DNA from: Bacteroidota bacterium | GTDB lineage: Bacteria > Bacteroidota > Bacteroidia > NS11-12g > UBA9320 | Length of the DNA: 64,000 bases | Assembly: GCA_947468275.1 (NCBI GenBank) | Contig: CANIKO010000018.1 | Span: 1 to 64,000 of the forward strand | Reading direction: 5' to 3' | In this document: positions 1 to 64,000 of the stretch, one piece after another | How the letters are laid out: every line of letters starts with the position of its first letter | How positions within the stretch are numbered: the stretch's first letter is position 1 | Program-made: the position numbers and the translations under genes | Notes under the pieces: generated by a model | Database searches by the model: none | Told to the model about the DNA's origin: nothing | Seen by the model: the letters and a program-made list of their open reading frames with translations, nothing else

Positions 1-3000
1 CAAACATCGCCAATATTAAAATCAGCTTTAGACTGTAGTTTTACATTTACTTCTTTAGTCACCACATCAGAACATCCGTTGTTTGATAAAAGATTAAGAG
101 TAACATTTTTTCTGCCTGTTACACTAAATAATTTAGAAGGATTTTCAAGAGTAGTAGTTCCTTCTCCTGCAAAGTCCCATGAAAAAGTAGTTATTGCACC
201 TGCTGGTTTAGTTCCAGTAAAGCTAAAGTTTGTATTTGTTAAGTTACAAGCTGAACCCCAAGTAAAGTCTGCATTTGGAGCTTCTGATAAAGTAATGGTT
301 TTGATAGATGAATCCATACAACCAAATTCTGATACCGCTTTCATTTTAACTGTTTTGGCAGTAGCTGTTGTAAACTGGTGAATAGGACTTGCAAAGTTTG
401 AAACTCCACCATCTCCAAAATCCCAAGTATAACCCATATTTCCCATTTTAATTGTAGAATTATTGGTAAACTGAACATCTGAATTATCACAGATTAAACT
501 AGGAGCCGTAAATTTAGCAACTGGAGTTGCAAATTGATTGGCATTTTTGCTTAATTCTGAAGTACAACCGCTAGCTGTTGCTCTAAGGGTTACCTTATAA
601 GCGCCTGCATTTTTGTAAGTAAAAGTTGGGCTTTTTGCTGTACTATTAGCAGAACCAGCTTCGCCAAAGTTCCAAACATAAGTAACTGCTCCTGATCCAA
701 TGGTAGTTTTATTGTTAAATGAAACGGCCACTTTTTCGCAAGCATTACGAACATCAAAACTAATTTTTGGTATTTCTGTAACAACAACTGTTAATGTTTT
801 TGTTTCAACATATCCGAAAGGAAGAGAAGTGGTTTTTAAAGTCACATCATATGATCCAAAAGTAGGGAATTTGAATACTGTTGTACTAATGGTAGAGGTA
901 TCGGCAGGATTACCGGTATTGAAATCCCATTTATAGGTCATATATCCAGAGGATATCTTACTTAAATCAGTAAATAATACGGCATCTCCGTCACACACTG
1001 GTTGGTTGAATGAGAAGTTAGGAACTGGACGTGGAGCTACTCTTATGTATCTAAAAATAGTAGAATCACAATAGTATGGTCCTAAATCTTTTAACTGCAT
1101 ACTTACAATAAATGTACTGTCATCTAAAGTTCCGTCAGGAGTAAACGTTAAAGTTCCTGATGTTGAACTTGAAGGGGCACTATAGCTCCAAAAAGCACCT
1201 GCAGGAATATTAGTTCCTTTTAGTGTTTTGATAACAGGAGTAATAGTAATCCATTTTGAACCGTAACCAGCGTTGGTGTAACCAGTTGGAGGGGTTAATA
1301 GATAGGTTAATTTATCACCTTTAGCTACGATATCAGGGCTACTTGGTGTACCAAGCGTATTAGGTTGTGAACTTTGGAATGGAGTTCCTTTTGTAAAGGC
1401 AGCACCATTTGGACTTGGGTTTACAGTGATTTTAATTGGAATTCTAGAACTTGGGCAAATTGATTTTCTGTAATAGGTTTCCAAATCTATATTGTAAGGC
1501 GCATAAACTCCCGTAGAAGCCCATTGACCATATATATAGGAGCCACCTGTTATTGAAAGTTCTGAATTGCTATAGGTAGAGGTTCCAGAAGTAGCAAATA
1601 GGTCATTACCCGTGGTAGTCGTCGTGGTAATATAAAAACCATAAGTATTTCCTGATTTAAGTGCTAATTCAGGGATTCTCAAAAATCCTCTGTTTTTTCC
1701 ACCTACGGTAGCCACTCTTGAAACTCCTGATTTAACAAGCGTCCAACCAGTTGATGATCTTTCGTTACCTGCAAAGGCCGTAGCATTAGATCTATACCAT
1801 ACTTCAAAGGTTGTATTTGGAGTGAAATTATATAAATCGATTGCAAAACTATCGATAACAATATCACTTGAAGGTTTTAAATCTACCATGGCACCATTAT
1901 AGGCACTGAAATTGGCAGATAATATCGTTGTGCCATTCATTCCATTGGCTAATTTGCTAGGTCCGCCCATTTTAAAGGCTTGTGCCCAGAAATTATTTAC
2001 CCCAAGAAATAATGGAGGAGAAAGTGTGTTTTTGCCTCTGGCAACTGCTGATCCACCAGTAGAAGCATTGTACCAAACAACTGAATCCGTTTTGTACGGA
2101 GTAGTACATTTAAGTGGTGCTTTTCCTGGACCACATTTAATAGCATCCGTAGTAGTAGGAGTACCGGCAGGGGCTACAAATGAAAAACTTATAACGGAAG
2201 TGTCATTACTCTTGTCTACATCTGTAACATTGTTTGGAGAGTATGTAAATACTTTTACTTTATATGTAGTGGCATCAATAAAATTATAATCAGGAGTTAA
2301 GTTAATTGTAGCTGTTCCACCTGATTTAGTAATGGTTTTTGAATAGGTATTTACTGTTTGATAAGTACCATTTACTGACCAACCTACTTGCACAGGGGTA
2401 ATGTCGTTATTACCTAAATTGGTAATAGTTGCAGTAAGCACTGGAGAACATGTAGGAGTTGCTATGCTGGTTATACCTGCATCATTAGGGTCAGATGCTA
2501 AGGTTATTGTATAATCTTCAGCTTCACCATATCCTAAATCAGAACAACCTGCATCAGTACTCGCAGGGCAGCTCATATAATAGTAGGTAGAACGAATACG
2601 CATACGGCTTGTTCCTGGAGTAAGACCCGCAGGCATCTTAACTGTAAAATAAGTTAATGAAGAGGTTCCGTTTGGAACATTACCTGAGGCATAAACGCAA
2701 GTTGGGATAGTTAGAAATTCATTGGCATCCGCAAAATCATTATCGGCATTTAAATCTATCCAAATCATTACATTTACAGGATAAGATGGTCCTGTAGTAA
2801 ACCCAAATGTATAAGTACCACTTGCTTTAAGCGTGAACATTGGTGTAGTACTCATTAAAAAATACTGACCAGAAGCTGCATTACAACCATTATAACCATA
2901 AGTGTTGTGAGCTCGTGTGTACAAAGTTGTAGACCCCTGTTTTATCTCTACCGCATTAATAGACATGGCATAGGTGGTACAGTTGTTACTTTGATAAGTG

Positions 3001-3131
3001 TAAACAGGATCACAGTAGGGGGATTGTGCCATAATTGGCGCAATTCCAACGCTAAATAGTAAGGCAAGGGAAATTAGTCCTTTACTTAATTTAGGGGATT
3101 TTTTAAAAAATGAGGTAAATGTTTTTTTCAT
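1..3131 (-). CDS. Large secreted GEVED/PKD-repeat surface protein (3' end beyond window)
   Basis: The frame is open from an ATG at 3131 down to the window edge, giving about 1,043 residues without a stop, so the C-terminus is missing. A signal peptide covers about residues 1-36 (basic start, hydrophobic stretch, cut after AQS). Residues about 110-212 form a GEVED domain ending in GYGEAEDYTI. A CARDB/Ig-like stretch and a beta-rich region follow. From about residue 700 there are at least four PKD modules with WDFGDGG-like cores, the clearest near residue 902, and a fifth begins at the edge. Such proteins in Bacteroidota are usually exported by T9SS and end in a sorting domain; here that end is out of view. 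A cell-surface or adhesin role is inference. A TAnnTTTG box lies at 3154-3161. Confidence 0.9.
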   Translation of the reverse strand, partial: MKKTFTSFFKKSPKLSKGLISLALLFSVGIAPIMAQSPYCDPVYTYQSNNCTTYAMSINAVEIKQGSTTLYTRAHNTYGYNGCNAASGQYFLMSTTPMFTLKASGTYTFGFTTGPSYPVNVMIWIDLNADNDFADANEFLTIPTCVYASGNVPNGTSSLTYFTVKMPAGLTPGTSRMRIRSTYYYMSCPASTDAGCSDLGYGEAEDYTITLASDPNDAGITSIATPTCSPVLTATITNLGNNDITPVQVGWSVNGTYQTVNTYSKTITKSGGTATINLTPDYNFIDATTYKVKVFTYSPNNVTDVDKSNDTSVISFSFVAPAGTPTTTDAIKCGPGKAPLKCTTPYKTDSVVWYNASTGGSAVARGKNTLSPPLFLGVNNFWAQAFKMGGPSKLANGMNGTTILSANFSAYNGAMVDLKPSSDIVIDSFAIDLYNFTPNTTFEVWYRSNATAFAGNERSSTGWTLVKSGVSRVATVGGKNRGFLRIPELALKSGNTYGFYITTTTTTGNDLFATSGTSTYSNSELSITGGSYIYGQWASTGVYAPYNIDLETYYRKSICPSSRIPIKITVNPSPNGAAFTKGTPFQSSQPNTLGTPSSPDIVAKGDKLTYLLTPPTGYTNAGYGSKWITITPVIKTLKGTNIPAGAFWSYSAPSSSTSGTLTFTPDGTLDDSTFIVSMQLKDLGPYYCDSTIFRYIRVAPRPVPNFSFNQPVCDGDAVLFTDLSKISSGYMTYKWDFNTGNPADTSTISTTVFKFPTFGSYDVTLKTTSLPFGYVETKTLTVVVTEIPKISFDVRNACEKVAVSFNNKTTIGSGAVTYVWNFGEAGSANSTAKSPTFTYKNAGAYKVTLRATASGCTSELSKNANQFATPVAKFTAPSLICDNSDVQFTNNSTIKMGNMGYTWDFGDGGVSNFASPIHQFTTATAKTVKMKAVSEFGCMDSSIKTITLSEAPNADFTWGSACNLTNTNFSFTGTKPAGAITTFSWDFAGEGTTTLENPSKLFSVTGRKNVTLNLLSNNGCSDVVTKEVNVKLQSKADFNIGDV

Positions 3132-3153
3132 ATTTTTATTGTGTTTTGGTTTT

Positions 3154-3161
3154 CAAATGTA
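3154..3161 (-). promoter_or_regulatory. -7 promoter box (TACATTTG) for the PKD surface protein
   Basis: On the minus strand this reads TACATTTG, a full match to the Bacteroidota -7 consensus TAnnTTTG. It lies 22 bases before the start codon at 3131. No clear -33 TTG is visible. Confidence 0.5.
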
Positions 3162-3430
3162 TCTATATTTTTCATAAATCATAATGATGAACTAGTAATT
3201 GTATTTATTTTTTACAATAAATGGCCTTATTTTTTTTTAAAACTCTGATTATTATAGAAATAAAGATATTAACGAGTTTTCAATAATGACACTAATATGA
3301 TGGTTTTATTTTGGTTTTTAAGGTTCGTTCTTATTTCGTCTAGTAAAAGTTTACGTTTATTTTTTTTAAAATTCTCTAAAATTGTATTTTAAATTCCTTG
3401 TTTAAAATGCCCTTAAAACCTTTTTGCTTT

Positions 3431-3438
3431 TAACTTTG
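3431..3438 (+). promoter_or_regulatory. -7 promoter box (TAACTTTG)
   Basis: TAACTTTG matches TAnnTTTG and ends 19 bases before the TTG start at 3458. No well-placed -33 TTG was found. Confidence 0.5.
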
Positions 3439-3457
3439 TTTTGTTTTAAAATAACGA

Positions 3458-4603
3458 TTGATTCCAAGTAATTCTTTAGCCCACCAAAGGTTTTCCTTTT
3501 TTGAATATAGCTGCATTACTGATATAGCGGATATTTGGGATAGTATATTACCAGTAAATCATTCTTTAGTAAGTCCAAATTTAAAGGTATTGGAGTTGGC
3601 GAAGCCCGACGATATGCAATTTAAATATTTAATGGTTCGGAAAATGGATGCGGTAATTGGTGTAATTTATTTACAACAATTAAAAATAACAACGAACCAC
3701 TTTGATGGTACAGCCATAGATAAGCCTGGTTTGGGGTGGTTAAAGAAATGTATTAATAGTCAGTTTAGGGATGTGTTGATTTGTGGCAATTTATTTAGGG
3801 TACATTTTCCTGGATATTACTTTAAAAATACGAAGGACGATAGCTTAGTCTTTGAAATACTGACTGATTACCTTAACTCAACCAAAGAAAATAAAAGGTT
3901 TTGTGGCATTTTAGTAAAGGATAGTCCACATCAATTTAAGGATTTGGATAAATTTAAACCGTATCATGATGACGTCACTATGGAAATTGAGATAAAGAAT
4001 CAATGGAAATCAATGGACGACTATAAGTTTAGCTTGCGAAAAAAGTACCGACAGCGTTATAATACCATTCAAAATTCAGGTAAATCTGTTACCTTTAAGG
4101 AATTTTCATTGGATGAAATTATAATGAATGCTTCGCAAATAGAGCAGCTTTATTTGAATGTTGCACTCAAGCAGTCCTTGCGAATAGGATTTGTTAATGC
4201 GGCCTATTTTATAGAAATGAAACGGTGTTATGGCGATTCTTTCATATTAAAAGGGTATTATTTTAATAATGAGTTAGTCGCATTTAGTAGCCATATTATG
4301 TATGAAAATGAAGTAATGGAAATTCACTTTATAGGATTAAATTATAATCATAATGATTCCCAATCGCTCTATTTTAATATTTTATTTGATGGTTTGGAAA
4401 TAGCTATTTTAAAAAAAATGAAGCGATTGGAACTTGGTCGTACCGCCCGTGTAGCAAAGGCTTCCTTGGGGGGTAAGCCCATCGGTATTTTTAATTATAT
4501 TTTACTTAAAAAAGGGATTCCATCATTGGCTTTTACTTTTTTCAATACATGGTTTGTGAAAAGTTTGGGTGAAGATTGGATGCAACGAAATCCTTTTAAA
4601 TAG
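3458..4603 (+). CDS. FemAB/GNAT-like acyltransferase family protein
   Basis: The protein has 381 residues. The C-terminal half, about residues 165-350, looks like the GNAT fold of the Acetyltransf_6/FemAB-like group seen in Bacteroidota. It has a basic helix (SLRKKYRQRYN), a strand-rich core (YYFNNELVAFSSHIMYENEVMEIHF) and a late LELGRTARVAKASLGG motif. Such proteins transfer acyl or aminoacyl groups, often in cell-envelope synthesis, but the substrate cannot be read here. The start is TTG: an in-frame TAA lies two codons upstream and no ATG is near. The gene stands alone, with DivIC following after about 70 bases. The family assignment is by resemblance only. Confidence 0.7.
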   Translation: MIPSNSLAHQRFSFFEYSCITDIADIWDSILPVNHSLVSPNLKVLELAKPDDMQFKYLMVRKMDAVIGVIYLQQLKITTNHFDGTAIDKPGLGWLKKCINSQFRDVLICGNLFRVHFPGYYFKNTKDDSLVFEILTDYLNSTKENKRFCGILVKDSPHQFKDLDKFKPYHDDVTMEIEIKNQWKSMDDYKFSLRKKYRQRYNTIQNSGKSVTFKEFSLDEIIMNASQIEQLYLNVALKQSLRIGFVNAAYFIEMKRCYGDSFILKGYYFNNELVAFSSHIMYENEVMEIHFIGLNYNHNDSQSLYFNILFDGLEIAILKKMKRLELGRTARVAKASLGGKPIGIFNYILLKKGIPSLAFTFFNTWFVKSLGEDWMQRNPFK

Positions 4604-4641
4604 CTGTCGTTTTCTTTTGGCACAATGTGGATACAACTTAG

Positions 4642-4670
4642 TTGTATTTTTAATAATATTCTTAATTTTG
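4642..4670 (+). promoter_or_regulatory. Promoter TTG-N18-TAATTTTG for the DivIC gene
   Basis: TTG at 4642-4644 and TAATTTTG at 4663-4670 are separated by 18 bases. The -7 box ends 5 bases before ATG 4676, so the transcript should be nearly leaderless. This also argues against the longer reading frame starting at 4625. Confidence 0.65.
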
Positions 4671-4675
4671 ATGGT

Positions 4676-4957
4676 ATGAAAAAGTTGCTAAAAAATAAGT
4701 ATATCCTTACCCTCTTGATTTTTGGAGTATGGATGATTTTCTTTGATCAGAACAGTTATTTATCGCAACGAAAAATCAACAAAGAGCTCAATCAATTGGA
4801 GGCTCGTAAAAAAGTATACATTAATCAAAATGAATTACTTAGAGTTCAGAGAGAAAGTTTACTTGGTAGTTTTGATAATCTTGAAAAGTTAGCGCGTGAA
4901 AAGTATCTAATGAAACGCGACGATGAGGATGTTTATCTAGTGGAAGTGGAAAATTAA
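4676..4957 (+). CDS. DivIC/FtsB family septum formation protein
   Basis: This 93-residue bitopic membrane protein has a short basic N-terminus (MKKLLKNKY), one membrane helix (about 8-24), then a coiled coil (about 28-65, from SQRKINKELNQ). It ends in the FDNLEKLAREKYLMKRDDEDVYLV segment, typical of the DivIC/FtsB family. In the divisome, FtsB-type proteins bridge FtsL and FtsQ at the septum in the periplasm. The frame is open upstream to 4625, but ATG 4676 is preferred because a promoter -7 box ends 5 bases before it and the membrane helix then sits at the usual distance from the start. Confidence 0.85.
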   Translation: MKKLLKNKYILTLLIFGVWMIFFDQNSYLSQRKINKELNQLEARKKVYINQNELLRVQRESLLGSFDNLEKLAREKYLMKRDDEDVYLVEVEN

Positions 4958-5058
4958 AAAAATAATTTTACGTAATTCGTTCCTAAAAACGAGAAGCTGA
5001 ATTTTAATATAATTGGGTCATAAAATAATTCTTAATCCCAATCCTTTATAAATTAATT

Positions 5059-6036
5059 TTATCTATATACCACAGAATTAACTGCATCCATAATGCGTTT
5101 TACATTTGGTAAAAACACTTCCACCAAAGTTGGGGCATATGGCAAAGGGGTGTCACGAGTGGTAACGCGTGTAACAGGGGCATCTAAATAATCAAAGGCA
5201 TATTTTTGCATCCAATAGGCTATTTCGCCTGAAATACTTGCCAATGGCCAAGCTTCTTCTACCACAACCATACGATTCGTCTTTTTGACAGATTCCAACA
5301 TGGTGAGGTAGTCAATTGGCCTCACGGTTCTCAAGTCAATTACCTCTGCATTAATACCATTTTTTTCAAGTTCTATAACGGTTTGATCCACTACTCGCAT
5401 CATTTTTCCAAATGAAACAATGGTAACATCTGTTCCTTCTTTTGTAACTTTCGCTTTTCCAATGGGGATTAAATATTCACCATCGGGTACTTCGCCTTTA
5501 GTTCCATACATCTGTTCCGATTCCATAAATATAACTGGGTCATTATCGCGAATCGATGATTTTAGTAATCCTTTGGCATCCGCAGGATTAGAAGGCACAA
5601 CTACCTTTAATCCGGGACAATTTGCAAACCAGTTTTCAAAACTTTGAGAATGTTGAGCTCCTAATTGGCCGGCACTTCCTGTGGGACCTCTAAAAACCAT
5701 AGGTGCTCCAAAATTTCCACCGCTCATCGAAAGCATTTTGGCGGCCGCATTTACTACTTGATCTATGGCCACTAACGAAAAATTAAAGGTCATAAATTCT
5801 ACAATTGGTCTTAGTCCGTTCATGGCAGCACCAACAGCAATTCCAGCAAATCCTAATTCGGCAATTGGAGTATCCACCACACGCTTAGGTCCAAATTCAG
5901 CAAGCATTCCTTGGCTCACTTTATAGGCGCCATTATATTCAGCTACTTCTTCCCCTATTAACAGGATTTTTGAGTCAAGTCTCATTTCTTCTTCCATAGC
6001 TTCACGAAGCGCTTCACGAAATTGTAGGGTTTTCAT
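5059..6036 (-). CDS. pdhB: Pyruvate dehydrogenase E1 component, beta subunit
   Basis: The protein has 325 residues, full length for an E1 beta subunit. It binds thiamine diphosphate together with the alpha subunit and decarboxylates pyruvate, feeding acetyl groups to E2. Visible signatures are the N-terminal FREALREAMEEEM, the EVAEYNGAYKVSQGM segment, DTPIAELGFAGIAVGAA near residues 55-70, FRGPTGSAGQLGAQHSQ, and the transketolase C-terminal domain with GKMMRVVDQT and EEAWPLASISGEIA. No alpha subunit or E2 gene is next to it, so the complex is encoded at more than one locus. The gene is convergent with divIC. The other possible reading, a branched-chain 2-oxoacid dehydrogenase beta subunit, is less likely. 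Confidence 0.93.
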   Translation of the reverse strand: MKTLQFREALREAMEEEMRLDSKILLIGEEVAEYNGAYKVSQGMLAEFGPKRVVDTPIAELGFAGIAVGAAMNGLRPIVEFMTFNFSLVAIDQVVNAAAKMLSMSGGNFGAPMVFRGPTGSAGQLGAQHSQSFENWFANCPGLKVVVPSNPADAKGLLKSSIRDNDPVIFMESEQMYGTKGEVPDGEYLIPIGKAKVTKEGTDVTIVSFGKMMRVVDQTVIELEKNGINAEVIDLRTVRPIDYLTMLESVKKTNRMVVVEEAWPLASISGEIAYWMQKYAFDYLDAPVTRVTTRDTPLPYAPTLVEVFLPNVKRIMDAVNSVVYR

Positions 6037-6150
6037 TTGATAATTAATTTTATTTCTATTTTTAATTAAGGGTTGTATCGAATCGTCTATTTTTAATTTA
6101 TTTCAAACAAAACAAAATAGAGTTATGTTTCATTTGTTTAAAAAAGAGTG

Positions 6151-6158
6151 CAAAAATA
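6151..6158 (-). promoter_or_regulatory. Possible -7 box (TATTTTTG) for pdhB
   Basis: On the minus strand this reads TATTTTTG, a TAnnTTTG match 114 bases upstream of the pdhB ATG. It lies just downstream of the SRP RNA gene, so pdhB need not rely on read-through. No good -33 element is visible. Confidence 0.4.
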
Positions 6159-6191
6159 GGTTTTAGATGTGAAAATGGAAACCAGTATAAA

Positions 6192-6284
6192 ACAAAACAA
6201 GCCAGTATCGCACCGCTACAACCTTCTACCCTTGCTGCATTCCTGCCCTGGGGGATTAAAAGGGAGCTGGTCGTACTGACTTGT
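6192..6284 (-). ncRNA. ffs: Signal recognition particle RNA (small bacterial type)
   Basis: The minus strand carries the conserved domain IV core: CCCCCAGGGCAGGAATGCAGCAAGGGTA, read at about 6253-6226, with the GGAA-type tetraloop region and the asymmetric internal loop that binds Ffh. The ends pair: CAAGTCAGTA (6283-6274 in RNA order) with TACTGGCTTG (6207-6198), leaving one G-U pair. The RNA is about 90 bases and ends in a U-rich run (TTGTTTTGTTTT), so the closing stem may itself act as the terminator. A TAATTTTG box sits just upstream. The exact ends are estimated. Confidence 0.92.
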
Positions 6285-6288
6285 GCTG

Positions 6289-6296
6289 CAAAATTA
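6289..6296 (-). promoter_or_regulatory. -7 box (TAATTTTG) of the SRP RNA gene
   Basis: TAATTTTG on the minus strand ends about 5 bases before the first paired base of the SRP RNA at 6283, the distance expected for a transcription start. Confidence 0.65.
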
Positions 6297-6453
6297 ATAA
6301 TTTTTCCGGATTTAAATTTATAAATTCTTGTTTTGTTAAATTCTTATCGCTGTAAATAAGTCAATTATTATTTATTGTAATTTTTAAACAATCTGACCTT
6401 AAAAAGTTGTTGCATCAAAATGTCTTAAATCTGAATATATCACATCTTAACTA

Positions 6454-6461
6454 TAAATTTG
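6454..6461 (+). promoter_or_regulatory. -7 box (TAAATTTG) of the acyl-CoA carboxylase gene
   Basis: TAAATTTG ends 7 bases before ATG 6469, predicting a nearly leaderless mRNA. No clear -33 TTG is seen. Confidence 0.6.
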
Positions 6462-6468
6462 CCACCAA

Positions 6469-8085
6469 ATGTATGACATAGAATTTAATAGGAACGAAGA
6501 CAGTATGAAACTGTTTTGGAATCAAATTCGAACACTGGGTGAAAAAATTGAAAAAGGAGGAGGGGATAAGGCCGCAGCCAAACACAAAGAAAATGGTAAA
6601 ATGCTGGCGCGAGAAAGAATAGAATACCTAAAAGATAATGACGCCACTTTTTATGAAATAGGCTTATTTGCTGGTCATGGGATGTATAAGGAACATGGCG
6701 GTTGCCCGGCTGGGGGAGTGGTAGGGGGGATTACATATATTGCAGGTCGACAATGCGTAATTGTGGCTAACGATGCCACAGTTAAAGCGGGAGCATGGTT
6801 TCCTATGACGGCTAAAAAAAGTCTTCGCTTTCAGGAAATAGCAATGGAAAACAGACTTCCTATTATATACTTAGTAGATAGTGCCGGAGTGTTTTTACCA
6901 ATGCAAGATGAAATATTTGCCGATAAGGATCATTTTGGAAGAATATTTAGAAACAATGCAAAACTAAGCAGTATGGGGATTACCCAAATAGCCGCTGTTA
7001 TGGGAAGTTGTGTTGCGGGAGGAGCCTATTTGCCAATAATGAGTGATGAGGCATTGATTGTAGATAAAACAGGTTCTATATTTTTGGCTGGAAGTTATTT
7101 AGTTAAAGCGGCCATTGGTGAAATAGTAGATAATGAAACTTTAGGAGGGTCGGTGACTCAATCTGAAATTTCAGGAGTTATTGACGATCGATTTCCGGAT
7201 GACAAATCTTGTCTTGACAGAATAAAATTTATCATGGACAAAATAGGCCATTTCGAAACTGCAGGGATCGATAGAAAAGAATCTGTAGAACCTAAAAAAG
7301 ATCCAAAAGAAATTTATGGCTTACTTCCTGAAAATAAATCAAAAACCTATAAATCCATTGAAATTATTGAACGATTGGTTGATAATTCAGAATTTGAACA
7401 GTACAAAAAAGGGTATGGTCAAACCATATTGTGTGGCTATGCCCGCATAGATGGTTGGTCTGTAGGGATTGTGGCCAATAATCGCGTAGTGGTTAAAACC
7501 AAAAGTGGAGAAATGCAATTCGGAGGGGCCATATATTCAGACTCGGCAGATAAAGCTGCTCGATTTATTATGAACTGTAACCAGAAAAAAATTCCACTTG
7601 TCTTTCTCCAAGATGTTACAGGGTTTATGGTAGGTTCGCGCAGCGAACAAAGTGGTATTATTAAAGATGGTGCAAAGATGGTAAATGCTATGAGCAACAG
7701 CACTGTTCCAAAGTTTACCATTATTTTGAGTAATAGTTACGGCGCTGGTAATTATGCCATGTGCGGCAAAGCCTATGACCCAAGAATAATATTAGCCTGG
7801 CCAACTGCAAAAATTGCCGTGATGGGCGGCGAACAGGCGGCCAAAACATTATTACAACTAGAAAAATCAAAAATAGGAACTGTAACCCCTGAAGAAGAAA
7901 AGGCATTGTTGGATAGAATAACTGATCGATATAATTTACAAACGACTTCAATTCATGCAGCTTCTAATCTTTGGGTAGATGCAATTATTGACCCTTTGGA
8001 GACTCGAAATTGGATTTCAATGGGGATTGAAGCCGCCAATCATGCCCCAATAACGACGTTTAATGTTGGAGTTATTCAAACCTAA
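6469..8085 (+). CDS. Acyl-CoA carboxylase, carboxyltransferase (beta) subunit
   Basis: The protein has 538 residues, the usual length for biotin-dependent acyl-CoA carboxylase beta subunits. It moves carboxyl from carboxybiotin to an acyl-CoA. The sequence is closest in style to methylcrotonoyl-CoA carboxylase beta: YLVDSAGVFLPMQDEIFADKDHFGRIF in the N-terminal crotonase-like domain (about residues 135-165), MGSCVAGGAYLPIMSDE and GSIFLAGSYLVKAA. The C-terminal domain has DVTGFMVGSRSEQSGII and SNSYGAGNYAMCGKAYDPR. This would fit leucine breakdown, but propionyl- or geranyl-CoA substrates cannot be excluded. No biotin carboxylase subunit lies next to it. The start is set by the -7 box 7 bases upstream. 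Confidence 0.88.
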   Translation: MYDIEFNRNEDSMKLFWNQIRTLGEKIEKGGGDKAAAKHKENGKMLARERIEYLKDNDATFYEIGLFAGHGMYKEHGGCPAGGVVGGITYIAGRQCVIVANDATVKAGAWFPMTAKKSLRFQEIAMENRLPIIYLVDSAGVFLPMQDEIFADKDHFGRIFRNNAKLSSMGITQIAAVMGSCVAGGAYLPIMSDEALIVDKTGSIFLAGSYLVKAAIGEIVDNETLGGSVTQSEISGVIDDRFPDDKSCLDRIKFIMDKIGHFETAGIDRKESVEPKKDPKEIYGLLPENKSKTYKSIEIIERLVDNSEFEQYKKGYGQTILCGYARIDGWSVGIVANNRVVVKTKSGEMQFGGAIYSDSADKAARFIMNCNQKKIPLVFLQDVTGFMVGSRSEQSGIIKDGAKMVNAMSNSTVPKFTIILSNSYGAGNYAMCGKAYDPRIILAWPTAKIAVMGGEQAAKTLLQLEKSKIGTVTPEEEKALLDRITDRYNLQTTSIHAASNLWVDAIIDPLETRNWISMGIEAANHAPITTFNVGVIQT

Positions 8086-8205
8086 GCCTATTTTTATTAT
8101 TTTAAATAGCTATTAATGAGTAGTTTGATTTTTAATTTATTTGATTTTTTGAATTTATTTCTAAAAACAAAATTTAACTGTCACATTTTACATTTATTTT
8201 GTGTC

Positions 8206-8235
8206 TTGTATAATATTAATAGGTTAGTATATTTG
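8206..8235 (+). promoter_or_regulatory. Promoter TTG-N19-TATATTTG
   Basis: TTG at 8206-8208 and TATATTTG at 8228-8235 are 19 bases apart, the best-formed Bacteroidota promoter in this part of the window. The -7 box ends 8 bases before ATG 8244. Confidence 0.7.
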
Positions 8236-8243
8236 TAATTCAG

Positions 8244-10382
8244 ATGCGGCAGTTAGTAGTTTTAGTTTTTTTGGTATTTAATCTATTTGCTTACAGCGCA
8301 GAACCCACAACTCCTGCTTCTAATATTACGTTTCCCTTTGTAGGTTGTAACGAATTTACCATGAAATGGACCAATGGCAATGGTAGTGAAAGGGTAGTTT
8401 TTGTTAGAGAAGCTTCTGCCTTTACGGATGTTCCAGTAAAAAATGAGTTTTATTCGGATAATGCGATTTTTGGTATAGGTGAAGATATTAAAGGAGATAA
8501 AACTCATTGGTGTGTTTATAGAGGAACGGGTAATACGGTTACAGTAAAAGGATTAAAAAAAGTTACCAAATATTATGTAGCCGTTTTTGAATATAACAGT
8601 GCCCCAGGTGGGATTTACGATTATCTTACTTCTTCCTACCCTGCAGATAATGTTACCACAAAAAGTATTATTGCAGATTTCACAATAACCCCTACAGCCC
8701 AATGTTTTAACGGAAATAGTTTTCAATTTACTAATAAATCGACCTGTGATTTATCGCCAATAAGCTATGTGTGGAAATTTGGTGATGGGGATTCGTCAAA
8801 AGTAAAGGACCCCACTCATAGTTATCTTTCTCCAGGCCCAAAACCAGTTAAACTTATCGCAACGGCCACAGGGTGTTATACCACTGTTATTATTAGCGAT
8901 ACCGTGCATCCTCAACCAGTTGCTAAATTTGATTTGGATAAGTCAAAAACTAAAAACGATTCTATCCAATGCTATTTTGGTAATAGATTTACATTTAAAA
9001 ATGCAACAACATTGTTGGATATTAGTGTTGGTCCATCTAGCATGCGATATGAGTGGCACATGGATAATGGATTTACGCAAACCGGTTATACCGCCGATAG
9101 GCAGTTTGCCAATCCCGGGGTTCAAACGGTTAAGTTGGTTGTGATTTCTAACAGGGGATGCAAGGATTCCACTTCAAGGGTTTATAAAGTATTGCCGAGA
9201 GCCATTGATCCTTCAATGGTTGTTTTCAATCAAAAGTCAATGTGTCTTAGTGCTAATAAATTCACTTTTACTAATAATAGTCCAAGTTCTATCAATAGCA
9301 GTTGGAGGTTTCGTGAAGAATTTGGAAGTTTTAATTTTGATTCAGTTTTTAATAAAACCGCAACGTATAGTTTTAGCAAAACAGGAAAATATTATGTCAT
9401 TCTCAAAGCCTATGATATTGGAGGGTGCTTAGATCAATTGAGGGATAGTGTTGATGTTTTTAGTAATACCAATGTATCCTTTAAAGGTTTAAAAAATCAA
9501 TATTGTTTAAATGAACCAATTTCCAAATTAGTTCCTACACCCGGTAAGGGTGAATTTAGCGGAACAAATGTAAGTGGTATCGATAGTTCCTTTACCCCGG
9601 CATCCATAGGCACCTTTAAAGTAATGTATATTTCTTCTAAGGGAAGTTGCAAGGATACTTTTTTGCAAACAACATCTGTATTTAACCGCCCAGTTGTTAA
9701 GCTTGGTAATGATACTGTAATTTGTAAAGATTTTCCACTGCAGCTAAATGTTAATCCCGCCTATGTGTCTACTTGGTTTCCATCAGGAACAACGGCATCT
9801 TTTCTTAATATTAGTCAAAGTGGAAAATACTCGGTAATAAGTAAAGATGGGATTTGTTCAGATACGGATGAAATAGTTATTAAATCATTAAACTCACCAA
9901 CTCTAAAACTTACACGCGATACAACATTGTGCGGTGGAAGCTTTTTGAAATTTAATATAAAAGTAGAGGATGGTACCATTATATGGAACGATGGCTTTAC
10001 ATCGGGAGATAGGAACGTTGAACAATCGGGTATTTATAGAGTATTTGTTTCGAATAAATGCGGTTCGGTTAGTGATAGTTTTAATTTAGTTGTAGAGGAA
10101 ACAGCATGTAAAGTTTTTTTTCCGAATGCATTTACCCCCAATGGTGATTTGCTTAACGATACTTGGCAGCCTTACGGTAAATATGAATTTATACAAATGA
10201 ATATTTTTAACCGATGGGGCGAGAAAGTTTACGCCTCTGACAAAAGCCCTATTTGGGATGGATATGATCATAAAAATCTTTGCTTAGATGGTGTTTACGA
10301 TTGTGTATTCGAATACCTTATGCAAGATGGTAATTCTATGAAACGAGTTACTGAAGGAATCATCATTCATTTAGTAAGGTAA
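8244..10382 (+). CDS. PKD-domain surface protein with T9SS gliding-type (CHU_C) C-terminal domain
   Basis: The protein has 712 residues. A signal peptide covers about 1-19. Residues about 24-140 look like a fibronectin type III-like domain. PKD-type modules follow at about 145-225 (WKFGDGDSS core), 228-315 and 320-405, then less clear Ig-like segments with VSKDGICSD-type repeats. The last 90 residues are a CHU_C/gliding-motility-associated domain: FFPNAFTPNGDLLNDTW, MNIFNRWGEKVYAS and the WDGYDHKNLCLDGVY segment. That domain directs export through the type IX system. The gene is transcribed alone between the carboxylase and hutU. Its binding partner or function at the surface is unknown. Confidence 0.92.
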   Translation: MRQLVVLVFLVFNLFAYSAEPTTPASNITFPFVGCNEFTMKWTNGNGSERVVFVREASAFTDVPVKNEFYSDNAIFGIGEDIKGDKTHWCVYRGTGNTVTVKGLKKVTKYYVAVFEYNSAPGGIYDYLTSSYPADNVTTKSIIADFTITPTAQCFNGNSFQFTNKSTCDLSPISYVWKFGDGDSSKVKDPTHSYLSPGPKPVKLIATATGCYTTVIISDTVHPQPVAKFDLDKSKTKNDSIQCYFGNRFTFKNATTLLDISVGPSSMRYEWHMDNGFTQTGYTADRQFANPGVQTVKLVVISNRGCKDSTSRVYKVLPRAIDPSMVVFNQKSMCLSANKFTFTNNSPSSINSSWRFREEFGSFNFDSVFNKTATYSFSKTGKYYVILKAYDIGGCLDQLRDSVDVFSNTNVSFKGLKNQYCLNEPISKLVPTPGKGEFSGTNVSGIDSSFTPASIGTFKVMYISSKGSCKDTFLQTTSVFNRPVVKLGNDTVICKDFPLQLNVNPAYVSTWFPSGTTASFLNISQSGKYSVISKDGICSDTDEIVIKSLNSPTLKLTRDTTLCGGSFLKFNIKVEDGTIIWNDGFTSGDRNVEQSGIYRVFVSNKCGSVSDSFNLVVEETACKVFFPNAFTPNGDLLNDTWQPYGKYEFIQMNIFNRWGEKVYASDKSPIWDGYDHKNLCLDGVYDCVFEYLMQDGNSMKRVTEGIIIHLVR

Positions 10383-10435
10383 AATAATCTGTTTTTTCCT
10401 TTCAAATCCTAATACCATAGCCGGTAAAATTATTT

Positions 10436-10443
10436 TAATTTTG
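10436..10443 (+). promoter_or_regulatory. -7 box (TAATTTTG) of hutU
   Basis: TAATTTTG ends 5 bases before ATG 10449, predicting a leaderless or near-leaderless transcript. Confidence 0.6.
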
Positions 10444-10448
10444 CACTT

Positions 10449-12116
10449 ATGACAATTGCTGGAAATAAGCGAGTAATAAGAGCTGCAACAGGAAATACAC
10501 TTTCATGTAAAGGATGGGTTCAGGAAGCCGCCCTTCGCATGTTATGTAATAATTTAGACCCTGAAGTAGCTGAGAAACCTGAAGATTTAGTGGTTTATGG
10601 CGGAACAGGAAAAGCGGCTCGAAACTGGGAAAGTTTTGATCTAATAGTTAAAGCCTTACAAGATTTAAACGAAGATGAAACTCTCTTGGTTCAATCTGGA
10701 AAACCTGTTGGAATATTGCCGACCCATAAAGACGCACCACGAGTATTAATTGCTAATTCACATTTGGTGCCCCATTGGGCTAACTGGGAAAAATTTAGAG
10801 AATTGGAAGCTAAAGGTTTAACCATGTATGGTCAAATGACTGCCGGTTCTTGGATTTATATAGGTTCACAAGGTATTGTACAAGGCACTTATGAAACTTT
10901 TGGTGAAGCCGCACGTCAGCATTTTGGAGGAAGCCTTAAAGGAACACTTACGGTTACCGCAGGGTTAGGTGGAATGGGTGGCGCTCAGCCATTAGCCGTG
11001 ACAATGAACGAAGGAGTTTGTTTGGCTGCCGAAATGGAGGAATGGCGCATCCGCAAACGAATTGAAACCCGCTATGTAGATGTGTTAATTTATAATTTAG
11101 ATGAAGCTATTGATAAGGCTTTAATTGCGAAGGAAAAGAAAGCGGCCGTTTCAATAGGTTGGCCTGGCAATGCAGTTGATTTATTGAATCGGTTAAAAGA
11201 ACGCGGTATTGTTCCGGATTTATTAACCGACCAAACCAGTGCACATGATGCCTTGGTAGGTTATTTCCCAAAAGATTTGGATGTGGAGGCTGCCGATAGA
11301 CTGCGAGCCTTAGACCCTGAAAAATATGTGAGATTAAGTTATGCCACTATGGTGGAGCATGTAAAGTTGATGATTGAATTTCAGAAAATGGGAAGCATAA
11401 CATTTGATTATGGAAATAATTTAAGAGGACGGGCTTTAGAAATGGGAGTGACCAATGCATTTGATTATCCAGGTTTTGTCCCTGCTTTTATTCGCCCATT
11501 GTTTTGTGAAGGTAAAGGTCCATTTCGCTGGGCAGCGCTGAGTGGCGACCCTGAAGATATTTATACAACCGACCGTGAAATTTTAAAGCTTTTCCCTGAA
11601 AATGAAGGATTAAAACGTTGGATAACTTTAGCTAAAGAGAAAATTGCTTTTCAAGGATTGCCAAGTAGAATTTGCTGGCTAGGGCAAGGCGAACGTGAGA
11701 AAGCCGGAGTATTATTTAATAATTTGGTCAAGGAAGGGAAAGTGAAATCACCCATCGTAATTGGTCGCGACCATTTGGACACCGGTTCAGTAGCCAGCCC
11801 AAATCGTGAAACCGAAGCTATGAAAGATGGGAGCGATGCTATAGCCGATTGGCCAATTTTAAATGCTTTGATAAATACAGCTGGCGGTGCAAGTTGGGTA
11901 AGTCTTCATCATGGCGGAGGGGTAGGTATTGGTTACAGTATACATGCAGGAATGGTGATAGTAGCCGACGGTACCCATAATGCTGAGGTAAGACTAAAAC
12001 GTGTATTACACAACGACCCCGCGATGGGGGTAATTCGTCATGCCGATGCAGGTTATGATATTGCTATAGATACTGCCCGAAAACATCGATTGGATATTAA
12101 GGAACGATTGAAATAA
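10449..12116 (+). CDS. hutU: Urocanate hydratase
   Basis: This 555-residue protein is full length for urocanase, which uses tightly bound NAD+ to convert urocanate to imidazolonepropionate in histidine degradation. Diagnostic segments are [18 protein letters not shown] at the N-terminus, [28 protein letters not shown]-like sequence, the NAD-binding [27 protein letters not shown] carrying the conserved active-site cysteine, and [18 protein letters not shown] near the C-terminus. The other hut genes (hutH, hutI, hutG or ftcD) are not adjacent, so the pathway is split. The short distance to its -7 box fixes the start. Confidence 0.95.
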
Positions 12117-12200
12117 TTATAATTTATCTCAATTTTAATAGCCTTTGGTTTTTTAACATGGACTATTTTTTTGCCGTGAATTTTGATGTGGAATTATTTT

Positions 12201-12230
12201 TTTGATTATTTAAATAAAATAATATTTTTG
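12201..12230 (+). promoter_or_regulatory. Promoter TTTG-N18-TATTTTTG
   Basis: TTTG at 12201-12204 and TATTTTTG at 12223-12230 are 18 bases apart. The transcript would carry a leader of about 40 bases before ATG 12274. Confidence 0.6.
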
Positions 12231-12273
12231 AAAGGACGCTTTTAAGGCAAATCACCTATTTAGTTTTTTTTCA

Positions 12274-12603
12274 ATGGATAAACCAATTGCGATAAATTCA
12301 ACATTAATAAATCAATGGTCAATTGAAAGACTTAGTATGCAAGAAGTGAAGGAAAAACTTATAGCATTAGGGTATGATTCGGATCATATTAACGTCCACC
12401 TCAAAGAATATAATAAGCTTAAATATGCTAAACGACAAAGTGCAGGTTTTATTTTAGTAGGGATTGGAGCTCTATTAGGCTTTATAAGTTGTTTACTTAC
12501 AATGGTAAATCCTATTCCTGATTTAAATGATTTTTTCCTTTACGGACTCACATCTATAGCCATTATCGTAGTCATGATGGGGTTGTATTTGGTGTTTGAA
12601 TAG
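12274..12603 (+). CDS. Small two-helix membrane protein of unknown function
   Basis: The protein has 109 residues. The first 45 are soluble and helical (SMQEVKEKLIALGYDSDHIN), possibly a small helix-turn-helix-like or UBA-like bundle. Two membrane helices follow at about 57-78 and 88-108. I do not recognise a named family. It has its own well-formed promoter and is followed by a hairpin at 12736-12755. Similar short proteins with a soluble helical head and two C-terminal helices are common and uncharacterised in Bacteroidota. A real gene is likely from its normal codon use and promoter. Confidence 0.7.
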   Translation: MDKPIAINSTLINQWSIERLSMQEVKEKLIALGYDSDHINVHLKEYNKLKYAKRQSAGFILVGIGALLGFISCLLTMVNPIPDLNDFFLYGLTSIAIIVVMMGLYLVFE

Positions 12604-12735
12604 TTCTGAATTTTGTCCTGTGGGCAGGCCATCCATTTAAAATATCTAGGATGAGATATCCTCCAAAGGCACGGGGAATATTTTTGGAAGTCTTAAAAGT
12701 AAAAGGCGATGTGTTAGTGTGATTTCAAAACTGAA

Positions 12736-12755
12736 GACTCGTTAAAGTTCGAGTC
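12736..12755. terminator. Hairpin GACTCG/CGAGTC, possible terminator
   Basis: GACTCG (12736-12741) and CGAGTC (12750-12755) form a perfect 6-bp stem with an 8-base loop. The following sequence, AGCGTTTATTATTT, is only loosely T-rich, so termination is a guess. It lies between the convergent membrane-protein gene and the ethanolamine ammonia-lyase gene. Confidence 0.35.
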
Positions 12756-12833
12756 AGCGTTTATTATTTAACAAAAGATATATCGCGCAGTAAATCAAAG
12801 CCATTGTTGTAAATAGTTTATATAACGCCTATC

Positions 12834-15152
12834 CTATCCTGAATGACTAAGGAATAATTCATTAACGATTTTTAAAGTTTCAAAAATTGCTTCTTTAGGA
12901 TTGTAAGCGGTATCAGAAATGCCAGAAACAACTCGGGATATATTATGATCAACATTTCCTTTAGAATTCCAAGTGGATGATTGGGCAACTGTCAAGTAAG
13001 CAGAAAAATTATGATGCTCAGATCCTGGCCTCTCGCCAATTATATGTATAATACAATGACATTTTTTGGGGGATGGCTTTTGACCAAATAAGATTTCTCC
13101 ACAAGCATAGCCGGCTCTTACACGTCCATTCTTCAGCACTAAGTGTTTATCACTCATTGAGTAATTGCGCTCTTTTAAGTTACTTGATAGACCATTTAAA
13201 TAAGGTAATAAATGTCCTTCGTCCATCAAAGCCTTGGCATTTAATCCATCAGAAATGATGATTTGAATATCAGGAGCGGATCCATTCCAGGAATTTTTGA
13301 TGGAATTTATCTTATCTATTGCTTTCAAAGATAATGCTTCCCCAGAAACAGGGTGGTATATGTAGTCTTTTCTGTCTTTGGATTGTGTGGCAATAAAAAC
13401 AGAAGCCGGAATGCTTTGCACAAATGTGGAATCTAGTTCTGTCCATAAACACACTTTGGCATCTTCATATAAATAATGAACCTGTTTATCCAAGGCTGGC
13501 TTTAAATCCCAGTGATTTTTACCAAAGCCTTGCGCAATAGGTACGCCTCGCTTTTCTATGCGGGCTATGGCCTGCCTACCTTCTTCATAAATTTCTTTCA
13601 GTGACCTTTTATCTTTTTTTGTTTTCCTGTACTGGTAATATACCCAAATAGGATCACCAAAATGTTCGGTTGGCTTACCTTGACTATCGATTACTTCTAT
13701 CTTTTTAAAAAAATCCCACATAGCATCATTTACCTTATAACCAAACTGCTCGCGTATTTTAACATGGTCGTTAAATGCTGTCGATAAATAACTAAGCATC
13801 GGGTCGTTTTTAGTAGGTAAGGCCATCAAATATGCGGGGTTTGCTGGCATCACATTTTCAATGCACCAGTCTAAATCTTCTAAGTTTACATCCATGTGCA
13901 ACGTGGAGCAAATGTCTAAACCAATGGTCAATCCGTGCAGTTTACCCATAACGGTATCTTCCAAGCAACACCGTACTAACTGCTCCTTGGTTCTGAACAC
14001 TTCAGGACCAATAAACCCGGCAACATCATTCACATGTACCCATGATTTGTTTCCATCTTTTAGTGCGTCAATCCTTTGCTTTAAAACCCTTAGAAATCCA
14101 TATTTTCTTGATTCATGCAACACCATATCGAAACCTGAGGCATGCCCATTGGTAAGTTCTGCTCCTTGTCCGGTTTCGGCATAGAATCCATATTGTCCCT
14201 CTCTTTGGGAAGCGTATCGCAACATTTTTTCAATGCTGACGTCATAAGTTTTATTTGCATTTACAGTGCTTGCGATACTCTGAAACCAAATCCCGGTAAC
14301 TCCGGAATTTTCTTTTTCTATTTTCGCTTGAATATCGATATGAGAGAGTACACAGTTTGGAATTATTTTTTCCAAACCAAAACTTGCAATGATGTCGAAT
14401 AGAGCGTATTCAATTTTTTCAACAGATGCCGGTTCACTAGAAACGGGATTTGTGCCTAAAACGACATCACCAACTGCATAAGACCAGGCATCAAAGACTT
14501 GCCAAGTAATATCTTCTGTATTATCCGTTGGGGAATTAGGTTGCACCCTAGCTCCCATATAGCCATTACTTCCAATTTTGCTATTTGGCAGTGCGTTAAA
14601 AATTTTTTTACTGACTTGAATGAGTTCGTCATTACTCATTAATTTTACTAAACAAGCAATTAAATCACTACTTAGGCATGGCATGATTTCCTTTATCTTC
14701 TCCTCGGGTTGGGACAATGTAAATGCTTTGAGTTTGCTAACTGTCCACTTATCTAAAGTAGAATTATTCTGTGTTGATTGTTGAATAAGTAAAAGGATTT
14801 CATCTTCATACACTAAATGTTTATTCAGACTACCGATTTGAGTATTGCCGAGTAATTCCCTTGCATGGGCTCTTGAAAAATCATCAACTGCTGATATGTT
14901 TAAGGATTTGTCACCTTCTTTGAACTCGTTAGCGGCACCTAAAATTTGTCTGTAAAGTGTGACATTATATTCACCCTTAACTCTTTTGATGTAATTGAAA
15001 ATATCCTCACCCAACCTTGGCTTTTGGATGATAGTGCCACCTATATGGGAGGTTAATGCTTTATCATTCTTAGTGAAAAAATCACAACCGTTTAAAATTA
15101 GAACCGATGCTGCAGATAATCCAGATAATTTTATAAATTCTTCTCTTCTCAT
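12834..15152 (-). CDS. Ethanolamine ammonia-lyase, EutB-EutC fusion with lipoprotein-like N-terminus
   Basis: This 772-residue protein joins both subunits of the adenosylcobalamin-dependent enzyme that cleaves ethanolamine to acetaldehyde and ammonia. The EutB part (about 70-510) has LMSNDELIQVSKKIFN, ARVQPNSPTD, YAVGDVVLGTNPV, FYAETGQGAEL, VAGFIGPEVF and MGKLHGLTIGLDICSTLHMD. The EutC part (about 530-770) has IISDGLNAKALMDEG and IIHIIGERPGS, the cobalamin-facing elements. Residues 1-23 look like a bacterial export signal: RREEFIK resembles a twin-arginine motif (one residue too long), then a hydrophobic run ending in LNGC, a lipobox with Cys23. A cofactor-binding enzyme exported by Tat would fit, but the enzyme is normally cytosolic. 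No eut microcompartment, EutA reactivase or EutH gene is nearby. The leader can fold (15187-15225). Confidence 0.9.
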   Translation of the reverse strand: MRREEFIKLSGLSAASVLILNGCDFFTKNDKALTSHIGGTIIQKPRLGEDIFNYIKRVKGEYNVTLYRQILGAANEFKEGDKSLNISAVDDFSRAHARELLGNTQIGSLNKHLVYEDEILLLIQQSTQNNSTLDKWTVSKLKAFTLSQPEEKIKEIMPCLSSDLIACLVKLMSNDELIQVSKKIFNALPNSKIGSNGYMGARVQPNSPTDNTEDITWQVFDAWSYAVGDVVLGTNPVSSEPASVEKIEYALFDIIASFGLEKIIPNCVLSHIDIQAKIEKENSGVTGIWFQSIASTVNANKTYDVSIEKMLRYASQREGQYGFYAETGQGAELTNGHASGFDMVLHESRKYGFLRVLKQRIDALKDGNKSWVHVNDVAGFIGPEVFRTKEQLVRCCLEDTVMGKLHGLTIGLDICSTLHMDVNLEDLDWCIENVMPANPAYLMALPTKNDPMLSYLSTAFNDHVKIREQFGYKVNDAMWDFFKKIEVIDSQGKPTEHFGDPIWVYYQYRKTKKDKRSLKEIYEEGRQAIARIEKRGVPIAQGFGKNHWDLKPALDKQVHYLYEDAKVCLWTELDSTFVQSIPASVFIATQSKDRKDYIYHPVSGEALSLKAIDKINSIKNSWNGSAPDIQIIISDGLNAKALMDEGHLLPYLNGLSSNLKERNYSMSDKHLVLKNGRVRAGYACGEILFGQKPSPKKCHCIIHIIGERPGSEHHNFSAYLTVAQSSTWNSKGNVDHNISRVVSGISDTAYNPKEAIFETLKIVNELFLSHSG

Positions 15153-15186
15153 TATAGTGGAAGTGGGCTTATTGTGTTTTTTTAGA

Positions 15187-15225
15187 AAGGTTTACAACTT
15201 ACCTAAAGTTGCCATATGTAACCTT
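15187..15225 (-). promoter_or_regulatory. Two-tier hairpin in the leader of the ethanolamine ammonia-lyase gene
   Basis: On the plus strand AAGGTTTA (15187-15194) pairs with TAACCTT (15219-15225) with one bulged base. Inside it CAACTT (15195-15200) pairs perfectly with AAGTTG (15206-15211) around a 5-base loop. The structure lies 35-73 bases before the start codon, inside the predicted mRNA leader. I do not recognise it as a cobalamin riboswitch, which would be far larger. Confidence 0.45.
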
Positions 15226-15235
15226 TTTATACGTA

Positions 15236-15265
15236 CAAATATATTCTAATATACAAATCATCAAA
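15236..15265 (-). promoter_or_regulatory. Promoter TTTG-N18-TATATTTG for the ethanolamine ammonia-lyase gene
   Basis: On the minus strand TTTG (15262-15265) and TATATTTG (15236-15243) are 18 bases apart. The predicted leader is about 75-80 bases. Confidence 0.6.
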
Positions 15266-15508
15266 TAGTTTTTTTGTCGCATGGTGTCATAAAGTATTCA
15301 TTCACATAAAAAGAATAATCAAGCATTAAGATTTGATTATATCTAAGTAAAAAACTTGGGGTTAAATTCAGCATCTTTCTGGTTTTTAGAAATATTGATG
15401 ATGTGAATTCCGGTGCGTTCAAAAGATTCTTCTTGGCATAATATAGTAGCATGGAAATGCAAAATCTATTGTATTGTTTTTTGCAAATTTTGTGATTGTG
15501 GACCAAAT

Positions 15509-16558
15509 TTATTCATTCACATCAAAAGCATCGCGCAATCCGTTGCCAATAAAGTTAACGCTCATCACCAAAAATGCAATCATTAAGCCCGGAAATATGG
15601 CTAAATGGGAGGCATCAAACACAATAAAGGCATAATTTTCCTTTATCATCTGTCCCAAACTGGGAGTTGGTGGTTGCAAGCCCTGCCCCAAGAAACTAAG
15701 GCCGGCTTCTAATAAAATAGCTGAGGCAAAATTGGCTACCGACATAATAATAACGGTACCCCAAATATTAGGAAGAACATGTTTTACCAGAATGCGGATA
15801 TCTTTAAAACCTAAAATTTTAGCGGCTTGTATGTATTCCATTTCGCGTATGGAAAACACTTGGCCCCGCACAATGCGAGCTAATTCAACCCAAGTAGTTA
15901 ACCCTACGGCTACGAATATTTGCCAAAACCCTTTGCCAATGGCAAATGTTAATGCGATTATAAACATCAACGTGGGCAAAGACCATATAATATTTATGAG
16001 CCACATAATCCATCCATCCACCCATCCTCGGTAATAGCCTGCTAGTAAGCCCATGAGTAATCCAATAATTACCGAAATAATAACTGCCACCAGCCCAACG
16101 GCAATAGATACTCTGGCTCCTATTACCAGCCTGCTGAAAAGGTCGCGGCCATATCGGTCGGTTCCCATGAGGCTAGTTCGGGAAAGTTTAAAATCTGCGG
16201 TATCGTAAAGCAATGATTGAGGGATGGTCTGAACCAATGAGTTTCCGTAAGGTAAATAATAAACTGAATCCGTTTTACTCCAAACCGAATCTATCGGAAC
16301 CAAATCATAGGGGGAGTTCCATCCTGTTGTTATTTTTGTAATCAGATTTGTTTTGATAGTAGGATTAGAGGTTTTTATTTTTATATACTCACAGCTAAAT
16401 CCAGGCTTTTTAAGAGCTAAATCTGGATACATTGTATTTACATCGGGTGTATGATCGGGGATAATGAGATACCCAAAAACAGATACCAACACGCAAAGGG
16501 TCATAAAAATGAAACCTCCCAATGCTAGTTTGTTTTTTTTAAACCGTTTCCAGATCAT
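15509..16558 (-). CDS. ABC transporter permease, OppC/DppC family
   Basis: This 349-residue protein is the second permease type of peptide/nickel ABC importers. Residues 1-32 hold the first membrane helix (KRFKKNKLALGGFIFM, typical of OppC). A periplasmic insertion of about 85 residues follows, then LMGTDRYGRDLFSRLVIGARVSI and five more helices. The ATPase-docking EAA loop reads YIQAAKILGFKDIRILVKHVLPN. LLEAGLSFLGQGLQPPTPSLGQM is the family hallmark. The extra periplasmic segment is common in Bacteroidota OppC. The gene overlaps the O-antigen-ligase gene upstream by 20 bases and no OppA, OppB or ATPase gene is next to it, so its partners are elsewhere. Confidence 0.9.
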   Translation of the reverse strand: MIWKRFKKNKLALGGFIFMTLCVLVSVFGYLIIPDHTPDVNTMYPDLALKKPGFSCEYIKIKTSNPTIKTNLITKITTGWNSPYDLVPIDSVWSKTDSVYYLPYGNSLVQTIPQSLLYDTADFKLSRTSLMGTDRYGRDLFSRLVIGARVSIAVGLVAVIISVIIGLLMGLLAGYYRGWVDGWIMWLINIIWSLPTLMFIIALTFAIGKGFWQIFVAVGLTTWVELARIVRGQVFSIREMEYIQAAKILGFKDIRILVKHVLPNIWGTVIIMSVANFASAILLEAGLSFLGQGLQPPTPSLGQMIKENYAFIVFDASHLAIFPGLMIAFLVMSVNFIGNGLRDAFDVNE

Positions 16559-17978
16559 TATTTACTTTATAAACGTTCAATGCCACCAATGCCGACATGA
16601 AACCCCACATTGGCACAGCCAATTTATCAAATTCACTATAATTATTTAAAAAAGCATGAACAAAATAAGTGGTAACACCTGATACCAAAGCCAGAGCTAG
16701 AAAACGGGTTTCATTATCAAGCGCTTTTCGGTAAACCCTAAAGCCTAAATAAATTGTATATAAAACCAAAATTACCCAAAGCAAGGCTCCTGTAAAACCG
16801 GTTTCGCATAATGGTCTTAGATATTCACTATGTACATTTCCCAAATCGCCAGAATGTGTGCTTATAATAGTTAATTCGCTAGACACCTGAAAGGGAGCAT
16901 ATTGGAAAACATAGGTTCCCGGCCCCCAACCCATGATAGGCCGTTCCTGAAACATTCGGTAAGCGCAGTTCCAGCGGTTTAAACGCTCTAGATTGGAGGG
17001 GTCGGTAGATACATTGCTTATGGATGAAACGTGTGCTTCAATATTATCTGCCGAACCTTGCTTATTGCGCGATAGCTGGGTTTGAATATCGGTTTGCATA
17101 TAAAAATATATACCTGCCGCAGCTACCATACCAATTACAATAGTTCTAAATCGGATGCCTAGCATTATTGCAGCCATTAATACCCCTGAAGCTACCAAGC
17201 TAAGCCATGCGGCACGGGTGTAGGAAAGTATAACAGCTAATGTTAATAAAAGTGTGATTACAAAAGCCGTGATTCGAGCAGGTACTCCTTGTTTTAAATG
17301 AAACCCCCATACAGCAAATACAAAAAAAGGTGGAATTAGAAAAGCTACCAATGCCGCATACATACCGTGGTCGGGCAAGAAAGGTTGCATGGCTGCATAA
17401 GCAAAACCGCGGGTAAATGACCCTTTGGAATGATTGTATATGGTATATACGGCCAACAAACTAATGGAAACACCTAACAGCCAGATAAACAATTTTATGC
17501 TTTTGGATTGTTTAAAGAAGGTGGCAAAAAGGAAATAGAAAATAACAATGTACCAAGTTCGTGATAATAAAAATTTAAAGGAAACCAATGGAATTGAACT
17601 AGAAATGGAGGTAATCAGCGTCCAAAATAAATCTAAACCAACAATAATACTAAGACCACTAAACAAAATTTGTCTGTCAAATGTGGCTCCGTTCATGAGT
17701 TTTAAAATAACTCCAAAAAATACGATAATGATAATTGGTTCGGTAGGAAAACTCATGCCTAAGCCTCCTCCAATGTCATTTACAGGAATACTTAAGGGGA
17801 CGGCAAAAACTGTAAAAAAAAGCATTTGCTTGGTTTGGGTAATTATCAACCAAATGAATAAAATGGCAGCTGGTAAAGCAGCTATATAGATATTTTCGAA
17901 ATAAATTCCTGCTAACAAACACGCTAAAAAAGCAAGACCAATGGCATAAAACCATTTTATGCTTAATTTTTCGGTCAT
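16539..17978 (-). CDS. O-antigen ligase / Wzy-type polymerase family membrane protein
   Basis: The 479-residue protein has about 12 membrane helices and the Wzy_C/WaaL signature in its large periplasmic loop: MGWGPGTYVFQYAP, then HSGDLGNVHSEYLRPLCETGFTGALLW, with the conserved His and Glu. Members either polymerise or ligate lipid-linked glycans at the periplasmic face of the inner membrane; sequence alone does not decide which. It starts with a 4-base ATGA overlap with wzz upstream, which supports a polysaccharide role, and runs into the OppC-type gene downstream. N-terminal residues before about 15 are cytoplasmic. Confidence 0.85.
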   Translation of the reverse strand: MTEKLSIKWFYAIGLAFLACLLAGIYFENIYIAALPAAILFIWLIITQTKQMLFFTVFAVPLSIPVNDIGGGLGMSFPTEPIIIIVFFGVILKLMNGATFDRQILFSGLSIIVGLDLFWTLITSISSSIPLVSFKFLLSRTWYIVIFYFLFATFFKQSKSIKLFIWLLGVSISLLAVYTIYNHSKGSFTRGFAYAAMQPFLPDHGMYAALVAFLIPPFFVFAVWGFHLKQGVPARITAFVITLLLTLAVILSYTRAAWLSLVASGVLMAAIMLGIRFRTIVIGMVAAAGIYFYMQTDIQTQLSRNKQGSADNIEAHVSSISNVSTDPSNLERLNRWNCAYRMFQERPIMGWGPGTYVFQYAPFQVSSELTIISTHSGDLGNVHSEYLRPLCETGFTGALLWVILVLYTIYLGFRVYRKALDNETRFLALALVSGVTTYFVHAFLNNYSEFDKLAVPMWGFMSALVALNVYKVNNDLETV

Positions 17979-19012
17979 GCTTCAATGGGCTGATTGGCCT
18001 TATATTCTCTATATTTTTCGAGAACAATAATGGCCAAAAATCCTAAGAATAAAGTAGCAAACAAGCTTATCAAAAGAATTGTTTTGCGAATAGGGTAGGC
18101 TTTAATTTCTGGAACATCCGCACTGGTTAATAAAAATTTGTGGGTAATAGTTTTATCAACATCCACCTTAGCCTTTTCATATCGGGTTCTCAATTTATCT
18201 AAAGCATCCAATTCTAATTTTAAATTTTCGGTATAAAATAAAAAGTCACCAGCGTATTTAGATAACAAAGCTTGTTCATCTCTTAATTTTTGTAATTGTG
18301 TAGGACTTCCGCCTTTCGATTGCAGTTTAGCAATTTCTTCTGCTAATGCTCTTGATTGTTCTTCATAATTGGTTACTCCGTTTTCGGCCAACCGTTTCAG
18401 ATTATCGCGAATATCCGTCAGCTCTTTTTCCTTTTTATGGTATTCATCTTCAATTATTACAAAAGCTTCGCGAGCCAACTGCATTTGAATTTCAGTTTTT
18501 ACTGTGTCATAAATTTCAGCAATTCCATTAGCAATTTTGGCTGACATTACTGGGTCTTCATCTAAAACAGTGATAGCAATTGATAGATATCGTGTTCGTC
18601 TGAATTCAATATTATTATTATATTTATTGGCCAATTTGGTTTTGGCTTGATTTTCAGATGGGTCAATATCATAGTGACTCATCAGTTTGAAATTTTTAAC
18701 AATTCTGCCTGTCATGGCCGAGGATTGCAAAAGTTGCAACGCATTTTCAGCTTCCAGTTCTTCTCCAAAAGCTAGTGGGTCGGCTTCTCGTTTATTTAAA
18801 TCGGTGAATAAAGCATTCCCAATAGAATTGATGGTTGTGGGATAAAAAATCACCTCCGCTTTGTATTTTGGTTTAATAATAAAAGGCATGGTAATAACTG
18901 CCGCCGCCACAACGGTAATAATTGCTAATACTAAAAGGTGTTTACGCCATTTGATGGCGTAGGCCATTAAATCGGTAAATTTTATCTGAAGAAGGTCTTT
19001 GTTTTCGGGCAT
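17975..19012 (-). CDS. Wzz-type polysaccharide chain-length determinant protein
   Basis: The protein has 345 residues. An N-terminal membrane helix (about 28-48) is preceded by the LMAYAIKWRKHLL amphipathic segment. A large periplasmic domain with long coiled-coil helices follows (about 160-290, KKEKELTDIRDNLKRLAENG), and a second membrane helix lies at about 308-330 with a P-rich start (PEIKAYPIRKT). This is the PCP/Wzz layout that sets polymer length together with a Wzy polymerase. No kinase domain is fused. It is the first gene of an operon with the ligase/polymerase and OppC-type genes, and its leader contains an inverted repeat (19039-19089). Confidence 0.85.
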   Translation of the reverse strand: MPENKDLLQIKFTDLMAYAIKWRKHLLVLAIITVVAAAVITMPFIIKPKYKAEVIFYPTTINSIGNALFTDLNKREADPLAFGEELEAENALQLLQSSAMTGRIVKNFKLMSHYDIDPSENQAKTKLANKYNNNIEFRRTRYLSIAITVLDEDPVMSAKIANGIAEIYDTVKTEIQMQLAREAFVIIEDEYHKKEKELTDIRDNLKRLAENGVTNYEEQSRALAEEIAKLQSKGGSPTQLQKLRDEQALLSKYAGDFLFYTENLKLELDALDKLRTRYEKAKVDVDKTITHKFLLTSADVPEIKAYPIRKTILLISLFATLFLGFLAIIVLEKYREYKANQPIEA

Positions 19013-19038
19013 AGGTTAAATAGTTCGCGAATATATGA

Positions 19039-19089
19039 AATGCCTGCGAGAACTTTATCACTTAAGGAGTAAATGACCACTCAGGCATT
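19039..19089 (-). repeat. Inverted repeat AATGCCTG / CAGGCATT in the wzz leader
   Basis: AATGCCTG (19039-19046) and CAGGCATT (19082-19089) are perfect 8-bp arms 35 bases apart. They lie 27-77 bases before the wzz start and downstream of the -7 box at 19130-19137, so they would be in the transcript. It could be an RNA stem or an operator. Confidence 0.45.
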
Positions 19090-19129
19090 CGATTTGATAT
19101 TGATTGAAAAATAAATAGTAATTTCATAT

Positions 19130-19137
19130 CAAAAATA
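19130..19137 (-). promoter_or_regulatory. -7 box (TATTTTTG) of the wzz operon
   Basis: TATTTTTG on the minus strand gives a predicted leader of about 110 bases before ATG 19012. No matching -33 TTG was found. Confidence 0.45.
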
Positions 19138-19211
19138 CGGTGTAGCATTAATAACGGCTTTATATTAATGTGTATTTTGCACCTAGGTTTAAAATTACAT
19201 TTTTATTATAA

Positions 19212-20675
19212 ATGGTCAAATTTATCAAAACAAAGTTTAATGCTTCATTCCTTATTCCTGTTGGTTTAACACTTTTATATGTGCTGTTACCTACTGCCAA
19301 TTCTGGGATTGATGGTTATGCATATGCCTCTGCTATAAAATGGGGACACGAAATGGTTTGGCCACATCATTTATTATATGTTCCATTTGGAAGACTATTA
19401 TTTTTAGTAATTTTATTTATTCAGCCTTTGGTTTTAATGAAGCTGGTAAATGCTCTGGTAGCAGGAGTGTGTTTATTCATTTTTCAAAGAATTTTAACGG
19501 AACTTGAAATTAATTACACCTATTATTTTGTAATTTTTGTTGGTTCTTGTTTTGGAATGATGCGCTACGCCACAGAAAATGAAACCTATATTTTACCCCT
19601 ACTTTGTTCATTGTTGGGTATTTTATATTTTATTAAAAATTTAAAGCTTCAAAAAAACGGCTACCTTATTGTTTCAGGATTATGGTTTGGGGTAGGGGTA
19701 TTGTTTCATCAAATTCATGGATTTTGGTATTTGGGTTTTGCCATTCCACTAGTGGCAAATTATAATTTTAAAAAGGCATTTGTTTTTCTCGCAAGTGGAG
19801 GATTATTGGTGATATCGGTTTATTTAATAGCTTATAACTATTCAAAATCGGCAACGGGTATTAAGCAATTTGTGTTGCACGATGTGTATGCAGGGCAAGT
19901 AAATACAAGCATCGGATTGAATAATTTAATAATGACTCCGATAAGTTTTATTAGAACCTTTATTCAAGTTCATGGCTATATGAAACCGCTTTTGATGGCA
20001 AATCCTGTATTATTTGTTTTGCCAGTTACTTTTCTCATAATTGGTTTTATAAGTATAAAAACTATCATAAAATATTCAACCAAACAGGTCTCAGAATTTG
20101 ACTTGTTTACAAAAGCTGTTTTTTGGACATTTATACTTCAATTCTGCTTTGCTTTTTATTCAGTAGGTAATGCTGAGTTTATGGTGATGTTGCCATTATT
20201 AGTAGTGCTTTGGTTGGTTCTGAATTTTGATATTCCAACCAAACCTGTGTTTTATATTTCGTTAATGCTTTTATTTTGGAATGTAGTTTTTGGACTGTCA
20301 CCAGCTCATTTTTTGGACTTGGATGGAAGCAAACAGTTGATGGCTAAAATGGAGAAATACCCTAACGCTAAATGGTTGCTCAATGAACCTCAAAAAATAG
20401 AGAATATGTTGGATTATTATAATGGGGTAAATGCCTCAAACGGCAAAGTGATTAGACCATTTATTAATGACACACTTCAAATTACATTAATTAAAAATTT
20501 TGCAAAGACTGAACTTTTAACAAATTGCTTTAATAATGGAAGGCATTTTGGAAGACAAAGTTTAACAATTACCTCGCATGATTTTGACCATTACAATAAT
20601 TTTAACCGTAGTGAAATTGATTCGGTTACCTATTTTGGAGGAACGTATTTTATTGAAAAATTATCTGTAAAGTGA
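19212..20675 (+). CDS. Multi-pass membrane protein, possibly GT-C type glycosyltransferase
   Basis: The protein has 487 residues with about 11-12 hydrophobic helices. The first periplasmic loop has NSGIDGYAYASAIKWGHE, an acidic segment placed as in GT-C glycosyltransferases that use polyprenyl-linked sugars, and a later loop carries NENETYILP-like acidic residues (YATENETYIL). No standard motif confirms the family. The last 110 residues are soluble. Its position between wzz and the flippase gene suggests a part in envelope polysaccharide synthesis. It is convergent with the flippase gene and overlaps its 3' end by 15 bases. Confidence 0.65.
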   Translation: MVKFIKTKFNASFLIPVGLTLLYVLLPTANSGIDGYAYASAIKWGHEMVWPHHLLYVPFGRLLFLVILFIQPLVLMKLVNALVAGVCLFIFQRILTELEINYTYYFVIFVGSCFGMMRYATENETYILPLLCSLLGILYFIKNLKLQKNGYLIVSGLWFGVGVLFHQIHGFWYLGFAIPLVANYNFKKAFVFLASGGLLVISVYLIAYNYSKSATGIKQFVLHDVYAGQVNTSIGLNNLIMTPISFIRTFIQVHGYMKPLLMANPVLFVLPVTFLIIGFISIKTIIKYSTKQVSEFDLFTKAVFWTFILQFCFAFYSVGNAEFMVMLPLLVVLWLVLNFDIPTKPVFYISLMLLFWNVVFGLSPAHFLDLDGSKQLMAKMEKYPNAKWLLNEPQKIENMLDYYNGVNASNGKVIRPFINDTLQITLIKNFAKTELLTNCFNNGRHFGRQSLTITSHDFDHYNNFNRSEIDSVTYFGGTYFIEKLSVK

Positions 20676-21908
20676 TCGTGCACACCAAAAGCACATCACC
20701 CCAAAAAACACCTGAGTAATAACGGCTGTAATTGCAACTCCTTTTAACCCAAAGGACTGAATTAAAATTAAATTACCTGCAATATTGATAATACAAGCTG
20801 CCAAGGCCATTTGATTAATTCGTTTTACCTCACCGGCTGCTGTAAGTAATGTTCCAAAAATATTAACCAAGACCATACCCGGAATACACCAAATAAGTAT
20901 TCTAAAAACCAAACCACCGGCATATTTATATTTTTCGGGATACAGCCATTGCATGATAATATCACCTTCGATTGAACACAATAGGGTGGCTATAATTGCG
21001 GGAACCAAAACAATAATCGAAGTCCATTTTATTATGGAACGCAGTCTTGCTTTGTTTACTAAATTGGCTGCAAATAAGGGCAGTAATTGCCCCGCCAATA
21101 ATATTCCAATGATTGCCCCGGCATCCAATAATCGGTAACTCATAGCATAGTTTCCGGCTAAAAATCTTCCGTTGGGTAATAGTTTTAAAATCAAGACAGA
21201 ATCCAATCGGGTGTAAACCGTCATTAAAGCAATGATACCTGCATAAGGCAATGATTTTTTTAAAAGGTTTAAAATTTTGGTTTTATCAAAATGAAATTCA
21301 GCTTGGCCTAAATACTTGTTATTAGCCAACCAAGAGAGGATAAAGGTTAAAAATAATCCTACGGTTTGGGCCAATATAAAGGTGTAAATTGTGAGTTGAA
21401 GTGGAAATAGGCTGGTCCAGATTATTGCACCCAAACTAAGCACTACAAACAAACGGTCGATTACTGACAATATTCCATCCATTTTAAATTGGTGAATGGC
21501 TGAAATATTGGAACGCAAATAGGTATTGAAAGATAAAAGTGTTTGGTTAAAGGCGAGCAACCCGAAAATTAAAAAATCAGTAGGAGTAAAACCTATCATT
21601 AAACCCACTATGGTGGCAATAGTAAAAAATGCTACAGTAAGAATCGTTTTAGCACCAATAATTGACCAAAAATTGTTTTTATAAAAACCTCGGTCAATGG
21701 CTACTTTGCGGTTATTATAGTTGGTTAAGCCCAAATCCAACAAAATCATAAACAGTAAACTGTAACCGGTAAGACTAAAGTAAGTTCCGTATTCCTCGTT
21801 GGGTAGTATATTTTGAACCTTTCGGTCAATCACTAAAATCCAAACTGGTTTTATCAGCAGGTTGATAACCTGAATAAAGAAAAAATCAGAAAGGAATTTT
21901 TTTCTCAA
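20661..21908 (-). CDS. Wzx-like polysaccharide flippase (MOP superfamily)
   Basis: The protein has 415 residues and about 12 membrane helices arranged as in the oligosaccharide flippase family. It opens with KKFLSDFFFIQVINLLIKPVW, then NEEYGTYFSLTGYSLLFMILLDLGLTNYNNR, the usual first-repeat pattern of Wzx/PST exporters. It would move undecaprenyl-linked glycan units across the inner membrane for the Wzz/ligase pair nearby. It starts at TTG, 6 bases after the kmo stop codon, so it probably shares the kmo transcript. No ATG lies close by. Confidence 0.82.
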   Translation of the reverse strand: MRKKFLSDFFFIQVINLLIKPVWILVIDRKVQNILPNEEYGTYFSLTGYSLLFMILLDLGLTNYNNRKVAIDRGFYKNNFWSIIGAKTILTVAFFTIATIVGLMIGFTPTDFLIFGLLAFNQTLLSFNTYLRSNISAIHQFKMDGILSVIDRLFVVLSLGAIIWTSLFPLQLTIYTFILAQTVGLFLTFILSWLANNKYLGQAEFHFDKTKILNLLKKSLPYAGIIALMTVYTRLDSVLILKLLPNGRFLAGNYAMSYRLLDAGAIIGILLAGQLLPLFAANLVNKARLRSIIKWTSIIVLVPAIIATLLCSIEGDIIMQWLYPEKYKYAGGLVFRILIWCIPGMVLVNIFGTLLTAAGEVKRINQMALAACIINIAGNLILIQSFGLKGVAITAVITQVFFGVMCFWCARSLYR

Positions 21909-21914
21909 ATGGTT

Positions 21915-23246
21915 TTATTTTAAATATTCATCGAAAAGTGGCTGAATAATAGATTTGTCTTTCAATTTATCCTCTAGGCCTAAACTGATTATTTTTTTTA
22001 CCATTTCACTGTTTCTTGCTCCCTGTTCTAATGCGTATTTATAGGGTTCGTTAGTAAAGGTGGTTAGTTCGTATTGTGAACGAAAGGTGCCGGGGTATAG
22101 TTCCGCAAGGTCATGCTCCACATGTTTAAAATGAAGAAAATCCTTATCACCAACCAAATCACGCATTTCAACAAAGTTTTGCAAGGCTAAATTGGCAATG
22201 GCATCCGCATTGGGTTTGCGGGCTTTTTGGTATTCGCTATAAATGGAATCCCAATTGGGGTAGTGTTTTTCAATCATTTCGTCAAACACCACACAATCTT
22301 CAAAAGAACAGTTCATGCCTTGCCCGTAAAAAGGAACTACAGCATGAGCCGCATCGCCAATCAAAGCCATTTTACCGTTGGTCCATGGAAAGCATCTTAC
22401 AGTGCAAAGTTGTCCAGTAGGATTATTGAAAAAATCGTGATGTAAATCCGCTATTAATGGTTTAACATCAGGAAAATAAGTGTCAAAAAAAGTGTCCAAA
22501 TCTGCTGGTGTTTTTATCGAATTAAAACTTAATGGTCCGTCTAACTGAAAAAATAAGGTACAAGTAAAAGTGCCGTCAAGATTAGGTAAGGCAATAAGCA
22601 TAAAGCTTTCACGAGGCCAAATGTGTAAACAGTTTTTATCCAATTGGAACTCACCATTAGCTGTTGGTGGAATACTTAATTCTTTATAACCATGATCCAA
22701 ATAGGTTTGCGAATAGTCAAATCTACCTTTGGTTTGCATTTCATACCGAATTGCTGAAAATGCGCCATCAGATCCTATTACACGGTCGGCTTTAAATTCT
22801 GAACGGGTCCCTTTATCGTCCTCAAAATGAGCGATACCTTCTTGTAAATTGGCATCCACGCAGTTGGTGTTGAAATACAAAGTGATGTTTGGCATTTCAT
22901 CCGCTAGTTCCAACAATTTAATATTTAATAATCCTCGCGAAACTGAATAAATGGCTTGATCCTCCTTGCCATAAGGCTGATAATTAAGTTCGCCTGATTT
23001 AGTGTGCATCATTCGGCCAGACATCGCAATTCCGGTTGCTAATACCTGAGTATCAAGCCCTGCTTTTTCTAAGGCATTTATTCCTCTAACACTTAGAGCT
23101 AGATTAATTGACTTTCCGGCTGAAATTCTATTTTTCCGCATATCGGGTCGTTTTTCAAAAAGATGAACGTCAAAACCCCGTTTGGCCAAATAAACTGCTA
23201 CTAAAGAACCTGCAAGGCCACCGCCAACAATTGCTATTTTTTCCAT
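21915..23246 (-). CDS. kmo: Kynurenine 3-monooxygenase
   Basis: This 443-residue FAD enzyme hydroxylates L-kynurenine with NADPH and O2, a step of tryptophan breakdown and, in many Bacteroidota, of de novo NAD synthesis. The FAD-binding GGGLAGSLVAVYLAKRG is at residues 8-24. Family-specific segments include SAGKSINLALSVRGINAL, GRMMHTKSGELNYQPYG, YLDHGYKELSIP, WPRESFMLIALPN and the second flavin motif GDAAHAVVPFYGQGMNCSFED. Kynureninase and 3-hydroxyanthranilate dioxygenase genes are not nearby. A -7 box ends 7 bases before the ATG. It forms a transcription unit with the flippase gene downstream. Confidence 0.95.
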   Translation of the reverse strand: MEKIAIVGGGLAGSLVAVYLAKRGFDVHLFEKRPDMRKNRISAGKSINLALSVRGINALEKAGLDTQVLATGIAMSGRMMHTKSGELNYQPYGKEDQAIYSVSRGLLNIKLLELADEMPNITLYFNTNCVDANLQEGIAHFEDDKGTRSEFKADRVIGSDGAFSAIRYEMQTKGRFDYSQTYLDHGYKELSIPPTANGEFQLDKNCLHIWPRESFMLIALPNLDGTFTCTLFFQLDGPLSFNSIKTPADLDTFFDTYFPDVKPLIADLHHDFFNNPTGQLCTVRCFPWTNGKMALIGDAAHAVVPFYGQGMNCSFEDCVVFDEMIEKHYPNWDSIYSEYQKARKPNADAIANLALQNFVEMRDLVGDKDFLHFKHVEHDLAELYPGTFRSQYELTTFTNEPYKYALEQGARNSEMVKKIISLGLEDKLKDKSIIQPLFDEYLK

Positions 23247-23253
23247 TTGACAG

Positions 23254-23261
23254 CAAAAGTA
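23254..23261 (-). promoter_or_regulatory. -7 box (TACTTTTG) of kmo
   Basis: TACTTTTG on the minus strand ends 7 bases before the kmo start at 23246, another near-leaderless arrangement. Confidence 0.55.
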
Positions 23262-23312
23262 GTATTAAAGTGATGTGGATTGGATATGTTAATTTGGAGA
23301 AAAAATTTTATT

Positions 23313-23813
23313 TTAAATTTTTTCTCCAAAAGTGGCTTTTAAAAATTCTAAATAATGATGCCCTCGGTTTTCTGCAAATGAATCTGCCAAAAGCATTATT
23401 CCGGCTTGAATAATTATACCAAGTCCAACACCTCTCCAAAAACCTGTTGGTGAGGCAGCCAAAAATAAAATTAACCCTAATAGGGCTAGACCTATTTCTG
23501 CATAGCGATATAATTTAAATTTGGTCATTACCTTATCCATCCTAATTATTTCAAGGTTTTTAATATTTTTAGGACTGTTTTGGGCAAAATTAGTAACCCG
23601 TTTTTCATCAGTTGGGCTTCTGAAAAAAATAATTATGCCAACAAATATTTGAATAATGGCTATGAATATTAAAGGCCAGCTCAAACCATTAAAGAATTTA
23701 GAGTTTATTACTAAAAGAAAATAAAATCCGCAAAGAATGGCAGTTGCACCAACTATTACAAATACTAAACTTTCATTTTTCTCAGCCTTAAAATAATTGT
23801 GAATTTCAGTCAT
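23313..23813 (-). CDS. Four-helix membrane protein of unknown function
   Basis: The 166-residue protein has two pairs of membrane helices (about 16-36, 44-63, 106-124 and 128-143) separated by a polar cytoplasmic stretch of about 40 residues with EKRVTNFAQN. The short soluble tail ends FLKATFGEKI. I do not recognise a family. It lies downstream of dnaA after a strong terminator and has its own -7 box 8 bases before the ATG, so it is transcribed separately. Confidence 0.7.
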   Translation of the reverse strand: MTEIHNYFKAEKNESLVFVIVGATAILCGFYFLLVINSKFFNGLSWPLIFIAIIQIFVGIIIFFRSPTDEKRVTNFAQNSPKNIKNLEIIRMDKVMTKFKLYRYAEIGLALLGLILFLAASPTGFWRGVGLGIIIQAGIMLLADSFAENRGHHYLEFLKATFGEKI

Positions 23814-23821
23814 TGGCTCAA

Positions 23822-23829
23822 CAAATGTA
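23822..23829 (-). promoter_or_regulatory. -7 box (TACATTTG) of the four-helix membrane protein gene
   Basis: TACATTTG on the minus strand ends 8 bases before the start codon at 23813. It lies just downstream of the dnaA terminator. Confidence 0.55.
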
Positions 23830-23872
23830 ATTATTTAAACTATTCAACCTAATTATTTAAAAATTAATGAAT

Positions 23873-23897
23873 AAAAAACCCCGCCGAAGCAGGGTTT
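23873..23897 (-). terminator. Intrinsic terminator of dnaA
   Basis: In RNA order AAACCCTGC, loop TTCG, GCGGGGTTT forms a 9-bp stem (one G-U pair) followed by a T run. It begins 6 bases after the dnaA stop codon. It is the clearest intrinsic terminator in the window. Confidence 0.85.
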
Positions 23898-23903
23898 GTA
23901 TTT

Positions 23904-25337
23904 TTAGAATGTATTAATCTTTATTCGTTTCCCGATTTCTTCAACATCGTTTTTAAACTTTTTATCTGTATCTATCAAATCGTTTACCGTTTGGCAGGCA
24001 TGAATAACTGTTGAATGGTCACGACCCCCAAAATAGGTTCCGATGCTTTTTAATGAAGCTTTAGTCATACTTTTTGCATAATACATAGATATTTGACGGG
24101 CTTGAACAATTTCACGTTTACGGGTTTTTGATTTCAATTGATCAACAGAAAGACCGTAAAATTCGGTTACTAATTTTTGGATGTAATCAATTGAAACTTC
24201 ACGTGAAGAATGCTTAACAAAGTTCTTCATCATTTTTTTAGCAAGTTCAATATCGATTTCCTTGCGATTTAAAGAAGCTTGAGCCAATAAACTAATCAAA
24301 GCGCCTTCAAGTTCACGAACGTTGCTGTCAATGTTGTGTGCCACATATTCTACAACTTCTTTAGGAAGTCGAATTCCGTCCTGATACATTTTATTCTCTA
24401 AAATCACCATGCGAGTTTCAAAATCTGGAACTTGTAAATCGGCTGATAGTCCCCATTTGAAACGAGATAGTAAGCGTTCATCTAAATCTTTTAAATCTTT
24501 AGGGGGGCGGTCGCTTGTTAATATTAATTGTTTCCCAGATTGGTGTAGGTGGTTAAAAATTTGAAAGAAAATTTCTTGTGTTTTTTCTTTTTTGGAGAAA
24601 AATTGAACATCATCAACAATAAGTACGTCTACCAATTGATAAAAACTTACAAAATCATTGTGATTGCCATTTTTACAGGCGTCATAATATTGGTTTATGA
24701 ATTTTTCAGAGGAAACATAAAGTACTGTTTTCTTTTCATAAATAGCTTTAATGTGATTGCCAATAGCGTGTATTAAATGAGTTTTACCTAAACCCACACC
24801 GCCAAAAACCATCAATGGATTAAATGCAGTGCCTCCAGGTTTATTGGCAACTGCAAATCCTGCACTTCTAGCCAAGCGGTTACAATCTCCTTCAATAAAA
24901 TTTTCAAAGGTATATGCCGGATTAAGTTGTGAATCGATATTCATTTTCTTTAATCCAGGGATAATAAAAGGATTGCGGATATTATTGTTCAGGTTGATAG
25001 GTAACCCTACTTCATTTTTATGTTTCGGCTGGTTTCTTGTTGGAACATTTATAGTGTATGGATTGCCATTAGCCGATTGGCTATTGTCAATGATTATATT
25101 ATATTCAAGTTTAGAGCCGATGCCTAATTCCTTTTCTAAGGTTTTTTTTAGTAAACTAACATAGTGTTCTTCAATCCATTCATAAAAAAATTGACTGGGC
25201 ACTTGGATGGTAAGCACTTTGTTTTCAAGCTTAAGTGGTTTAATAGGGTCGAACCAAGTTTTAAAACTTTGAGGAAGGATATTATCCTTAATAATTTTTA
25301 AACAATTGTTCCAAACTTCAATATAGGTATCTGACAT
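23904..25337 (-). CDS. dnaA: Chromosomal replication initiator protein DnaA
   Basis: This 477-residue protein binds DnaA boxes at oriC and opens the origin with ATP. Domain I covers about 1-80 (WNNCLKIIKDNILPQSFKTWFDPI), followed by a variable linker. The AAA+ domain has Walker A GGVGLGKT at 179-186, Walker B LIVDDVQF and the arginine-finger region DERLLSRFKWGL. Domain IV has the signature GTYFGGRDHSTVIHA that contacts the DnaA box. dnaN, recF and gyrB, which often follow dnaA in other phyla, are absent. A TAATTTCG box lies 13 bases upstream and a strong terminator follows. Confidence 0.97.
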   Translation of the reverse strand: MSDTYIEVWNNCLKIIKDNILPQSFKTWFDPIKPLKLENKVLTIQVPSQFFYEWIEEHYVSLLKKTLEKELGIGSKLEYNIIIDNSQSANGNPYTINVPTRNQPKHKNEVGLPINLNNNIRNPFIIPGLKKMNIDSQLNPAYTFENFIEGDCNRLARSAGFAVANKPGGTAFNPLMVFGGVGLGKTHLIHAIGNHIKAIYEKKTVLYVSSEKFINQYYDACKNGNHNDFVSFYQLVDVLIVDDVQFFSKKEKTQEIFFQIFNHLHQSGKQLILTSDRPPKDLKDLDERLLSRFKWGLSADLQVPDFETRMVILENKMYQDGIRLPKEVVEYVAHNIDSNVRELEGALISLLAQASLNRKEIDIELAKKMMKNFVKHSSREVSIDYIQKLVTEFYGLSVDQLKSKTRKREIVQARQISMYYAKSMTKASLKSIGTYFGGRDHSTVIHACQTVNDLIDTDKKFKNDVEEIGKRIKINTF

Positions 25338-25350
25338 AGGTGGTAATATT

Positions 25351-25358
25351 CGAAATTA
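25351..25358 (-). promoter_or_regulatory. -7-like box (TAATTTCG) upstream of dnaA
   Basis: TAATTTCG on the minus strand differs from TAnnTTTG at one position. The TAnnTTCG variant recurs upstream of atpD, uvrA and the sirtuin gene in this window. It lies 13 bases before the dnaA ATG. Confidence 0.4.
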
Positions 25359-25547
25359 ATTAAACTTCAATGGGTTAGGTATAAACCAATACCCCTTAAA
25401 ATCATTCTGTAAAGATTGAATAAAAATTCACATAAAAAAATTTATTTATACTTGATTTTTAACAAATTTTTAACATAGTGAAATAAGGGTTTGCGGCCTT
25501 TTGTCCACTTATCAAGTCAGGTACATTAAAGATGTGTTTTGAATAAC

Positions 25548-25570
25548 ATATATATATATATATATATATA
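25548..25570. repeat. Alternating AT dinucleotide tract
   Basis: An uninterrupted AT repeat of 23 bases. It is easily melted and prone to slippage. It lies about 210 bases upstream of dnaA. Confidence 0.9.
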
Positions 25571-25708
25571 CGTATCCCTGTTTTCGGGTAACTAAGACTG
25601 ATGGTCTCCATGAAATACAAACGTTAATATTACAGGTATATAAATTTGAAAGTTTTTTAATATTACTATAATGTTAATTGATTGTCAATAGCAATCCGTT
25701 TGTATAGA

Positions 25709-26254
25709 TTATAATACCAAAGCGATTTCTTTTTTAAGAAACTCAATTCCTCCACGAGTGGGATGATTTTTTTGATTCATTAGCTCATTGATGATAGCTT
25801 TACCTAAATCAGTTCCTTTCGCATTGCTTGGTAATGAATGATAGGATTCGTCCACAATTGTTAATACATGCTCACGAATTAATTTTATTAACTCCCAAGC
25901 CTGGCTTGATATATAGATTTGTTGTGAAATATTGTGATTAAATTCTTCAGTTACCTGATTTATTATTAATAATCTAAGTTCAGAAGCAGTCTGTCTAGGT
26001 TGAGAAAGCATGAGAACTAGATTATCAGGGGCAATTCTTTCAAGCAATATTGTTAGCCTTTCATAAGCCTGTAACTTTATTGGGGTAATTGTTCCCGCAT
26101 TTTTTTCCTTAATATCTAAAAGTTTTTTTTTATAATCTTCCTCCAAAAATTGGCGCATCATTATATATGTAGCTGAAAAAACTATAATAGCAGGAATTAT
26201 GAATTTTAGTATATCAACTATTACATCAAAAGCATTGGTCTGAAGAAATAACAT
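25709..26254 (-). CDS. Membrane-anchored helical protein of unknown function (DUF7935-like)
   Basis: The protein has 181 residues. One membrane helix near the N-terminus (about 13-33, LKFIIPAIIVFSATYIMM) is followed by a helical cytoplasmic domain with KLQAYERLTILLERIAPDNLVLML and YISSQAWELIKLIREHVL. The pattern resembles an uncharacterised family found across Bacteroidota (DUF7935 from memory, unverified). A TTG three codons upstream also opens the frame. I chose ATG 26254 because a TACATTTG promoter box covers the TTG. The gene is divergent from the Fe-S carrier gene. Confidence 0.75.
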   Translation of the reverse strand: MLFLQTNAFDVIVDILKFIIPAIIVFSATYIMMRQFLEEDYKKKLLDIKEKNAGTITPIKLQAYERLTILLERIAPDNLVLMLSQPRQTASELRLLIINQVTEEFNHNISQQIYISSQAWELIKLIREHVLTIVDESYHSLPSNAKGTDLGKAIINELMNQKNHPTRGGIEFLKKEIALVL

Positions 26255-26260
26255 AGATGG

Positions 26261-26268
26261 CAAATGTA
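26261..26268 (-). promoter_or_regulatory. -7 box (TACATTTG) of the DUF7935-like gene
   Basis: TACATTTG on the minus strand ends 6 bases before ATG 26254 and overlaps the alternative TTG start at 26263, which decides the start. Confidence 0.6.
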
Positions 26269-26293
26269 GTAATTTTTGCGAACTAATAACTTA

Positions 26294-26325
26294 TTGCATT
26301 TTGCAAAGATTTTGCATTAATTTTG
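26294..26325 (+). promoter_or_regulatory. Promoter TTG-N21-TAATTTTG of the Fe-S carrier gene
   Basis: TTG at 26294-26296 and TAATTTTG at 26318-26325 are 21 bases apart. The -7 box ends 9 bases before ATG 26335. Confidence 0.6.
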
Positions 26326-26334
26326 TGAATAGTT

Positions 26335-26685
26335 ATGACAACTGAAATACTTAATGATTGCCCAATAGCCATTACGCCCGCTGCAATTGAAGAAATTAAA
26401 CGATTGAAAAATAGCACCGATATTCAGCCTGGTCAAGCGTTAAGAATTGGGGTAAAAGGGGGAGGATGTTCAGGTTTATCCTATTTATTAGCTTTTGATG
26501 ATATTAAACCAGGAGATAATATATATAATGTAGAAGGTGCCGAAATTGTAATGGAAAAAGCACACATAATGTATGTTATTGGAATGCAGGTAGATTATGC
26601 CGATGGCCTGAATTCTAGAGGATTTACATTTACAAATCCAAATGCTAAAGAAACCTGTGGATGCGGGGTTTCATTTTCGGCCTAA
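26335..26685 (+). CDS. A-type iron-sulfur cluster carrier (IscA/ErpA/SufA family)
   Basis: The protein has 116 residues. The three cluster-binding cysteines are all present: Cys45 in GGGCSGLSY and Cys108 and Cys110 in ETCGCGVSF. These proteins take Fe-S clusters from the Suf or Isc scaffold and hand them to target enzymes in the cytoplasm. The segment MQVDYADGLNSRGFTFTNPNA is typical of the family. No suf genes are adjacent. The gene has its own promoter and is followed by the permease gene after about 100 bases. Which of IscA, SufA or ErpA it is cannot be told from sequence alone. Confidence 0.93.
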   Translation: MTTEILNDCPIAITPAAIEEIKRLKNSTDIQPGQALRIGVKGGGCSGLSYLLAFDDIKPGDNIYNVEGAEIVMEKAHIMYVIGMQVDYADGLNSRGFTFTNPNAKETCGCGVSFSA

Positions 26686-26789
26686 TCTAATTAATCGAAG
26701 TTAACTGCTTCTAAATCTAATTTTTTAAAAAATCTTTTTTCTTTGCCCAATTGAGGGTTTCATTTGTGTAATAATAAAAAACAATAAAG

Positions 26790-28016
26790 GTGTCATTCAT
26801 TCAAGATATTAGAATTGCTATTGATGCGGTAAAGGCAAACTTAGGAAGAGCCATACTTACCTGCCTTATTATCGCCATTGGAATAATGGCCCTTGTTGGA
26901 ATGCTAACTGCCATTGACGGAATGAAAGCATCGATAACTCAAAATTTCAGTTTGCTTGGGACCAATACTTTTACAATAATTAATGGAAGTGCATTTGTTG
27001 ATTTTAATCAACATGAGAGAAAACATTTCAAAACAATAGATTTAAAACAATGTCAAAACTTCAAAGCACAATTTAAATTTCCCGCCGTTGTTTCTAATTA
27101 CATAACTTACTCAGGGTCGGCGGTTGTGAAATCTGCTTATGATAAAAGCAATCCCAATGTTAACATAACTGGTGCAGATGAAAATTATTTAAGTATTAAT
27201 GGGCAGCAGATAGGAGAAGGTAGATATATTTCTGAGGCTGATTTGCAAAATGAGTCTCAGGTAGCCGTAATTGGAGAGGAGTTAAATACAAAACTTTTTA
27301 AAGGTGTTTCTGCTTTAAATAAAATAATAGTTACAGGCGGTACCAAATATTTGGTGATTGGCGTATTAAAATCCAAAGGTCAGGCATTTGATTTTGGATC
27401 GAATAGAATAGTTATAGTTCCTTATACCACTGCTAATAAAAAGTTTTATCAGCCAGGTAGCAGTTATAGTATTGGGGTAAAAGTGGATGACCACACAATG
27501 CTTGAGGCTGCTCAAAATTATGCCACCGGAATATTCCGGAGCGTAAGAGGTTTAACTCCCCAAATGGCTACTAATTTTGATTTCCAGTCGAGCGATGGAC
27601 TTTCAACCAAGCTTATTTCCAGCCTTTCATTTGTAAGTGTTGCAGCATATATCATAGCATTTATTACCCTTTTTGGTGCGGCCATTGGATTAATGAATAT
27701 AATGTTGGTATCGGTAAAAGAACGAACTCGAGAAATTGGAACCCGAAAAGCATTAGGAGCAAAACGCAGTCAAATTCTCCGTCAGTTTTTAATGGAAGCA
27801 ATTGTTATTTGTCAGTTGGGAGGTATTGGCGGAATAATATTAGGATTGATAGTGGGTAATGCTGTTTCTTCAATGATTAGCGGGCCAATGGTGTTTCCTT
27901 GGGCTTGGATTATTTTAGCAATAGTACTTTGCACGGTTGTCGGTCTTTTGGCCGGTATAATGCCAGCGCGACAAGCTGCTAAATTAGATCCGATTGAGGC
28001 TTTGAGGTATGAATAA
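26790..28016 (+). CDS. ABC transporter permease, MacB/FtsX family
   Basis: The 408-residue protein opens with ANLGRAILTCLIIAIGIMALVGMLTAIDG, the first membrane helix of MacB-type permeases. A periplasmic MacB_PCD domain spans about 50-250, with GADENYLSINGQQIGEGRYI and a VAVIGEELNTKLF segment. Three helices follow, with the FtsX signature KERTREIGTRKALGAKRSQILRQFLMEA, then PARQAAKLDPIEALRYE at the end. Such permeases power outward transport or envelope lipoprotein movement together with a MacB/LolD-type ATPase, which is not adjacent. The start is GTG: an in-frame TAA lies five codons upstream and no ATG is near. Confidence 0.9.
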   Translation: MSFIQDIRIAIDAVKANLGRAILTCLIIAIGIMALVGMLTAIDGMKASITQNFSLLGTNTFTIINGSAFVDFNQHERKHFKTIDLKQCQNFKAQFKFPAVVSNYITYSGSAVVKSAYDKSNPNVNITGADENYLSINGQQIGEGRYISEADLQNESQVAVIGEELNTKLFKGVSALNKIIVTGGTKYLVIGVLKSKGQAFDFGSNRIVIVPYTTANKKFYQPGSSYSIGVKVDDHTMLEAAQNYATGIFRSVRGLTPQMATNFDFQSSDGLSTKLISSLSFVSVAAYIIAFITLFGAAIGLMNIMLVSVKERTREIGTRKALGAKRSQILRQFLMEAIVICQLGGIGGIILGLIVGNAVSSMISGPMVFPWAWIILAIVLCTVVGLLAGIMPARQAAKLDPIEALRYE

Positions 28017-28033
28017 AATTTAATAGCAGCACA

Positions 28034-28067
28034 TAAAAAAACCGCTAATTTCTTAGCGGTTTTTTTA
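28034..28067. terminator. Bidirectional intrinsic terminator
   Basis: AACCGCTAA (28040-28048), a 4-base loop and TTAGCGGTT (28053-28061) form a perfect 9-bp stem with an A run before and a T run after. It can end both the permease transcript (plus) and the rpsF-rpsR-rplI transcript (minus). Confidence 0.9.
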
Positions 28068-28084
28068 TAAAGTCTTTTGAAATT

Positions 28085-28528
28085 TTAAGCTTCCTGAACT
28101 ACATTCAGATTTACTTTTACAGAAACTTCGCGATGTAAGTTTACAATAGCAGAGTATTCACCCAAAAATTTAATATCATCTACAACAATTTTTCTTCTAT
28201 CCACATCAAATCCTTTGTCTTTAAGGGCTTGAGCAATTTGGATAGTTGTTACAGAACCAAAAATCTTGCCGTTTGAACCTGCTTTTGTAAGAATATCGAT
28301 AGTAGTACCATCCAATTTCTCAGCGTATTCAGTAGCAATCATTTTGATTTTATCTTGCTTGTATTTGCTTTGCTTAAGGTTTTCAGCCAATACTTTAAGG
28401 GCTGATTCCGTAGCTAAGCTAGCTTTACCTGTTGGGATAAGAAAATTACGACCGTATCCGTTTTTTACAGCAACTACATCGTCTTTTTGTCCCAAGTTTT
28501 TTATGTCTTCTTTTAAAATAATTTTCAT
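28085..28528 (-). CDS. rplI: 50S ribosomal protein L9 (bL9)
   Basis: The protein has 147 residues, full length. The N-terminal rRNA-binding domain reads MKIILKEDIKNLGQKDDVVAVKNGYGRNFLIP with the GYGRNFLIP signature, then the long connecting helix (LAENLKQSKYKQDKIKMIA) and the C-terminal domain with GKIFGSVTTIQIAQALKD. It sits at the base of the L1 stalk of the large subunit. It is the last gene of the rpsF-rpsR-rplI operon. A perfect AAGGAGG lies 8 bases before its ATG and overlaps the rpsR stop, unusual for Bacteroidota. Confidence 0.97.
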   Translation of the reverse strand: MKIILKEDIKNLGQKDDVVAVKNGYGRNFLIPTGKASLATESALKVLAENLKQSKYKQDKIKMIATEYAEKLDGTTIDILTKAGSNGKIFGSVTTIQIAQALKDKGFDVDRRKIVVDDIKFLGEYSAIVNLHREVSVKVNLNVVQEA

Positions 28529-28536
28529 GATAATTT

Positions 28537-28543
28537 CCTCCTT
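28537..28543 (-). promoter_or_regulatory. Perfect Shine-Dalgarno (AAGGAGG) of rplI
   Basis: On the minus strand AAGGAGG ends 8 bases before the rplI ATG. Most genes in the window have no recognisable Shine-Dalgarno sequence. Confidence 0.85.
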
Positions 28544-28823
28544 ATTTTAATTGATCGCCTATAAATGGTAAGATAGCTAAATGACGTGCACGTTTTACCG
28601 CTTCGGCCACTTTTCGTTGGTATTTTAAGGATGTTCCTGTTAAACGACGAGGTAAAAGTTTTCCTTGATCATTTACAAATTTCATTAAAAAATCTGCATT
28701 TTTAAAATCGATGTATTTAATTCCACTTTTTTTGAATCTGCAATATTTTTTCTTGAATTGCAGTGGTGAATTATTGAAAATAAAGCTGTCGTCTTGGGCT
28801 GATGATTTTTTTACCTTGCTCAT
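28542..28823 (-). CDS. rpsR: 30S ribosomal protein S18 (bS18)
   Basis: The protein has 93 residues with the S18 core: CRFKKSGIKYIDFKNADFLMKFVNDQGKLLPRRLTGTSLKYQRKVAEAVKRARHLAILPF. It binds 16S rRNA in the platform next to S6 and S21. The N-terminal 20 residues are lineage-specific. Its ATG overlaps the rpsF stop as ATGA. A perfect AAGGAGG lies 7 bases before the ATG inside the last rpsF codons (coding KEV). In Flavobacterium ribosomes bS18, bS6 and bS21 bury the anti-Shine-Dalgarno of 16S rRNA, so this SD could serve autoregulation (inference). Confidence 0.97.
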   Translation of the reverse strand: MSKVKKSSAQDDSFIFNNSPLQFKKKYCRFKKSGIKYIDFKNADFLMKFVNDQGKLLPRRLTGTSLKYQRKVAEAVKRARHLAILPFIGDQLK

Positions 28824-29188
28824 ATTGTTACCTCCTTAATTACTTTTGGTTTGTTAAACTCACCTTTGCTTCTGCGTTCGTTATAAAGAACAGCATGCTT
28901 GTCAAGTGCAATAGTTAAATAGCGAAGCACTTGCTCATCACGACGATACGCTAATTCAAGTTTGGCAACGATTGTGCCTGGAGCTTGAAATTCGAAAATG
29001 TGATAAAAACCTGTACTTTTTTTAGCAATGGGATAAGCCAATTTTGTTAATCCCCAGTTTTCTTCGCGGACAATGTTTCCGCCTTGCTCTGTAATCAATT
29101 GGCGAAAAGATGCAATGGCTTCTTGCATTTGTTTTTCGGCCAATACGGGCGTTAGTATGATTACAGATTCATAATTTTTTAATACCAT
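28820..29188 (-). CDS. rpsF: 30S ribosomal protein S6 (bS6)
   Basis: The 122-residue protein is a single ferredoxin-like domain: NYESVIILTPVLAEKQMQEAIASFRQLI, then EENWGLTKLAYPIAKKSTGFYHIFEF and RDEQVLRYLTIALDKHA. It pairs with S18 on the small-subunit platform. The frame is open 11 codons further, to 29221, but a promoter (TTTG-N19-TACTTTTG at 29219-29249) covers that start, so ATG 29188 is right and the leader is about 25 bases. No Shine-Dalgarno precedes it, in contrast to the two downstream genes. Confidence 0.96.
   Translation of the reverse strand: MVLKNYESVIILTPVLAEKQMQEAIASFRQLITEQGGNIVREENWGLTKLAYPIAKKSTGFYHIFEFQAPGTIVAKLELAYRRDEQVLRYLTIALDKHAVLYNERRSKGEFNKPKVIKEVTI
28831..28837 (-). 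promoter_or_regulatory. Perfect Shine-Dalgarno (AAGGAGG) of rpsR
   Basis: On the minus strand AAGGAGG ends 7 bases before the rpsR ATG at 28823, the best spacing for pairing with the 16S rRNA tail. It lies within the end of rpsF. Confidence 0.88.
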
Positions 29189-29218
29189 GTTTTTTGAATC
29201 TTTTTTGTTAAAGGGCTG

Positions 29219-29249
29219 CAAAAGTAATCATTACAACTTGAAATTCAAA
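29219..29249 (-). promoter_or_regulatory. Promoter TTTG-N19-TACTTTTG of the rpsF-rpsR-rplI operon
   Basis: On the minus strand TTTG (29246-29249) and TACTTTTG (29219-29226) are exactly 19 bases apart, a consensus Bacteroidota promoter. Confidence 0.75.
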
Positions 29250-29326
29250 TCATATTTTTTGAAATGCTCGAAATCGCCTGCTTGCCGATTTCTGTTAGAA
29301 AATCAAAGAAAAAATACAAGCCTTTT

Positions 29327-30088
29327 CTATTGGTTGCTGCGACCTTCTGAAATAAATACCTTTTTGTTACAGACATAATTACCGTTCCTTACCTTTACGA
29401 TAACTAGCCCATTTGCAAGTGAATTGGTATTATATAAATCAATTTCATAAATAGATTTATATGGTTTTGTATCAACCGTTTTAATAAGATTTCCTAAAAT
29501 ATCAATCACTTCAATTGAAATATTTTTTGCTGGTTTTTCTATTTTTACATTAAATTTATTCAAAGTGGGATTTGGATAAATGGTTATGTTTCCTATATTT
29601 ATGGGAAATATTTGTAATCTTGAATCATGATAAACACTTTGGCAGAACTTATTATTTATCATTTCTGTTTTCGATTCTTTTTCAATACTATCTGCTTTAT
29701 AGCCCGCTAAGTACAATGTGCCGCAAAAAGTAGTATTATTATCAGTATCCCAAATCATTTTTAAAAGTACTTCAATGGTGTCTTGTTCCCCCGATAGTAT
29801 ATTTCGATAAGGATAACTAAAAAAATACCCATATTGAACATTACCAAAGGTTATGTCAAATGAATAAGTATCTCCTATTTTGATAATATCGGGACCGTTA
29901 TTTTTTATTATAAATTTGGAAAGATACGTGCCTTTTATTCTTGAAATGATGGTATCTCCAGCTTTTGGAGTTAGCACAACTAGTGCTGCATCAATTTTCC
30001 TTGCTTGTCCGTAAGCATCAAGATTAGCATTAATTAGGAATATTGATGCAAGTATGACTATTAATGAAGTACTATTAATTTTGAACAT
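29327..30088 (-). CDS. Secreted protein with T9SS type A sorting domain (tandem copy 2)
   Basis: The 253-residue protein has a signal peptide (about 1-28, ending DAYGQ). The middle beta-sandwich (about 30-165) starts ARKIDAALVVLTPKAGD and resembles a CARDB-like or Ig-like fold. The C-terminal type A sorting domain has ITIYPNPTLNKFNV, ISIEVIDILGNLIKT and NGLVIVKVRNGNYVCNKKVFI. It would be exported through the outer membrane by T9SS. It overlaps the upstream gene by 28 bases and the two proteins share layout and opening segments, so they look like diverged tandem paralogs. The function is unknown. Confidence 0.85.
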   Translation of the reverse strand: MFKINSTSLIVILASIFLINANLDAYGQARKIDAALVVLTPKAGDTIISRIKGTYLSKFIIKNNGPDIIKIGDTYSFDITFGNVQYGYFFSYPYRNILSGEQDTIEVLLKMIWDTDNNTTFCGTLYLAGYKADSIEKESKTEMINNKFCQSVYHDSRLQIFPINIGNITIYPNPTLNKFNVKIEKPAKNISIEVIDILGNLIKTVDTKPYKSIYEIDLYNTNSLANGLVIVKVRNGNYVCNKKVFISEGRSNQ

Positions 30089-30795
30089 ATTGGTGTGTTG
30101 TTATCAGCAATTGTGATAAAATAAACTCCGTTATTAAAGTCAGAAGTGTTAATAGATATTAAACTTTTATTACTATGAAAATAATATTCCTTAATTAATT
30201 GTCCATTTATATCAGATATCCCAATCTTTATATTTTTTAACTCATCTTCAAATTTAATGTATAGCAAGTCACTTGCAGGGTTAGGAAATTTGCTAAATTT
30301 ATCCCTATCTATATTACTAATGTTGCTTGTAGGGGATCGGTACTTTAGATTATTTAAAGAAATACGATTGTCCTTTTGTTGTTCTAAATTTTCCAGAATT
30401 ATTCCATTTACTGACCTATTTAAAGGTAGTGCATTTAACGAAATGTAAAAATAATTGTAATCTTTAGGGCTGGAATATGGATAAGTAAAACTCATTATTA
30501 TAGAATCATTTACATTAATATCTTTTTGTAAAGGAATTATTAAAGGGAAAGGTTTGATTATAGAATCATAAATTTTGCCGTCAATATATAGGCTATCATA
30601 TTTAAAAATCTTATCTGAACCTTTATTAAATACACTGTAATAGAAGGTGATGAATCCATTCGATTTTATATAATCACCATCTTTTAGAACTATGATTCTT
30701 ATTCGTAAATCTACATTCCGTTTCTGCCCGTAAACAGTCGATACATTGATAAACAAACCAAAGAGGAACACTAGAATAATTATTAATATCCGCAT
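30061..30795 (-). CDS. Secreted protein with T9SS type A sorting domain (tandem copy 1)
   Basis: The 244-residue protein has a signal peptide of about 23 residues (cut near VYGQ). The beta-rich middle begins KRNVDLRIRIIVLKDGD, which lines up with ARKIDAALVVLTPKAGD in the following gene. The C-terminal sorting domain has FPNPASDLLYIKFE, IGISDINGQLIKEYYF and NGVYFITIADN. It is the middle gene of a tight three-gene unit, 11 bases after the cysteine-rich peptide gene and overlapping the next gene. The shared context suggests the two secreted proteins and the peptide work together, but the job is unknown. Confidence 0.85.
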   Translation of the reverse strand: MRILIIILVFLFGLFINVSTVYGQKRNVDLRIRIIVLKDGDYIKSNGFITFYYSVFNKGSDKIFKYDSLYIDGKIYDSIIKPFPLIIPLQKDINVNDSIIMSFTYPYSSPKDYNYFYISLNALPLNRSVNGIILENLEQQKDNRISLNNLKYRSPTSNISNIDRDKFSKFPNPASDLLYIKFEDELKNIKIGISDINGQLIKEYYFHSNKSLISINTSDFNNGVYFITIADNNTPICSKLIVLH

Positions 30796-30806
30796 ATAAT
30801 TTATTT

Positions 30807-31052
30807 TTAATCATTAGAACCACCGCTAGTACCGCAATAACAGCAAATAGAAAAAGGTTTTGTAAAGTGTATTAATGGACAATCAATTTCATTACCAATG
30901 CATGGCTTTAAGGTAATTTCGAAATTGAAGGTAAAGCAACATCCTACATTATAGCCTAAACTATTTACACAACCATTTTGTTCGCAGAAATTTTGAATAG
31001 GTATTTGATAACCCTGATTTTCAGCCAAATTATTTAAAGTTTGAAGTTTCAT
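30807..31052 (-). CDS. Cysteine-rich small protein of unknown function
   Basis: The protein has 81 residues with nine cysteines at 23, 28, 38, 39, 51, 58, 70, 71 and 73, and a GTSGGSND tail. It has no signal peptide or membrane helix. The first 20 residues (MKLQTLNNLAENQGYQIPIQ) are cysteine-free and polar, giving a leader-plus-core look seen in some ribosomally made peptides, but no modifying enzyme, protease or exporter gene is in the window. It begins a unit with two T9SS proteins (11-base gap). A metal-binding or disulfide-rich role is equally possible. It looks real from position and spacing; I know no family for it. Confidence 0.6.
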   Translation of the reverse strand: MKLQTLNNLAENQGYQIPIQNFCEQNGCVNSLGYNVGCCFTFNFEITLKPCIGNEIDCPLIHFTKPFSICCYCGTSGGSND

Positions 31053-31200
31053 ATTTTATATATTAGACAACAATGATATAATTAAAATATAAAGCATGGG
31101 GATTTTATTCAGTATTTTATACCAAGTTACTTTCTAACCAATCAAATTATCATAAACTTCATTAATAATGTAAAATAAATTGAAATATTAAAATCTAAAA

Positions 31201-31226
31201 TAAAAATGGTGAGGATTTAATCCTCA
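31201..31226 (-). terminator. Possible terminator after the lipoprotein gene
   Basis: TGAGGATT (31210-31217), one centre base and AATCCTCA (31219-31226) form a compact hairpin. In RNA order it is followed by CCATTTTTATTTT. It lies 27 bases after the lipoprotein stop. Confidence 0.5.
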
Positions 31227-31252
31227 AACCTTTTAAAATTTTTTTGAAAAAA

Positions 31253-31786
31253 TTACTTTTTTGTAAACGTAAAATTTATCTTAGATGTAGTTTCCACTTG
31301 AGTTATAGGATTAGTAAAAACATAATCAGTTACACCTTTCATCTCTGTATCTGTAATTACCACTTGGTCAATAATCACTTTATTGGCATTTATTAAACTA
31401 AAATAGGCAGAGTTGGTTATTTCAATTTGGGTTTCATTATTTGTAAAACGCCAGTTTCCATCTTTCGCAGTTTGTGGTTCTGTACCACATTTCAACGCTC
31501 CGTTATCAATGGTCATTGAACTGTCGGCGTTAAAAATAATTAGATTGTCTTTTTGGCAATCTTCAATTAGTGGTATTTCAAACAGTTCATTAAAGGTGAA
31601 ATTTTGGGTTCCGATAGTAGTTACAATTGGGGGGACAAAAGTGGCCTTGGTAAGCAACCAATTAGAAGCAACCAATTTTTGGGTATTTGTTTTGGTACTA
31701 GATGGGTTAGGTGTTTTGTCTTTACAGGCATTTAAAAGGAACACACTAACCACTATTAAGGATATAAAGATTTTTGTAAATTTCAT
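31253..31786 (-). CDS. Lipocalin-like lipoprotein
   Basis: The 177-residue protein has a lipoprotein signal with lipobox LNAC, so Cys21 should be lipidated. The mature part is beta-rich: NWLLTKATF at its start, DNLIIFNADSSMTIDNGALKCGTE in the middle and GNWRFTNNETQIEI, a sequence pattern of Bacteroidota lipocalin-like proteins (DUF5004/lipocalin_4 type). Placement in the envelope is expected; the ligand is unknown. It precedes the cysteine-rich peptide operon, but a hairpin and a 200-base gap separate them. Confidence 0.8.
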   Translation of the reverse strand: MKFTKIFISLIVVSVFLLNACKDKTPNPSSTKTNTQKLVASNWLLTKATFVPPIVTTIGTQNFTFNELFEIPLIEDCQKDNLIIFNADSSMTIDNGALKCGTEPQTAKDGNWRFTNNETQIEITNSAYFSLINANKVIIDQVVITDTEMKGVTDYVFTNPITQVETTSKINFTFTKK

Positions 31787-31878
31787 ATTTTTATATTTTT
31801 AACAAAAGTGCTTAAAAGATTTGATACTACAAAGAAAGATGGAAGTTAGTTAGTATGTTATGACGAAATGAAGAATTT

Positions 31879-34785
31879 CTAAAGTTCTAAGGCTAAAAAT
31901 TTCCCAGTAATACTATTTTTATTGGTCACAATTTGTTCTGGTGTTCCGGTAGCTATTATTTCACCTCCCCTTTTGCCACCATCTGGGCCAAGGTCTACAA
32001 TGTAATCAGCCACTTTTATAACATCTAAATTATGTTCAATTACCAATACCGTATTTCCTTTTTCCACAAACTGGTTGAGTAGTTCTAATAATTTTTTGAT
32101 GTCTTCAAAATGCAAACCTGTAGTAGGTTCATCTAAAATATAGAATGTATTTCCCGTTCCTATTTTTGATAATTCTGTAGCAAGTTTGACCCGTTGAGCC
32201 TCACCGCCACTAATGGTTGTGCTGCTTTGTCCCAATGTAATATATCCCAAACCTGAATCGTGCAAAGCTTTAATTTTTCGGTAAATTGAAGGAATTGGTT
32301 CAAAAAAATCAACGGCTTCATCTACCGGCATATCCAATACATCACTTATAGATTTTCCTTTAAAGCGAATTTCTAAGGTTTCTCGGTTGTAGCGTTTTCC
32401 CATACAACTTTCGCAAGGCACTTCCACATCGGGTAAAAAATTCATTTCAATCACCTTCATTCCTCCACCTTGGCAGGTTTCACAACGTCCGCCCTTTACG
32501 TTAAATGAAAAACGGCCAGGTTTGTAACCTCTGATTTTTGCCTCCGGTAATTCAGCATAAAGGTTTCGTATATCGGTAAAAAATCCAACATAGGTTGACG
32601 GATTGCTTCGTGGTGTTCTTCCGATGGGCGATTGATCAATTTTTATAACCTTATCAATATGCTCCAATCCTTTAATTAACTTATAAGCCAACGGTTTTTT
32701 ATGCGATTTGTAAACGTGATGGCCTAAAATTGGATGAAGTGTTTCATTAATCAATGATGATTTCCCACTGCCTGAAACGCCTGTAACCCCTACAAACAAA
32801 CCCAAGGGGATCTTTATATCTACATTTTTAAGGTTATTGCCTGTGCAACCGTTTAGCTCCAAAAATTTACCATTTCCTTTTCTTCTTTTTTTAGGTAAAT
32901 CAATTTTTAAATGACCGTTGATATAACCAGAAGTAAGAGTATCTGATTTCAAAAAGTTTTCTGCCGTGCCTGCAAACACTATTTGGCCACCGTATTTGCC
33001 TGCCTTTGGGCCAATATCCACGACGTAATCACTTTGCATCATCATATCCTTATCGTGTTCCACCACTAAAACAGTATTTCCTACATCGCGCAATGCTTTT
33101 AATGATTCAATCAATTTTTCATTATCACGTGGATGCAATCCAATACTGGGTTCATCCAATATATAAAGAACTTCTTCCAGTTTTGAGCCAATTTGTGTAG
33201 CTAATCTAATTCGTTGAGCTTCTCCGCCACTTAATGTTCGGGCCGGGTTGTCAATACTTAAATAATCTAACCCAACGCCCAATAAAAAACTAACTCGTGC
33301 TAAAATTTCCTTAATAATTTCAGAACCAATAATGGTTTGGCGTTCGTTTAATAAAGTATGAGCATTTTCTAGCCAATCATTTAGTTCACCAATGTTCATG
33401 CGGCTTAGTTCTGAAATATTTTTACCACCTATTTTATAATGAAGGGCTTCCTGTTTTAGTCTTGCGCCTCCACATTCAGGGCAATCCACCATACTCATAT
33501 ACTCTTCGGCCCACTCGGCCATAGCATCAGTACCTTTTTCATTAAATGAAGTGAGTAGCATGGTGCTTATGCCTTTAAAGGTAGTTTGAAAAGTTTGTTT
33601 GGCGCCACTTCCATATGTGTACTCAACTTCAAATTTTTCATCACTTCCGTTCAGAATGATATCCATGGCTTCTTCCGAAAGTTTATTTATGGGGTCGGCC
33701 AAACTGAATTTGTATTTTTTTGCAATAGCTCTTAATTGGGTAAATGTCCAGTTTTCTCTTACCTCGCCCAAAGGTAAAATGGCTCCTTTATTTATACTTT
33801 TGGTTTTATCCGGAATAATCACATCCAGTTCAATATCTGAAACTGTTCCTAAACCATCGCATCTTTGGCAAGCACCGTAAGGCGAATTAAACGAAAAGGA
33901 ATTAGGTTGTGGCTCGTCATAACTCAAGCCAGTTTTAGCATCCATTAAAAAACGACTAAAATGGTGGGTCACATTTTCTACAATATCCCAAACCATCATT
34001 ACCCCTTTGCCTACTTTTAAAGCGGTTCTTACAGATTCAGTGATACGGGTTTTGTTGCTATTATCGGCTTCAATTCGGTCGATTACTATATCTATATCGT
34101 GAATTTTATAACGATCTAATTGCATTCCGGGTTTTATTTCGGTAATGATATTGTCAATGCGTACTTTACTATAACCCATTTTTATTACCTGCTCAAACAA
34201 TTCGCGGTAATGTCCTTTTCTTCCTTTAATTAAAGGTGCAAGAATAACGGTGCGTTTAAGTTCAAATTTTTGAAGTATCGTTTCAATAATTTGTTCTTCA
34301 GTAAACTTTACCATTTTTTCTCCCGTTAAATAGGAATAGGCTTCACCGGCACGGGCATACAACAATCTTAGAAAATCGTAAATTTCTGTAATAGTTCCCA
34401 CGGTGCTTCTCGGGTTTTTATTTACCGTCTTTTGTTCAATGCTGATAACCGGGCTGAGTCCATCTATTTTGTCAACATCGGGACGTTTCATTTCGCCAAT
34501 AAATTGACGAGCATAGGCCGAAAAACTTTCCATATACCTGCGTTGACCTTCGGCATAGATAGTATCAAAAGCCAAGGAAGATTTGCCGCTGCCGCTTAGC
34601 CCAGTAAATACAATCAGGCTATTTCGAGGAAAGGAGAGGTTGATGTTTTTTAGATTATGTTCTCTTGCCCCAATGATATCTATTGATGGATTGGGGTAAG
34701 ATTTGCTTTGATTTTGGGTTTGAGAAACTTCTAATTTTGAAGCTTTCTCACTTTCTGCACGTTTATTTACTTTGGTATTCGACAC
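31879..34785 (-). CDS. uvrA: Excinuclease ABC subunit UvrA
   Basis: This 968-residue protein is full length. UvrA finds damaged DNA in nucleotide excision repair and loads UvrB. It carries two ABC ATPase modules: Walker A GLSGSGKSS at about 62-70 and GVSGSGKSS at about 665, signatures ARTLSGGEAQRIRLATQIGS and TTISGGEAQRVKLATELS, and Walker B LDEPSIGLHPRD and LDEPTTGLHFED. Zinc-finger cysteines are visible in CQRCDGLGTV/CPECGG and CETCQGGG/CESCMG. The start is GTG, and about 33 N-terminal residues rich in K, S and Q precede the conserved domain. A TACCTTCG box lies 18 bases upstream. It stands alone. Confidence 0.97.
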   Translation of the reverse strand: MSNTKVNKRAESEKASKLEVSQTQNQSKSYPNPSIDIIGAREHNLKNINLSFPRNSLIVFTGLSGSGKSSLAFDTIYAEGQRRYMESFSAYARQFIGEMKRPDVDKIDGLSPVISIEQKTVNKNPRSTVGTITEIYDFLRLLYARAGEAYSYLTGEKMVKFTEEQIIETILQKFELKRTVILAPLIKGRKGHYRELFEQVIKMGYSKVRIDNIITEIKPGMQLDRYKIHDIDIVIDRIEADNSNKTRITESVRTALKVGKGVMMVWDIVENVTHHFSRFLMDAKTGLSYDEPQPNSFSFNSPYGACQRCDGLGTVSDIELDVIIPDKTKSINKGAILPLGEVRENWTFTQLRAIAKKYKFSLADPINKLSEEAMDIILNGSDEKFEVEYTYGSGAKQTFQTTFKGISTMLLTSFNEKGTDAMAEWAEEYMSMVDCPECGGARLKQEALHYKIGGKNISELSRMNIGELNDWLENAHTLLNERQTIIGSEIIKEILARVSFLLGVGLDYLSIDNPARTLSGGEAQRIRLATQIGSKLEEVLYILDEPSIGLHPRDNEKLIESLKALRDVGNTVLVVEHDKDMMMQSDYVVDIGPKAGKYGGQIVFAGTAENFLKSDTLTSGYINGHLKIDLPKKRRKGNGKFLELNGCTGNNLKNVDIKIPLGLFVGVTGVSGSGKSSLINETLHPILGHHVYKSHKKPLAYKLIKGLEHIDKVIKIDQSPIGRTPRSNPSTYVGFFTDIRNLYAELPEAKIRGYKPGRFSFNVKGGRCETCQGGGMKVIEMNFLPDVEVPCESCMGKRYNRETLEIRFKGKSISDVLDMPVDEAVDFFEPIPSIYRKIKALHDSGLGYITLGQSSTTISGGEAQRVKLATELSKIGTGNTFYILDEPTTGLHFEDIKKLLELLNQFVEKGNTVLVIEHNLDVIKVADYIVDLGPDGGKRGGEIIATGTPEQIVTNKNSITGKFLALEL

Positions 34786-34803
34786 TATTTTTTTAACAAT
34801 CCG

Positions 34804-34811
34804 CGAAGGTA
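34804..34811 (-). promoter_or_regulatory. -7-like box (TACCTTCG) of uvrA
   Basis: TACCTTCG on the minus strand (TAnnTTCG variant) lies 18 bases before the GTG start of uvrA and supports that start. Confidence 0.4.
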
Positions 34812-34890
34812 GATAGTTTTAAGATGGAAAAATAGAGTAGGAGGAAAGATTTATGGAAATAGGAATTTAAAGAGTTATTGAAAATTCTAT

Positions 34891-34972
34891 GATAAATGTC
34901 GCTTAGCGACTATCTGTTTGTAGAATTCAACACATTCAAAATGTTTTGCCCCTTAGGGGCTACCCAATCAGG
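34891..34972. repeat. REP-like element with two compact palindromes
   Basis: Two 13-base palindromes of the same design, GTCGCTTAGCGAC (34898-34910) and GCCCCTTAGGGGC (34948-34960), each have 6-bp arms around a central T and lie 37 bases apart in a short intergenic region. The paired-hairpin layout resembles REP/BIME-type elements mobilised by REP-associated transposases. Only this copy was seen in the window. Confidence 0.5.
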
Positions 34973-34985
34973 GCAAATAATAATT

Positions 34986-36038
34986 TCAAATCTCCCTCAC
35001 CCCATCAATCTCAAACACCAAATTTTCACCATAGGTTTTGGCTGGTGTTTGGAAACCGGGTTGAAAGTTTCCACTTAAAACTTTTTCTGCAATTAATAAA
35101 CTTGCTGTTGCAGTCAGATTATAGGCTTCGGGTGTTTTTATACGGGCAGATAATGTTTCACCTTTTTTATTTTTTACTTCGGCCCACACCAATGAATATG
35201 ATTTTTTACGTTCTTCAAAATTTGGTCCGGCCGGTTTTGAATCAATCTTTTTTTGGATAATTTTTCTAACCACTTGCGTTTTCAATAACCAATTTACCAA
35301 ACCTTGAAATTTTAAAGCTTTATAAACCTTTGGCTTCACACTCATGAACGATTCAATGTTTGGAATGCCTGTACTAACATAGGCTGTACTAATATCGCCC
35401 CATGGAATACTCATCGCAAATAATTTCTTTTCACCAAAATCTATCCACATTCCATTTTTGCCCAAGGCAATTGGAACTAATTTTCCATCCACTCGTCTTA
35501 CTGCTTTTTCGCCCAAACGGCTAGCTACCGTGCTTGCGGTGCCATGGGAAACGCCACCTTCAATATTTGCAAACGCAATTTTCAAACTAATAGCATCTGG
35601 CATTTTGTTTTTTAATTTCACCGCTATGCAATCTGTTGGTACCACATCAAAACCAGTCCCTGACATTAGCATGATTCCTGCATATTTCGCTTTATAACCA
35701 TAGGTTTTTATCAATTCAAAAATCGAGATATCTCCGTTAATATCTAGATAATGGGTTTTGGCTTCAATACATGCCTCCACCATTTGCGAAGCTGTATTTT
35801 TAAAAGGTCCAGCGGCATTTACCAAAACTTCCCCTTCTTTTAATAATTCTACCAAAGCCGTGTGGTGATTTAAATCAATAGCTTTGTAGGGATAGCCTGT
35901 TTTCTCCGACTGAATTTTTAATCGTTGCTCATTGCGACCCGCCAATAAAATTGAAAAATTTTTAGATAAACTTTCCTCTACGATTAATTCGCCGGTGTAG
36001 CCATAAGAGCCGTAAATAATGATTTGGTATTTTTTCAT
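34986..36038 (-). CDS. Saccharopine dehydrogenase-like NAD(P)-binding protein
   Basis: The 350-residue protein has a Rossmann fold starting KKYQIIIYGSYGYTGELIVEESL, the GxxGxxG-type motif of the saccharopine dehydrogenase/trans-acting enoyl reductase group, then LAGRNEQRLKI and VLVNAAGPFKNTASQMVEACIEAKTHYLDINGDI. The C-terminal half includes GTGFDVVPTDCIAVKLK and GGVSHGTASTVASR. Proteins of this group reduce diverse substrates; this one is not a lysine-pathway enzyme by layout, and its substrate is unknown. A TTG four codons upstream opens the frame further, but ATG 36038 is preferred. It lies between uvrA and the atpDC pair. Confidence 0.85.
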   Translation of the reverse strand: MKKYQIIIYGSYGYTGELIVEESLSKNFSILLAGRNEQRLKIQSEKTGYPYKAIDLNHHTALVELLKEGEVLVNAAGPFKNTASQMVEACIEAKTHYLDINGDISIFELIKTYGYKAKYAGIMLMSGTGFDVVPTDCIAVKLKNKMPDAISLKIAFANIEGGVSHGTASTVASRLGEKAVRRVDGKLVPIALGKNGMWIDFGEKKLFAMSIPWGDISTAYVSTGIPNIESFMSVKPKVYKALKFQGLVNWLLKTQVVRKIIQKKIDSKPAGPNFEERKKSYSLVWAEVKNKKGETLSARIKTPEAYNLTATASLLIAEKVLSGNFQPGFQTPAKTYGENLVFEIDGVREI

Positions 36039-36175
36039 ATGGAGTTTCAAAGGTTATGATTTTGGTAAGAATAGCAAAGAATTATATTTAATAAGATTGG
36101 ATATGTTACCTTAAATAACTTTAGCTGTGTTATTCTATAAGTTGCTTGGTGATTTAACCCTTCAAAGGGATTTCA

Positions 36176-36208
36176 TAAAAAAAGCCCTTGAAAAAAAATC
36201 CAAGGGCT
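36176..36208 (-). terminator. Intrinsic terminator of atpD-atpC
   Basis: AGCCCTTG (36183-36190) and CAAGGGCT (36201-36208) form a perfect 8-bp stem. In RNA order it is followed by a run of seven T. It lies 24 bases after the atpC stop. Confidence 0.85.
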
Positions 36209-36231
36209 CACTATATCTTAAGAATTAGCGT

Positions 36232-36462
36232 TTAGGCTAGAACAATAATTTTGTTTTTCAAAAATTCAACAATACCACCTGTTATTTCAAATTCTTTGCT
36301 GCCTTCATTTGTTTTAACAACAATGGTTCCAGCTTCAAGACTTGAGATAATGTTGGCGTGATTGTTCAAGGTTTCAAATTTTCCACCGGTTCCAGGAAAT
36401 TTAACTGAAACGGCTTCACCTGAAAATAAGGATTTATCGGGAGTTATAATTTCTAGTTGCAT
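36232..36462 (-). CDS. atpC: ATP synthase F1 subunit epsilon (short form)
   Basis: The protein has 76 residues and contains only the N-terminal beta-sandwich: LEIITPDKSLFSGEAVSVKFPGTGGKFETLNNHANIISSLEAG. The C-terminal two-helix domain that inhibits ATP hydrolysis in longer epsilon subunits is missing. Short epsilon subunits are usual in Bacteroidota, so this is lineage-typical rather than a truncation. It follows atpD by 2 bases. Epsilon joins gamma to the c-ring in the central stalk of the enzyme at the inner membrane. Confidence 0.93.
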   Translation of the reverse strand: MQLEIITPDKSLFSGEAVSVKFPGTGGKFETLNNHANIISSLEAGTIVVKTNEGSKEFEITGGIVEFLKNKIIVLA

Positions 36463-36464
36463 AA

Positions 36465-37976
<1,512 letters not shown>

Positions 37977-38000
37977 TTATTGTAACTGTGAATTTTGCCG

Positions 38001-38008
38001 CGAAATTA
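38001..38008 (-). promoter_or_regulatory. -7-like box (TAATTTCG) upstream of atpD
   Basis: TAATTTCG on the minus strand, identical to the box upstream of dnaA, lies 27 bases before the atpD ATG. No clear -33 element is present. Confidence 0.4.
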
Positions 38009-38129
38009 GATTTTTAAATCTAATTATAAAATAGCTAGGGGAAAATTAATATGAGGAACTTTCTAGAGTATTAGATAACCTTAATATTGGTTGTTTATTT
38101 GGTGCAAAAAACGAATAACTATTTTCTTA

Positions 38130-38774
38130 TTATTCCTCATAATAATATACTTTTATCTGAGCTGAGTCCCTCAAAAAATCAATTTTCTGAATGGTATATC
38201 GGTGGATTTTTAAACCGGAACGTTCGCTCAAATCAGCCTTCAATTCTTCACCCATGTCTGCTTTTATTAAAAGGATATTTTCGTAGAAGATAATTTTGGT
38301 GGATTCTTTTTTCATTAAAATTTTGCTTTCTAATAAAAAAGTAATTAGAAGCAGTGTGATATTGATACCCCCTAAAAATACATATTCCAAAAAATCACTT
38401 GCTCCTTTAATTTTGGTAACTGCTGCCACCAAACCAATCGCAATTACCAAAAACAAATACGTCATATCTTTAATTGAAATATCTTCGGTTCGGTATCTTA
38501 GCATGCTGAAAACAGCAAACAACCCAAAGGCCGCTCCCATCGATAATTCGACCTTGTTAAGTAAAAAGGATATTAGGAATATTATGATATTGAAAATAAA
38601 AAAGGTAAAGAATAGTTCACGATGCTTGTAATTAGGATAATAAATAAGCCGGACCAATACAAATACTGACGCCAGATCTATGAGCATTCTCCAGCCAATT
38701 TTTGAAATAATTTTATACAGAGCCGATACGCCTGAAGTTACGGATTCATCATTTGCAATTTGCAGTATTATCAT
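38130..38774 (-). CDS. DUF4956 membrane protein
   Basis: The 214-residue protein has four membrane helices (about 28-48, 52-73, 98-118 and 128-148). The family core LSMGAAFGLFAVFSMLRYRTEDISIKDMTYLF and GLVAAVTKIKG is followed by a soluble tail of about 60 residues. DUF4956 proteins are regularly encoded beside VTC-type polyphosphate polymerases, and here the gene overlaps that gene by 4 bases. They may carry or guide the polymer at the membrane, which is inference. It is the last gene of a five-gene operon. Confidence 0.9.
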   Translation of the reverse strand: MIILQIANDESVTSGVSALYKIISKIGWRMLIDLASVFVLVRLIYYPNYKHRELFFTFFIFNIIIFLISFLLNKVELSMGAAFGLFAVFSMLRYRTEDISIKDMTYLFLVIAIGLVAAVTKIKGASDFLEYVFLGGINITLLLITFLLESKILMKKESTKIIFYENILLIKADMGEELKADLSERSGLKIHRYTIQKIDFLRDSAQIKVYYYEE

Positions 38775-39520
38775 ATGTTAATTATTTTTTTAAGGGTTAA
38801 TAATGTGGATTTAAAGTTATTGAATTTTACATTCGGAATACTCAAAGCAACACCCATACAGTATTTACTGATTGAACCTTCGCGAATATGCATTTCCTTC
38901 ATAATCTGAAGAAATGGGGATGGGTATTTACCTTCTTGTTTTACCTCGGCAATTACTAAATTATGGAATACTTGATCTTTTCCATCTTTTTTAAATTCCA
39001 AATTCAGGTCAATTGTAAGCCTTTCAGCATTTATTTTGTTTACTAATGTAAGTCTGTTGTAGTTTATCCATAAAATTGGCACAAGTGTCTTTGGGTCGAA
39101 GGGTGTTTTTAGCTTTAAAAATTCTTCTGAATCCCCATCCCAAGTATTTTGGGCCTCCATTTTATTGATCCTTTGTTTTAGAGTTCGGCCTTTATTGTTT
39201 TTAAACTTAACTTCTAAGAACCCAAGATTACTTTCAACATAGGTTCTGTGTCTAACTTTATAACGATTAAGTTGACCTGCATGATGACGATTGTATAAAT
39301 ATAAATCGGCAGTATCATAATATAGAGTTTGATAACGGCTGATTAAAGTTTCGTTAATATTTAATACTTTATAAAATGGTTTTACTTTTTGAAGTATTAA
39401 TGCAAGGTTATCAAATGAAAAGGTGAATTTGGTATCCATTCTATCCATTAATTTAACCTTATCCATTTCCCGTAAGGTAATGGAATCGTAAGATTGTAAT
39501 ATGGAATTTGTATTCTTCAA
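38771..39520 (-). CDS. VTC-domain polyphosphate polymerase-like protein
   Basis: The 249-residue protein consists of one VTC domain, the tunnel fold that makes inorganic polyphosphate from nucleoside triphosphate in yeast Vtc4. Tunnel motifs are visible: DRMDTKFTF near the start, YYDTADLYLYNRH, NRYKVRHRTY, LEVKFKNNKGRTLKQR and VIAEVKQEGKYPSP near the end, giving the expected basic and acidic residues. Polymerase activity is inferred from the family. The start is TTG, directly abutting the stop of the upstream gene, so translation may be coupled; the nearest ATG would cut into the domain. The pairing with DUF4956 is conserved across bacteria. Confidence 0.87.
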   Translation of the reverse strand: MKNTNSILQSYDSITLREMDKVKLMDRMDTKFTFSFDNLALILQKVKPFYKVLNINETLISRYQTLYYDTADLYLYNRHHAGQLNRYKVRHRTYVESNLGFLEVKFKNNKGRTLKQRINKMEAQNTWDGDSEEFLKLKTPFDPKTLVPILWINYNRLTLVNKINAERLTIDLNLEFKKDGKDQVFHNLVIAEVKQEGKYPSPFLQIMKEMHIREGSISKYCMGVALSIPNVKFNNFKSTLLTLKKIINI

Positions 39521-40000
39521 TTATTTGAAAATATAGGTGAACTTTTTAATTGTAAGCACTTTTCCTTGTGCATCGTAGGTTGTTTTTTGTGTCTTTAATC
39601 CTTTATTATCGTAGGTGTAAATATTCTTTTTAGTTAGTTTGTTGTCGGCGTCATAAAAATCTTCTTCTGTTTTTTCCCCTAGCATATTGTATTTGGATAC
39701 TTTTTTTTCAACCAATTCATTTTTGCCATTATATTCTAGGTCTTCAATTTCATCCCCCTCGTTATTATACTTAAGCATGTTAATAGATTTTACAGACCCT
39801 TCTTTCGTATAATCAATGGTTTCGATTTCGTTTCCGTTTTTATCATAAACGGTTTTACTTTCATTAATTGTTTTACCCTCTTCAGTTTTTGCAACTGCCG
39901 AAATTTTTATTTTATTTTTTTTAACTTCTTTTTTGCTCTGAGCAATAGTTGGAAGTGATAAAAGTAAAAAGGAAGGAATTATGAAAAATAATCGATACAT
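39521..40000 (-). CDS. Secreted protein with YD-like repeats
   Basis: The 159-residue protein has a signal peptide (about 1-20, ending TIAQ) and then about five repeats of roughly 20 residues of the form YDxxGxExExxxY. Examples are YDKNGNEIETIDY, YNNEGDEIEDLEY and YDNKGLKTQKTTY. These resemble RHS/YD or MORN-like beta-hairpin repeats. The protein is lysine- and glutamate-rich and probably periplasmic or surface-exposed. It is third in the five-gene operon with the polyphosphate polymerase. No enzymatic motif is visible. Confidence 0.75.
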   Translation of the reverse strand: MYRLFFIIPSFLLLSLPTIAQSKKEVKKNKIKISAVAKTEEGKTINESKTVYDKNGNEIETIDYTKEGSVKSINMLKYNNEGDEIEDLEYNGKNELVEKKVSKYNMLGEKTEEDFYDADNKLTKKNIYTYDNKGLKTQKTTYDAQGKVLTIKKFTYIFK

Positions 40001-40006
40001 AAGTCT

Positions 40007-40411
40007 TTATCTTTGAATAATAAAAGTGCCTATATCTAATATTTCCTTTCGTCCATTGATAGTAATAGTTTTATCAATTGTAACAAGTCCTGACGGGTTA
40101 ATAGTATCTCTAAAAACCTGGCTATAAAGGGTTACTTTATATTTTCCTTTTCGTAAATATTGAAATTCAAAATCACCAGTGGAATTAGTCTTTACAGTTT
40201 GGTCAGGTGATACATTATCGCCAAATGTTAATTCTACATTCACGTCCTTACCGTAATATTCTTGTTGTAAAATTGTAAAAAAAGGGTCATATTGTTTTAC
40301 CCAAATTTTGCCTCTTATTCTTGCATTTCCTCCCTCTCCGGGTGTTTTTTCGCAGCTACAAAAAGCAAAAGTGATTAAAAAAGTAAATATTAAAATTATA
40401 TTTTTATTCAT
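40007..40411 (-). CDS. Lipoprotein with a carboxypeptidase-regulatory-like (prealbumin-like) domain
   Basis: The 134-residue protein has a lipoprotein signal (hydrophobic run ending FCSC). The mature part is one beta-sandwich: ARIRGKIWVKQY, then VKTNSTGDFEFQYLRKGKYKVTLYSQ, the pattern of CarboxypepD_reg/transthyretin-like domains common in Bacteroidota envelope proteins. A TTG 18 bases upstream extends the frame by six residues, but ATG 40411 gives the cleaner signal. It is second in the operon, 7 bases after the stop of the repeat protein. Confidence 0.78.
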   Translation of the reverse strand: MNKNIILIFTFLITFAFCSCEKTPGEGGNARIRGKIWVKQYDPFFTILQQEYYGKDVNVELTFGDNVSPDQTVKTNSTGDFEFQYLRKGKYKVTLYSQVFRDTINPSGLVTIDKTITINGRKEILDIGTFIIQR

Positions 40412-40418
40412 CTGAATC

Positions 40419-42077
40419 TTATTTTTCAATCAAAAAGTTGCCTGCTGTTGAATTATCAATGGATTCAATTTTGAAATAATAAATTCCATTATCCAAGCCA
40501 CTTACATTAACCATACATTTTCCTTCACTATCTGTTTTTTCAATTAGTAATAAACTTCCAAGAGTATTATAAATTTTAACAACCTGATTGGGATTGTTTT
40601 TACTAATAACTGTTAAAGACGTGTGTCCGTTTATAATCGGATTAGGATAGCAAAATGTTTTATAAATTTGAGGAAATTTAATATATGCAGGAGCATTACT
40701 TAGACCCGAACTATCGAGATGGTGGGTATACACATCATAATCTGTTGCATTGCGATGGTCTTCCCAAACAAAGATTGCCCCACCTTGTCCGTCGGAGGCA
40801 TTAGTGGCATTGATTTGGTCATCAGCGGCATTGCACACGGTAGTTTCTGTATTTATATTTTTAATACTTCCTGTTTTGCTTATTTTTTGAGATTTTATAT
40901 CCCATCCTGCAGAAGTAGAATCTTGCCAGACAATAATAGCGGCCCCTTGTCCAGCTGAAATGGCATTGGGATTTATTGCCTGAATGCCATGAGACAATAA
41001 TACGCCATTGGCTGTAAGTAATGTTTTTCCCTGAAGGTCTATCATTTGGGAATAAATTTGATAGCTATTATTTCTATAATCTTTCCAAGAAACAATGGCC
41101 GCAGTGGTTCCCAAGTATTTTAAATCTATTGCCGATTGGTTACCCGATGCATTACAAATTACAACTCCATTTGCAGTCCAACCAATTTTTCCGCTTGAGT
41201 TAATTTGTTGTGCATATACATCATAATCTGCTCCATTACGTTTATCAACCCATGCTATAACTGCTCCTTTGCTTCCATCAGGTTCAATGCGTGGATTACT
41301 TTGCGTGTTTATAGAAGTACATATGGCAACGCCATTTGATTTCCATAAAGCAGAACCGGATGCATCCAAATGTTGAACATATATATCATAGTCGTTATTG
41401 TTTCGTTTATCCTGCCATGCTATTATAGCGCCGCCCGCACCGTCAATATCCAGTTTAGCGTTGATCTGGAAATTAGAAGCATTGCATACTATTATTCCGT
41501 TGGCTGTCCATTGCACTGTCCCCGAATTATTAATTCGTTGAGCATAAATATCATAATAAAAATTGACTGAATCTTCCCAAACTATTATGGCACCTCCGGC
41601 ATTATCATTTATAATTTTCGGGTTCTTCTGCGCTGTAAGTTTAGTAGTAATTGCCACACCATTTGCAGCCCATAAAGTTGCTCCGTTAGAATCTATTTTT
41701 TGGGCATAAATATCTAAATTTCCAGATCTTTCGTCTTCCCAAGTTATGATGGCACTTCCGTTTCCAGCGTCAATGATATTTACAGATTTTTGGTTGCCAG
41801 CATTTGTACAAATTGCTGTTCCGTTTGCCGCCCATTTCGCTTTTCCATTCTTATCCATTCTTTGGGCATAAATATCGGAGGCATTAGTTGCGCTGCTGCG
41901 GTTATCATCCCAAGCTAAAATTGCTCCGCCATTGCCATCAATTGCAGCGTGAATATCCCCTTGACCTTTAGATGCAATTGAAACAGGTGTATTAATCGTT
42001 GGGCTAATATTCCATTGACCATAGGATATAATGGAGTTAAAACAAGCTAATAATAGAAGTGACTTAAATTTATTCAT
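40419..42077 (-). CDS. Repeat protein with T9SS type A sorting domain (eight propeller-like repeats)
   Basis: The 552-residue protein has a signal peptide (about 1-20) starting MNKFKSLLLLACFN. The body contains eight repeats of about 48 residues, each with GAIIAWxDxRN followed by DIYAQxID-type and WxANGxxIC segments, which suggests an eight-bladed beta-propeller. The type A sorting domain ends the protein: CYPNPIINGHTSLTV, VKIYNTLGSLLLIEK and DNGIYYFKIES. It should be exported by T9SS. A GTG eight codons upstream also opens the frame; ATG 42077 places the signal peptide correctly. It leads the five-gene operon with the polyphosphate polymerase. Confidence 0.85.
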   Translation of the reverse strand: MNKFKSLLLLACFNSIISYGQWNISPTINTPVSIASKGQGDIHAAIDGNGGAILAWDDNRSSATNASDIYAQRMDKNGKAKWAANGTAICTNAGNQKSVNIIDAGNGSAIITWEDERSGNLDIYAQKIDSNGATLWAANGVAITTKLTAQKNPKIINDNAGGAIIVWEDSVNFYYDIYAQRINNSGTVQWTANGIIVCNASNFQINAKLDIDGAGGAIIAWQDKRNNNDYDIYVQHLDASGSALWKSNGVAICTSINTQSNPRIEPDGSKGAVIAWVDKRNGADYDVYAQQINSSGKIGWTANGVVICNASGNQSAIDLKYLGTTAAIVSWKDYRNNSYQIYSQMIDLQGKTLLTANGVLLSHGIQAINPNAISAGQGAAIIVWQDSTSAGWDIKSQKISKTGSIKNINTETTVCNAADDQINATNASDGQGGAIFVWEDHRNATDYDVYTHHLDSSGLSNAPAYIKFPQIYKTFCYPNPIINGHTSLTVISKNNPNQVVKIYNTLGSLLLIEKTDSEGKCMVNVSGLDNGIYYFKIESIDNSTAGNFLIEK

Positions 42078-42169
42078 CAAGGTTTTCGAAAAATTATACA
42101 CGCAATATTAAATTAAATGTAACAATAAATTAATATTGAGTTTACATACTATTATTGTAGTGGATTAAA

Positions 42170-42862
42170 ATGGCCATTAAAAAGTTAGTTTTATTATTTG
42201 TCTTCAGTTTTATATTGCAACTAAATTCATTAGCCCAAAAATCGCAGAAGGATTTTCAGTTGTGGTTAAATTTTGAAATGGAATCTCCAATTAATAAAAG
42301 GTGGATGGTTCATTTGCAGCACCAAACCCGATTTATTGAAAATGCGAGTACTTATGCCTATTCCTATTTTGATATAGGGGGTTTGTATAGGATTGGTCGC
42401 AACCTTAGATTTACAGGAAACTATATTTATGTTAATAAAAAGCGTTTAGATCCATCTTACAGTTATCGTCACCAGTTTGAAGGGTATTTTACATACCGGA
42501 AAAAAATGGGCGAATTTGTATTGTTTGATCGACTTTTGGGTGATATGCAGTTCAAAGATTTTAATGCTGACCCTCAAGGAAACCGACTTCGTGATTTTTA
42601 TTTACGAAATAAAGTAACACTTAGATACAAGCATTTTAAAAAACTAGTTCCTTATATAGCGGAAGAAACCTATTTTAAATTTGATGGTATGTATTACGAA
42701 AAGGGTTTCAACCGAACCCGACTTTTTTTTGGAGTTCTTTATAATATAACCGATTATTGGTTGGCGGAAACTTCTTATACCATGGAATTTAACCACGATT
42801 CTAAAATCCCAACTAATAATTATTTTTTATCTTTTGGTTTGGTCAAGACATTTTTTCAGTAA
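42170..42862 (+). CDS. DUF2490 outer-membrane protein
   Basis: The 230-residue protein has a signal peptide (about 1-22, ending NSLAQ) and a body of alternating amphipathic strands rich in Tyr, Phe and Arg. WLNFEMESPINKRWMVHLQHQTRF and YRHQFEGYFTYRKKMG are examples, and it ends on an aromatic residue region (LVKTFFQ), as beta-barrels do. The layout fits the DUF2490 family of predicted outer-membrane barrels in Bacteroidota. It is divergent from the polyphosphate operon and precedes the subtilisin gene by about 85 bases. Confidence 0.85.
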   Translation: MAIKKLVLLFVFSFILQLNSLAQKSQKDFQLWLNFEMESPINKRWMVHLQHQTRFIENASTYAYSYFDIGGLYRIGRNLRFTGNYIYVNKKRLDPSYSYRHQFEGYFTYRKKMGEFVLFDRLLGDMQFKDFNADPQGNRLRDFYLRNKVTLRYKHFKKLVPYIAEETYFKFDGMYYEKGFNRTRLFFGVLYNITDYWLAETSYTMEFNHDSKIPTNNYFLSFGLVKTFFQ

Positions 42863-42948
42863 TTGTCTTTCATAAATACCTTTTCAACAATAAATTGAAA
42901 TAATAAGAAAGCTTGGTTGATTTATTTATCTTCGAAACCTAATTGGAT

Positions 42949-45900
42949 ATGATGAGATTTATTCTACTAACAATTTTTGGGTTTATTTTAAACTTTGTTT
43001 CAGCACAAACCCTTCACCCTGTTCATCTTAAATCAGGGGATTATTTTCCTATAGCCATTGATAAAATAAGTCTTAAAGAAAACAAACCTTTCGCTATTTT
43101 TCAATTTGAAACTTTACCAAATACAGACGATTTTTATGAAAAAACAGGAGTTAAACTTTTGAATTATTTGCCCGATAATAGTTTTTTTGCTGCAATTCCT
43201 TCCAATTTTGATTTAAAGATAATTCCCAAAAATGTTTCAGGTATTTTAGAAATAACCTCGCCTATGAAGACGGATTTAGCTAGTTGGGCTAATCGTTCAG
43301 TAAGTGTAATAAAGCTTGTTTATTTTGAAACCGCTGATGTTTCTAAAATTCTGAGAAGCATAGAAAAAAAAGGGTTTGAGGTTTTAAGGTTTTATAAAGG
43401 TTTTCAAACTATCTATGTAAAAGCAAAACCTAGTTATTCTCCATTATTAGAGATAGAAGAAATATATTGGGCTGAGCCGACTTATGAAAAATTGGAAGCG
43501 TTTAATTTAGTGGAGCGTAGCAACCATCGTGCAAATGTAATTGGTGATAATAGTAGACCCGGTAAAGGACTTACTGGCGCAGGAATAAAAATTGGAGAAT
43601 GGGATGGTGGTGATGTGGGTAGTCACGAAGATTTTAATTATAGGCTAACAGTTATTAAAAAAGCTGGGGTTAGTAGCCATGCAACACATGTTTGCGGTAC
43701 AATGGCTGGAGCAGGAAATATTGAGCCTTTTGCCAAAGGAATGGCACCAAATGCCAAAATTTACAGTTGGGATTTTAATGATGATATTCCAGTTGAAATG
43801 GATACCTGCTATCCAATATATGGATATACGCTAACTCAGAATTCATATGCATATGGTGCTGCAGATGACCCTTGTGTGCTGCGTGGAAATTATGATGAAA
43901 TCAGCCGTGAAATGGATTTGACAGTTGAAAAATATCCAAACCTATTACATGTGTTTGCAGCCGGAAACTCGAGAGGTGATAATTGCCGTTCAGGTGGTTT
44001 TAAAACTGTTAACAGTGGTTTTCAATGTGCAAAAAATACAATGGCAGTGGCCGCTATTACTGACTTGGATGGCGATGCGGGTTTTAGCAGTTGTGGCCCA
44101 ACTCGTGATGGCCGATTAAAACCTGAAGTAAGTTCAGTGGGAGTTAATGTTTACAGTACTCTTCAAGGTAATATTTATCAAGGGGGATGGAGTGGGACAA
44201 GTATGGCCTGCCCGGGTGCTAGCGGAACTACTGCTCTTATTTATGAATATTATAAACGAAAATATAATACGTTACCTGATGCTCATTTAGCAAAGAACTT
44301 CATGGCTAATTCAGCAGATGATATTGGTAATGCAGGTCCAGATTTTAGATATGGTTTCGGGCGAATTAACGGACGTAGGGCTATTCAGATTGTAGATTCC
44401 AAATCGTTCAAATTGGATTCAGTAAAACAAAATAATTCAGATTATGATACTTTGAAAATTCCAAAGGGCTTATATAAACTGAAAATAATGTTATGTTGGA
44501 ATGATAAAGCTGCCACAATACCAGCGAAACCTTGCTTAATAAATGATTTGGATTTGTCTTTAATCGACAGTTTAGGGACTGTTTATAAGCCTTGGGTGTT
44601 GGATACTGTAACCCATAATGCTGTAGCTCAAAGAGGTAGGGATAGTCTTAATAATATAGAACAAGTAACAATTGATAATCCACCATCAGGAAGGCTAATT
44701 ATTTTAGTGAAAGGCAAACGCGTTACCACCTCATTTCAGAATTATTCGCTAACTTGGGATATTGTAAATACTGGTGTTACGATTACTTATCCCAATGGGC
44801 AAGAATCGTTTCCCCCTCCTTCTTCATCGGGAGTTGCCCAAACCATCCGATGGGATGCTTATAATTTAACAGGAAATGCAAAAATTGAATACTCTGAAAA
44901 TAAGGGCGCCACCTGGCAAACTATTGTGGGTTCTGTACCTATTAGTCAAAAATATTTTGTTTGGAATGCTTCGGCTGATACAATTAATACCAATAAGGCA
45001 TTAATGAAAATTACCTTAGGAAGTTATGTCGACCAAAGCGATACTACATTTACAATTTATAAAATTCCTTCAAGTTTAATTGGAGTAATTTGTGATAGTC
45101 AGGTCCATTTTCGTTGGCCCAAACAAAAGGATGCCATTTCTTATAAATTATTTCAACTCAAGGTTGGAGAGATGCAAACTATTTATGCAGGTACAGATAC
45201 TTTTTTTACAGTAAGACCATTAAATAATGGTCTAGCTTATTGGTTTTCTTTAAGCAGTATTTCTAAATCGGGAGGTGAAAGTCAACGGATGGTGGCTAGT
45301 AGTTTTACTCCAACATCAGCAACCAAACCACCTAAAATTAGCTTAAATTTATGGGATACAGCAGGTTGTAAAAATACAAACATGGTTCTTAAATCTACTT
45401 TTACAGGAACTGCCACTGTTATAACTTCTTGGCAAAGAAGCTTAGATAATGGGAAAAATTGGGGAACACTTAATGGTCGAGTTTCAGATACATTATTATT
45501 GATTAAACCAACTTTTTCCCAAAACGGATGGAAATACCGAAGGGTATATTACAACGCATGTGAAGGGAGGGTTTACACTAAAGAGGCTAAAGTGGAAATT
45601 GATACAGGAATGGTCAGTTTTACAATACCAAAAGATACCCTAGGTTGCATGGATGCTAATTTTACCTTGAAAATTTATAACATTAAATCGGTTTCGAAAC
45701 CATACGTTAGTTGGTTTTATAATTATAATATCACAATGGACCCTTTTACATATATCAAACGAAGTTATGAACCTTTTATAAAATTCACTAAATTTTCAAC
45801 CTATCAAAACCAATATACAGCCGTGAGTGCAAGAAACGGTTGTGTAACAAACTATAGTAGTTCTGGATATCCAGGAATTAATGTATCAGTGGCGCCAAGA

Positions 45901-47817
45901 CTATCAATTAACTGGTCTGATTTTGACACCATTTGTTTAGGAAAAACTTATACTTTAAAACCTGAAATTACTGGAGGTAATGTGGCTTGGTATCAATATT
46001 TATGGACTGGTCCGGGAGTTAGTTCCAAAAAGGATTGGATTATTGTAAAACCTGATACCACTACCCGATATTATTTTAAACTTAACGACCGCGGATGTTC
46101 AGTAGATAGTTTAAAGGATTCCATCGATATAGTGGTAAGACCGAAATTAGAACTTTTTACCTCAGCCGATACAACTATTTGTGCGGGAACCCCTATAATT
46201 ATAAAAGCTTGGGCTAAAGGAGGTAATGGTAAATATAAATTTCTTTGGAATAATGGATTGCCAGTGTTAGCACAACATAAAATTTGGCCCAACAAAACAA
46301 CCGTTTATTATATAACCCTTACCGATAGTTGTTCCGTCACAATTCCTAAAGATAGTATTGTCGTAAAAGTGTTGCCTTATCTTAAACTGCAGCTCAGTTC
46401 TATAAGCGATACAATTTGTATTGGGCAAACTACTCTGTTGAAAGCAAATGCCACTGGTGGAAAAAGTGCTGGATATAGATTTTTATGGGACACCAAACAA
46501 AGTGATTCCACAATAATTGTTAATCCTAAGTTGACTCGAACGTATTATATTAATTTTAAAGATGGTTGCACCAATCAAATAATTAACGATTCTATTAAAG
46601 TTAACGTGAGATTGCCACTGACTTTAAAAGTAGTGGCAGCGGATACCGTTTGTCATAATATTCCATTTTATACATCAGTTAATTGTAGCGGAGGCAACCA
46701 ATCTACTTACAGGATTGATTGGAGTCGCTTTACCACCCCTGGTGACTTAAAAACAGATAGTACAAAAATTGGTATTTGGGAAAAAGCAATTTTAACAGAC
46801 AACTGCACCTTACTGGCCACAGCAGATAGCGTTTGGGTTGATGTTTGGCAACTTCCTAAAATTAAAGCTGCAGCAGATACTACTTTATGTTTTGGTCAGG
46901 ATCATATTTTTTATTCCACTTTTTCTGGTGGTAAAAAAGGGACACAAAAAATCTGGTGGGAGTTTAACAAGGCCCTACTTTCCAATCCTGTAGCCCTTGA
47001 CCCAAAGACTCCCGGAAAGTTCAATTACATTGCAGTAATTAAAGATGGTTGCCAGTTTATAGAAAAAGATACAACTACGATTGTTGTACTTGCCAAATTG
47101 GATATAACCCCAAAAAGCTTGCAAAAATGCAGCCCACAGGATTCATTGATTTTCTTTAAATCATCAGGAGGAAAACCTTTAAAAACCCAAATGACATGGT
47201 TGGACGGGACCCAAGGATTTTCAAAATTGTTTAAAGAAAAATCCACTCAAATTTACTCGGTAATTTTACGCGATGGATGCAGTGATACTGCAATGTATCA
47301 AATCTCGGCGGTGGTTGATGAATTTGGTAATAATAATTTTAGTATATTATCGGTAATTGATAAAGTAGTAACATTAAAAGCTGGAATCCCACTACAAAAG
47401 GTGGATTGGGATTTTGGTGATGCAACTCATAGGTTCAGTTTAGATACGGTTTTAGAAAATAAATATTCTGATTATAATTCCTACATAATTTGCAAAAAAC
47501 AAAGCGACCGAATAGGCTGCACCATAGAATTCTGTGACACTGTAGATGTTATTAATGTTATGAAAAACGAATGGTTCACAATGGCAGTTTTACCTAACCC
47601 TAGTGACGGAAAATTCAATCTTCTGTTTAATAAAATTCCTGGAAATTTAAAAGTAGAAGTATTTAATGAATTGGGCCAGGCTTTATTTAGCCATTCTTCA
47701 ATAAATTATGTCGGGATCAATTTTCCCATAGATATTGGAACCGTGGCCAGGGGTTTATATTTTTTAAGAGTAACTATGAACGAAGAAGTTGTTACGCGAA
47801 AAATTCAGGTAAAATAA
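42949..47817 (+). CDS. Giant subtilisin-family (S8) protease with T9SS type A sorting domain
   Basis: The protein has 1,622 residues. A signal peptide covers about 1-20 and a propeptide-like region reaches about 190. The S8 catalytic triad is complete: Asp219 (GEWDGGD), His244 (SSHATHVCGTMAG) and Ser418 (GTSMACPG), plus the oxyanion Asn in AAGNSRGDN. After a jelly-roll-like segment (about 480-610) there are fibronectin/Ig-like modules. A series of repeats follows with ADTTICAGT-type starts and YYITLTDSCS-type ends, each containing DTxCxG and LxDGC elements. The type A sorting domain has PNPSDGKFNLLFN and LYFLRVTMN. Export and surface protease action are expected. A TTG two codons earlier is possible. 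TATCTTCG lies 14 bases before the ATG. Confidence 0.93.
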   Translation: MMRFILLTIFGFILNFVSAQTLHPVHLKSGDYFPIAIDKISLKENKPFAIFQFETLPNTDDFYEKTGVKLLNYLPDNSFFAAIPSNFDLKIIPKNVSGILEITSPMKTDLASWANRSVSVIKLVYFETADVSKILRSIEKKGFEVLRFYKGFQTIYVKAKPSYSPLLEIEEIYWAEPTYEKLEAFNLVERSNHRANVIGDNSRPGKGLTGAGIKIGEWDGGDVGSHEDFNYRLTVIKKAGVSSHATHVCGTMAGAGNIEPFAKGMAPNAKIYSWDFNDDIPVEMDTCYPIYGYTLTQNSYAYGAADDPCVLRGNYDEISREMDLTVEKYPNLLHVFAAGNSRGDNCRSGGFKTVNSGFQCAKNTMAVAAITDLDGDAGFSSCGPTRDGRLKPEVSSVGVNVYSTLQGNIYQGGWSGTSMACPGASGTTALIYEYYKRKYNTLPDAHLAKNFMANSADDIGNAGPDFRYGFGRINGRRAIQIVDSKSFKLDSVKQNNSDYDTLKIPKGLYKLKIMLCWNDKAATIPAKPCLINDLDLSLIDSLGTVYKPWVLDTVTHNAVAQRGRDSLNNIEQVTIDNPPSGRLIILVKGKRVTTSFQNYSLTWDIVNTGVTITYPNGQESFPPPSSSGVAQTIRWDAYNLTGNAKIEYSENKGATWQTIVGSVPISQKYFVWNASADTINTNKALMKITLGSYVDQSDTTFTIYKIPSSLIGVICDSQVHFRWPKQKDAISYKLFQLKVGEMQTIYAGTDTFFTVRPLNNGLAYWFSLSSISKSGGESQRMVASSFTPTSATKPPKISLNLWDTAGCKNTNMVLKSTFTGTATVITSWQRSLDNGKNWGTLNGRVSDTLLLIKPTFSQNGWKYRRVYYNACEGRVYTKEAKVEIDTGMVSFTIPKDTLGCMDANFTLKIYNIKSVSKPYVSWFYNYNITMDPFTYIKRSYEPFIKFTKFSTYQNQYTAVSARNGCVTNYSSSGYPGINVSVAPRLSINWSDFDTICLGKTYTLKPEITGGNVAWYQYLWTGPGVSSKKDWIIVKPDTTTRYYFKLNDRGCSVDSLKDSIDIVVRPKLELFTSADTTICAGTPIIIKAWAKGGNGKYKFLWNNGLPVLAQHKIWPNKTTVYYITLTDSCSVTIPKDSIVVKVLPYLKLQLSSISDTICIGQTTLLKANATGGKSAGYRFLWDTKQSDSTIIVNPKLTRTYYINFKDGCTNQIINDSIKVNVRLPLTLKVVAADTVCHNIPFYTSVNCSGGNQSTYRIDWSRFTTPGDLKTDSTKIGIWEKAILTDNCTLLATADSVWVDVWQLPKIKAAADTTLCFGQDHIFYSTFSGGKKGTQKIWWEFNKALLSNPVALDPKTPGKFNYIAVIKDGCQFIEKDTTTIVVLAKLDITPKSLQKCSPQDSLIFFKSSGGKPLKTQMTWLDGTQGFSKLFKEKSTQIYSVILRDGCSDTAMYQISAVVDEFGNNNFSILSVIDKVVTLKAGIPLQKVDWDFGDATHRFSLDTVLENKYSDYNSYIICKKQSDRIGCTIEFCDTVDVINVMKNEWFTMAVLPNPSDGKFNLLFNKIPGNLKVEVFNELGQALFSHSSINYVGINFPIDIGTVARGLYFLRVTMNEEVVTRKIQVK

Positions 47818-47876
47818 TATTGTGAAAAAATGGATTATTTCAAAGTCCTTTGTAAAAATTCACCTTTGTAAAACTT

Positions 47877-48869
47877 TTGAGAAAACACTTTAGTATATCA
47901 CTTATATTTTTTTTATATTTAATTGCAATTGATAGTTCAATTGCTAATGCGACATATATACCTTCCATCGGAGATAAGTTTGTATATAAAATTTTGCTTA
48001 CAAGCGGCAAACGCTTTCCTGCCACGTTTATTTATAATGAAACTGAAAAAGTTCCTAAATTTTATTGGAAGTGGGGGGATGAAAATCCGGATTGGGGTAG
48101 CTGGCAGGAATCTAAAATTTCAACATCAAACATAGCAATTGACAATTTAGATTCATCTATTTTAACCAACAGTAATTTATTATATCTCAATCAGTCACTT
48201 TATACTAAAATGAAATTACACAAAAATTTTATTTTAGGCATTCAAGGTGAAAATGTTGAATTTAAATGTGGTGAATCTAAAAGTTATAATTTGCCAATTG
48301 AGGAGGTTAATCTTAAATTTAAACTATTAACTGCGACTTCTAAAGATGGAAAATGGTTGATGAGTGTTCTTGATAATGAAGCCTTTCCATTGGTAGTAAG
48401 CTTACTCGGTGATATTTCTTGGCAATTACAAAATATAGTTCCCGCCTCGATGTTTCCTATTACTCAAAATTTAATCAGAGTGAAATTTGACTCCAAACAA
48501 GCGGATCTGTTTAGAACCTATGCAAAGGAAACGTGTGAAATAGTTGAGTTTAAATACACCGATAACTTTAAAAAAGTGGTTTTTAATGAATATTTCTGCC
48601 CTATTGCGGGAATACGATTTTCTTTGAGGAATGATACCATCGTATCGCTGCAATTGGTAAGTGATAATTATAATCGAGATGGTTATAATTGGAACACTTA
48701 TCACGGCTATGTATGGGGAATATTCAGGCTTGGTGATAAACAAACTTCTATTGAAACAGAATACGGTAAACCTGTATCGACTTTTAATGGAAAAAATTAT
48801 TATCCCTTTAAAGGCTTTTATTTAATATATAATAGTCGTGGGGAGCTGGAACGCGTGGAGTATGAGTAA
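47877..48869 (+). CDS. Secreted protein of unknown function
   Basis: The 330-residue protein has a signal peptide of about 25 residues (HFSISLIFFLYLIAI, ending IANA). The mature protein is beta-rich with scattered cysteines (FKCGESKSYN, AKETCEIVEF, FNEYFCPIAGIRF) and ends YNSRGELERVEYE. I recognise no family, although the EYFCPIAGIRFSLRND segment is like that in DUF-type periplasmic proteins reporting on complexity of polymer intermediates. The start is TTG: a TAA lies eight codons upstream and no ATG occurs before the signal peptide. It follows the subtilisin gene by 59 bases, so they may share a transcript. Confidence 0.7.
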   Translation: MRKHFSISLIFFLYLIAIDSSIANATYIPSIGDKFVYKILLTSGKRFPATFIYNETEKVPKFYWKWGDENPDWGSWQESKISTSNIAIDNLDSSILTNSNLLYLNQSLYTKMKLHKNFILGIQGENVEFKCGESKSYNLPIEEVNLKFKLLTATSKDGKWLMSVLDNEAFPLVVSLLGDISWQLQNIVPASMFPITQNLIRVKFDSKQADLFRTYAKETCEIVEFKYTDNFKKVVFNEYFCPIAGIRFSLRNDTIVSLQLVSDNYNRDGYNWNTYHGYVWGIFRLGDKQTSIETEYGKPVSTFNGKNYYPFKGFYLIYNSRGELERVEYE

Positions 48870-48905
48870 AAAACTGTGACCTAATATTTAAATTTTTTAA
48901 TTAAT

Positions 48906-50348
48906 TTATAATTCCAAAGCCTTCCTTACCATTTCCGAAGCCACTTTAGGGTCAGCTTTTCCGCCGCTAAGTTTCATTACTTCGCCCATAAATAAACCAA
49001 GTAAGCCCGTTTTTCCTGCTTTGTATTCGGCAACTTTTTCAGGATATTTATTTAAAGCTTTTTCAATCCATTCATCCAGTTCGTTGGAGTTGGATGATTG
49101 CAAAAGGTTTAATTTTTCGGCAATGTCTAATGGCTCAGCAGTAATATCGGCTAATAATTCCGGGAATATTTTTTGGGCAGCGCTATGGCTCACTTTTCCG
49201 GAATCTATAAGTTGGATAAGTTTGGCAATAGTAACCGGCGAAATAGTAACATCCGTAAAATCTAAAGCATTTTCATTCAAATAGCCTTTTAAATTTACCA
49301 TAGTCCAGTTCGCTGCAGCTTTGTAATTGTTAGTATTGGTGCACACACTTTCAAAAAAAGCGGCTAATTCTTTGCTTTCCGTTAATACCCCTGCATCATA
49401 ATTGTTAAGTCCATAAATAGATATAAATTTTTGAAACAATTCTTCAGGTAAAGCCGGCATTCCTTTGGCTATTTCCTGAATCATTTCATCGGTAACAATC
49501 AATGGCGGTAAATCAGGCTCGGGGAAATATCTGTAATCATTTACCTCTTCTTTACTTCGCATGCTAAAGGTTGTGCTTCGCAATGCATCAAAACTTCGGG
49601 TTTCCGATATGATGGTTTCACCGTTTCGGATGGCTGCCACCTGGCGTTCGGTTTCGTATTCAATGGCTCGTTTCACATTGCTCATGGAGTTCATATTTTT
49701 TACTTCCACTTTGGTTCCTAATGTGATTGTACCAACCGGGCGAACCGAAATATTGCAATCACAACGCAAACTTCCTTCTTCCATATTTCCATCACACACA
49801 TCCAAATAGCGCAATACTTTTCGCACTTCAGTTAAAAATTGGTAGGCTTCTTCACCCGTTCTAATATCCGGTTCGGTCACTATTTCAATCAGCGGAGTTC
49901 CGGCACGGTTGTAGTCGATTAACGAATTTTCTACATCCATATCGTGCATACTTTTTCCGGTATCTTCTTCCATGTGAGCCCTGGTAAGGTTTATATCTTT
50001 GGTACTTCCGTCTTTTAGTTTTATAGTTACTTTTCCACCTATACATATAGGTGTGTCAAACTGGGTTATCTGATACCCTTTGGGTAAATCGGCATAAAAA
50101 TAATTTTTGCGGCTATATTTATTAAAGCGTTCTATTTGGCTGCCAAATGCCAACCCTACCCGTATGGATTTTTCAACAGCTTCCTTATTATGCTTGGGCA
50201 AAGTACCAGGATGGCCAAGGCTTATAGCACTGATATTCGTATTGGGATGATTGCCATATTCGGCACGGTCGGCACTAAAGGCTTTGCTTTTGGTAAGCAA
50301 CTGGGCATGGATTTCAAGCCCTATTATAACTTCGTATTCGGTGTTCAT
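48906..50348 (-). CDS. gatB: Aspartyl/glutamyl-tRNA amidotransferase subunit B
   Basis: This 480-residue protein is full length. GatB binds misacylated Glu-tRNA(Gln) or Asp-tRNA(Asn) and, with GatA and GatC, converts it to the correct aminoacyl-tRNA. Family segments are YEVIIGLEIHAQLLTKSKAF, SLGHPGTLPKHNKEAVE, RKNYFYADLPKGYQITQ, HMEEDTGKSMHD, DYNRAGTPLIEIVTEPD and DGNMEEGSLRCDCNISVRP, with a C-terminal YqeY-like tail ending DPKVASEMVRKALE. gatA and gatC are not adjacent. It is convergent with the unknown secreted-protein gene. Confidence 0.97.
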   Translation of the reverse strand: MNTEYEVIIGLEIHAQLLTKSKAFSADRAEYGNHPNTNISAISLGHPGTLPKHNKEAVEKSIRVGLAFGSQIERFNKYSRKNYFYADLPKGYQITQFDTPICIGGKVTIKLKDGSTKDINLTRAHMEEDTGKSMHDMDVENSLIDYNRAGTPLIEIVTEPDIRTGEEAYQFLTEVRKVLRYLDVCDGNMEEGSLRCDCNISVRPVGTITLGTKVEVKNMNSMSNVKRAIEYETERQVAAIRNGETIISETRSFDALRSTTFSMRSKEEVNDYRYFPEPDLPPLIVTDEMIQEIAKGMPALPEELFQKFISIYGLNNYDAGVLTESKELAAFFESVCTNTNNYKAAANWTMVNLKGYLNENALDFTDVTISPVTIAKLIQLIDSGKVSHSAAQKIFPELLADITAEPLDIAEKLNLLQSSNSNELDEWIEKALNKYPEKVAEYKAGKTGLLGLFMGEVMKLSGGKADPKVASEMVRKALEL

Positions 50349-50504
50349 GTATTAAGTTGCAAAAGTAATTCAATTTACGATTTTAGAATTATGATTTTAG
50401 ATTTTTGGTAAAACTCAAAGTGAATTAAATGAGTTTGAATACTCTCATAAAATAACTATATTTATTTAAAAAAGTCTTGGGATGAATCTCTGCATTACTG
50501 ACGG

Positions 50505-50616
50505 CTGCAGGTTTGCATGGTGCGGATTTGAAGCCAACAAACTTTCAAGCAAGAACAAAGGTAATGGTAAGAAGACACTTTCCAAACCTAAAAACCCGCA
50601 TCGGATAAACCTGCAG
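50505..50616. repeat. Imperfect inverted-repeat element (MITE- or REP-like)
   Basis: Left arm CTGCAGGTTT-N6-TGCGGATTT (50505-50529) mirrors right arm (50592-50616), which read inverted is CTGCAGGTTT-N6-TGCGGGTTT. Outer 10 bases are identical, inner 9 differ once, and the spacing is the same. The 62-base centre has no gene. It lies upstream of gatB, in a region of 282 bases without genes, next to a gene remnant. No target-site duplication was identified. Confidence 0.6.
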
Positions 50617-50630
50617 TTAGCTGTAGAGCT

Positions 50631-51158
50631 TTATTTTCTAATAAGTGTATCTCCATAATTATAAATAATTTGCACTATTCCAAAGTTTTCAGCGAAAAGT
50701 ATTTTTTTTAAATCAGGTGAACTATTTTTTTCAAAAACAAATTGAATTAGATTTTTATAGTTTTTGCCACCAATTTTTAAGTCTTTTAAGAAGACATCAT
50801 TCATTTCAATGTTAGTATAATTTTCTTTATAACTCACTGAACCTTCTTTTCCGGTGGTGTCGTTATAAATTATTTTAAGTTCTAAAGTTTCAAAAAAACC
50901 ATTGGTTAAAATAGAAAATGATTTTTCCATGGTATTCGGAATATCCATTTTTACTTCTCGTTGATTAAAACTCATCATACAACCATCTCCATTTGCCTTC
51001 AATTTGACAACTCCACTTATATCAGAATTTATAACAACAGCTGAAGTGATATTTGAGTCCAAAGTGTTTTTAAAGTCCCATTTTCCAGTATCTACTTTGG
51101 GAAAATAATTGTCGTAAGCATGATCATAATCACCAATTGTGGGTCGCTTTATCGCTAA
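50631..51158 (-). pseudogene. C-terminal remnant of an unknown protein, 5' end missing
   Basis: An open frame of about 175 codons ends at 50631. It runs back without any ATG or signal sequence to the TAG stop codon of the toxin gene at 51159 in the same frame. The readable part opens IKRPTIGDYDHAYDNYFPK and continues through TTG 51062 (143 residues). A TTG start at 51062 would drop sequence that looks conserved. The simplest reading is a beta-rich envelope protein whose start was lost when the toxin-antitoxin pair came in. An alternative is a genuine small gene using TTG. No family was recognised. Confidence 0.5.
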
Positions 51159-51500
51159 CTAGTAGATTTCAAGTAACCCAATATCTTTCGATTTTGATAA
51201 GTCTATAATATCAGCAATGTGTTTTATAATCAAACTTAATAAATAGAAATTACTTTGGTTTCCTGTTTTTAGCAAAACAACTTTTGGTGGAAATCCCTTC
51301 CAATTCAGGATGTCCAAAAAGTCGGCATCGTTAGAAATAATAATAAAATTGTTCTCTTTGGCATAATCCCATATTTCTCCATCCTTTGCAGGAATTGTTA
51401 GGCCAATTAAATCTACGTGATTTACAGCATCTGCAAAAGGAGACAATTCTTTAACCAACCGCCAGGAAATATTGGCATCAAGTAATAAATTTAAACTCAA
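51159..51500 (-). CDS. DUF5615 PIN-like toxin
   Basis: The 113-residue protein has the Mut7-C/DUF5615 PIN-like pattern: LNLLLDANISWRLVKEL with the first acidic residue, GLTIPAKDGEIWDYAKENNFIIISNDADFLDIL with the acidic pair of a nuclease centre, and PPKVVLLKTGNQSNFYL. The family is found with DUF433 antitoxins, as here. Its TTG start overlaps the antitoxin stop (TTGA). RNase activity is inferred from the PIN-like fold. It directly abuts the remnant gene downstream. Confidence 0.88.
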   Translation of the reverse strand: MSLNLLLDANISWRLVKELSPFADAVNHVDLIGLTIPAKDGEIWDYAKENNFIIISNDADFLDILNWKGFPPKVVLLKTGNQSNFYLLSLIIKHIADIIDLSKSKDIGLLEIY

Positions 51501-51724
51501 GCGGCCACAAATTTTATAAGGGTTTCTCTATTGGCCGCAAAATATAATGCAGCTTGAATATGTTTAATAGTTAAAACAGGATAATCATTTAAAATTTCTT
51601 CCTGCGTCATTCCTGAAGCAAGCCAGTTTAAAATATCGCTAACTGCTATTCGTGTATTAACAATACAAGGTTTTCCAAACCGTATTTCAGGATTAATACT
51701 AATAAATTCAATAAGCTGATTCAT
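51497..51724 (-). CDS. DUF433 antitoxin
   Basis: The 75-residue protein has the DUF433 pattern: ISINPEIRFGKPCIVNTRIAVSDILNWLASGMTQEEILNDYPVLTIKHIQAALYFA. This is a small winged-helix-like protein thought to bind and neutralise the adjacent DUF5615 toxin and to repress the operon. It is the first gene of the pair. It is divergent from the OmpA-family gene, with only about 57 bases between them. Confidence 0.9.
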   Translation of the reverse strand: MNQLIEFISINPEIRFGKPCIVNTRIAVSDILNWLASGMTQEEILNDYPVLTIKHIQAALYFAANRETLIKFVAA

Positions 51725-51781
51725 AACACAAACTTACAAAATTTTCAATACTTTTTCCTTCAAAAACCCGTTGTTTGTGTA

Positions 51782-53404
51782 ATGGTAAAACGGTACCTTT
51801 TTTTCCTAAGTCTTTTTGTTTCCATAGTTAGTCAGGCTCAGTCTGGAAAAGATTCTACAGCGATTGCAAAAGATTCCGTAATTATGGATACCTTTAGTTT
51901 TGATTTAAAATTTTATAATGGAAAAGGAGAGTTAACATTTATCAGTCAACATTCAAAAGCTACCGGAGGAACGTATCAAATAAATTTGCCGACCGGCGAA
52001 TGGCAATATTTTGATAACAATGAAGTGCTGCGAATAAAAGGAAATTATAAAGTAAAGGGAACACAATCCAACAAATCGGGCCGTTGGGAATATTTTGATG
52101 ATGAAGGTGAATTGTTAATGGTAGGAAATTTTCCGCCTTTGAAATACAGCATTGTTTATTTAAAACCATTTGCTATTAGAACGGATGATGGCTTTGAAAT
52201 AATAAACTATAACGGCGAAGATGTTTTAGAAAAAAAAGAATACTCGCCGCCACCGCCACCCACCTCTATTTCTTCAACCTATAGAATTAATTTTTCAAAT
52301 GATTCCATGCAAAATGTAAATTACGATACCATAATTAATATGGACAATCGAAACTCTGATACTTGGCTGCTTGCAGATTCAAAATCCAAAACCATTGATG
52401 AAGAATTGAATCTGGTAGAAAACGGAAGTTTTGAAAAAGAAGATGGGAAATTGAAAAATAGCGGTGCGCAAATAGGTACACATATATATAACTGGAAAGC
52501 CTCAGCCGGAACTCCGGATTATTATAAATCTAAAAAATTTAATGCTTTGGATGGTGATGCTGCGGTAGGAGTGAGGTTTTATACCGAAAACTGGGCGCAC
52601 ATCGAATTTTTAAGTACCCAATTAAAAGAGCCGCTTCAGTATAATAAAACCTATTGTCTGAAAGTATTTGTAAGATTAAAAGAAGACTGTTTTTATGGTG
52701 TAAATGCTTTGGGGGCCTTGTTGAGTAATAATATTCCTGCCGAATATCAATTAATTCAGGGAGATGTAAAACCGAGTATAAAACATCATGGTGGAAGTAT
52801 TTTGACCTACAAAACCAAATGGATGCAATTAAGTTGCATCTACACTGCCAAAGGAAATGAGGAATATTTAACGCTTGGTAGCTTTACTAATTCCGATACC
52901 ATGCAGAAAAGGCATTTGAAAGGCGACAAGTTAGAAGCTTATTATTTTTTTGATAACATTCAGTTGTATGCTATCGAAAAACCTGAAGAATGCCCATGCA
53001 ATATGGGAAAGAAAGAAAAACTTGTATTACCCGAACCGCCGGAGGAAGTAGAAAAGGATAAGCCCAAAACCTTTGTAATTCGCAACATTTTTTTTGATAA
53101 TGATAAATGGGATTTATTGCCTGCATCGTTTGATGCCTTGGATTCATTATATGATGTCATAGATAACAACAACTTTAAGAAAATAGAAATTTCGGGACAT
53201 ACCAGTAAGACAGGCACTAGAGAAAGGAATCTATTATTGTCAAAAAATAGGGCTGAAGCTGTAAAAAAATATTTGGTAAAAAAAGGATTGCCGGCAGACA
53301 TGTTTATTTGCAAAGGCTATGGCCCCGACAGACCAATTGCCGATAATGAAACCGAAGAAGGAAGGGGTGAAAACCGGAGGGTGGAGTTTACTATTTTAGA
53401 ATAA
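51782..53404 (+). CDS. OmpA-family protein with N-terminal MORN-like and central binding domain
   Basis: The 540-residue protein has a signal peptide (about 1-20, ending VSQAQ). Residues about 35-110 hold MORN/YwqK-like repeats (LPTGEWQYFDNN, KSGRWEYFDDEG). A proline stretch follows. Residues about 205-400 form a jelly-roll domain opening NLVENGSFE, like carbohydrate-binding modules. The C-terminal OmpA peptidoglycan-binding domain has IFFDNDKWDLLP, ISGHTSKTGTRERNLLLSKNRAEAVKKYLV and the GRGENRRVEF end. It probably anchors to peptidoglycan from the outer membrane. It has its own start next to the toxin-antitoxin pair. Confidence 0.87.
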   Translation: MVKRYLFFLSLFVSIVSQAQSGKDSTAIAKDSVIMDTFSFDLKFYNGKGELTFISQHSKATGGTYQINLPTGEWQYFDNNEVLRIKGNYKVKGTQSNKSGRWEYFDDEGELLMVGNFPPLKYSIVYLKPFAIRTDDGFEIINYNGEDVLEKKEYSPPPPPTSISSTYRINFSNDSMQNVNYDTIINMDNRNSDTWLLADSKSKTIDEELNLVENGSFEKEDGKLKNSGAQIGTHIYNWKASAGTPDYYKSKKFNALDGDAAVGVRFYTENWAHIEFLSTQLKEPLQYNKTYCLKVFVRLKEDCFYGVNALGALLSNNIPAEYQLIQGDVKPSIKHHGGSILTYKTKWMQLSCIYTAKGNEEYLTLGSFTNSDTMQKRHLKGDKLEAYYFFDNIQLYAIEKPEECPCNMGKKEKLVLPEPPEEVEKDKPKTFVIRNIFFDNDKWDLLPASFDALDSLYDVIDNNNFKKIEISGHTSKTGTRERNLLLSKNRAEAVKKYLVKKGLPADMFICKGYGPDRPIADNETEEGRGENRRVEFTILE

Positions 53405-53436
53405 TAAGGAATTAGGAATCGAAAAAAATCATTAAT

Positions 53437-54177
53437 CTAAAAATCCCCAATTTCATATCGGATTCCCAAATTAGCTGAGATATTCCAAAGCCTTAGCTTT
53501 TCATATGAATTTTCAGCAGTATTCAGTATTTGCAATTTAACTAAGGCATCCGTCGTTAACCAAAAATCACCTTTAATATTTACATCAAATCGGCCGCCGG
53601 TTTGCAACGCGAAATTTATTTTAGCCGCATTATACCCCGTTTTATTAACGCTTAAATGGGTTTTTCCACGCATACTAAACCCTTCTAAAAATATATTTTG
53701 ACTTTGTTTTATTAATAATTGAGGGGTTAGTCCAATGTTAAACCAACCGGTATAAGTATTCATATTTTCTCTCGGTGTAACTTGAAAATTGAAACCAAAT
53801 GGCAATTCCAGATATTTGAAATGGTAGGTAAAATAGGCGTTTTTTTGTGCAGCTTGTGAAAGGTCAAATATTTGTCCCAAATCTCCTACAGTATCCAAAA
53901 AATTATAGTTCAATCGTTCGCGTACAAATCCATTATCATGGTAACCCATCCCAAAATAAAATTCACGTCCTTGAGTTTTTTCAAATAAAAACTGAATGCC
54001 AGCTGCTGCAAAAGGTTTTATTTTATCGGCATGGTCTAATGAATCTTTCCGTTTACTATTCTCGGACTTTAATATTCGTCCACTAAAATTTATACCCACA
54101 TAAGGTTTAATATATTTTTGACCAAATGAAAAAATAGAAACTGATAGCAGGCAAAGTAGTATTATGAATTTTGGCAT
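53437..54177 (-). CDS. Outer-membrane beta-barrel protein (PorT-like)
   Basis: The 246-residue protein has a signal peptide of about 18 residues (PKFIILLCLLSVSIFSFGQ). Alternating strands follow: KYIKPYVGINFSGRIL, GREFYFGMGYHDNGFV, FKYLELPFGFNFQV and the final WNISANLGIRYEIGDF. This is an eight-strand barrel pattern like the PorT/outer-membrane barrel families of Bacteroidota. The frame is open from a TTG at 54195, but ATG 54177 gives a proper signal peptide. It is convergent with the OmpA-family gene (32 bases between stops). Confidence 0.8.
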   Translation of the reverse strand: MPKFIILLCLLSVSIFSFGQKYIKPYVGINFSGRILKSENSKRKDSLDHADKIKPFAAAGIQFLFEKTQGREFYFGMGYHDNGFVRERLNYNFLDTVGDLGQIFDLSQAAQKNAYFTYHFKYLELPFGFNFQVTPRENMNTYTGWFNIGLTPQLLIKQSQNIFLEGFSMRGKTHLSVNKTGYNAAKINFALQTGGRFDVNIKGDFWLTTDALVKLQILNTAENSYEKLRLWNISANLGIRYEIGDF

Positions 54178-54237
54178 ATTTAAAAAGCGAAGCAATTTAT
54201 AAAAAGAATTGTAAACTTTGAGTTGTAAATGGTATTT

Positions 54238-55590
54238 TTACTCACTAACAGGACTGATGGATTTTGTTTTTACTCTAAATCTCCAAGCTGTAGTGATAGA
54301 AATAAAAATTAAACTGAGTGTAAGAGCCCACCAAATACCATAGATTCCCCATGAAGTGTATTTTCCTAAATACCAGGATAATGGAATTCCTATAAGCCAA
54401 TAGGCAATAAAAGTTAGAAATGAAGGAAATTTGGTATCATGTAAACCTCTTAATAATCCAAGGCTTACCGCTTGAATTCCATCAACCACTTGAAAAACAG
54501 AAGCTATTAAAATTAATCGAGAAGCAATAAGTAAAACTTCTTTTTCATTATTATACCACTGTGGAATTATTTGATGAAAAATGATTAGTAGCAATGCAAA
54601 CACCACTTCAACCGAAACTACCAACCACATTGCGGATAGTCCATATTTTCTAGCGCCTTTCATGTCATTATGGACATAATGTTCAGCCACATATATACTT
54701 CCAGAAACCGCAATACCGACTGCAAACATAAATGTAAGGCTTGCTACATTTATAGCAATTTGATGTGCTGCTTGCGGAATAGCTCCAATAGCCCCTGCTA
54801 AAATTGCGGCTCCTGAAAATGCAACAACTTCAAAAAAATATTGAGCGCCAGTTGGAATGCCTAATTTTAGAATTGGTTTTATATAATTAGTTTTAAAATT
54901 AAAATTAAAAACAGATTTGATTGAATAGTTAATAGTTTTGGATTTAAAAATAAACCACAAAATTGCCAATCCCATGATTATCCTTGATATAAGTGTGGCC
55001 CAACCGGCTCCGTTTAAGCCCATAGGTTTTATCCCCCAATGCCCATAAATAAATAACCAATTTAAAAAAATGTTGAGCAACAAAGCACCAAATGTTATAA
55101 TCATTGGTGAAAGCGTTAAAAAATATCCATCACATAAATTTTTACCTGATATATATAAATTCATTGGGAAAATAGATAACGCTAGTAAAAATAAAAAGGG
55201 TTTAGCTTGCGCCACTACTTCAGGTTTTTGATCTAAGTACGGTAATAATTCAATTATAACAATCATGACTATAAATAGAATAAATGCGGTAATAAGTCCA
55301 ATCAGTATCGAATCTCTTAAAAAAAATGGCAATGATTTATTATTTCCTCTGGCTCTTTCGCTCGAAACCAAAGAAGCGGTAGCTGTCAAAAGTCCAATTC
55401 CAAATATAGAGATTAGAAAAAATACACTCACTGAAAGTCCTGCGGCAGCTAAGGAAATGTGTCCGATTTTACCAACCATTATGGTGTCTGCTACACCCAT
55501 CAATACCAATCCAACTTGACCTGCAATTATTGGCCAGCCGGTAATTAGTATTTTTTTTATCCTATCCTTTTGACTTCCATACCCACTCAT
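54238..55590 (-). CDS. MATE family efflux transporter
   Basis: The 450-residue protein has twelve membrane helices. The N-terminal half reads GWPIIAGQVGLVLMGVADTIMVGKIGHISLAAAGLSVSVFFL and the second half GIPTGAQYFFEVVAFSGAAILAGAIGAIPQAAHQIAINVASLTFM, the twin motifs of NorM-type multidrug exporters driven by Na+ or H+. The ligand is unknown. A TATTTTTG box ends only 4 bases before the ATG, so the mRNA should be leaderless. It is divergent from the sirtuin gene. Confidence 0.93.
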   Translation of the reverse strand: MSGYGSQKDRIKKILITGWPIIAGQVGLVLMGVADTIMVGKIGHISLAAAGLSVSVFFLISIFGIGLLTATASLVSSERARGNNKSLPFFLRDSILIGLITAFILFIVMIVIIELLPYLDQKPEVVAQAKPFLFLLALSIFPMNLYISGKNLCDGYFLTLSPMIITFGALLLNIFLNWLFIYGHWGIKPMGLNGAGWATLISRIIMGLAILWFIFKSKTINYSIKSVFNFNFKTNYIKPILKLGIPTGAQYFFEVVAFSGAAILAGAIGAIPQAAHQIAINVASLTFMFAVGIAVSGSIYVAEHYVHNDMKGARKYGLSAMWLVVSVEVVFALLLIIFHQIIPQWYNNEKEVLLIASRLILIASVFQVVDGIQAVSLGLLRGLHDTKFPSFLTFIAYWLIGIPLSWYLGKYTSWGIYGIWWALTLSLIFISITTAWRFRVKTKSISPVSE

Positions 55591-55594
55591 ATCG

Positions 55595-55602
55595 CAAAAA
55601 TA
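55595..55602 (-). promoter_or_regulatory. -7 box (TATTTTTG) of the MATE transporter gene
   Basis: TATTTTTG on the minus strand ends 4 bases before ATG 55590, the closest box-to-start distance in the window. Confidence 0.6.
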
Positions 55603-55735
55603 AGGTTTGAATATTGTAATTAGTTAAAATGGTGATTAGTTAACATTGATGGTTGGACAAAATTGTGATTAGTTAAACCAATTACTATTCTAACAGTTTT
55701 AAACATTTCATCTTTTCAAACTTTTTCAAATTAAC

Positions 55736-55743
55736 TAACTTCG
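55736..55743 (+). promoter_or_regulatory. -7-like box (TAACTTCG) of the sirtuin gene
   Basis: TAACTTCG (TAnnTTCG variant) ends 5 bases before ATG 55749. No -33 TTG is visible. Confidence 0.45.
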
Positions 55744-55748
55744 TAACT

Positions 55749-56432
55749 ATGCAAAAACTTGTAGTCCTAACTGGAGCTGGTATAAGTGCCGAGAGTGGTA
55801 TAAAAACTTTTCGTGATGCCGGCGGTTTATGGGAAGGGCATGATATAATGGAAGTGGCTAGTTGGCAAGGTTGGGTAAAAAACCGAGAGCTGGTATTAGA
55901 TTTTTATAACCAACGTCGTCGAAATTTAAAAGATTCCAAACCTAATTCAGCGCATTTTGCCTTGGCCGAACTTCAAAAAAAATATGAAGTTACCATTATT
56001 ACCCAAAATGTAGACAATCTTCATGAACAGGCTGGGTCTCAAAAAATTGTGCATCTTCATGGGGAATTAACAAAAAGCAGAGGTACGATACGACCCCATA
56101 ATGTTTGCGAAATAGAAGGGACTGAATTAAACTTGGGAGATAAATGCGAGAAAGGCTCACAACTCAGGCCGCATATTGTATGGTTTGGTGAGGAAGTGCC
56201 GGAAATGGAAATAGCAATGGAAATTACTTCCCAAGCCGATATTTTATTAATTATTGGAACATCAATGGTGGTGTATCCGGCGGCATCATTGCTAAATTAC
56301 GCCAGTTTAAATATTCCGATTTACTACATAGACCCAAATATTCCGGATTTTAAATTCGGTAAAAATGTGGTACACATTAAAGAAAAGGCTACAGTCGGAA
56401 TGGAGGTTTTTATGACTAAGCATTTGCCATAA
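55749..56432 (+). CDS. NAD-dependent protein deacylase, Sir2/CobB family
   Basis: The 227-residue sirtuin core is complete: GAGISAESGIKTFRDAGGLWEG binds NAD, TQNVDNLHEQAG follows, His104 in HLHGEL is the catalytic base, and IIGTSMVVYPAA completes the fold. Tyr53 and Arg56 in FYNQRRR match the class III pair that lets CobB/SIRT5 remove succinyl and malonyl groups. Only two cysteines (120, 133) lie in the zinc ribbon region, where four are usual, so the zinc site is probably lost or altered. It would act on acylated lysines in the cytoplasm. A strong hairpin follows. Confidence 0.92.
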   Translation: MQKLVVLTGAGISAESGIKTFRDAGGLWEGHDIMEVASWQGWVKNRELVLDFYNQRRRNLKDSKPNSAHFALAELQKKYEVTIITQNVDNLHEQAGSQKIVHLHGELTKSRGTIRPHNVCEIEGTELNLGDKCEKGSQLRPHIVWFGEEVPEMEIAMEITSQADILLIIGTSMVVYPAASLLNYASLNIPIYYIDPNIPDFKFGKNVVHIKEKATVGMEVFMTKHLP

Positions 56433-56476
56433 AAAAAATAAAGCGACAAGTTTTAAAAATGGTCGCTTTATTAATT
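56433..56476. terminator. Bidirectional intrinsic terminator
   Basis: TAAAGCGAC (56439-56447) and GTCGCTTTA (56462-56470) form a perfect 9-bp stem with an A run before and T-rich sequence after. It lies between the convergent sirtuin and OmpA-family genes and can serve both. Confidence 0.8.
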
Positions 56477-56477
56477 A

Positions 56478-57884
56478 TTATTTAGAAAGATAGGATTTAA
56501 TAGCTTCTTTTAAGTCGGCTATATTTTCAAAAGATTTATAAACAACAGGGTTGGATGGGTCGCTAGTATTTCCTTCCATTGTAGCTAATGATGGTTTTTT
56601 ATCTTCGTATTTAATTCCAACAAATTTGTAGGCTAAACTAGCAGGAATTGTAAATTGAAACTTTTTATCCTTTGGAAATCCATTAATTAATGAACGTGTC
56701 GAATTAAGTGCAATAAAAGATGTAGTAGTAGAATTGGCAGGAGTATTTACAACGTATTCAATTGGAGTACTATTAATAAATTGGTCGCAATTAACCCACC
56801 CCATTTTGCTAACTGAAACAATATAATTAAGGTCACTATTAAAAATCTTCTTAACTATTTCCTCATTCATTTGTGCATGCAACTCGTCGCCTCTTAATTT
56901 AACTTGTTCTTCAATTTTCTTTTTGCTCATTCCTCCAATTCCAAGACATCCTTTTTTTCTGTTTTTCATAGCATCGGCAAGCATCTGGTCATGCAGTTGA
57001 TTATGGAAATCATCATCTGCGATCCACAGTTTATCTTTCTTAGATAAATTCCAGTTCATTGGGTCAATCTCAGAATTTCTTTGACCCGCAAAAACTTTCA
57101 TATTTTCTTTAAATGTGTCTGTTGGGAAAACTAAAAACATTGAATTTTGGCCTTTAACCCTCAAATTTTTCTTGCCACATTTTGCATTTATATATGCCAT
57201 CCCTCCACTTTCAAGTAAGTGTCCGTTTGATATCGTGGTTAAATTATCAAAAACCATATCGGCCTTTGTAAGCGCATCTTTAAATTCAATGGTTATGCAT
57301 TCCTCTTTGCATACCTTTTCATCGCCAAATGAATGTGCCATAATTACAAGTTTGGTTCCTCTTTCGGTAAATAATACGGTATCCCGATTTCCAGAAACAC
57401 AAAAACTTGAAATTGGATTGGCTAATAAAACCATAAGTTCTCTCACATCGCCCTTGGGTTCTGGGGGCTTAGGTATTTCCCATTTGGCGGCCATATCAAC
57501 TCGTCGGTTTTTTTGTTTACCGATTTCAGATTCATTATTGGCCATAGGTTTATTTTCGCCGTTGTATCCGAATTTTATTTTGTTTGAATCTAAACCATTT
57601 TCAACCAAATATTTTTTTACAATGCGGCTTCTATTTTCTGATAATTTAATGTTAAACATACTATCTCCTACATTGTCTGTATTTCCTGAAATTGACATTT
57701 GTAGTTTAACTTTAGTTTTTAAAGAATCTGCTAGTGCTTTTAAATACATTTTTGAGGAATCGCTCAAATCAAATCTTGCGGATTCAAAAAATACTGCCGC
57801 CTGAACTTTACCTGTTGTTTGGGCAAATGATTTGGAAAGTAATGTTAGTAAGCAAATACTAAATAGGATTTTAAATAATTTCAT
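56478..57884 (-). CDS. Secreted protein with N-terminal OmpA domain and long unknown C-terminal region
   Basis: The 468-residue protein has a signal peptide (about 1-21, ending SFAQ). The OmpA peptidoglycan-binding domain comes first (about 27-137): QAAVFFESARFDLSDSS, ISGNTDNVGDSMFNIKLSENRSRIVKKYLV and the KQKNRRVDM end. OmpA domains usually sit at the C-terminus, so the order is inverted. The remaining 330 residues are a mixed domain with several cysteines (CVSGNRD, CKEECITIEF) and a helical stretch near MLADAMKNRKKGCLGIGG. That part resembles nothing I recognise. It lies convergent with the sirtuin gene. Confidence 0.82.
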   Translation of the reverse strand: MKLFKILFSICLLTLLSKSFAQTTGKVQAAVFFESARFDLSDSSKMYLKALADSLKTKVKLQMSISGNTDNVGDSMFNIKLSENRSRIVKKYLVENGLDSNKIKFGYNGENKPMANNESEIGKQKNRRVDMAAKWEIPKPPEPKGDVRELMVLLANPISSFCVSGNRDTVLFTERGTKLVIMAHSFGDEKVCKEECITIEFKDALTKADMVFDNLTTISNGHLLESGGMAYINAKCGKKNLRVKGQNSMFLVFPTDTFKENMKVFAGQRNSEIDPMNWNLSKKDKLWIADDDFHNQLHDQMLADAMKNRKKGCLGIGGMSKKKIEEQVKLRGDELHAQMNEEIVKKIFNSDLNYIVSVSKMGWVNCDQFINSTPIEYVVNTPANSTTTSFIALNSTRSLINGFPKDKKFQFTIPASLAYKFVGIKYEDKKPSLATMEGNTSDPSNPVVYKSFENIADLKEAIKSYLSK

Positions 57885-58116
57885 GGAAGAATTTAAGTGA
57901 ATTATATATATGTGTAACTCGTTTTTGAAGAGTGGTGCAATAATAATAAATTTTAGAGTCTAACTTTTGATTCATATAAACAAATAATTATTTTTAAATA
58001 CAGTCTGATAGGAATATAACTATTGGTCGTTAATAATAGTGACTTAACAATTTTAAAACATACTTTTAGTTGCACTTTTGCCTAAAAAAGTGTTAACTCG
58101 CGGATTAATTAAAGAA

Positions 58117-59016
58117 ATGACCAATCCATCATTAGTAATATTAGCCGCGGGAATGGGAAGCCGTTATGGCGGTTTGAAACAACTTGATCAACTCGGCCCA
58201 TCAGGTGAAACCATCATCGATTATTCATTGTATGATGCTTTAGAGGCTGGTTTCAAAAAGATAGTTTTCGTAATTCGCAAAAGTTTTGAGCAAGAGTTTA
58301 AAGAAAAAATTAGTAATAAGATTGGAGACAGAGCAGAGGTTTGCCTTGTTTTTCAGGAGTTTGATACAGTAATAGAGGGACTTGGAATGGAAGTTCCACA
58401 GCGTGAAAAACCTTGGGGAACTGGCCATGCTATATTAGTTTGTGAATCTGTAGTAAAGGAACCCTTCGCGGTTATAAATGCCGATGATTACTATGGGAAA
58501 GATTCATTTAAGCAGATTTATAAATTTTTAACCAACGAAGTTTCTCCATCTTGCTATGGCATGGTGGGTTATTCTTTAGATAAAACTCTTTCCGAAAATG
58601 GATATGTAAGCCGTGGCGTTTGTCAAACTGAAAATGGACTATTAAAAGAAATTAAAGAACGCACAAAAATAAAGCGAGAATTAGAAGGTATTTATTACAT
58701 AGATGGCGATGATAAATTCGAATTGACGGATAATTCTGTCGTATCAATGAATTTTTGGGGCTTCGATAATTCTATTTTTCCTCATCTTAAGCAAAGTTTC
58801 AATAAGTTTTTAACTGAAAAAAGTGATGACCCTAAAGCTGAATTCTTTATTCCTATTATAGTAGATGAGTTAATTAATAGCGGTCAGGTGCAATTACAGG
58901 TGATGACTTCTCAAGATCAATGGTATGGGGTAACATATAAGGAGGACAAAGAAACGGTTATGTTAGTATTTGCTCGTTTTTCAGACACAGGGCATTACAA
59001 AGTCCCGGTTTGGTAA
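58117..59016 (+). CDS. Sugar-phosphate nucleotidyltransferase family protein
   Basis: The 299-residue protein has the nucleotidyltransferase N-terminus SLVILAAGMGSRYGGLKQLDQLGPSGETIIDYSLYDAL with the glycine-rich loop and lysine, then WGTGHAILVCESVV and the metal-binding FAVINADDYYG. These enzymes join sugar-1-phosphates to NTP. The late FELTDNSVVSMNFWGFDNSIFPHL region fits a known Bacteroidota group without a proven substrate. The frame is open from TTG 58078, but ATG 58117 begins four residues before the conserved motif. pabB follows after 51 bases. Confidence 0.85.
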   Translation: MTNPSLVILAAGMGSRYGGLKQLDQLGPSGETIIDYSLYDALEAGFKKIVFVIRKSFEQEFKEKISNKIGDRAEVCLVFQEFDTVIEGLGMEVPQREKPWGTGHAILVCESVVKEPFAVINADDYYGKDSFKQIYKFLTNEVSPSCYGMVGYSLDKTLSENGYVSRGVCQTENGLLKEIKERTKIKRELEGIYYIDGDDKFELTDNSVVSMNFWGFDNSIFPHLKQSFNKFLTEKSDDPKAEFFIPIIVDELINSGQVQLQVMTSQDQWYGVTYKEDKETVMLVFARFSDTGHYKVPVW

Positions 59017-59067
59017 TTACTAATATAGTGTTTTTCCTTTATTAATAATAGATTTCCACTTTCAGTT

Positions 59068-60387
59068 TTGGCGCCAATCTATTTAAATAATTATCAAGAA
59101 TTTGAAGCAAAAGCAAAATTATTTGCTTCAAATTTCAATCCTTGTTGTATATTAGATAGCTGTGAAATTAAACCGCAACTCAATAAAGGATTGTATAAAT
59201 TAGTTATAGGATTTGGGGGTCAAGAAGTTAGTGTTTCAGAAAAAAATCAATTAGACTCCCTTTACTCATCATGGGAAATTAATAAATCGTGGTTATTTGG
59301 TGTACTAGGATATAATTTAAAGAATGAGACTGAAAAATTATCTTCACTTAATGATAAATGTTTTGGTTGGCCAGATTTGAGTTTTTTTATTCCTAATATA
59401 GTAATTACAGTAACTTGGAATAACGAACTAAATATTGAAGGGGTTGATGCTAGTTTGATTTTCGATACAATAAATAAATATAAATCGGAAGCGCCTTCAA
59501 TTAATCATATAATTTGTTCATCTGATTTACTTGCCGATTTAGATAAGGATAATCACAAGGATGGGGTTAATCGGATCAAGGAGGAAATTCTTAATGGTAA
59601 TGTTTACGAGTTAAATCTATGTTCCCGGTTTTTATATGAAAATATTTCAGTAGGCAGTGCATATAGCTTATATGAGGAGTTAATGGAAATATCACCGGCA
59701 CCATTTTCGGCCTATTTTACACTTAATAATAAGTATGTTTTAAGTGCAAGTCCCGAACGGTTTCTAACAAAAAAAAATAATACGCTTATTTCCCAGCCAA
59801 TTAAGGGGACTCGGCCACGTGGAAAAACTAATGAAGATGATGAAGTTTTTAAATCTGATTTGGCTTCAAACAAAAAGGACCAAGCCGAAAATGTAATGAT
59901 TGTAGATTTGGTTCGAAATGACATGGCTCGGGTTGCAAAACCAGGTTCAGTAAAAGTAAATGAGTTATTTGGGGTATATAGTTACAGCCATGTTCATCAG
60001 ATGGTTTCAACAATAAGTTCAGAACTTGATAAATCCTTGGTATGGTTGGATGCAATCAAAGCTCTGTTTCCGATGGGAAGCATGACCGGAGCACCAAAAA
60101 TAGCAGCAATGCAATTCATAGAAGAAATTGAATTGACCAATAGAGAATGGTATTCAGGAGCCTTGGGTTATATAGATCCCTTCGGAAATATGGATTTTAA
60201 CGTTTTGATCCGCAGTATTTTTTATGATTTACTGCAAAATAAATTAGCCTATTATTCTGGAGGTGCCATTACTATTGATTCTGACACGGACGAGGAATAT
60301 CTTGAAATGACGGTGAAAGCAAAGGCTATAGACTCTTTGATTTTAAAATATTTATTTAATCAAATCAAATCGTTCGAAAAACATTAA
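59068..60387 (+). CDS. pabB: Aminodeoxychorismate synthase component I (PabB-like)
   Basis: This 439-residue chorismate-binding enzyme converts chorismate plus ammonia to 4-amino-4-deoxychorismate for folate. Lys246 in QPIKGTRPRG is the residue that marks PabB (anthranilate synthase has Ala). The C-terminal chorismate-binding domain has DLVRNDMARVAKPGSVKV, YSYSHVHQMVSTI, FPMGSMTGAPKIAAM and YSGALGYIDPFGNMDFNVLIRS. The matching glutaminase (PabA) is not adjacent. The start is TTG with no ATG nearby and remains the least sure point. The 3' end nearly meets dapF, convergent with an 18-base gap. Confidence 0.9.
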   Translation: MAPIYLNNYQEFEAKAKLFASNFNPCCILDSCEIKPQLNKGLYKLVIGFGGQEVSVSEKNQLDSLYSSWEINKSWLFGVLGYNLKNETEKLSSLNDKCFGWPDLSFFIPNIVITVTWNNELNIEGVDASLIFDTINKYKSEAPSINHIICSSDLLADLDKDNHKDGVNRIKEEILNGNVYELNLCSRFLYENISVGSAYSLYEELMEISPAPFSAYFTLNNKYVLSASPERFLTKKNNTLISQPIKGTRPRGKTNEDDEVFKSDLASNKKDQAENVMIVDLVRNDMARVAKPGSVKVNELFGVYSYSHVHQMVSTISSELDKSLVWLDAIKALFPMGSMTGAPKIAAMQFIEEIELTNREWYSGALGYIDPFGNMDFNVLIRSIFYDLLQNKLAYYSGGAITIDSDTDEEYLEMTVKAKAIDSLILKYLFNQIKSFEKH

Positions 60388-60405
60388 TACAGATGAATAT
60401 ATTAA

Positions 60406-61221
60406 CTATATATCTACTTCACCTGAAAATACCAATTCAGCAGGACCGCAAAGATTCGTATTTGAATAAGTTGCATTAATATACTCAAACTTTACCTTTA
60501 ATTCACCTCCGATAGCATTTACATTTATAGTTTGAGAGCCTTCAATATTATTAAATAAAGAATGGTAAGCTATAGCTGCAGCTGTTACTCCGGTTCCGCA
60601 ACTCAAGGTTTCATCTTCCACACCCCTTTCATAAGTGCGGATTGAAATATTGTTTTCAGCATCGATTCCTACAAAATTCACATTTATACCTGCTTTTTTA
60701 AAGGTATTGCTATACCTAATTTTAGCTCCATGATATTTTACATCAATTTCAAGAATGTTAAGTTTACTATCAATAAATAAAATAAGATGAGGTGACCCCG
60801 TATTAATTAAGAATTTATTGATTACAGGTAATTCTTTTTCTGAAAAATTAATAGGTGATATAACAGGGTTATGCATTTGTAGGTGGATGATATTATTATC
60901 TATTTCAGCTAGGTGTATACCATCTGTAGAGACAAAACTGGTTTTGTTCGTTTTAATAATTCCTTGATCCTTGGCAAACCTTACAGCGCATCTGCCACCA
61001 TTTCCGCAAAAACTTTGACTCCCATCTGGATTATAAAAAATCATTTTAAAATCAGCAGTTGGTGCCGGTTCTATAATGATTAGGCCATCACTTCCAATTC
61101 CAAAATGACGGTCACAAAGCCTTAAGGCTAGTTCAGGTGAATGGGCAATTTGGTGATCGAAATTATTAATTAAAATAAAATCATTTCCTGTGCCATGGTA
61201 TTTACAAAACTTGTTTTTCAA
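60406..61221 (-). CDS. dapF: Diaminopimelate epimerase
   Basis: The 271-residue enzyme interconverts LL- and meso-diaminopimelate in lysine and peptidoglycan synthesis. The two active-site cysteines are Cys72 in FCGNGGRC and Cys208 in SCGTGV. The HGTGNDF start motif and the NTGSPHLI segment (about 140) are present. Its TTG start overlaps the stop of the upstream gene as TTGA, so it should be translated by coupling. It is the third gene of an operon with an ECF sigma factor and a membrane protein, an unusual partnership for dapF. Confidence 0.95.
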   Translation of the reverse strand: MKNKFCKYHGTGNDFILINNFDHQIAHSPELALRLCDRHFGIGSDGLIIIEPAPTADFKMIFYNPDGSQSFCGNGGRCAVRFAKDQGIIKTNKTSFVSTDGIHLAEIDNNIIHLQMHNPVISPINFSEKELPVINKFLINTGSPHLILFIDSKLNILEIDVKYHGAKIRYSNTFKKAGINVNFVGIDAENNISIRTYERGVEDETLSCGTGVTAAAIAYHSLFNNIEGSQTINVNAIGGELKVKFEYINATYSNTNLCGPAELVFSGEVDI

Positions 61222-62204
61222 TTTGAATCTAATGATTTAATAAGTTCGGAATTATTTTCTTTTTGATAAGGTTCGAAATTTCCTGAATCATTCATTTTAA
61301 AATAGCTCCCATTTTTTTTAAGATATAATTGTTTGTCTAAATATTTAAGACTTACTTTCTCTTCAGGTTTCATATCAAAAAGTTGCAATTTGACACCACT
61401 TAATTTGTAACCTTTAAAGCCGACAACCGACCGCCAATATTCAACTTTTACAGTTGAGCCTTTTACCTTTCTTAAATTATCAATTTTAATTTCATTGCCC
61501 GGTCCTCCGTTAGAAACATTTGAGTTATTGTCAGATACATTAGGTGTAATTGTTTCAAATGCAGCGACAGAATACATAGTCTGAAAAATTTTCGTGTCAT
61601 TTTCAATCTTTATAGAATCTCCTAATTGAGATATTAAGATTTTCCCTAAAGAGTCATCTCTGGATTTTGAAGTATCTTGTAAATTAGAATTTAAAGTCAA
61701 ATCAGGTTTTCTTACTTCTGGTGTGGTTGCTAAATTATCTTCTTCATACACATTAGTAATAGTTGAATCAATATTTGCCATTTCCAACTTTTGATGCGGG
61801 ATATAATATCCAAAAATAAAATAAAGGAGAAAACCCGCTAGTAAAACAGCGGCAAATGCCAAATACCAATCATTGAAATTAGGTTTTAATTTATATCCTT
61901 TGGGTTCATTTTGTTCATTTTCCTCCAATATAGGAACTAGAGGGTGATTTATTTTTTTTGTATTTTCAAAAGAATGTTCAATCGCAGGAATAGCGCTTGG
62001 TGTCTTCACACCATTTAAAATTGAAATTAATTGCTGTTTTCGTGCTAATTTTATTCCTTCAATTATTGCTTTTTGAGATTCAACCTCTAATGCAAACTCC
62101 GGATTGGTTCGTAACCGGTTTTTAAATTCATCTAGAATGGGTCCTGAAAGTTCACCTTTAAGAAACCTATCTATTAAGTATATTCTATCAATATCTCTTT
62201 GCAT
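61218..62204 (-). CDS. Single-pass membrane protein, putative anti-sigma factor
   Basis: The 328-residue protein has a cytoplasmic N-terminus of about 110 residues with DRFLKGELSGPILDEFKNRLRTNPEFALEVESQ, an opening like the zinc-free anti-sigma domain of Bacteroidota. One membrane helix (about 111-133) follows, then a periplasmic domain of about 190 residues ending YFKMNDSGNFEPYQ. The gene follows the sigma factor by 5 bases and overlaps dapF. This layout (sigma, then membrane protein with cytoplasmic head) fits a sigma/anti-sigma pair; the identification is by context and pattern, not by a firm domain match. Confidence 0.7.
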   Translation of the reverse strand: MQRDIDRIYLIDRFLKGELSGPILDEFKNRLRTNPEFALEVESQKAIIEGIKLARKQQLISILNGVKTPSAIPAIEHSFENTKKINHPLVPILEENEQNEPKGYKLKPNFNDWYLAFAAVLLAGFLLYFIFGYYIPHQKLEMANIDSTITNVYEEDNLATTPEVRKPDLTLNSNLQDTSKSRDDSLGKILISQLGDSIKIENDTKIFQTMYSVAAFETITPNVSDNNSNVSNGGPGNEIKIDNLRKVKGSTVKVEYWRSVVGFKGYKLSGVKLQLFDMKPEEKVSLKYLDKQLYLKKNGSYFKMNDSGNFEPYQKENNSELIKSLDSN

Positions 62205-62209
62205 TATGG

Positions 62210-62776
62210 TTATATAAAGTCATCCTTACCAAAATGTTCTTTTACCGAATTCTCAAGCTTTTTAAAGCATTGATACTTTTTTGACTTAACGGTATCAGAA
62301 TTTGCAAATCCCATCTGTTCAGCAATAGTATTCATATCTATACCGTCAAAATAAAAATACATTAGCAATCGTCTGCATGTTTCGTCCAAATTATTTACAT
62401 AGTCGCACACAATTTTTGAGTCATACATCAACATAGGCGATTCATCAGCTCTAATATTGTCAGTTGTTGCCACATCTACTACTTTAAATCTTGTTTTCTT
62501 TTTTAGTTGCTTATACCATTGGTTTTTAGCAATTGAGAAAACATAGGTACTAAGCTTGGCGTTCAGCAAAAACTCTGGTTTAGCAATATTTTGCCATACA
62601 GCAATTAATGTTTCCTGCATTACATCTTGTACCTCCTCAATAGTACCGCTATTAATCAAAACAAATTTTTTAATAGAGTTTAAATTTTGCTTGTACAAAG
62701 TCACCAGAGCTTTTTCGTTGCCCCGTTTGATCTCGTTAACTATGTCATTGTCGGAGTTAAATCCTATTCCGAACAT
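62210..62776 (-). CDS. ECF-type RNA polymerase sigma factor
   Basis: The 188-residue protein has sigma region 2 (about 15-85), with NEIKRGNEKALVTLYKQN and EEVQDVMQETLIAVWQNI, and region 4 (about 125-178), with LLMYFYFDGIDMNTIAEQMGFANSDTVKSKKYQCFKKL as the helix-turn-helix for the -35 element. Regions 1 and 3 are absent, as in ECF sigmas. It leads an operon with a putative anti-sigma factor and dapF. TACCTTTG at 62805-62812 is a likely -7 box for its own transcript, with a leader of about 25 bases. Confidence 0.92.
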   Translation of the reverse strand: MFGIGFNSDNDIVNEIKRGNEKALVTLYKQNLNSIKKFVLINSGTIEEVQDVMQETLIAVWQNIAKPEFLLNAKLSTYVFSIAKNQWYKQLKKKTRFKVVDVATTDNIRADESPMLMYDSKIVCDYVNNLDETCRRLLMYFYFDGIDMNTIAEQMGFANSDTVKSKKYQCFKKLENSVKEHFGKDDFI

Positions 62777-62804
62777 TTATAGATTGTTTATATTGATTAG
62801 TCGA

Positions 62805-62812
62805 CAAAGGTA
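62805..62812 (-). promoter_or_regulatory. -7 box (TACCTTTG) of the ECF sigma operon
   Basis: TACCTTTG on the minus strand matches TAnnTTTG and lies 28 bases before the sigma ATG. No clear -33 TTG is present. Confidence 0.45.
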
Positions 62813-62947
62813 AATGAAGATATATGAAAATTTAAATAATTTCGTTTTTAAAAATGTGAACACTTTTTAAAGTTGTCGAATTTAGTGTAAAATGCAGTTA
62901 ATATTTTCTGTTTTTTTTGGCATATTTTTTGTGAAATATAATTTAAA

Positions 62948-64000
62948 ATGAAAAGAAAAATAAAACAAGGTTTAATTCTATTCACCATAGCGTTTGCTGG
63001 TGGTTTTGCCTCCTTAGGTATTAGTAAATTATTTAATCATGACTCATTAAAGAGTATTACTGAAATTCAACATTCGTATTTAACAAATGGTTTGGGGGTA
63101 AGTTCAATTCCTAATGTTGATTTTGTTGAAGTATCAGAAAAAGCCATCAATACAGTTGTTCATATTAAGACAACTTTTGGTGCTCCTTCTCAAGATAAAA
63201 AAGGATCTGGTGATGACTTGCTTCTTGACCCATTTGAATTCTTTCATAATAAAGGTATACCCCAAGGTCCGCAACAAGCTTCTGGTTCAGGAGTTATTTT
63301 AACTCCCGACGGTTACATTGCCACCAATAATCACGTTGTTGAGAATTCAACAAAAATAGAGGTAGTTTTAAATGACAAAAGAACATATATAGCTGATGTA
63401 ATAGGCACAGACCCTGAAACAGATTTAGCGCTTCTTAAAATAGAAGAAACTAATTTGCCGTTTCTACTATTTGGGAACTCAGACGAGGTTCGTATTGGTG
63501 AATGGGTAATAGCAGTTGGTAATCCGTTTAATCTAACTTCAACTGTTACGGCGGGGATAGTAAGCGCTAAAGGAAGAAATATCAATTTACTTCATCAAAA
63601 TACCGAATATGCGATTGAAAATTTTATTCAAACGGATGCCGCTGTTAATCCTGGTAATAGTGGAGGTGCTTTGGTAAATGTGAGAGGTGAACTAATTGGA
63701 ATTAATACAGCAATAGCATCCGAAACGGGTAGCTTTACAGGGTATTCATTTGCAGTGCCCGTAAATATTGTTAAGAAGATATTGGATGATATTAAAAAGT
63801 ACGGGGAAGTTAAAAGAGCAATTCTTGGTCTTCGGATTCAGGATATAACATCTGAATTGGCTGACAAGGAAGGTATAAAAGTATATAAAGGTGTATTTGT
63901 TCCTGAAGTAGTTGAAGGGAGCGCCGCTGACAAAGCAGGAATAAAGAAAGGCGATGTTATATTGAAAATTAATGACATCGAAGTTAACTCTTCTTCTGAA
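62948..64000 (+). CDS. HtrA/DegP-family serine protease (3' end beyond window)
   Basis: At least 351 residues are visible. A signal anchor or signal peptide covers about 8-27 (LILFTIAFAGGFASLG). The trypsin-like domain has a complete triad: His129 (TNNHVVE), Asp159 (ETDLALL) and Ser238 (GNSGGAL), with ASGSGVILTPDGYI before it. A PDZ domain begins near residue 280 (ILGLRIQD, GSAADKAGIKKGDVILKIND) and is cut by the window edge. The protein would degrade or refold damaged envelope proteins in the periplasm. The gene is divergent from the ECF sigma operon, so stress co-regulation is possible but not shown. Confidence 0.93.
   Translation, partial: MKRKIKQGLILFTIAFAGGFASLGISKLFNHDSLKSITEIQHSYLTNGLGVSSIPNVDFVEVSEKAINTVVHIKTTFGAPSQDKKGSGDDLLLDPFEFFHNKGIPQGPQQASGSGVILTPDGYIATNNHVVENSTKIEVVLNDKRTYIADVIGTDPETDLALLKIEETNLPFLLFGNSDEVRIGEWVIAVGNPFNLTSTVTAGIVSAKGRNINLLHQNTEYAIENFIQTDAAVNPGNSGGALVNVRGELIGINTAIASETGSFTGYSFAVPVNIVKKILDDIKKYGEVKRAILGLRIQDITSELADKEGIKVYKGVFVPEVVEGSAADKAGIKKGDVILKINDIEVNSSSE

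Follow-up and report, generated by a model that had tools for sequence, protein, structure and literature searches.

A probable exported, lipid-anchored EutB-EutC fusion in a Bacteroidota genome and its signal-bearing relatives

Enzymes that depend on adenosylcobalamin (AdoCbl) are taken as cytosolic; their cofactor is made in the cytosol and the damaged enzyme is repaired there by an ATP-driven reactivase. We know of no AdoCbl enzyme that has been described outside the cytoplasm. The Tat-exported corrinoid reductive dehalogenases PceA and CprA are a precedent for the passage of a folded B12 protein through Tat, and they use cobalamin together with Fe-S clusters for reduction, with no adenosylcobalamin radical chemistry. 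For ethanolamine ammonia-lyase itself, our search of the open-licence literature found no report that it is exported by Tat, exists as a lipoprotein or is located in the periplasm. The closest described relatives are the two fused copies EutBC1 and EutBC2 of the 2012 Pelobacter carbinolicus genome, which the portions of that paper used here present with no eutA and with periplasmic binding and cobalamin genes nearby; within those portions, the description of the fusions makes no mention of export (PMC3543383). Here we analyse a stretch of Bacteroidota DNA of 64,000 nucleotides (the window), in which a single gene encodes EutB and EutC as one chain. Judged from sequence, its product is quite probably an extracytoplasmic ethanolamine ammonia-lyase, exported by an N-terminal signal and lipid-anchored on Cys23.

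The fused gene and its product

The gene and the parts of its product, with the evidence in brackets, are as follows.

12834..15152, minus strand: eutBC fusion gene, probable exported lipoprotein, 772 aa (ORF and profile matches)
15084..15152, minus strand: predicted signal peptide, residues 1-23, with n-region RREEFIK, a hydrophobic run and lipobox-like LNG-Cys23 (sequence and aligned register; low AF2 pLDDT)
15009..15083, minus strand: tether of low conservation and mostly low model confidence, residues 24-48, linking Cys23 to the folded core (pLDDT 33-45 as far as roughly residue 40; EutB match starts at residue 49)
13635..15008, minus strand: EutB domain, residues 49-506, AdoCbl/substrate barrel (Pfam, active-site residues, 3abo_A with Z 42.2)
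12837..13634, minus strand: linker and EutC domain, residues 507-772 (Pfam; 5ysr_D with Z 22.4 for model residues 499-772)

The original prediction placed both ethanolamine ammonia-lyase subunits in one 772-residue chain, and Pfam agrees, with EutB (PF06751) at 64-496 (E 4.5e-129, 431.5 bits) and EutC (PF05985) at 546-767 (E 2.2e-29, 102.9 bits), both over the cut-off. The protein also passes NF011649 (566.4, cut-off 554) and falls below the EutC equivalog NF003971 (65.4 against a cut-off of 230). Its AlphaFold model has a mean pLDDT of 85, low throughout residues 1-40 and under 50 only at residues 15-37 and in a short C-terminal loop; residues 49-506 superpose on E. coli EutB with an rmsd of 2.1 and approximately 28% identity. 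R202, Q204, N235, E326, F380 and D413 of the window protein correspond to R160, Q162, N193, E287, F329 and D362 of E. coli EutB, which we take to be the substrate and catalytic residues, and all six are invariant in 38 fusion members from three phyla. The low identity could also fit an exported enzyme whose main substrate is another amino alcohol or head group, and the excerpted Pelobacter paper suggests from the two copies that the lyases for ethanolamine and for choline could be separate enzymes (PMC3543383); with the ethanolamine-contacting residues conserved, we regard this as very unlikely.

The gene is the sole EutB gene of its genome (3.3 Mb, 99% complete). It was also predicted to have no adjacent eut gene, and profile matches of the flanking ORFs bear this out: the neighbours are a urocanase, a carboxyltransferase, a large secreted-looking protein and a transporter permease, none of them ethanolamine-related. 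In Bacteroidota, conserved neighbours of the exported fusions were likewise sought and none found; the gene stands alone and its surroundings lend no pathway support. Relatives at 55-70% identity were found in the same order and phylum as the window genome. The closest matches are in Flavobacteriaceae at 75-76%, a genome of the window's own family reaches only 58%, and 2 of the 38 genomes of that family carry the exported eutBC gene; this patchy spread is probably due to horizontal acquisition.

The assigned start is secure, since no start codon lies in frame upstream of the gene and TTG47, the next possible one, falls at the margin of the folded core. Because no ATG, GTG or TTG occurs between codon 1 and TTG47, the signal-like segment is part of the main product. 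A signal-less form could arise from TTG47, and this counts against the export reading.

Export signals of the family and of the window protein

As the original prediction proposed, the N-termini of related fusions were compared. The 80 best related fusion loci were taken from the genome collection, and since two were cut by contig ends, 78 complete N-termini remained, all of them signal-like. These were scored for RR/RK-x-[FLIVMY] followed by a hydrophobic run, and the same rule was applied to 574 neighbouring ORFs as a control. The RR/RK-x-F type of signal occurs in 65/78 fusions against 27/574 neighbouring ORFs (Fisher p 4e-54, to be read with the caution that related sequences are not independent draws), a frequency beyond chance that speaks against the reservation that the signal may be only apparent. 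Within these 65, the twin is RK in 41 and RR in 24, and Phe is present in 63. Seven further fusions, including close relatives beginning MTRTDFLKQ and MSRDEFLKQ, have R-x-x-F-[LI] with a degenerate second twin position. The six others, all from Desulfuromonadales or Desulfobacterales, carry Sec-type signals, which are long and hydrophobic with an AGA- or VSA-like end and no twin arginine. A lipobox-like Cys is found in 34/78 fusions, and in 25 of 31 lipobox fusions it lies exactly 20 residues after the first twin Arg; the myxobacterial members are Tat-lipoprotein-like (HRRAVLTAMVGGAAVSVLGC). In profile searches of 72 N-termini, the Tat signal TIGR01409 was the commonest match (14 members, best E 1.9e-5), and PF10518 matched four.

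The window protein starts MRREEFIKLSGLSAASVLILNGC, so that RREEFIK, the hydrophobic run and LNGC at Cys23 are all where they had been described. The twin-arginine spacing had been called one residue too long, which is true if counted from R2R3. Aligned to the relatives, the conserved Arg is R3 and not R2, Cys23 equals R3+20, and the second twin position is E4. In the register of the family, this protein's twin is thus R3-E4, with R2 as an additional residue. Profile searches including TIGR01409 and PF10518 gave no match of a Tat profile to this N-terminus. In the lipobox-like segment, the Gly at -1 is as expected. The Asn at -2 is unusual, occurs in 0/54 neighbouring lipoprotein-like ORFs and speaks against a textbook lipobox, but it is common to many relatives (LNGC, LNSC, FNSC). 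Another lipoprotein-like gene of the window also has Asn at this position, in the LLNAC of a DUF5004-like 177-aa protein (31253-31786, minus strand). Given the R3-E4 twin, the missing Tat profile match and the shared Asn, we consider export and lipid anchoring of the window protein likely from its sequence, with either Tat or Sec as the route. Of the suggested Tat export and lipid anchoring, export is well supported and Tat itself is uncertain and less sure than export as such.

The evidence may also be read as a usual ethanolamine ammonia-lyase of the cytosol whose N-terminal tail happens to vary. The degenerate twin with no Tat profile match and the possible start at TTG47 fit this, as do the closest relatives (L024 and L025), which likewise carry R-T and R-D in place of the twin. 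Against it stand the three kinds of signal across the family, the fixed register of the Cys, the distinct signal-less paralogs and, in the predicted model, the position of residues 1-40 outside the fold. We therefore consider a merely apparent signal unlikely and continue with the exported lipoprotein.

Homologous fusions without a signal had been named as grounds for refuting export, and those encountered belong either to distinct paralogs or to a fusion lineage that is unrelated. A first EutB tree did not separate the outgroup from locus L111 of Desulfobacterales; a tree from a new alignment restricted to EutB columns separated the two cleanly, and the branch of L111 was very long in this tree as well. 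In it, the 58 members of the fusion family form one clade (stem support 100) apart from split EutB; the Sec-type members group together (96), and so do the signal-less copies of myxobacteria (98), apart from one additional case. The split EutB of other Bacteroidota has no signal, and its N-terminus is directly at the EutB core. The fusion family is present in 56/193 Myxococcota genomes, several of which have two copies, one signal-bearing and one signal-less that begins at or near the core (e.g., MSVRLPDVLPDEDVL). The N-terminal extensions vary among the signal-less myxobacterial paralogs L166, L174, L168 and L175, and an exported paralog is present in several of their genomes. One Desulfobacterales genome combines an exported-type copy with an unrelated signal-less fusion adjoining EutH and EutA. 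As signals are found in the family clade and none in split EutB or the paralogs, the sequences indicate that compartment tracks the clade and not fusion as such.

Cofactor supply and the proposed reaction outside the cytoplasm

From the fusion, the conserved active site, the family-wide export signals and their absence from distinct paralogs, we infer that the protein would reach the periplasm or surface, bind adenosylcobalamin and cleave ethanolamine. The signal is common to relatives in three bacterial groups, and ethanolamine is therefore probably split outside the cytoplasm. The signal would move the fused chain across the inner membrane; in most members its RR/RK form suggests the Tat route, by which the chain would leave the cytoplasm folded and perhaps with its cofactor already bound, and lipobox members, including the window protein, would be held to the membrane via the lipid on their Cys. 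Ethanolamine freed from lipid head groups would then yield ammonia and acetaldehyde outside the cytoplasm, and both products may pass through membranes with no carrier of their own, which would make an ethanolamine transporter or a microcompartment unnecessary.

The window genome encodes TatC (G000:C1:274886-275572, E 6.6e-64), as do 41/42 fusion genomes overall, and a PduO-type cobalamin adenosyltransferase is present in it and in 36/42 fusion genomes. A convincing EutA was found in one of the 42; the search of the window genome returned no true EutA, the one match being weak, partial and below the cut-off. Almost every genome gave some EutA match, but these were discounted as partial matches to another actin-fold protein, probably FtsA: most lay within profile positions 116-272, they scored under 39 bits, and control genomes such as B. 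subtilis and Caulobacter gave them too. Lack of EutA is also not peculiar to the exported forms, for by eye none was seen among the few visible genes beside those split loci of Bacteroidota that have an APC-type permease. The lack of EutA, together with a periplasm without the ATP that such a reactivase needs, counts against the exported-enzyme reading.

In Desulfuromonadales, the exported eutBC lies in an operon with a solute-binding protein (SBP) gene and BtuD-, BtuF- and FecCD-like genes. A protein of about 273 aa with no Pfam match is encoded directly downstream (L117:6507-7325 and equivalents), and is a candidate partner of exported EutBC; the excerpted Pelobacter paper calls its counterpart multitransmembrane. 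These corrinoid-type ABC transporter genes, the cytosolic synthesis of AdoCbl and the missing reactivase would suit an exported non-catalyst, i.e., a periplasmic corrinoid store, scavenger or sensor. Binding alone would not demand six invariant substrate and catalytic residues across three phyla, and we find such a role highly improbable.

For an exported catalyst, the original prediction had required that the cofactor be loaded before export. This requirement falls away because the Desulfobacterota members with Sec-type signals would fold outside the cytoplasm: they would bind AdoCbl after export, plausibly from cobalamin transiting the periplasm, and in Desulfuromonadales their genes adjoin those of a corrinoid-type ABC importer. 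The Sec-exported relatives thus suggest that the cofactor can be loaded outside; the window protein itself may take either Tat or Sec/SPII. We lean towards the wider view that Bacteroidota, Myxococcota and Desulfobacterota share a family of AdoCbl radical enzymes whose place of work is outside the cytoplasm, with Sec-exported members taking their cofactor in the periplasm, and that coenzyme B12 chemistry would extend beyond the cytosol.

Comparison with known systems

Extracytoplasmic splitting of ethanolamine by a fused, exported EutBC has, to our knowledge, not been described before. A widespread exported form, if true, would let bacteria draw nitrogen from lipid-derived ethanolamine with neither a shell nor a transporter dedicated to it, and it raises the question of how an enzyme beyond the cytoplasm is supplied with coenzyme B12 and keeps it active. 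The signal-bearing and signal-less paralog pairs of myxobacteria offer a natural control for this comparison.

The Pelobacter clusters, in the excerpts used, have the same layout as the Desulfuromonadales loci analysed here (PMC3543383). The Desulfuromonadales relatives analysed here bear Sec-type signals, neither Tat nor lipoprotein. Locus L111 (genome G536, 1332-6480) also encodes an EutB-EutC fusion, but it has no signal, lies directly behind EutH and EutA and groups with the split, classical side of the EutB tree; it is probably an independent fusion. In comparison with E. coli EutBC (3ABO; EC 4.3.1.7), the window protein has no EutA, EutH or microcompartment genes nearby and only about 28% identity; both domains, the fold and the active-site residues are common to the two, and the window protein is set apart as a single chain with a signal and a tether.

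Follow-up and report, generated by a model that had tools for sequence, protein, structure and literature searches.

An 81-residue, cysteine-rich reading frame in a Bacteroidota genome is probably the truncated first gene of a conserved T9SS operon

The operon and its insertion site

On the minus strand of the window (the whole stretch of DNA that was analysed, 64,000 nucleotides in length), a reading frame of 81 codons, open throughout and in frame with its ATG, precedes the genes of two T9SS proteins, A and B (Table 1). Its product has nine cysteines, at residues 23, 28, 38, 39, 51, 58, 70, 71, and 73; residues 1–22 are free of cysteine, and, judged by eye, a hydrophobic signal peptide is absent. 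The preliminary description of this DNA, which gave the frame the same length, the same nine cysteines, the same cysteine-free head of 22 residues, and no signal peptide, is right on all of these points, and its reading frames are real. Its two tandem T9SS-sorted proteins 11 bases behind the peptide are likewise borne out by the ORF positions and by profile scores: the gap to gene A is 11 nt, the ORF of B overlaps that of A, and the Por_Secre_tail domain (PF18962) scores above its gathering score of 27 in both A (56.5 bits) and B (35.2 bits).

Table 1. Features of the operon and its flanks (positions in the window).
Feature	Position	Strand	Basis or remark
81-aa ORF; probable truncated remnant of a gene for a secreted cysteine-rich ('NCYQ') protein, first gene of the operon	30807..31052	minus	homology
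First 8 codons, MKLQTLNN; probable native start of the parent gene, followed by an in-frame junction	31029..31052	minus	alignment to 5' ends of G005 and G001
C-terminal domain kept in this ORF, beginning LAENQGYQIPI; has 7 of the 10 cysteines that are invariant in the family	30810..31028	minus	alignments A1 and A2
-7-like box TATCATTG, one mismatch from TAnnTTTG, 18 nt before the ATG	31071..31078	minus	by eye
T9SS protein A, 244 aa; Sec signal, Ig-like N-terminal domain, T9SS type A tail	30061..30795	minus	signal by eye
T9SS protein B, 253 aa; Sec signal, CARDB/Ig-like domain, T9SS type A tail	29327..30088	minus	signal by eye
Inserted block of about 2 kb with the 81-aa ORF and both T9SS genes	29255..31252		site unoccupied in G004 and G005
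Conserved lipoprotein gene (DUF5004); flank, outside the operon	31253..31786	minus	
rpsF (ribosomal protein S6); other flank, outside the operon	28823..29188	minus	

By their sorting tails, A and B are predicted to be T9SS type A cargo (PF18962/TIGR04183) destined for export to the cell surface. They share with such cargo a tail that passes the curated cut-off and, as judged by eye, a signal peptide, but differ in their N-terminal domain, which has no Pfam match at E ≤ 0.01 in 28 of the 29 members of the A/B type that were scanned (the remaining one has a weak TrkA_C match there). In a structural model of B (pLDDT 78), this domain has a predicted fold similar to a CARDB domain (3idu_A; Z-score 7.9, rmsd 3.2, 105 residues) and to the Ig-like adhesion domains of the biofilm scaffold RbmA (5g50_B; Z-score 7.2, rmsd 3.9, 104 residues), although B has no Pfam CARDB sequence match and the Z-score of 7.9 may mean a shared Ig-like arrangement only. 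The tail domain of B matches the T9SS C-terminal domain of RgpB (5ag8_A) with a Z-score of 7.1 but an rmsd of 14.6. For A, the Ig-like domain is assigned by homology to B. The two proteins are only 36–46 per cent identical to their counterparts in the related genomes G001 and G005; both are intact and may still work. Lineage-specific changes in A number 43, 39, and 45 at the three codon positions, and with almost no third-position bias the protein seems to be evolving very fast here.

In G004 and G005, whose rpsF genes are 96 and 98 per cent identical to that of the window, uvrA, the lipoprotein gene, and rpsF form one group that lacks the block. On the rpsF side, G005 and the window are 100 per cent identical as far as base 29254; on the other side, their homology extends to the stop codon of the lipoprotein gene (31253). 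The approximately 2.0 kb in between are therefore extra in the window. The GC content of this block is 27.6 per cent, as against 34.7 per cent for the window, and is undercut by 2 of 621 sampled stretches of equal length.

The operons of G001 and G005 lie elsewhere, behind a gene for an LTA-synthase-like sulfatase (PF00884; L031, 7165–9030, and L032, 7041–8894, respectively). In the genome of the window (G000), the ortholog of this sulfatase, 81 per cent identical to that of G005, is on a different contig (G000:C2:94988–96823), beside a 740-aa ORF and without an operon; we therefore treat the sulfatase as a neighbor and reject its membership in the operon. Because A and B have low identity to their counterparts, the loci differ, and the local sulfatase has no operon next to it, the operon of the window is a divergent or transferred copy rather than the local ortholog. 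A phage or viral origin was also rejected, as no relative was found among viral contigs (queries P0001 and A3).

In G003, the same gap between the lipoprotein gene and rpsF holds other T9SS-tailed genes, over about 6.7 kb (L089, G003:C9, 4393–11149). It is possible that this gap is an insertion hotspot for surface-protein genes.

Homology of the 81-residue frame and the parent family

With the 81-residue sequence as query, Pfam and NCBIfam return nothing at E ≤ 1. The earlier statement that no known family fits the peptide thus stands as far as these libraries go, but the sequence is homologous to the C-terminal part of a longer, unnamed secreted family. A search of 295 related genomes retrieved clear homologs (E-values of 9.5e-24 and 2.3e-20), and the frame is therefore more than a chance ORF. 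The open frames of the strong matches are mostly 270–350 residues long, not 81, and the query corresponds to the last 60–80 residues of the translated relatives. Against the profile of the family (alignment A2), it matches at E = 1.1e-16 and over positions 207–279 of 287 only. This genome has no second copy of the gene, a full-length query retrieving the 81-residue frame alone. Since the profile match is partial and there is no other copy in the genome, the frame represents the C-terminal domain of the family by itself, and we refer to it below as the stub.

Over 65 codons, the retained domain has 62 per cent amino-acid identity to G001 and the same to G005. In the alignment, the stub cysteines comprise seven of the ten that are invariant in the family and two that are variable. 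The stub differs from the family in that it has no Sec signal peptide, no Ig-like N-terminal domain, and none of three invariant cysteines, namely, the N-terminal CYQ-type cysteine and two central ones.

We labelled this family, which is unnamed in the libraries searched, 'NCYQ' after its motif. Its proteins are 250–330 residues long (homologous ORFs, 250–350 aa) and secreted, to judge by eye from their signal peptides, with a CYQ-type cysteine following the signal. Ten cysteines are invariant across the alignment of 13 full-length members, and intact proteins probably form five disulfides from them. The family alignment A2 has no match in Pfam, NCBIfam, or PDB sequences, and a PDB sequence-profile search with alignment A4 gave matches at E ≥ 0.07 only. 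Among the papers listed on T9SS operons and adhesins, none names such a family in its title or the opening lines of its abstract. The relative from G005, modelled with AlphaFold (mean pLDDT 74, pTM 0.70), has a generic Ig-like beta domain in its N-terminal part (best Z-score 5.7, rmsd 3.1, 80 residues) and a less certain C-terminal part; the fold search with this full-length relative accordingly concerns the N-terminal part and barely covers the region retained in the stub.

The family is present in 17 of 108 genomes of the host's order. In a class-wide draw of 395 genomes, some of them from the order, two others matched, G184 and G185 (weak). The cysteine protein of G184 itself bears a T9SS tail and has no T9SS gene of this kind behind it. 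The analysis also defines an unnamed secreted family with ten invariant cysteines, whose gene stands first in a T9SS operon conserved within one bacterial order.

Conservation of the operon and breakage of its first gene

We counted 19 copies of the NCYQ gene in the order, leaving out that of G025, which runs into the end of its contig. Every one of the 19 is followed directly by a T9SS gene; the gap is 3–38 bases in the 15 copies measured by script, and for the other four (G008, G018, G022, and G020:C7) the T9SS neighbor was taken from ORF tables. Each NCYQ gene is followed by one to four T9SS genes, and within the order these are of the 'R-x-D ... N-x-GPDT' type. Because every copy directly precedes T9SS genes, the operon reading holds. 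The preliminary description had placed the peptide in an operon with the tandem T9SS proteins, had argued from close spacing for one function, and had asked whether homologs of the peptide always neighbor the same T9SS genes; the full-length relatives do lie upstream of such genes, without exception within the order.

The NCYQ gene is broken in 6 of the 19 copies. Besides the copy of the window, these are G001 (in-frame TAG), G087 and G020:C4 (TAA in both), G040:C2 (signal peptide out of frame), and G052, which has a 5' truncation without an ATG and has independently been reduced to almost the same C-terminal piece as the stub. Only 2 of the 35 complete downstream T9SS genes are broken (in G052 and G040:C1), a difference with a Fisher P-value of 0.017 in counts that were compiled by reading, that come from related copies, and in which G005 is scored as intact. 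Five of the relatives are metagenome-assembled genomes, and some breaks may therefore be assembly or sequencing errors. T9SS pairs without any cysteine gene occur in G039:C1, G020:C5, and G011:C12. Recurrent loss of the first gene with the T9SS partners kept could offer a handle for asking what these partners do alone.

In another family of the order, the operon adjoins rplI, again by the rpsF-rpsR-rplI cluster (L107, G039:C1, 1308–3481; L033, G087, 4151–6947). At this rplI locus, the cysteine gene is stopped in G087 and absent in G039.

Origin of the truncated frame and alternative readings

The first eight residues of the stub resemble MKQQTTNN, the ATG frame of G001, and 33–41 bases around the stub start align to the 5' ends of the relatives (TCTAATATATAAAATATGAAACTTCAAACTTTAAATAATT as against TCTTATAATAAAATTATGAAACAACAAACAACAAACAATT in G001). 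The leader and start together score 19 against G005 and 15.5 against G001, values equalled by 1 and 12 of 500 AT-rich control stretches, respectively. The -7-like box deviates at one position from TAnnTTTG, which we take to be the Bacteroidetes -7 consensus; a strict TAnnTTTG was not found upstream of the stub. By eye, TACTTTTG occupies the equivalent position in the relatives, 18 nt (G005) and 19 nt (G001) before the start. A search for remnants of the lost two thirds, in which positions 31053–31300 were translated and compared to the relatives, yielded nothing convincing: five of the six frame-by-relative tests were no better than shuffles (at least 40 of 200 shuffles as high), and one frame was marginal against G005 (7 of 200).

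From these alignments, we infer that an in-frame internal deletion spared the start and the region of the promoter but took out the signal peptide together with the N-terminal domain and part of the C-terminal half. The 'head' of the stub looks like about eight residues of native-looking start joined to internal sequence of the parent's C-terminal domain, and not like a leader. That unrelated upstream sequence chanced to supply the ATG is less likely, although the similarity at the start is short and AT-rich.

Behind the lipoprotein gene, at 31195–31226 on the minus strand, a terminator-like hairpin, GAGGATTTAATCCTC, and then T-rich sequence were recognized by eye; the stub operon therefore probably needs its own promoter. 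Start regions also look damaged in the relatives: by eye, the ATG of G001 is not in the same frame as the remainder of the gene, and in G005 an ATC and a heptamer satellite stand where the ATG would be. About six copies of AAACTTC overlay the start of the cysteine gene in G005 (L032, 8938–8989). As a 20-base run, this satellite has two occurrences in G001 and none in G000, G003, or G004. We do not claim phase variation by these repeats in the G005 copy, where by eye no ATG precedes them.

With a probability that we put at roughly 0.8, the ORF of 81 residues is what decay has left of the leading gene in a surface-protein operon, the first two thirds of a larger parent having been deleted. Most likely, the nine-cysteine peptide represents no novel peptide type but an ordinary evolutionary remnant that heads an uncharacterized but conserved T9SS operon. 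A candidate 'new peptide' is thereby struck off, and a clear gene history takes its place.

Alternatively, repeated 5' loss might free a cysteine domain that selection maintains within the cell or for coupling the translation of the T9SS genes, and the operon would be an unrecognized surface system prone to rapid decay, in which the first gene is lost again and again and the T9SS partners persist; we consider this scenario unlikely. Decidedly unlikely is that the stub is a new, functional small cytoplasmic protein, a freed C-terminal domain whose role might be that of a metal or redox protein, say, or of a regulator linked to the translation of both T9SS genes. Such a function would suit the open 81-codon frame, the retained start and promoter-like box, and the pattern of substitutions. 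The 24 changes specific to the stub lineage fall 7, 3, and 14 on the three codon positions (synonymous 5 versus non-synonymous 2), and its non-synonymous branch, derived from pairwise dN among three members of the genus, is the shortest (about 0.10, the others being 0.20 and 0.23). The short branch and the third-position changes indicate that most of the stub's history passed under constraint, which fits a recent truncation and also a stub still under selection, the three sequences of 65–66 codons being too few to separate the two. Under simulated neutral drift, the frame stays open in about 15–55 per cent of runs at 10–30 random changes. The independent retention of almost the same piece in G052 would also suit a functional stub, but that piece has no ATG at all, and the same short form with a start codon is found in no other of the order's 108 genomes. 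Moreover, the domain has an extracytoplasmic evolutionary past, its partners lying in the part now lost, an odd number of cysteines is left, and T9SS pairs exist without any NCYQ gene. A stand-alone metal-binding peptide, as the preliminary description had considered, is not supported, the ORF being the C-terminal part of a larger secreted family.

An assembly artefact, in which the organism has a full-length gene whose middle was lost in assembly, is very improbable. The single genome sequence comes without reads, and there is no second copy for comparison, so much can be said for it; yet the block lies inside a 69-kb contig, far from the ends, the junction preserves the frame, and no collapsible repeat was seen there: a search tolerating one mismatch finds a single AAACTTCAAACTT in the window, and its repeat is absent from the genome as a 20-base run.

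Finally, the stub shares with RiPP precursors, such as the GG-leader precursors of Bacteroidales, its shortness and a cysteine-free head before a cysteine-rich tail, but the idea of a modified-peptide precursor is hardly credible, given that the head appears to be the start plus internal parent sequence, the relatives are large, ordinary secreted proteins, no NCBIfam precursor model matches at E ≤ 1, and Pfam finds no rSAM, YcaO, or lanthionine enzyme among 24 proteins of the window. These were 4 plus 20 proteins, the 20 drawn from 15.5–48.9 kb exclusive of a 1624-aa ORF (42943–47817), and within that set the earlier remark that the window holds no maturation enzyme agrees with our scan.

If the stub is the remnant of a truncated secreted-protein gene, as we favor, a 2-kb AT-rich block with the operon would have entered between the lipoprotein gene and rpsF, and the in-frame deletion, after or before that insertion, would have joined codons 1–8 directly to those of the C-terminal domain. 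With neither a signal peptide nor the cysteine partners of the missing part, the stub product would be unable to do the parent's extracellular job and so could not replace it outside the cell. An intact set would consist of a Sec-exported cysteine-rich protein and one to four T9SS-exported CARDB/Ig-like proteins with a sorting tail. Its T9SS export and secreted partners suggest a likely role as a surface adhesin or matrix, in which the set would coat the cell with an adhesive or matrix layer and the cysteine-rich protein would act as a disulfide-stabilized partner or scaffold; Ig-like and CARDB folds are common and do not indicate a function by themselves.

The T9SS part of the operon also varies in copy number. 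In G075 (L073, 8007–10379), one cysteine gene is followed by four T9SS genes, three of them near-identical and in tandem and the fourth divergent, a local amplification of the T9SS partner.
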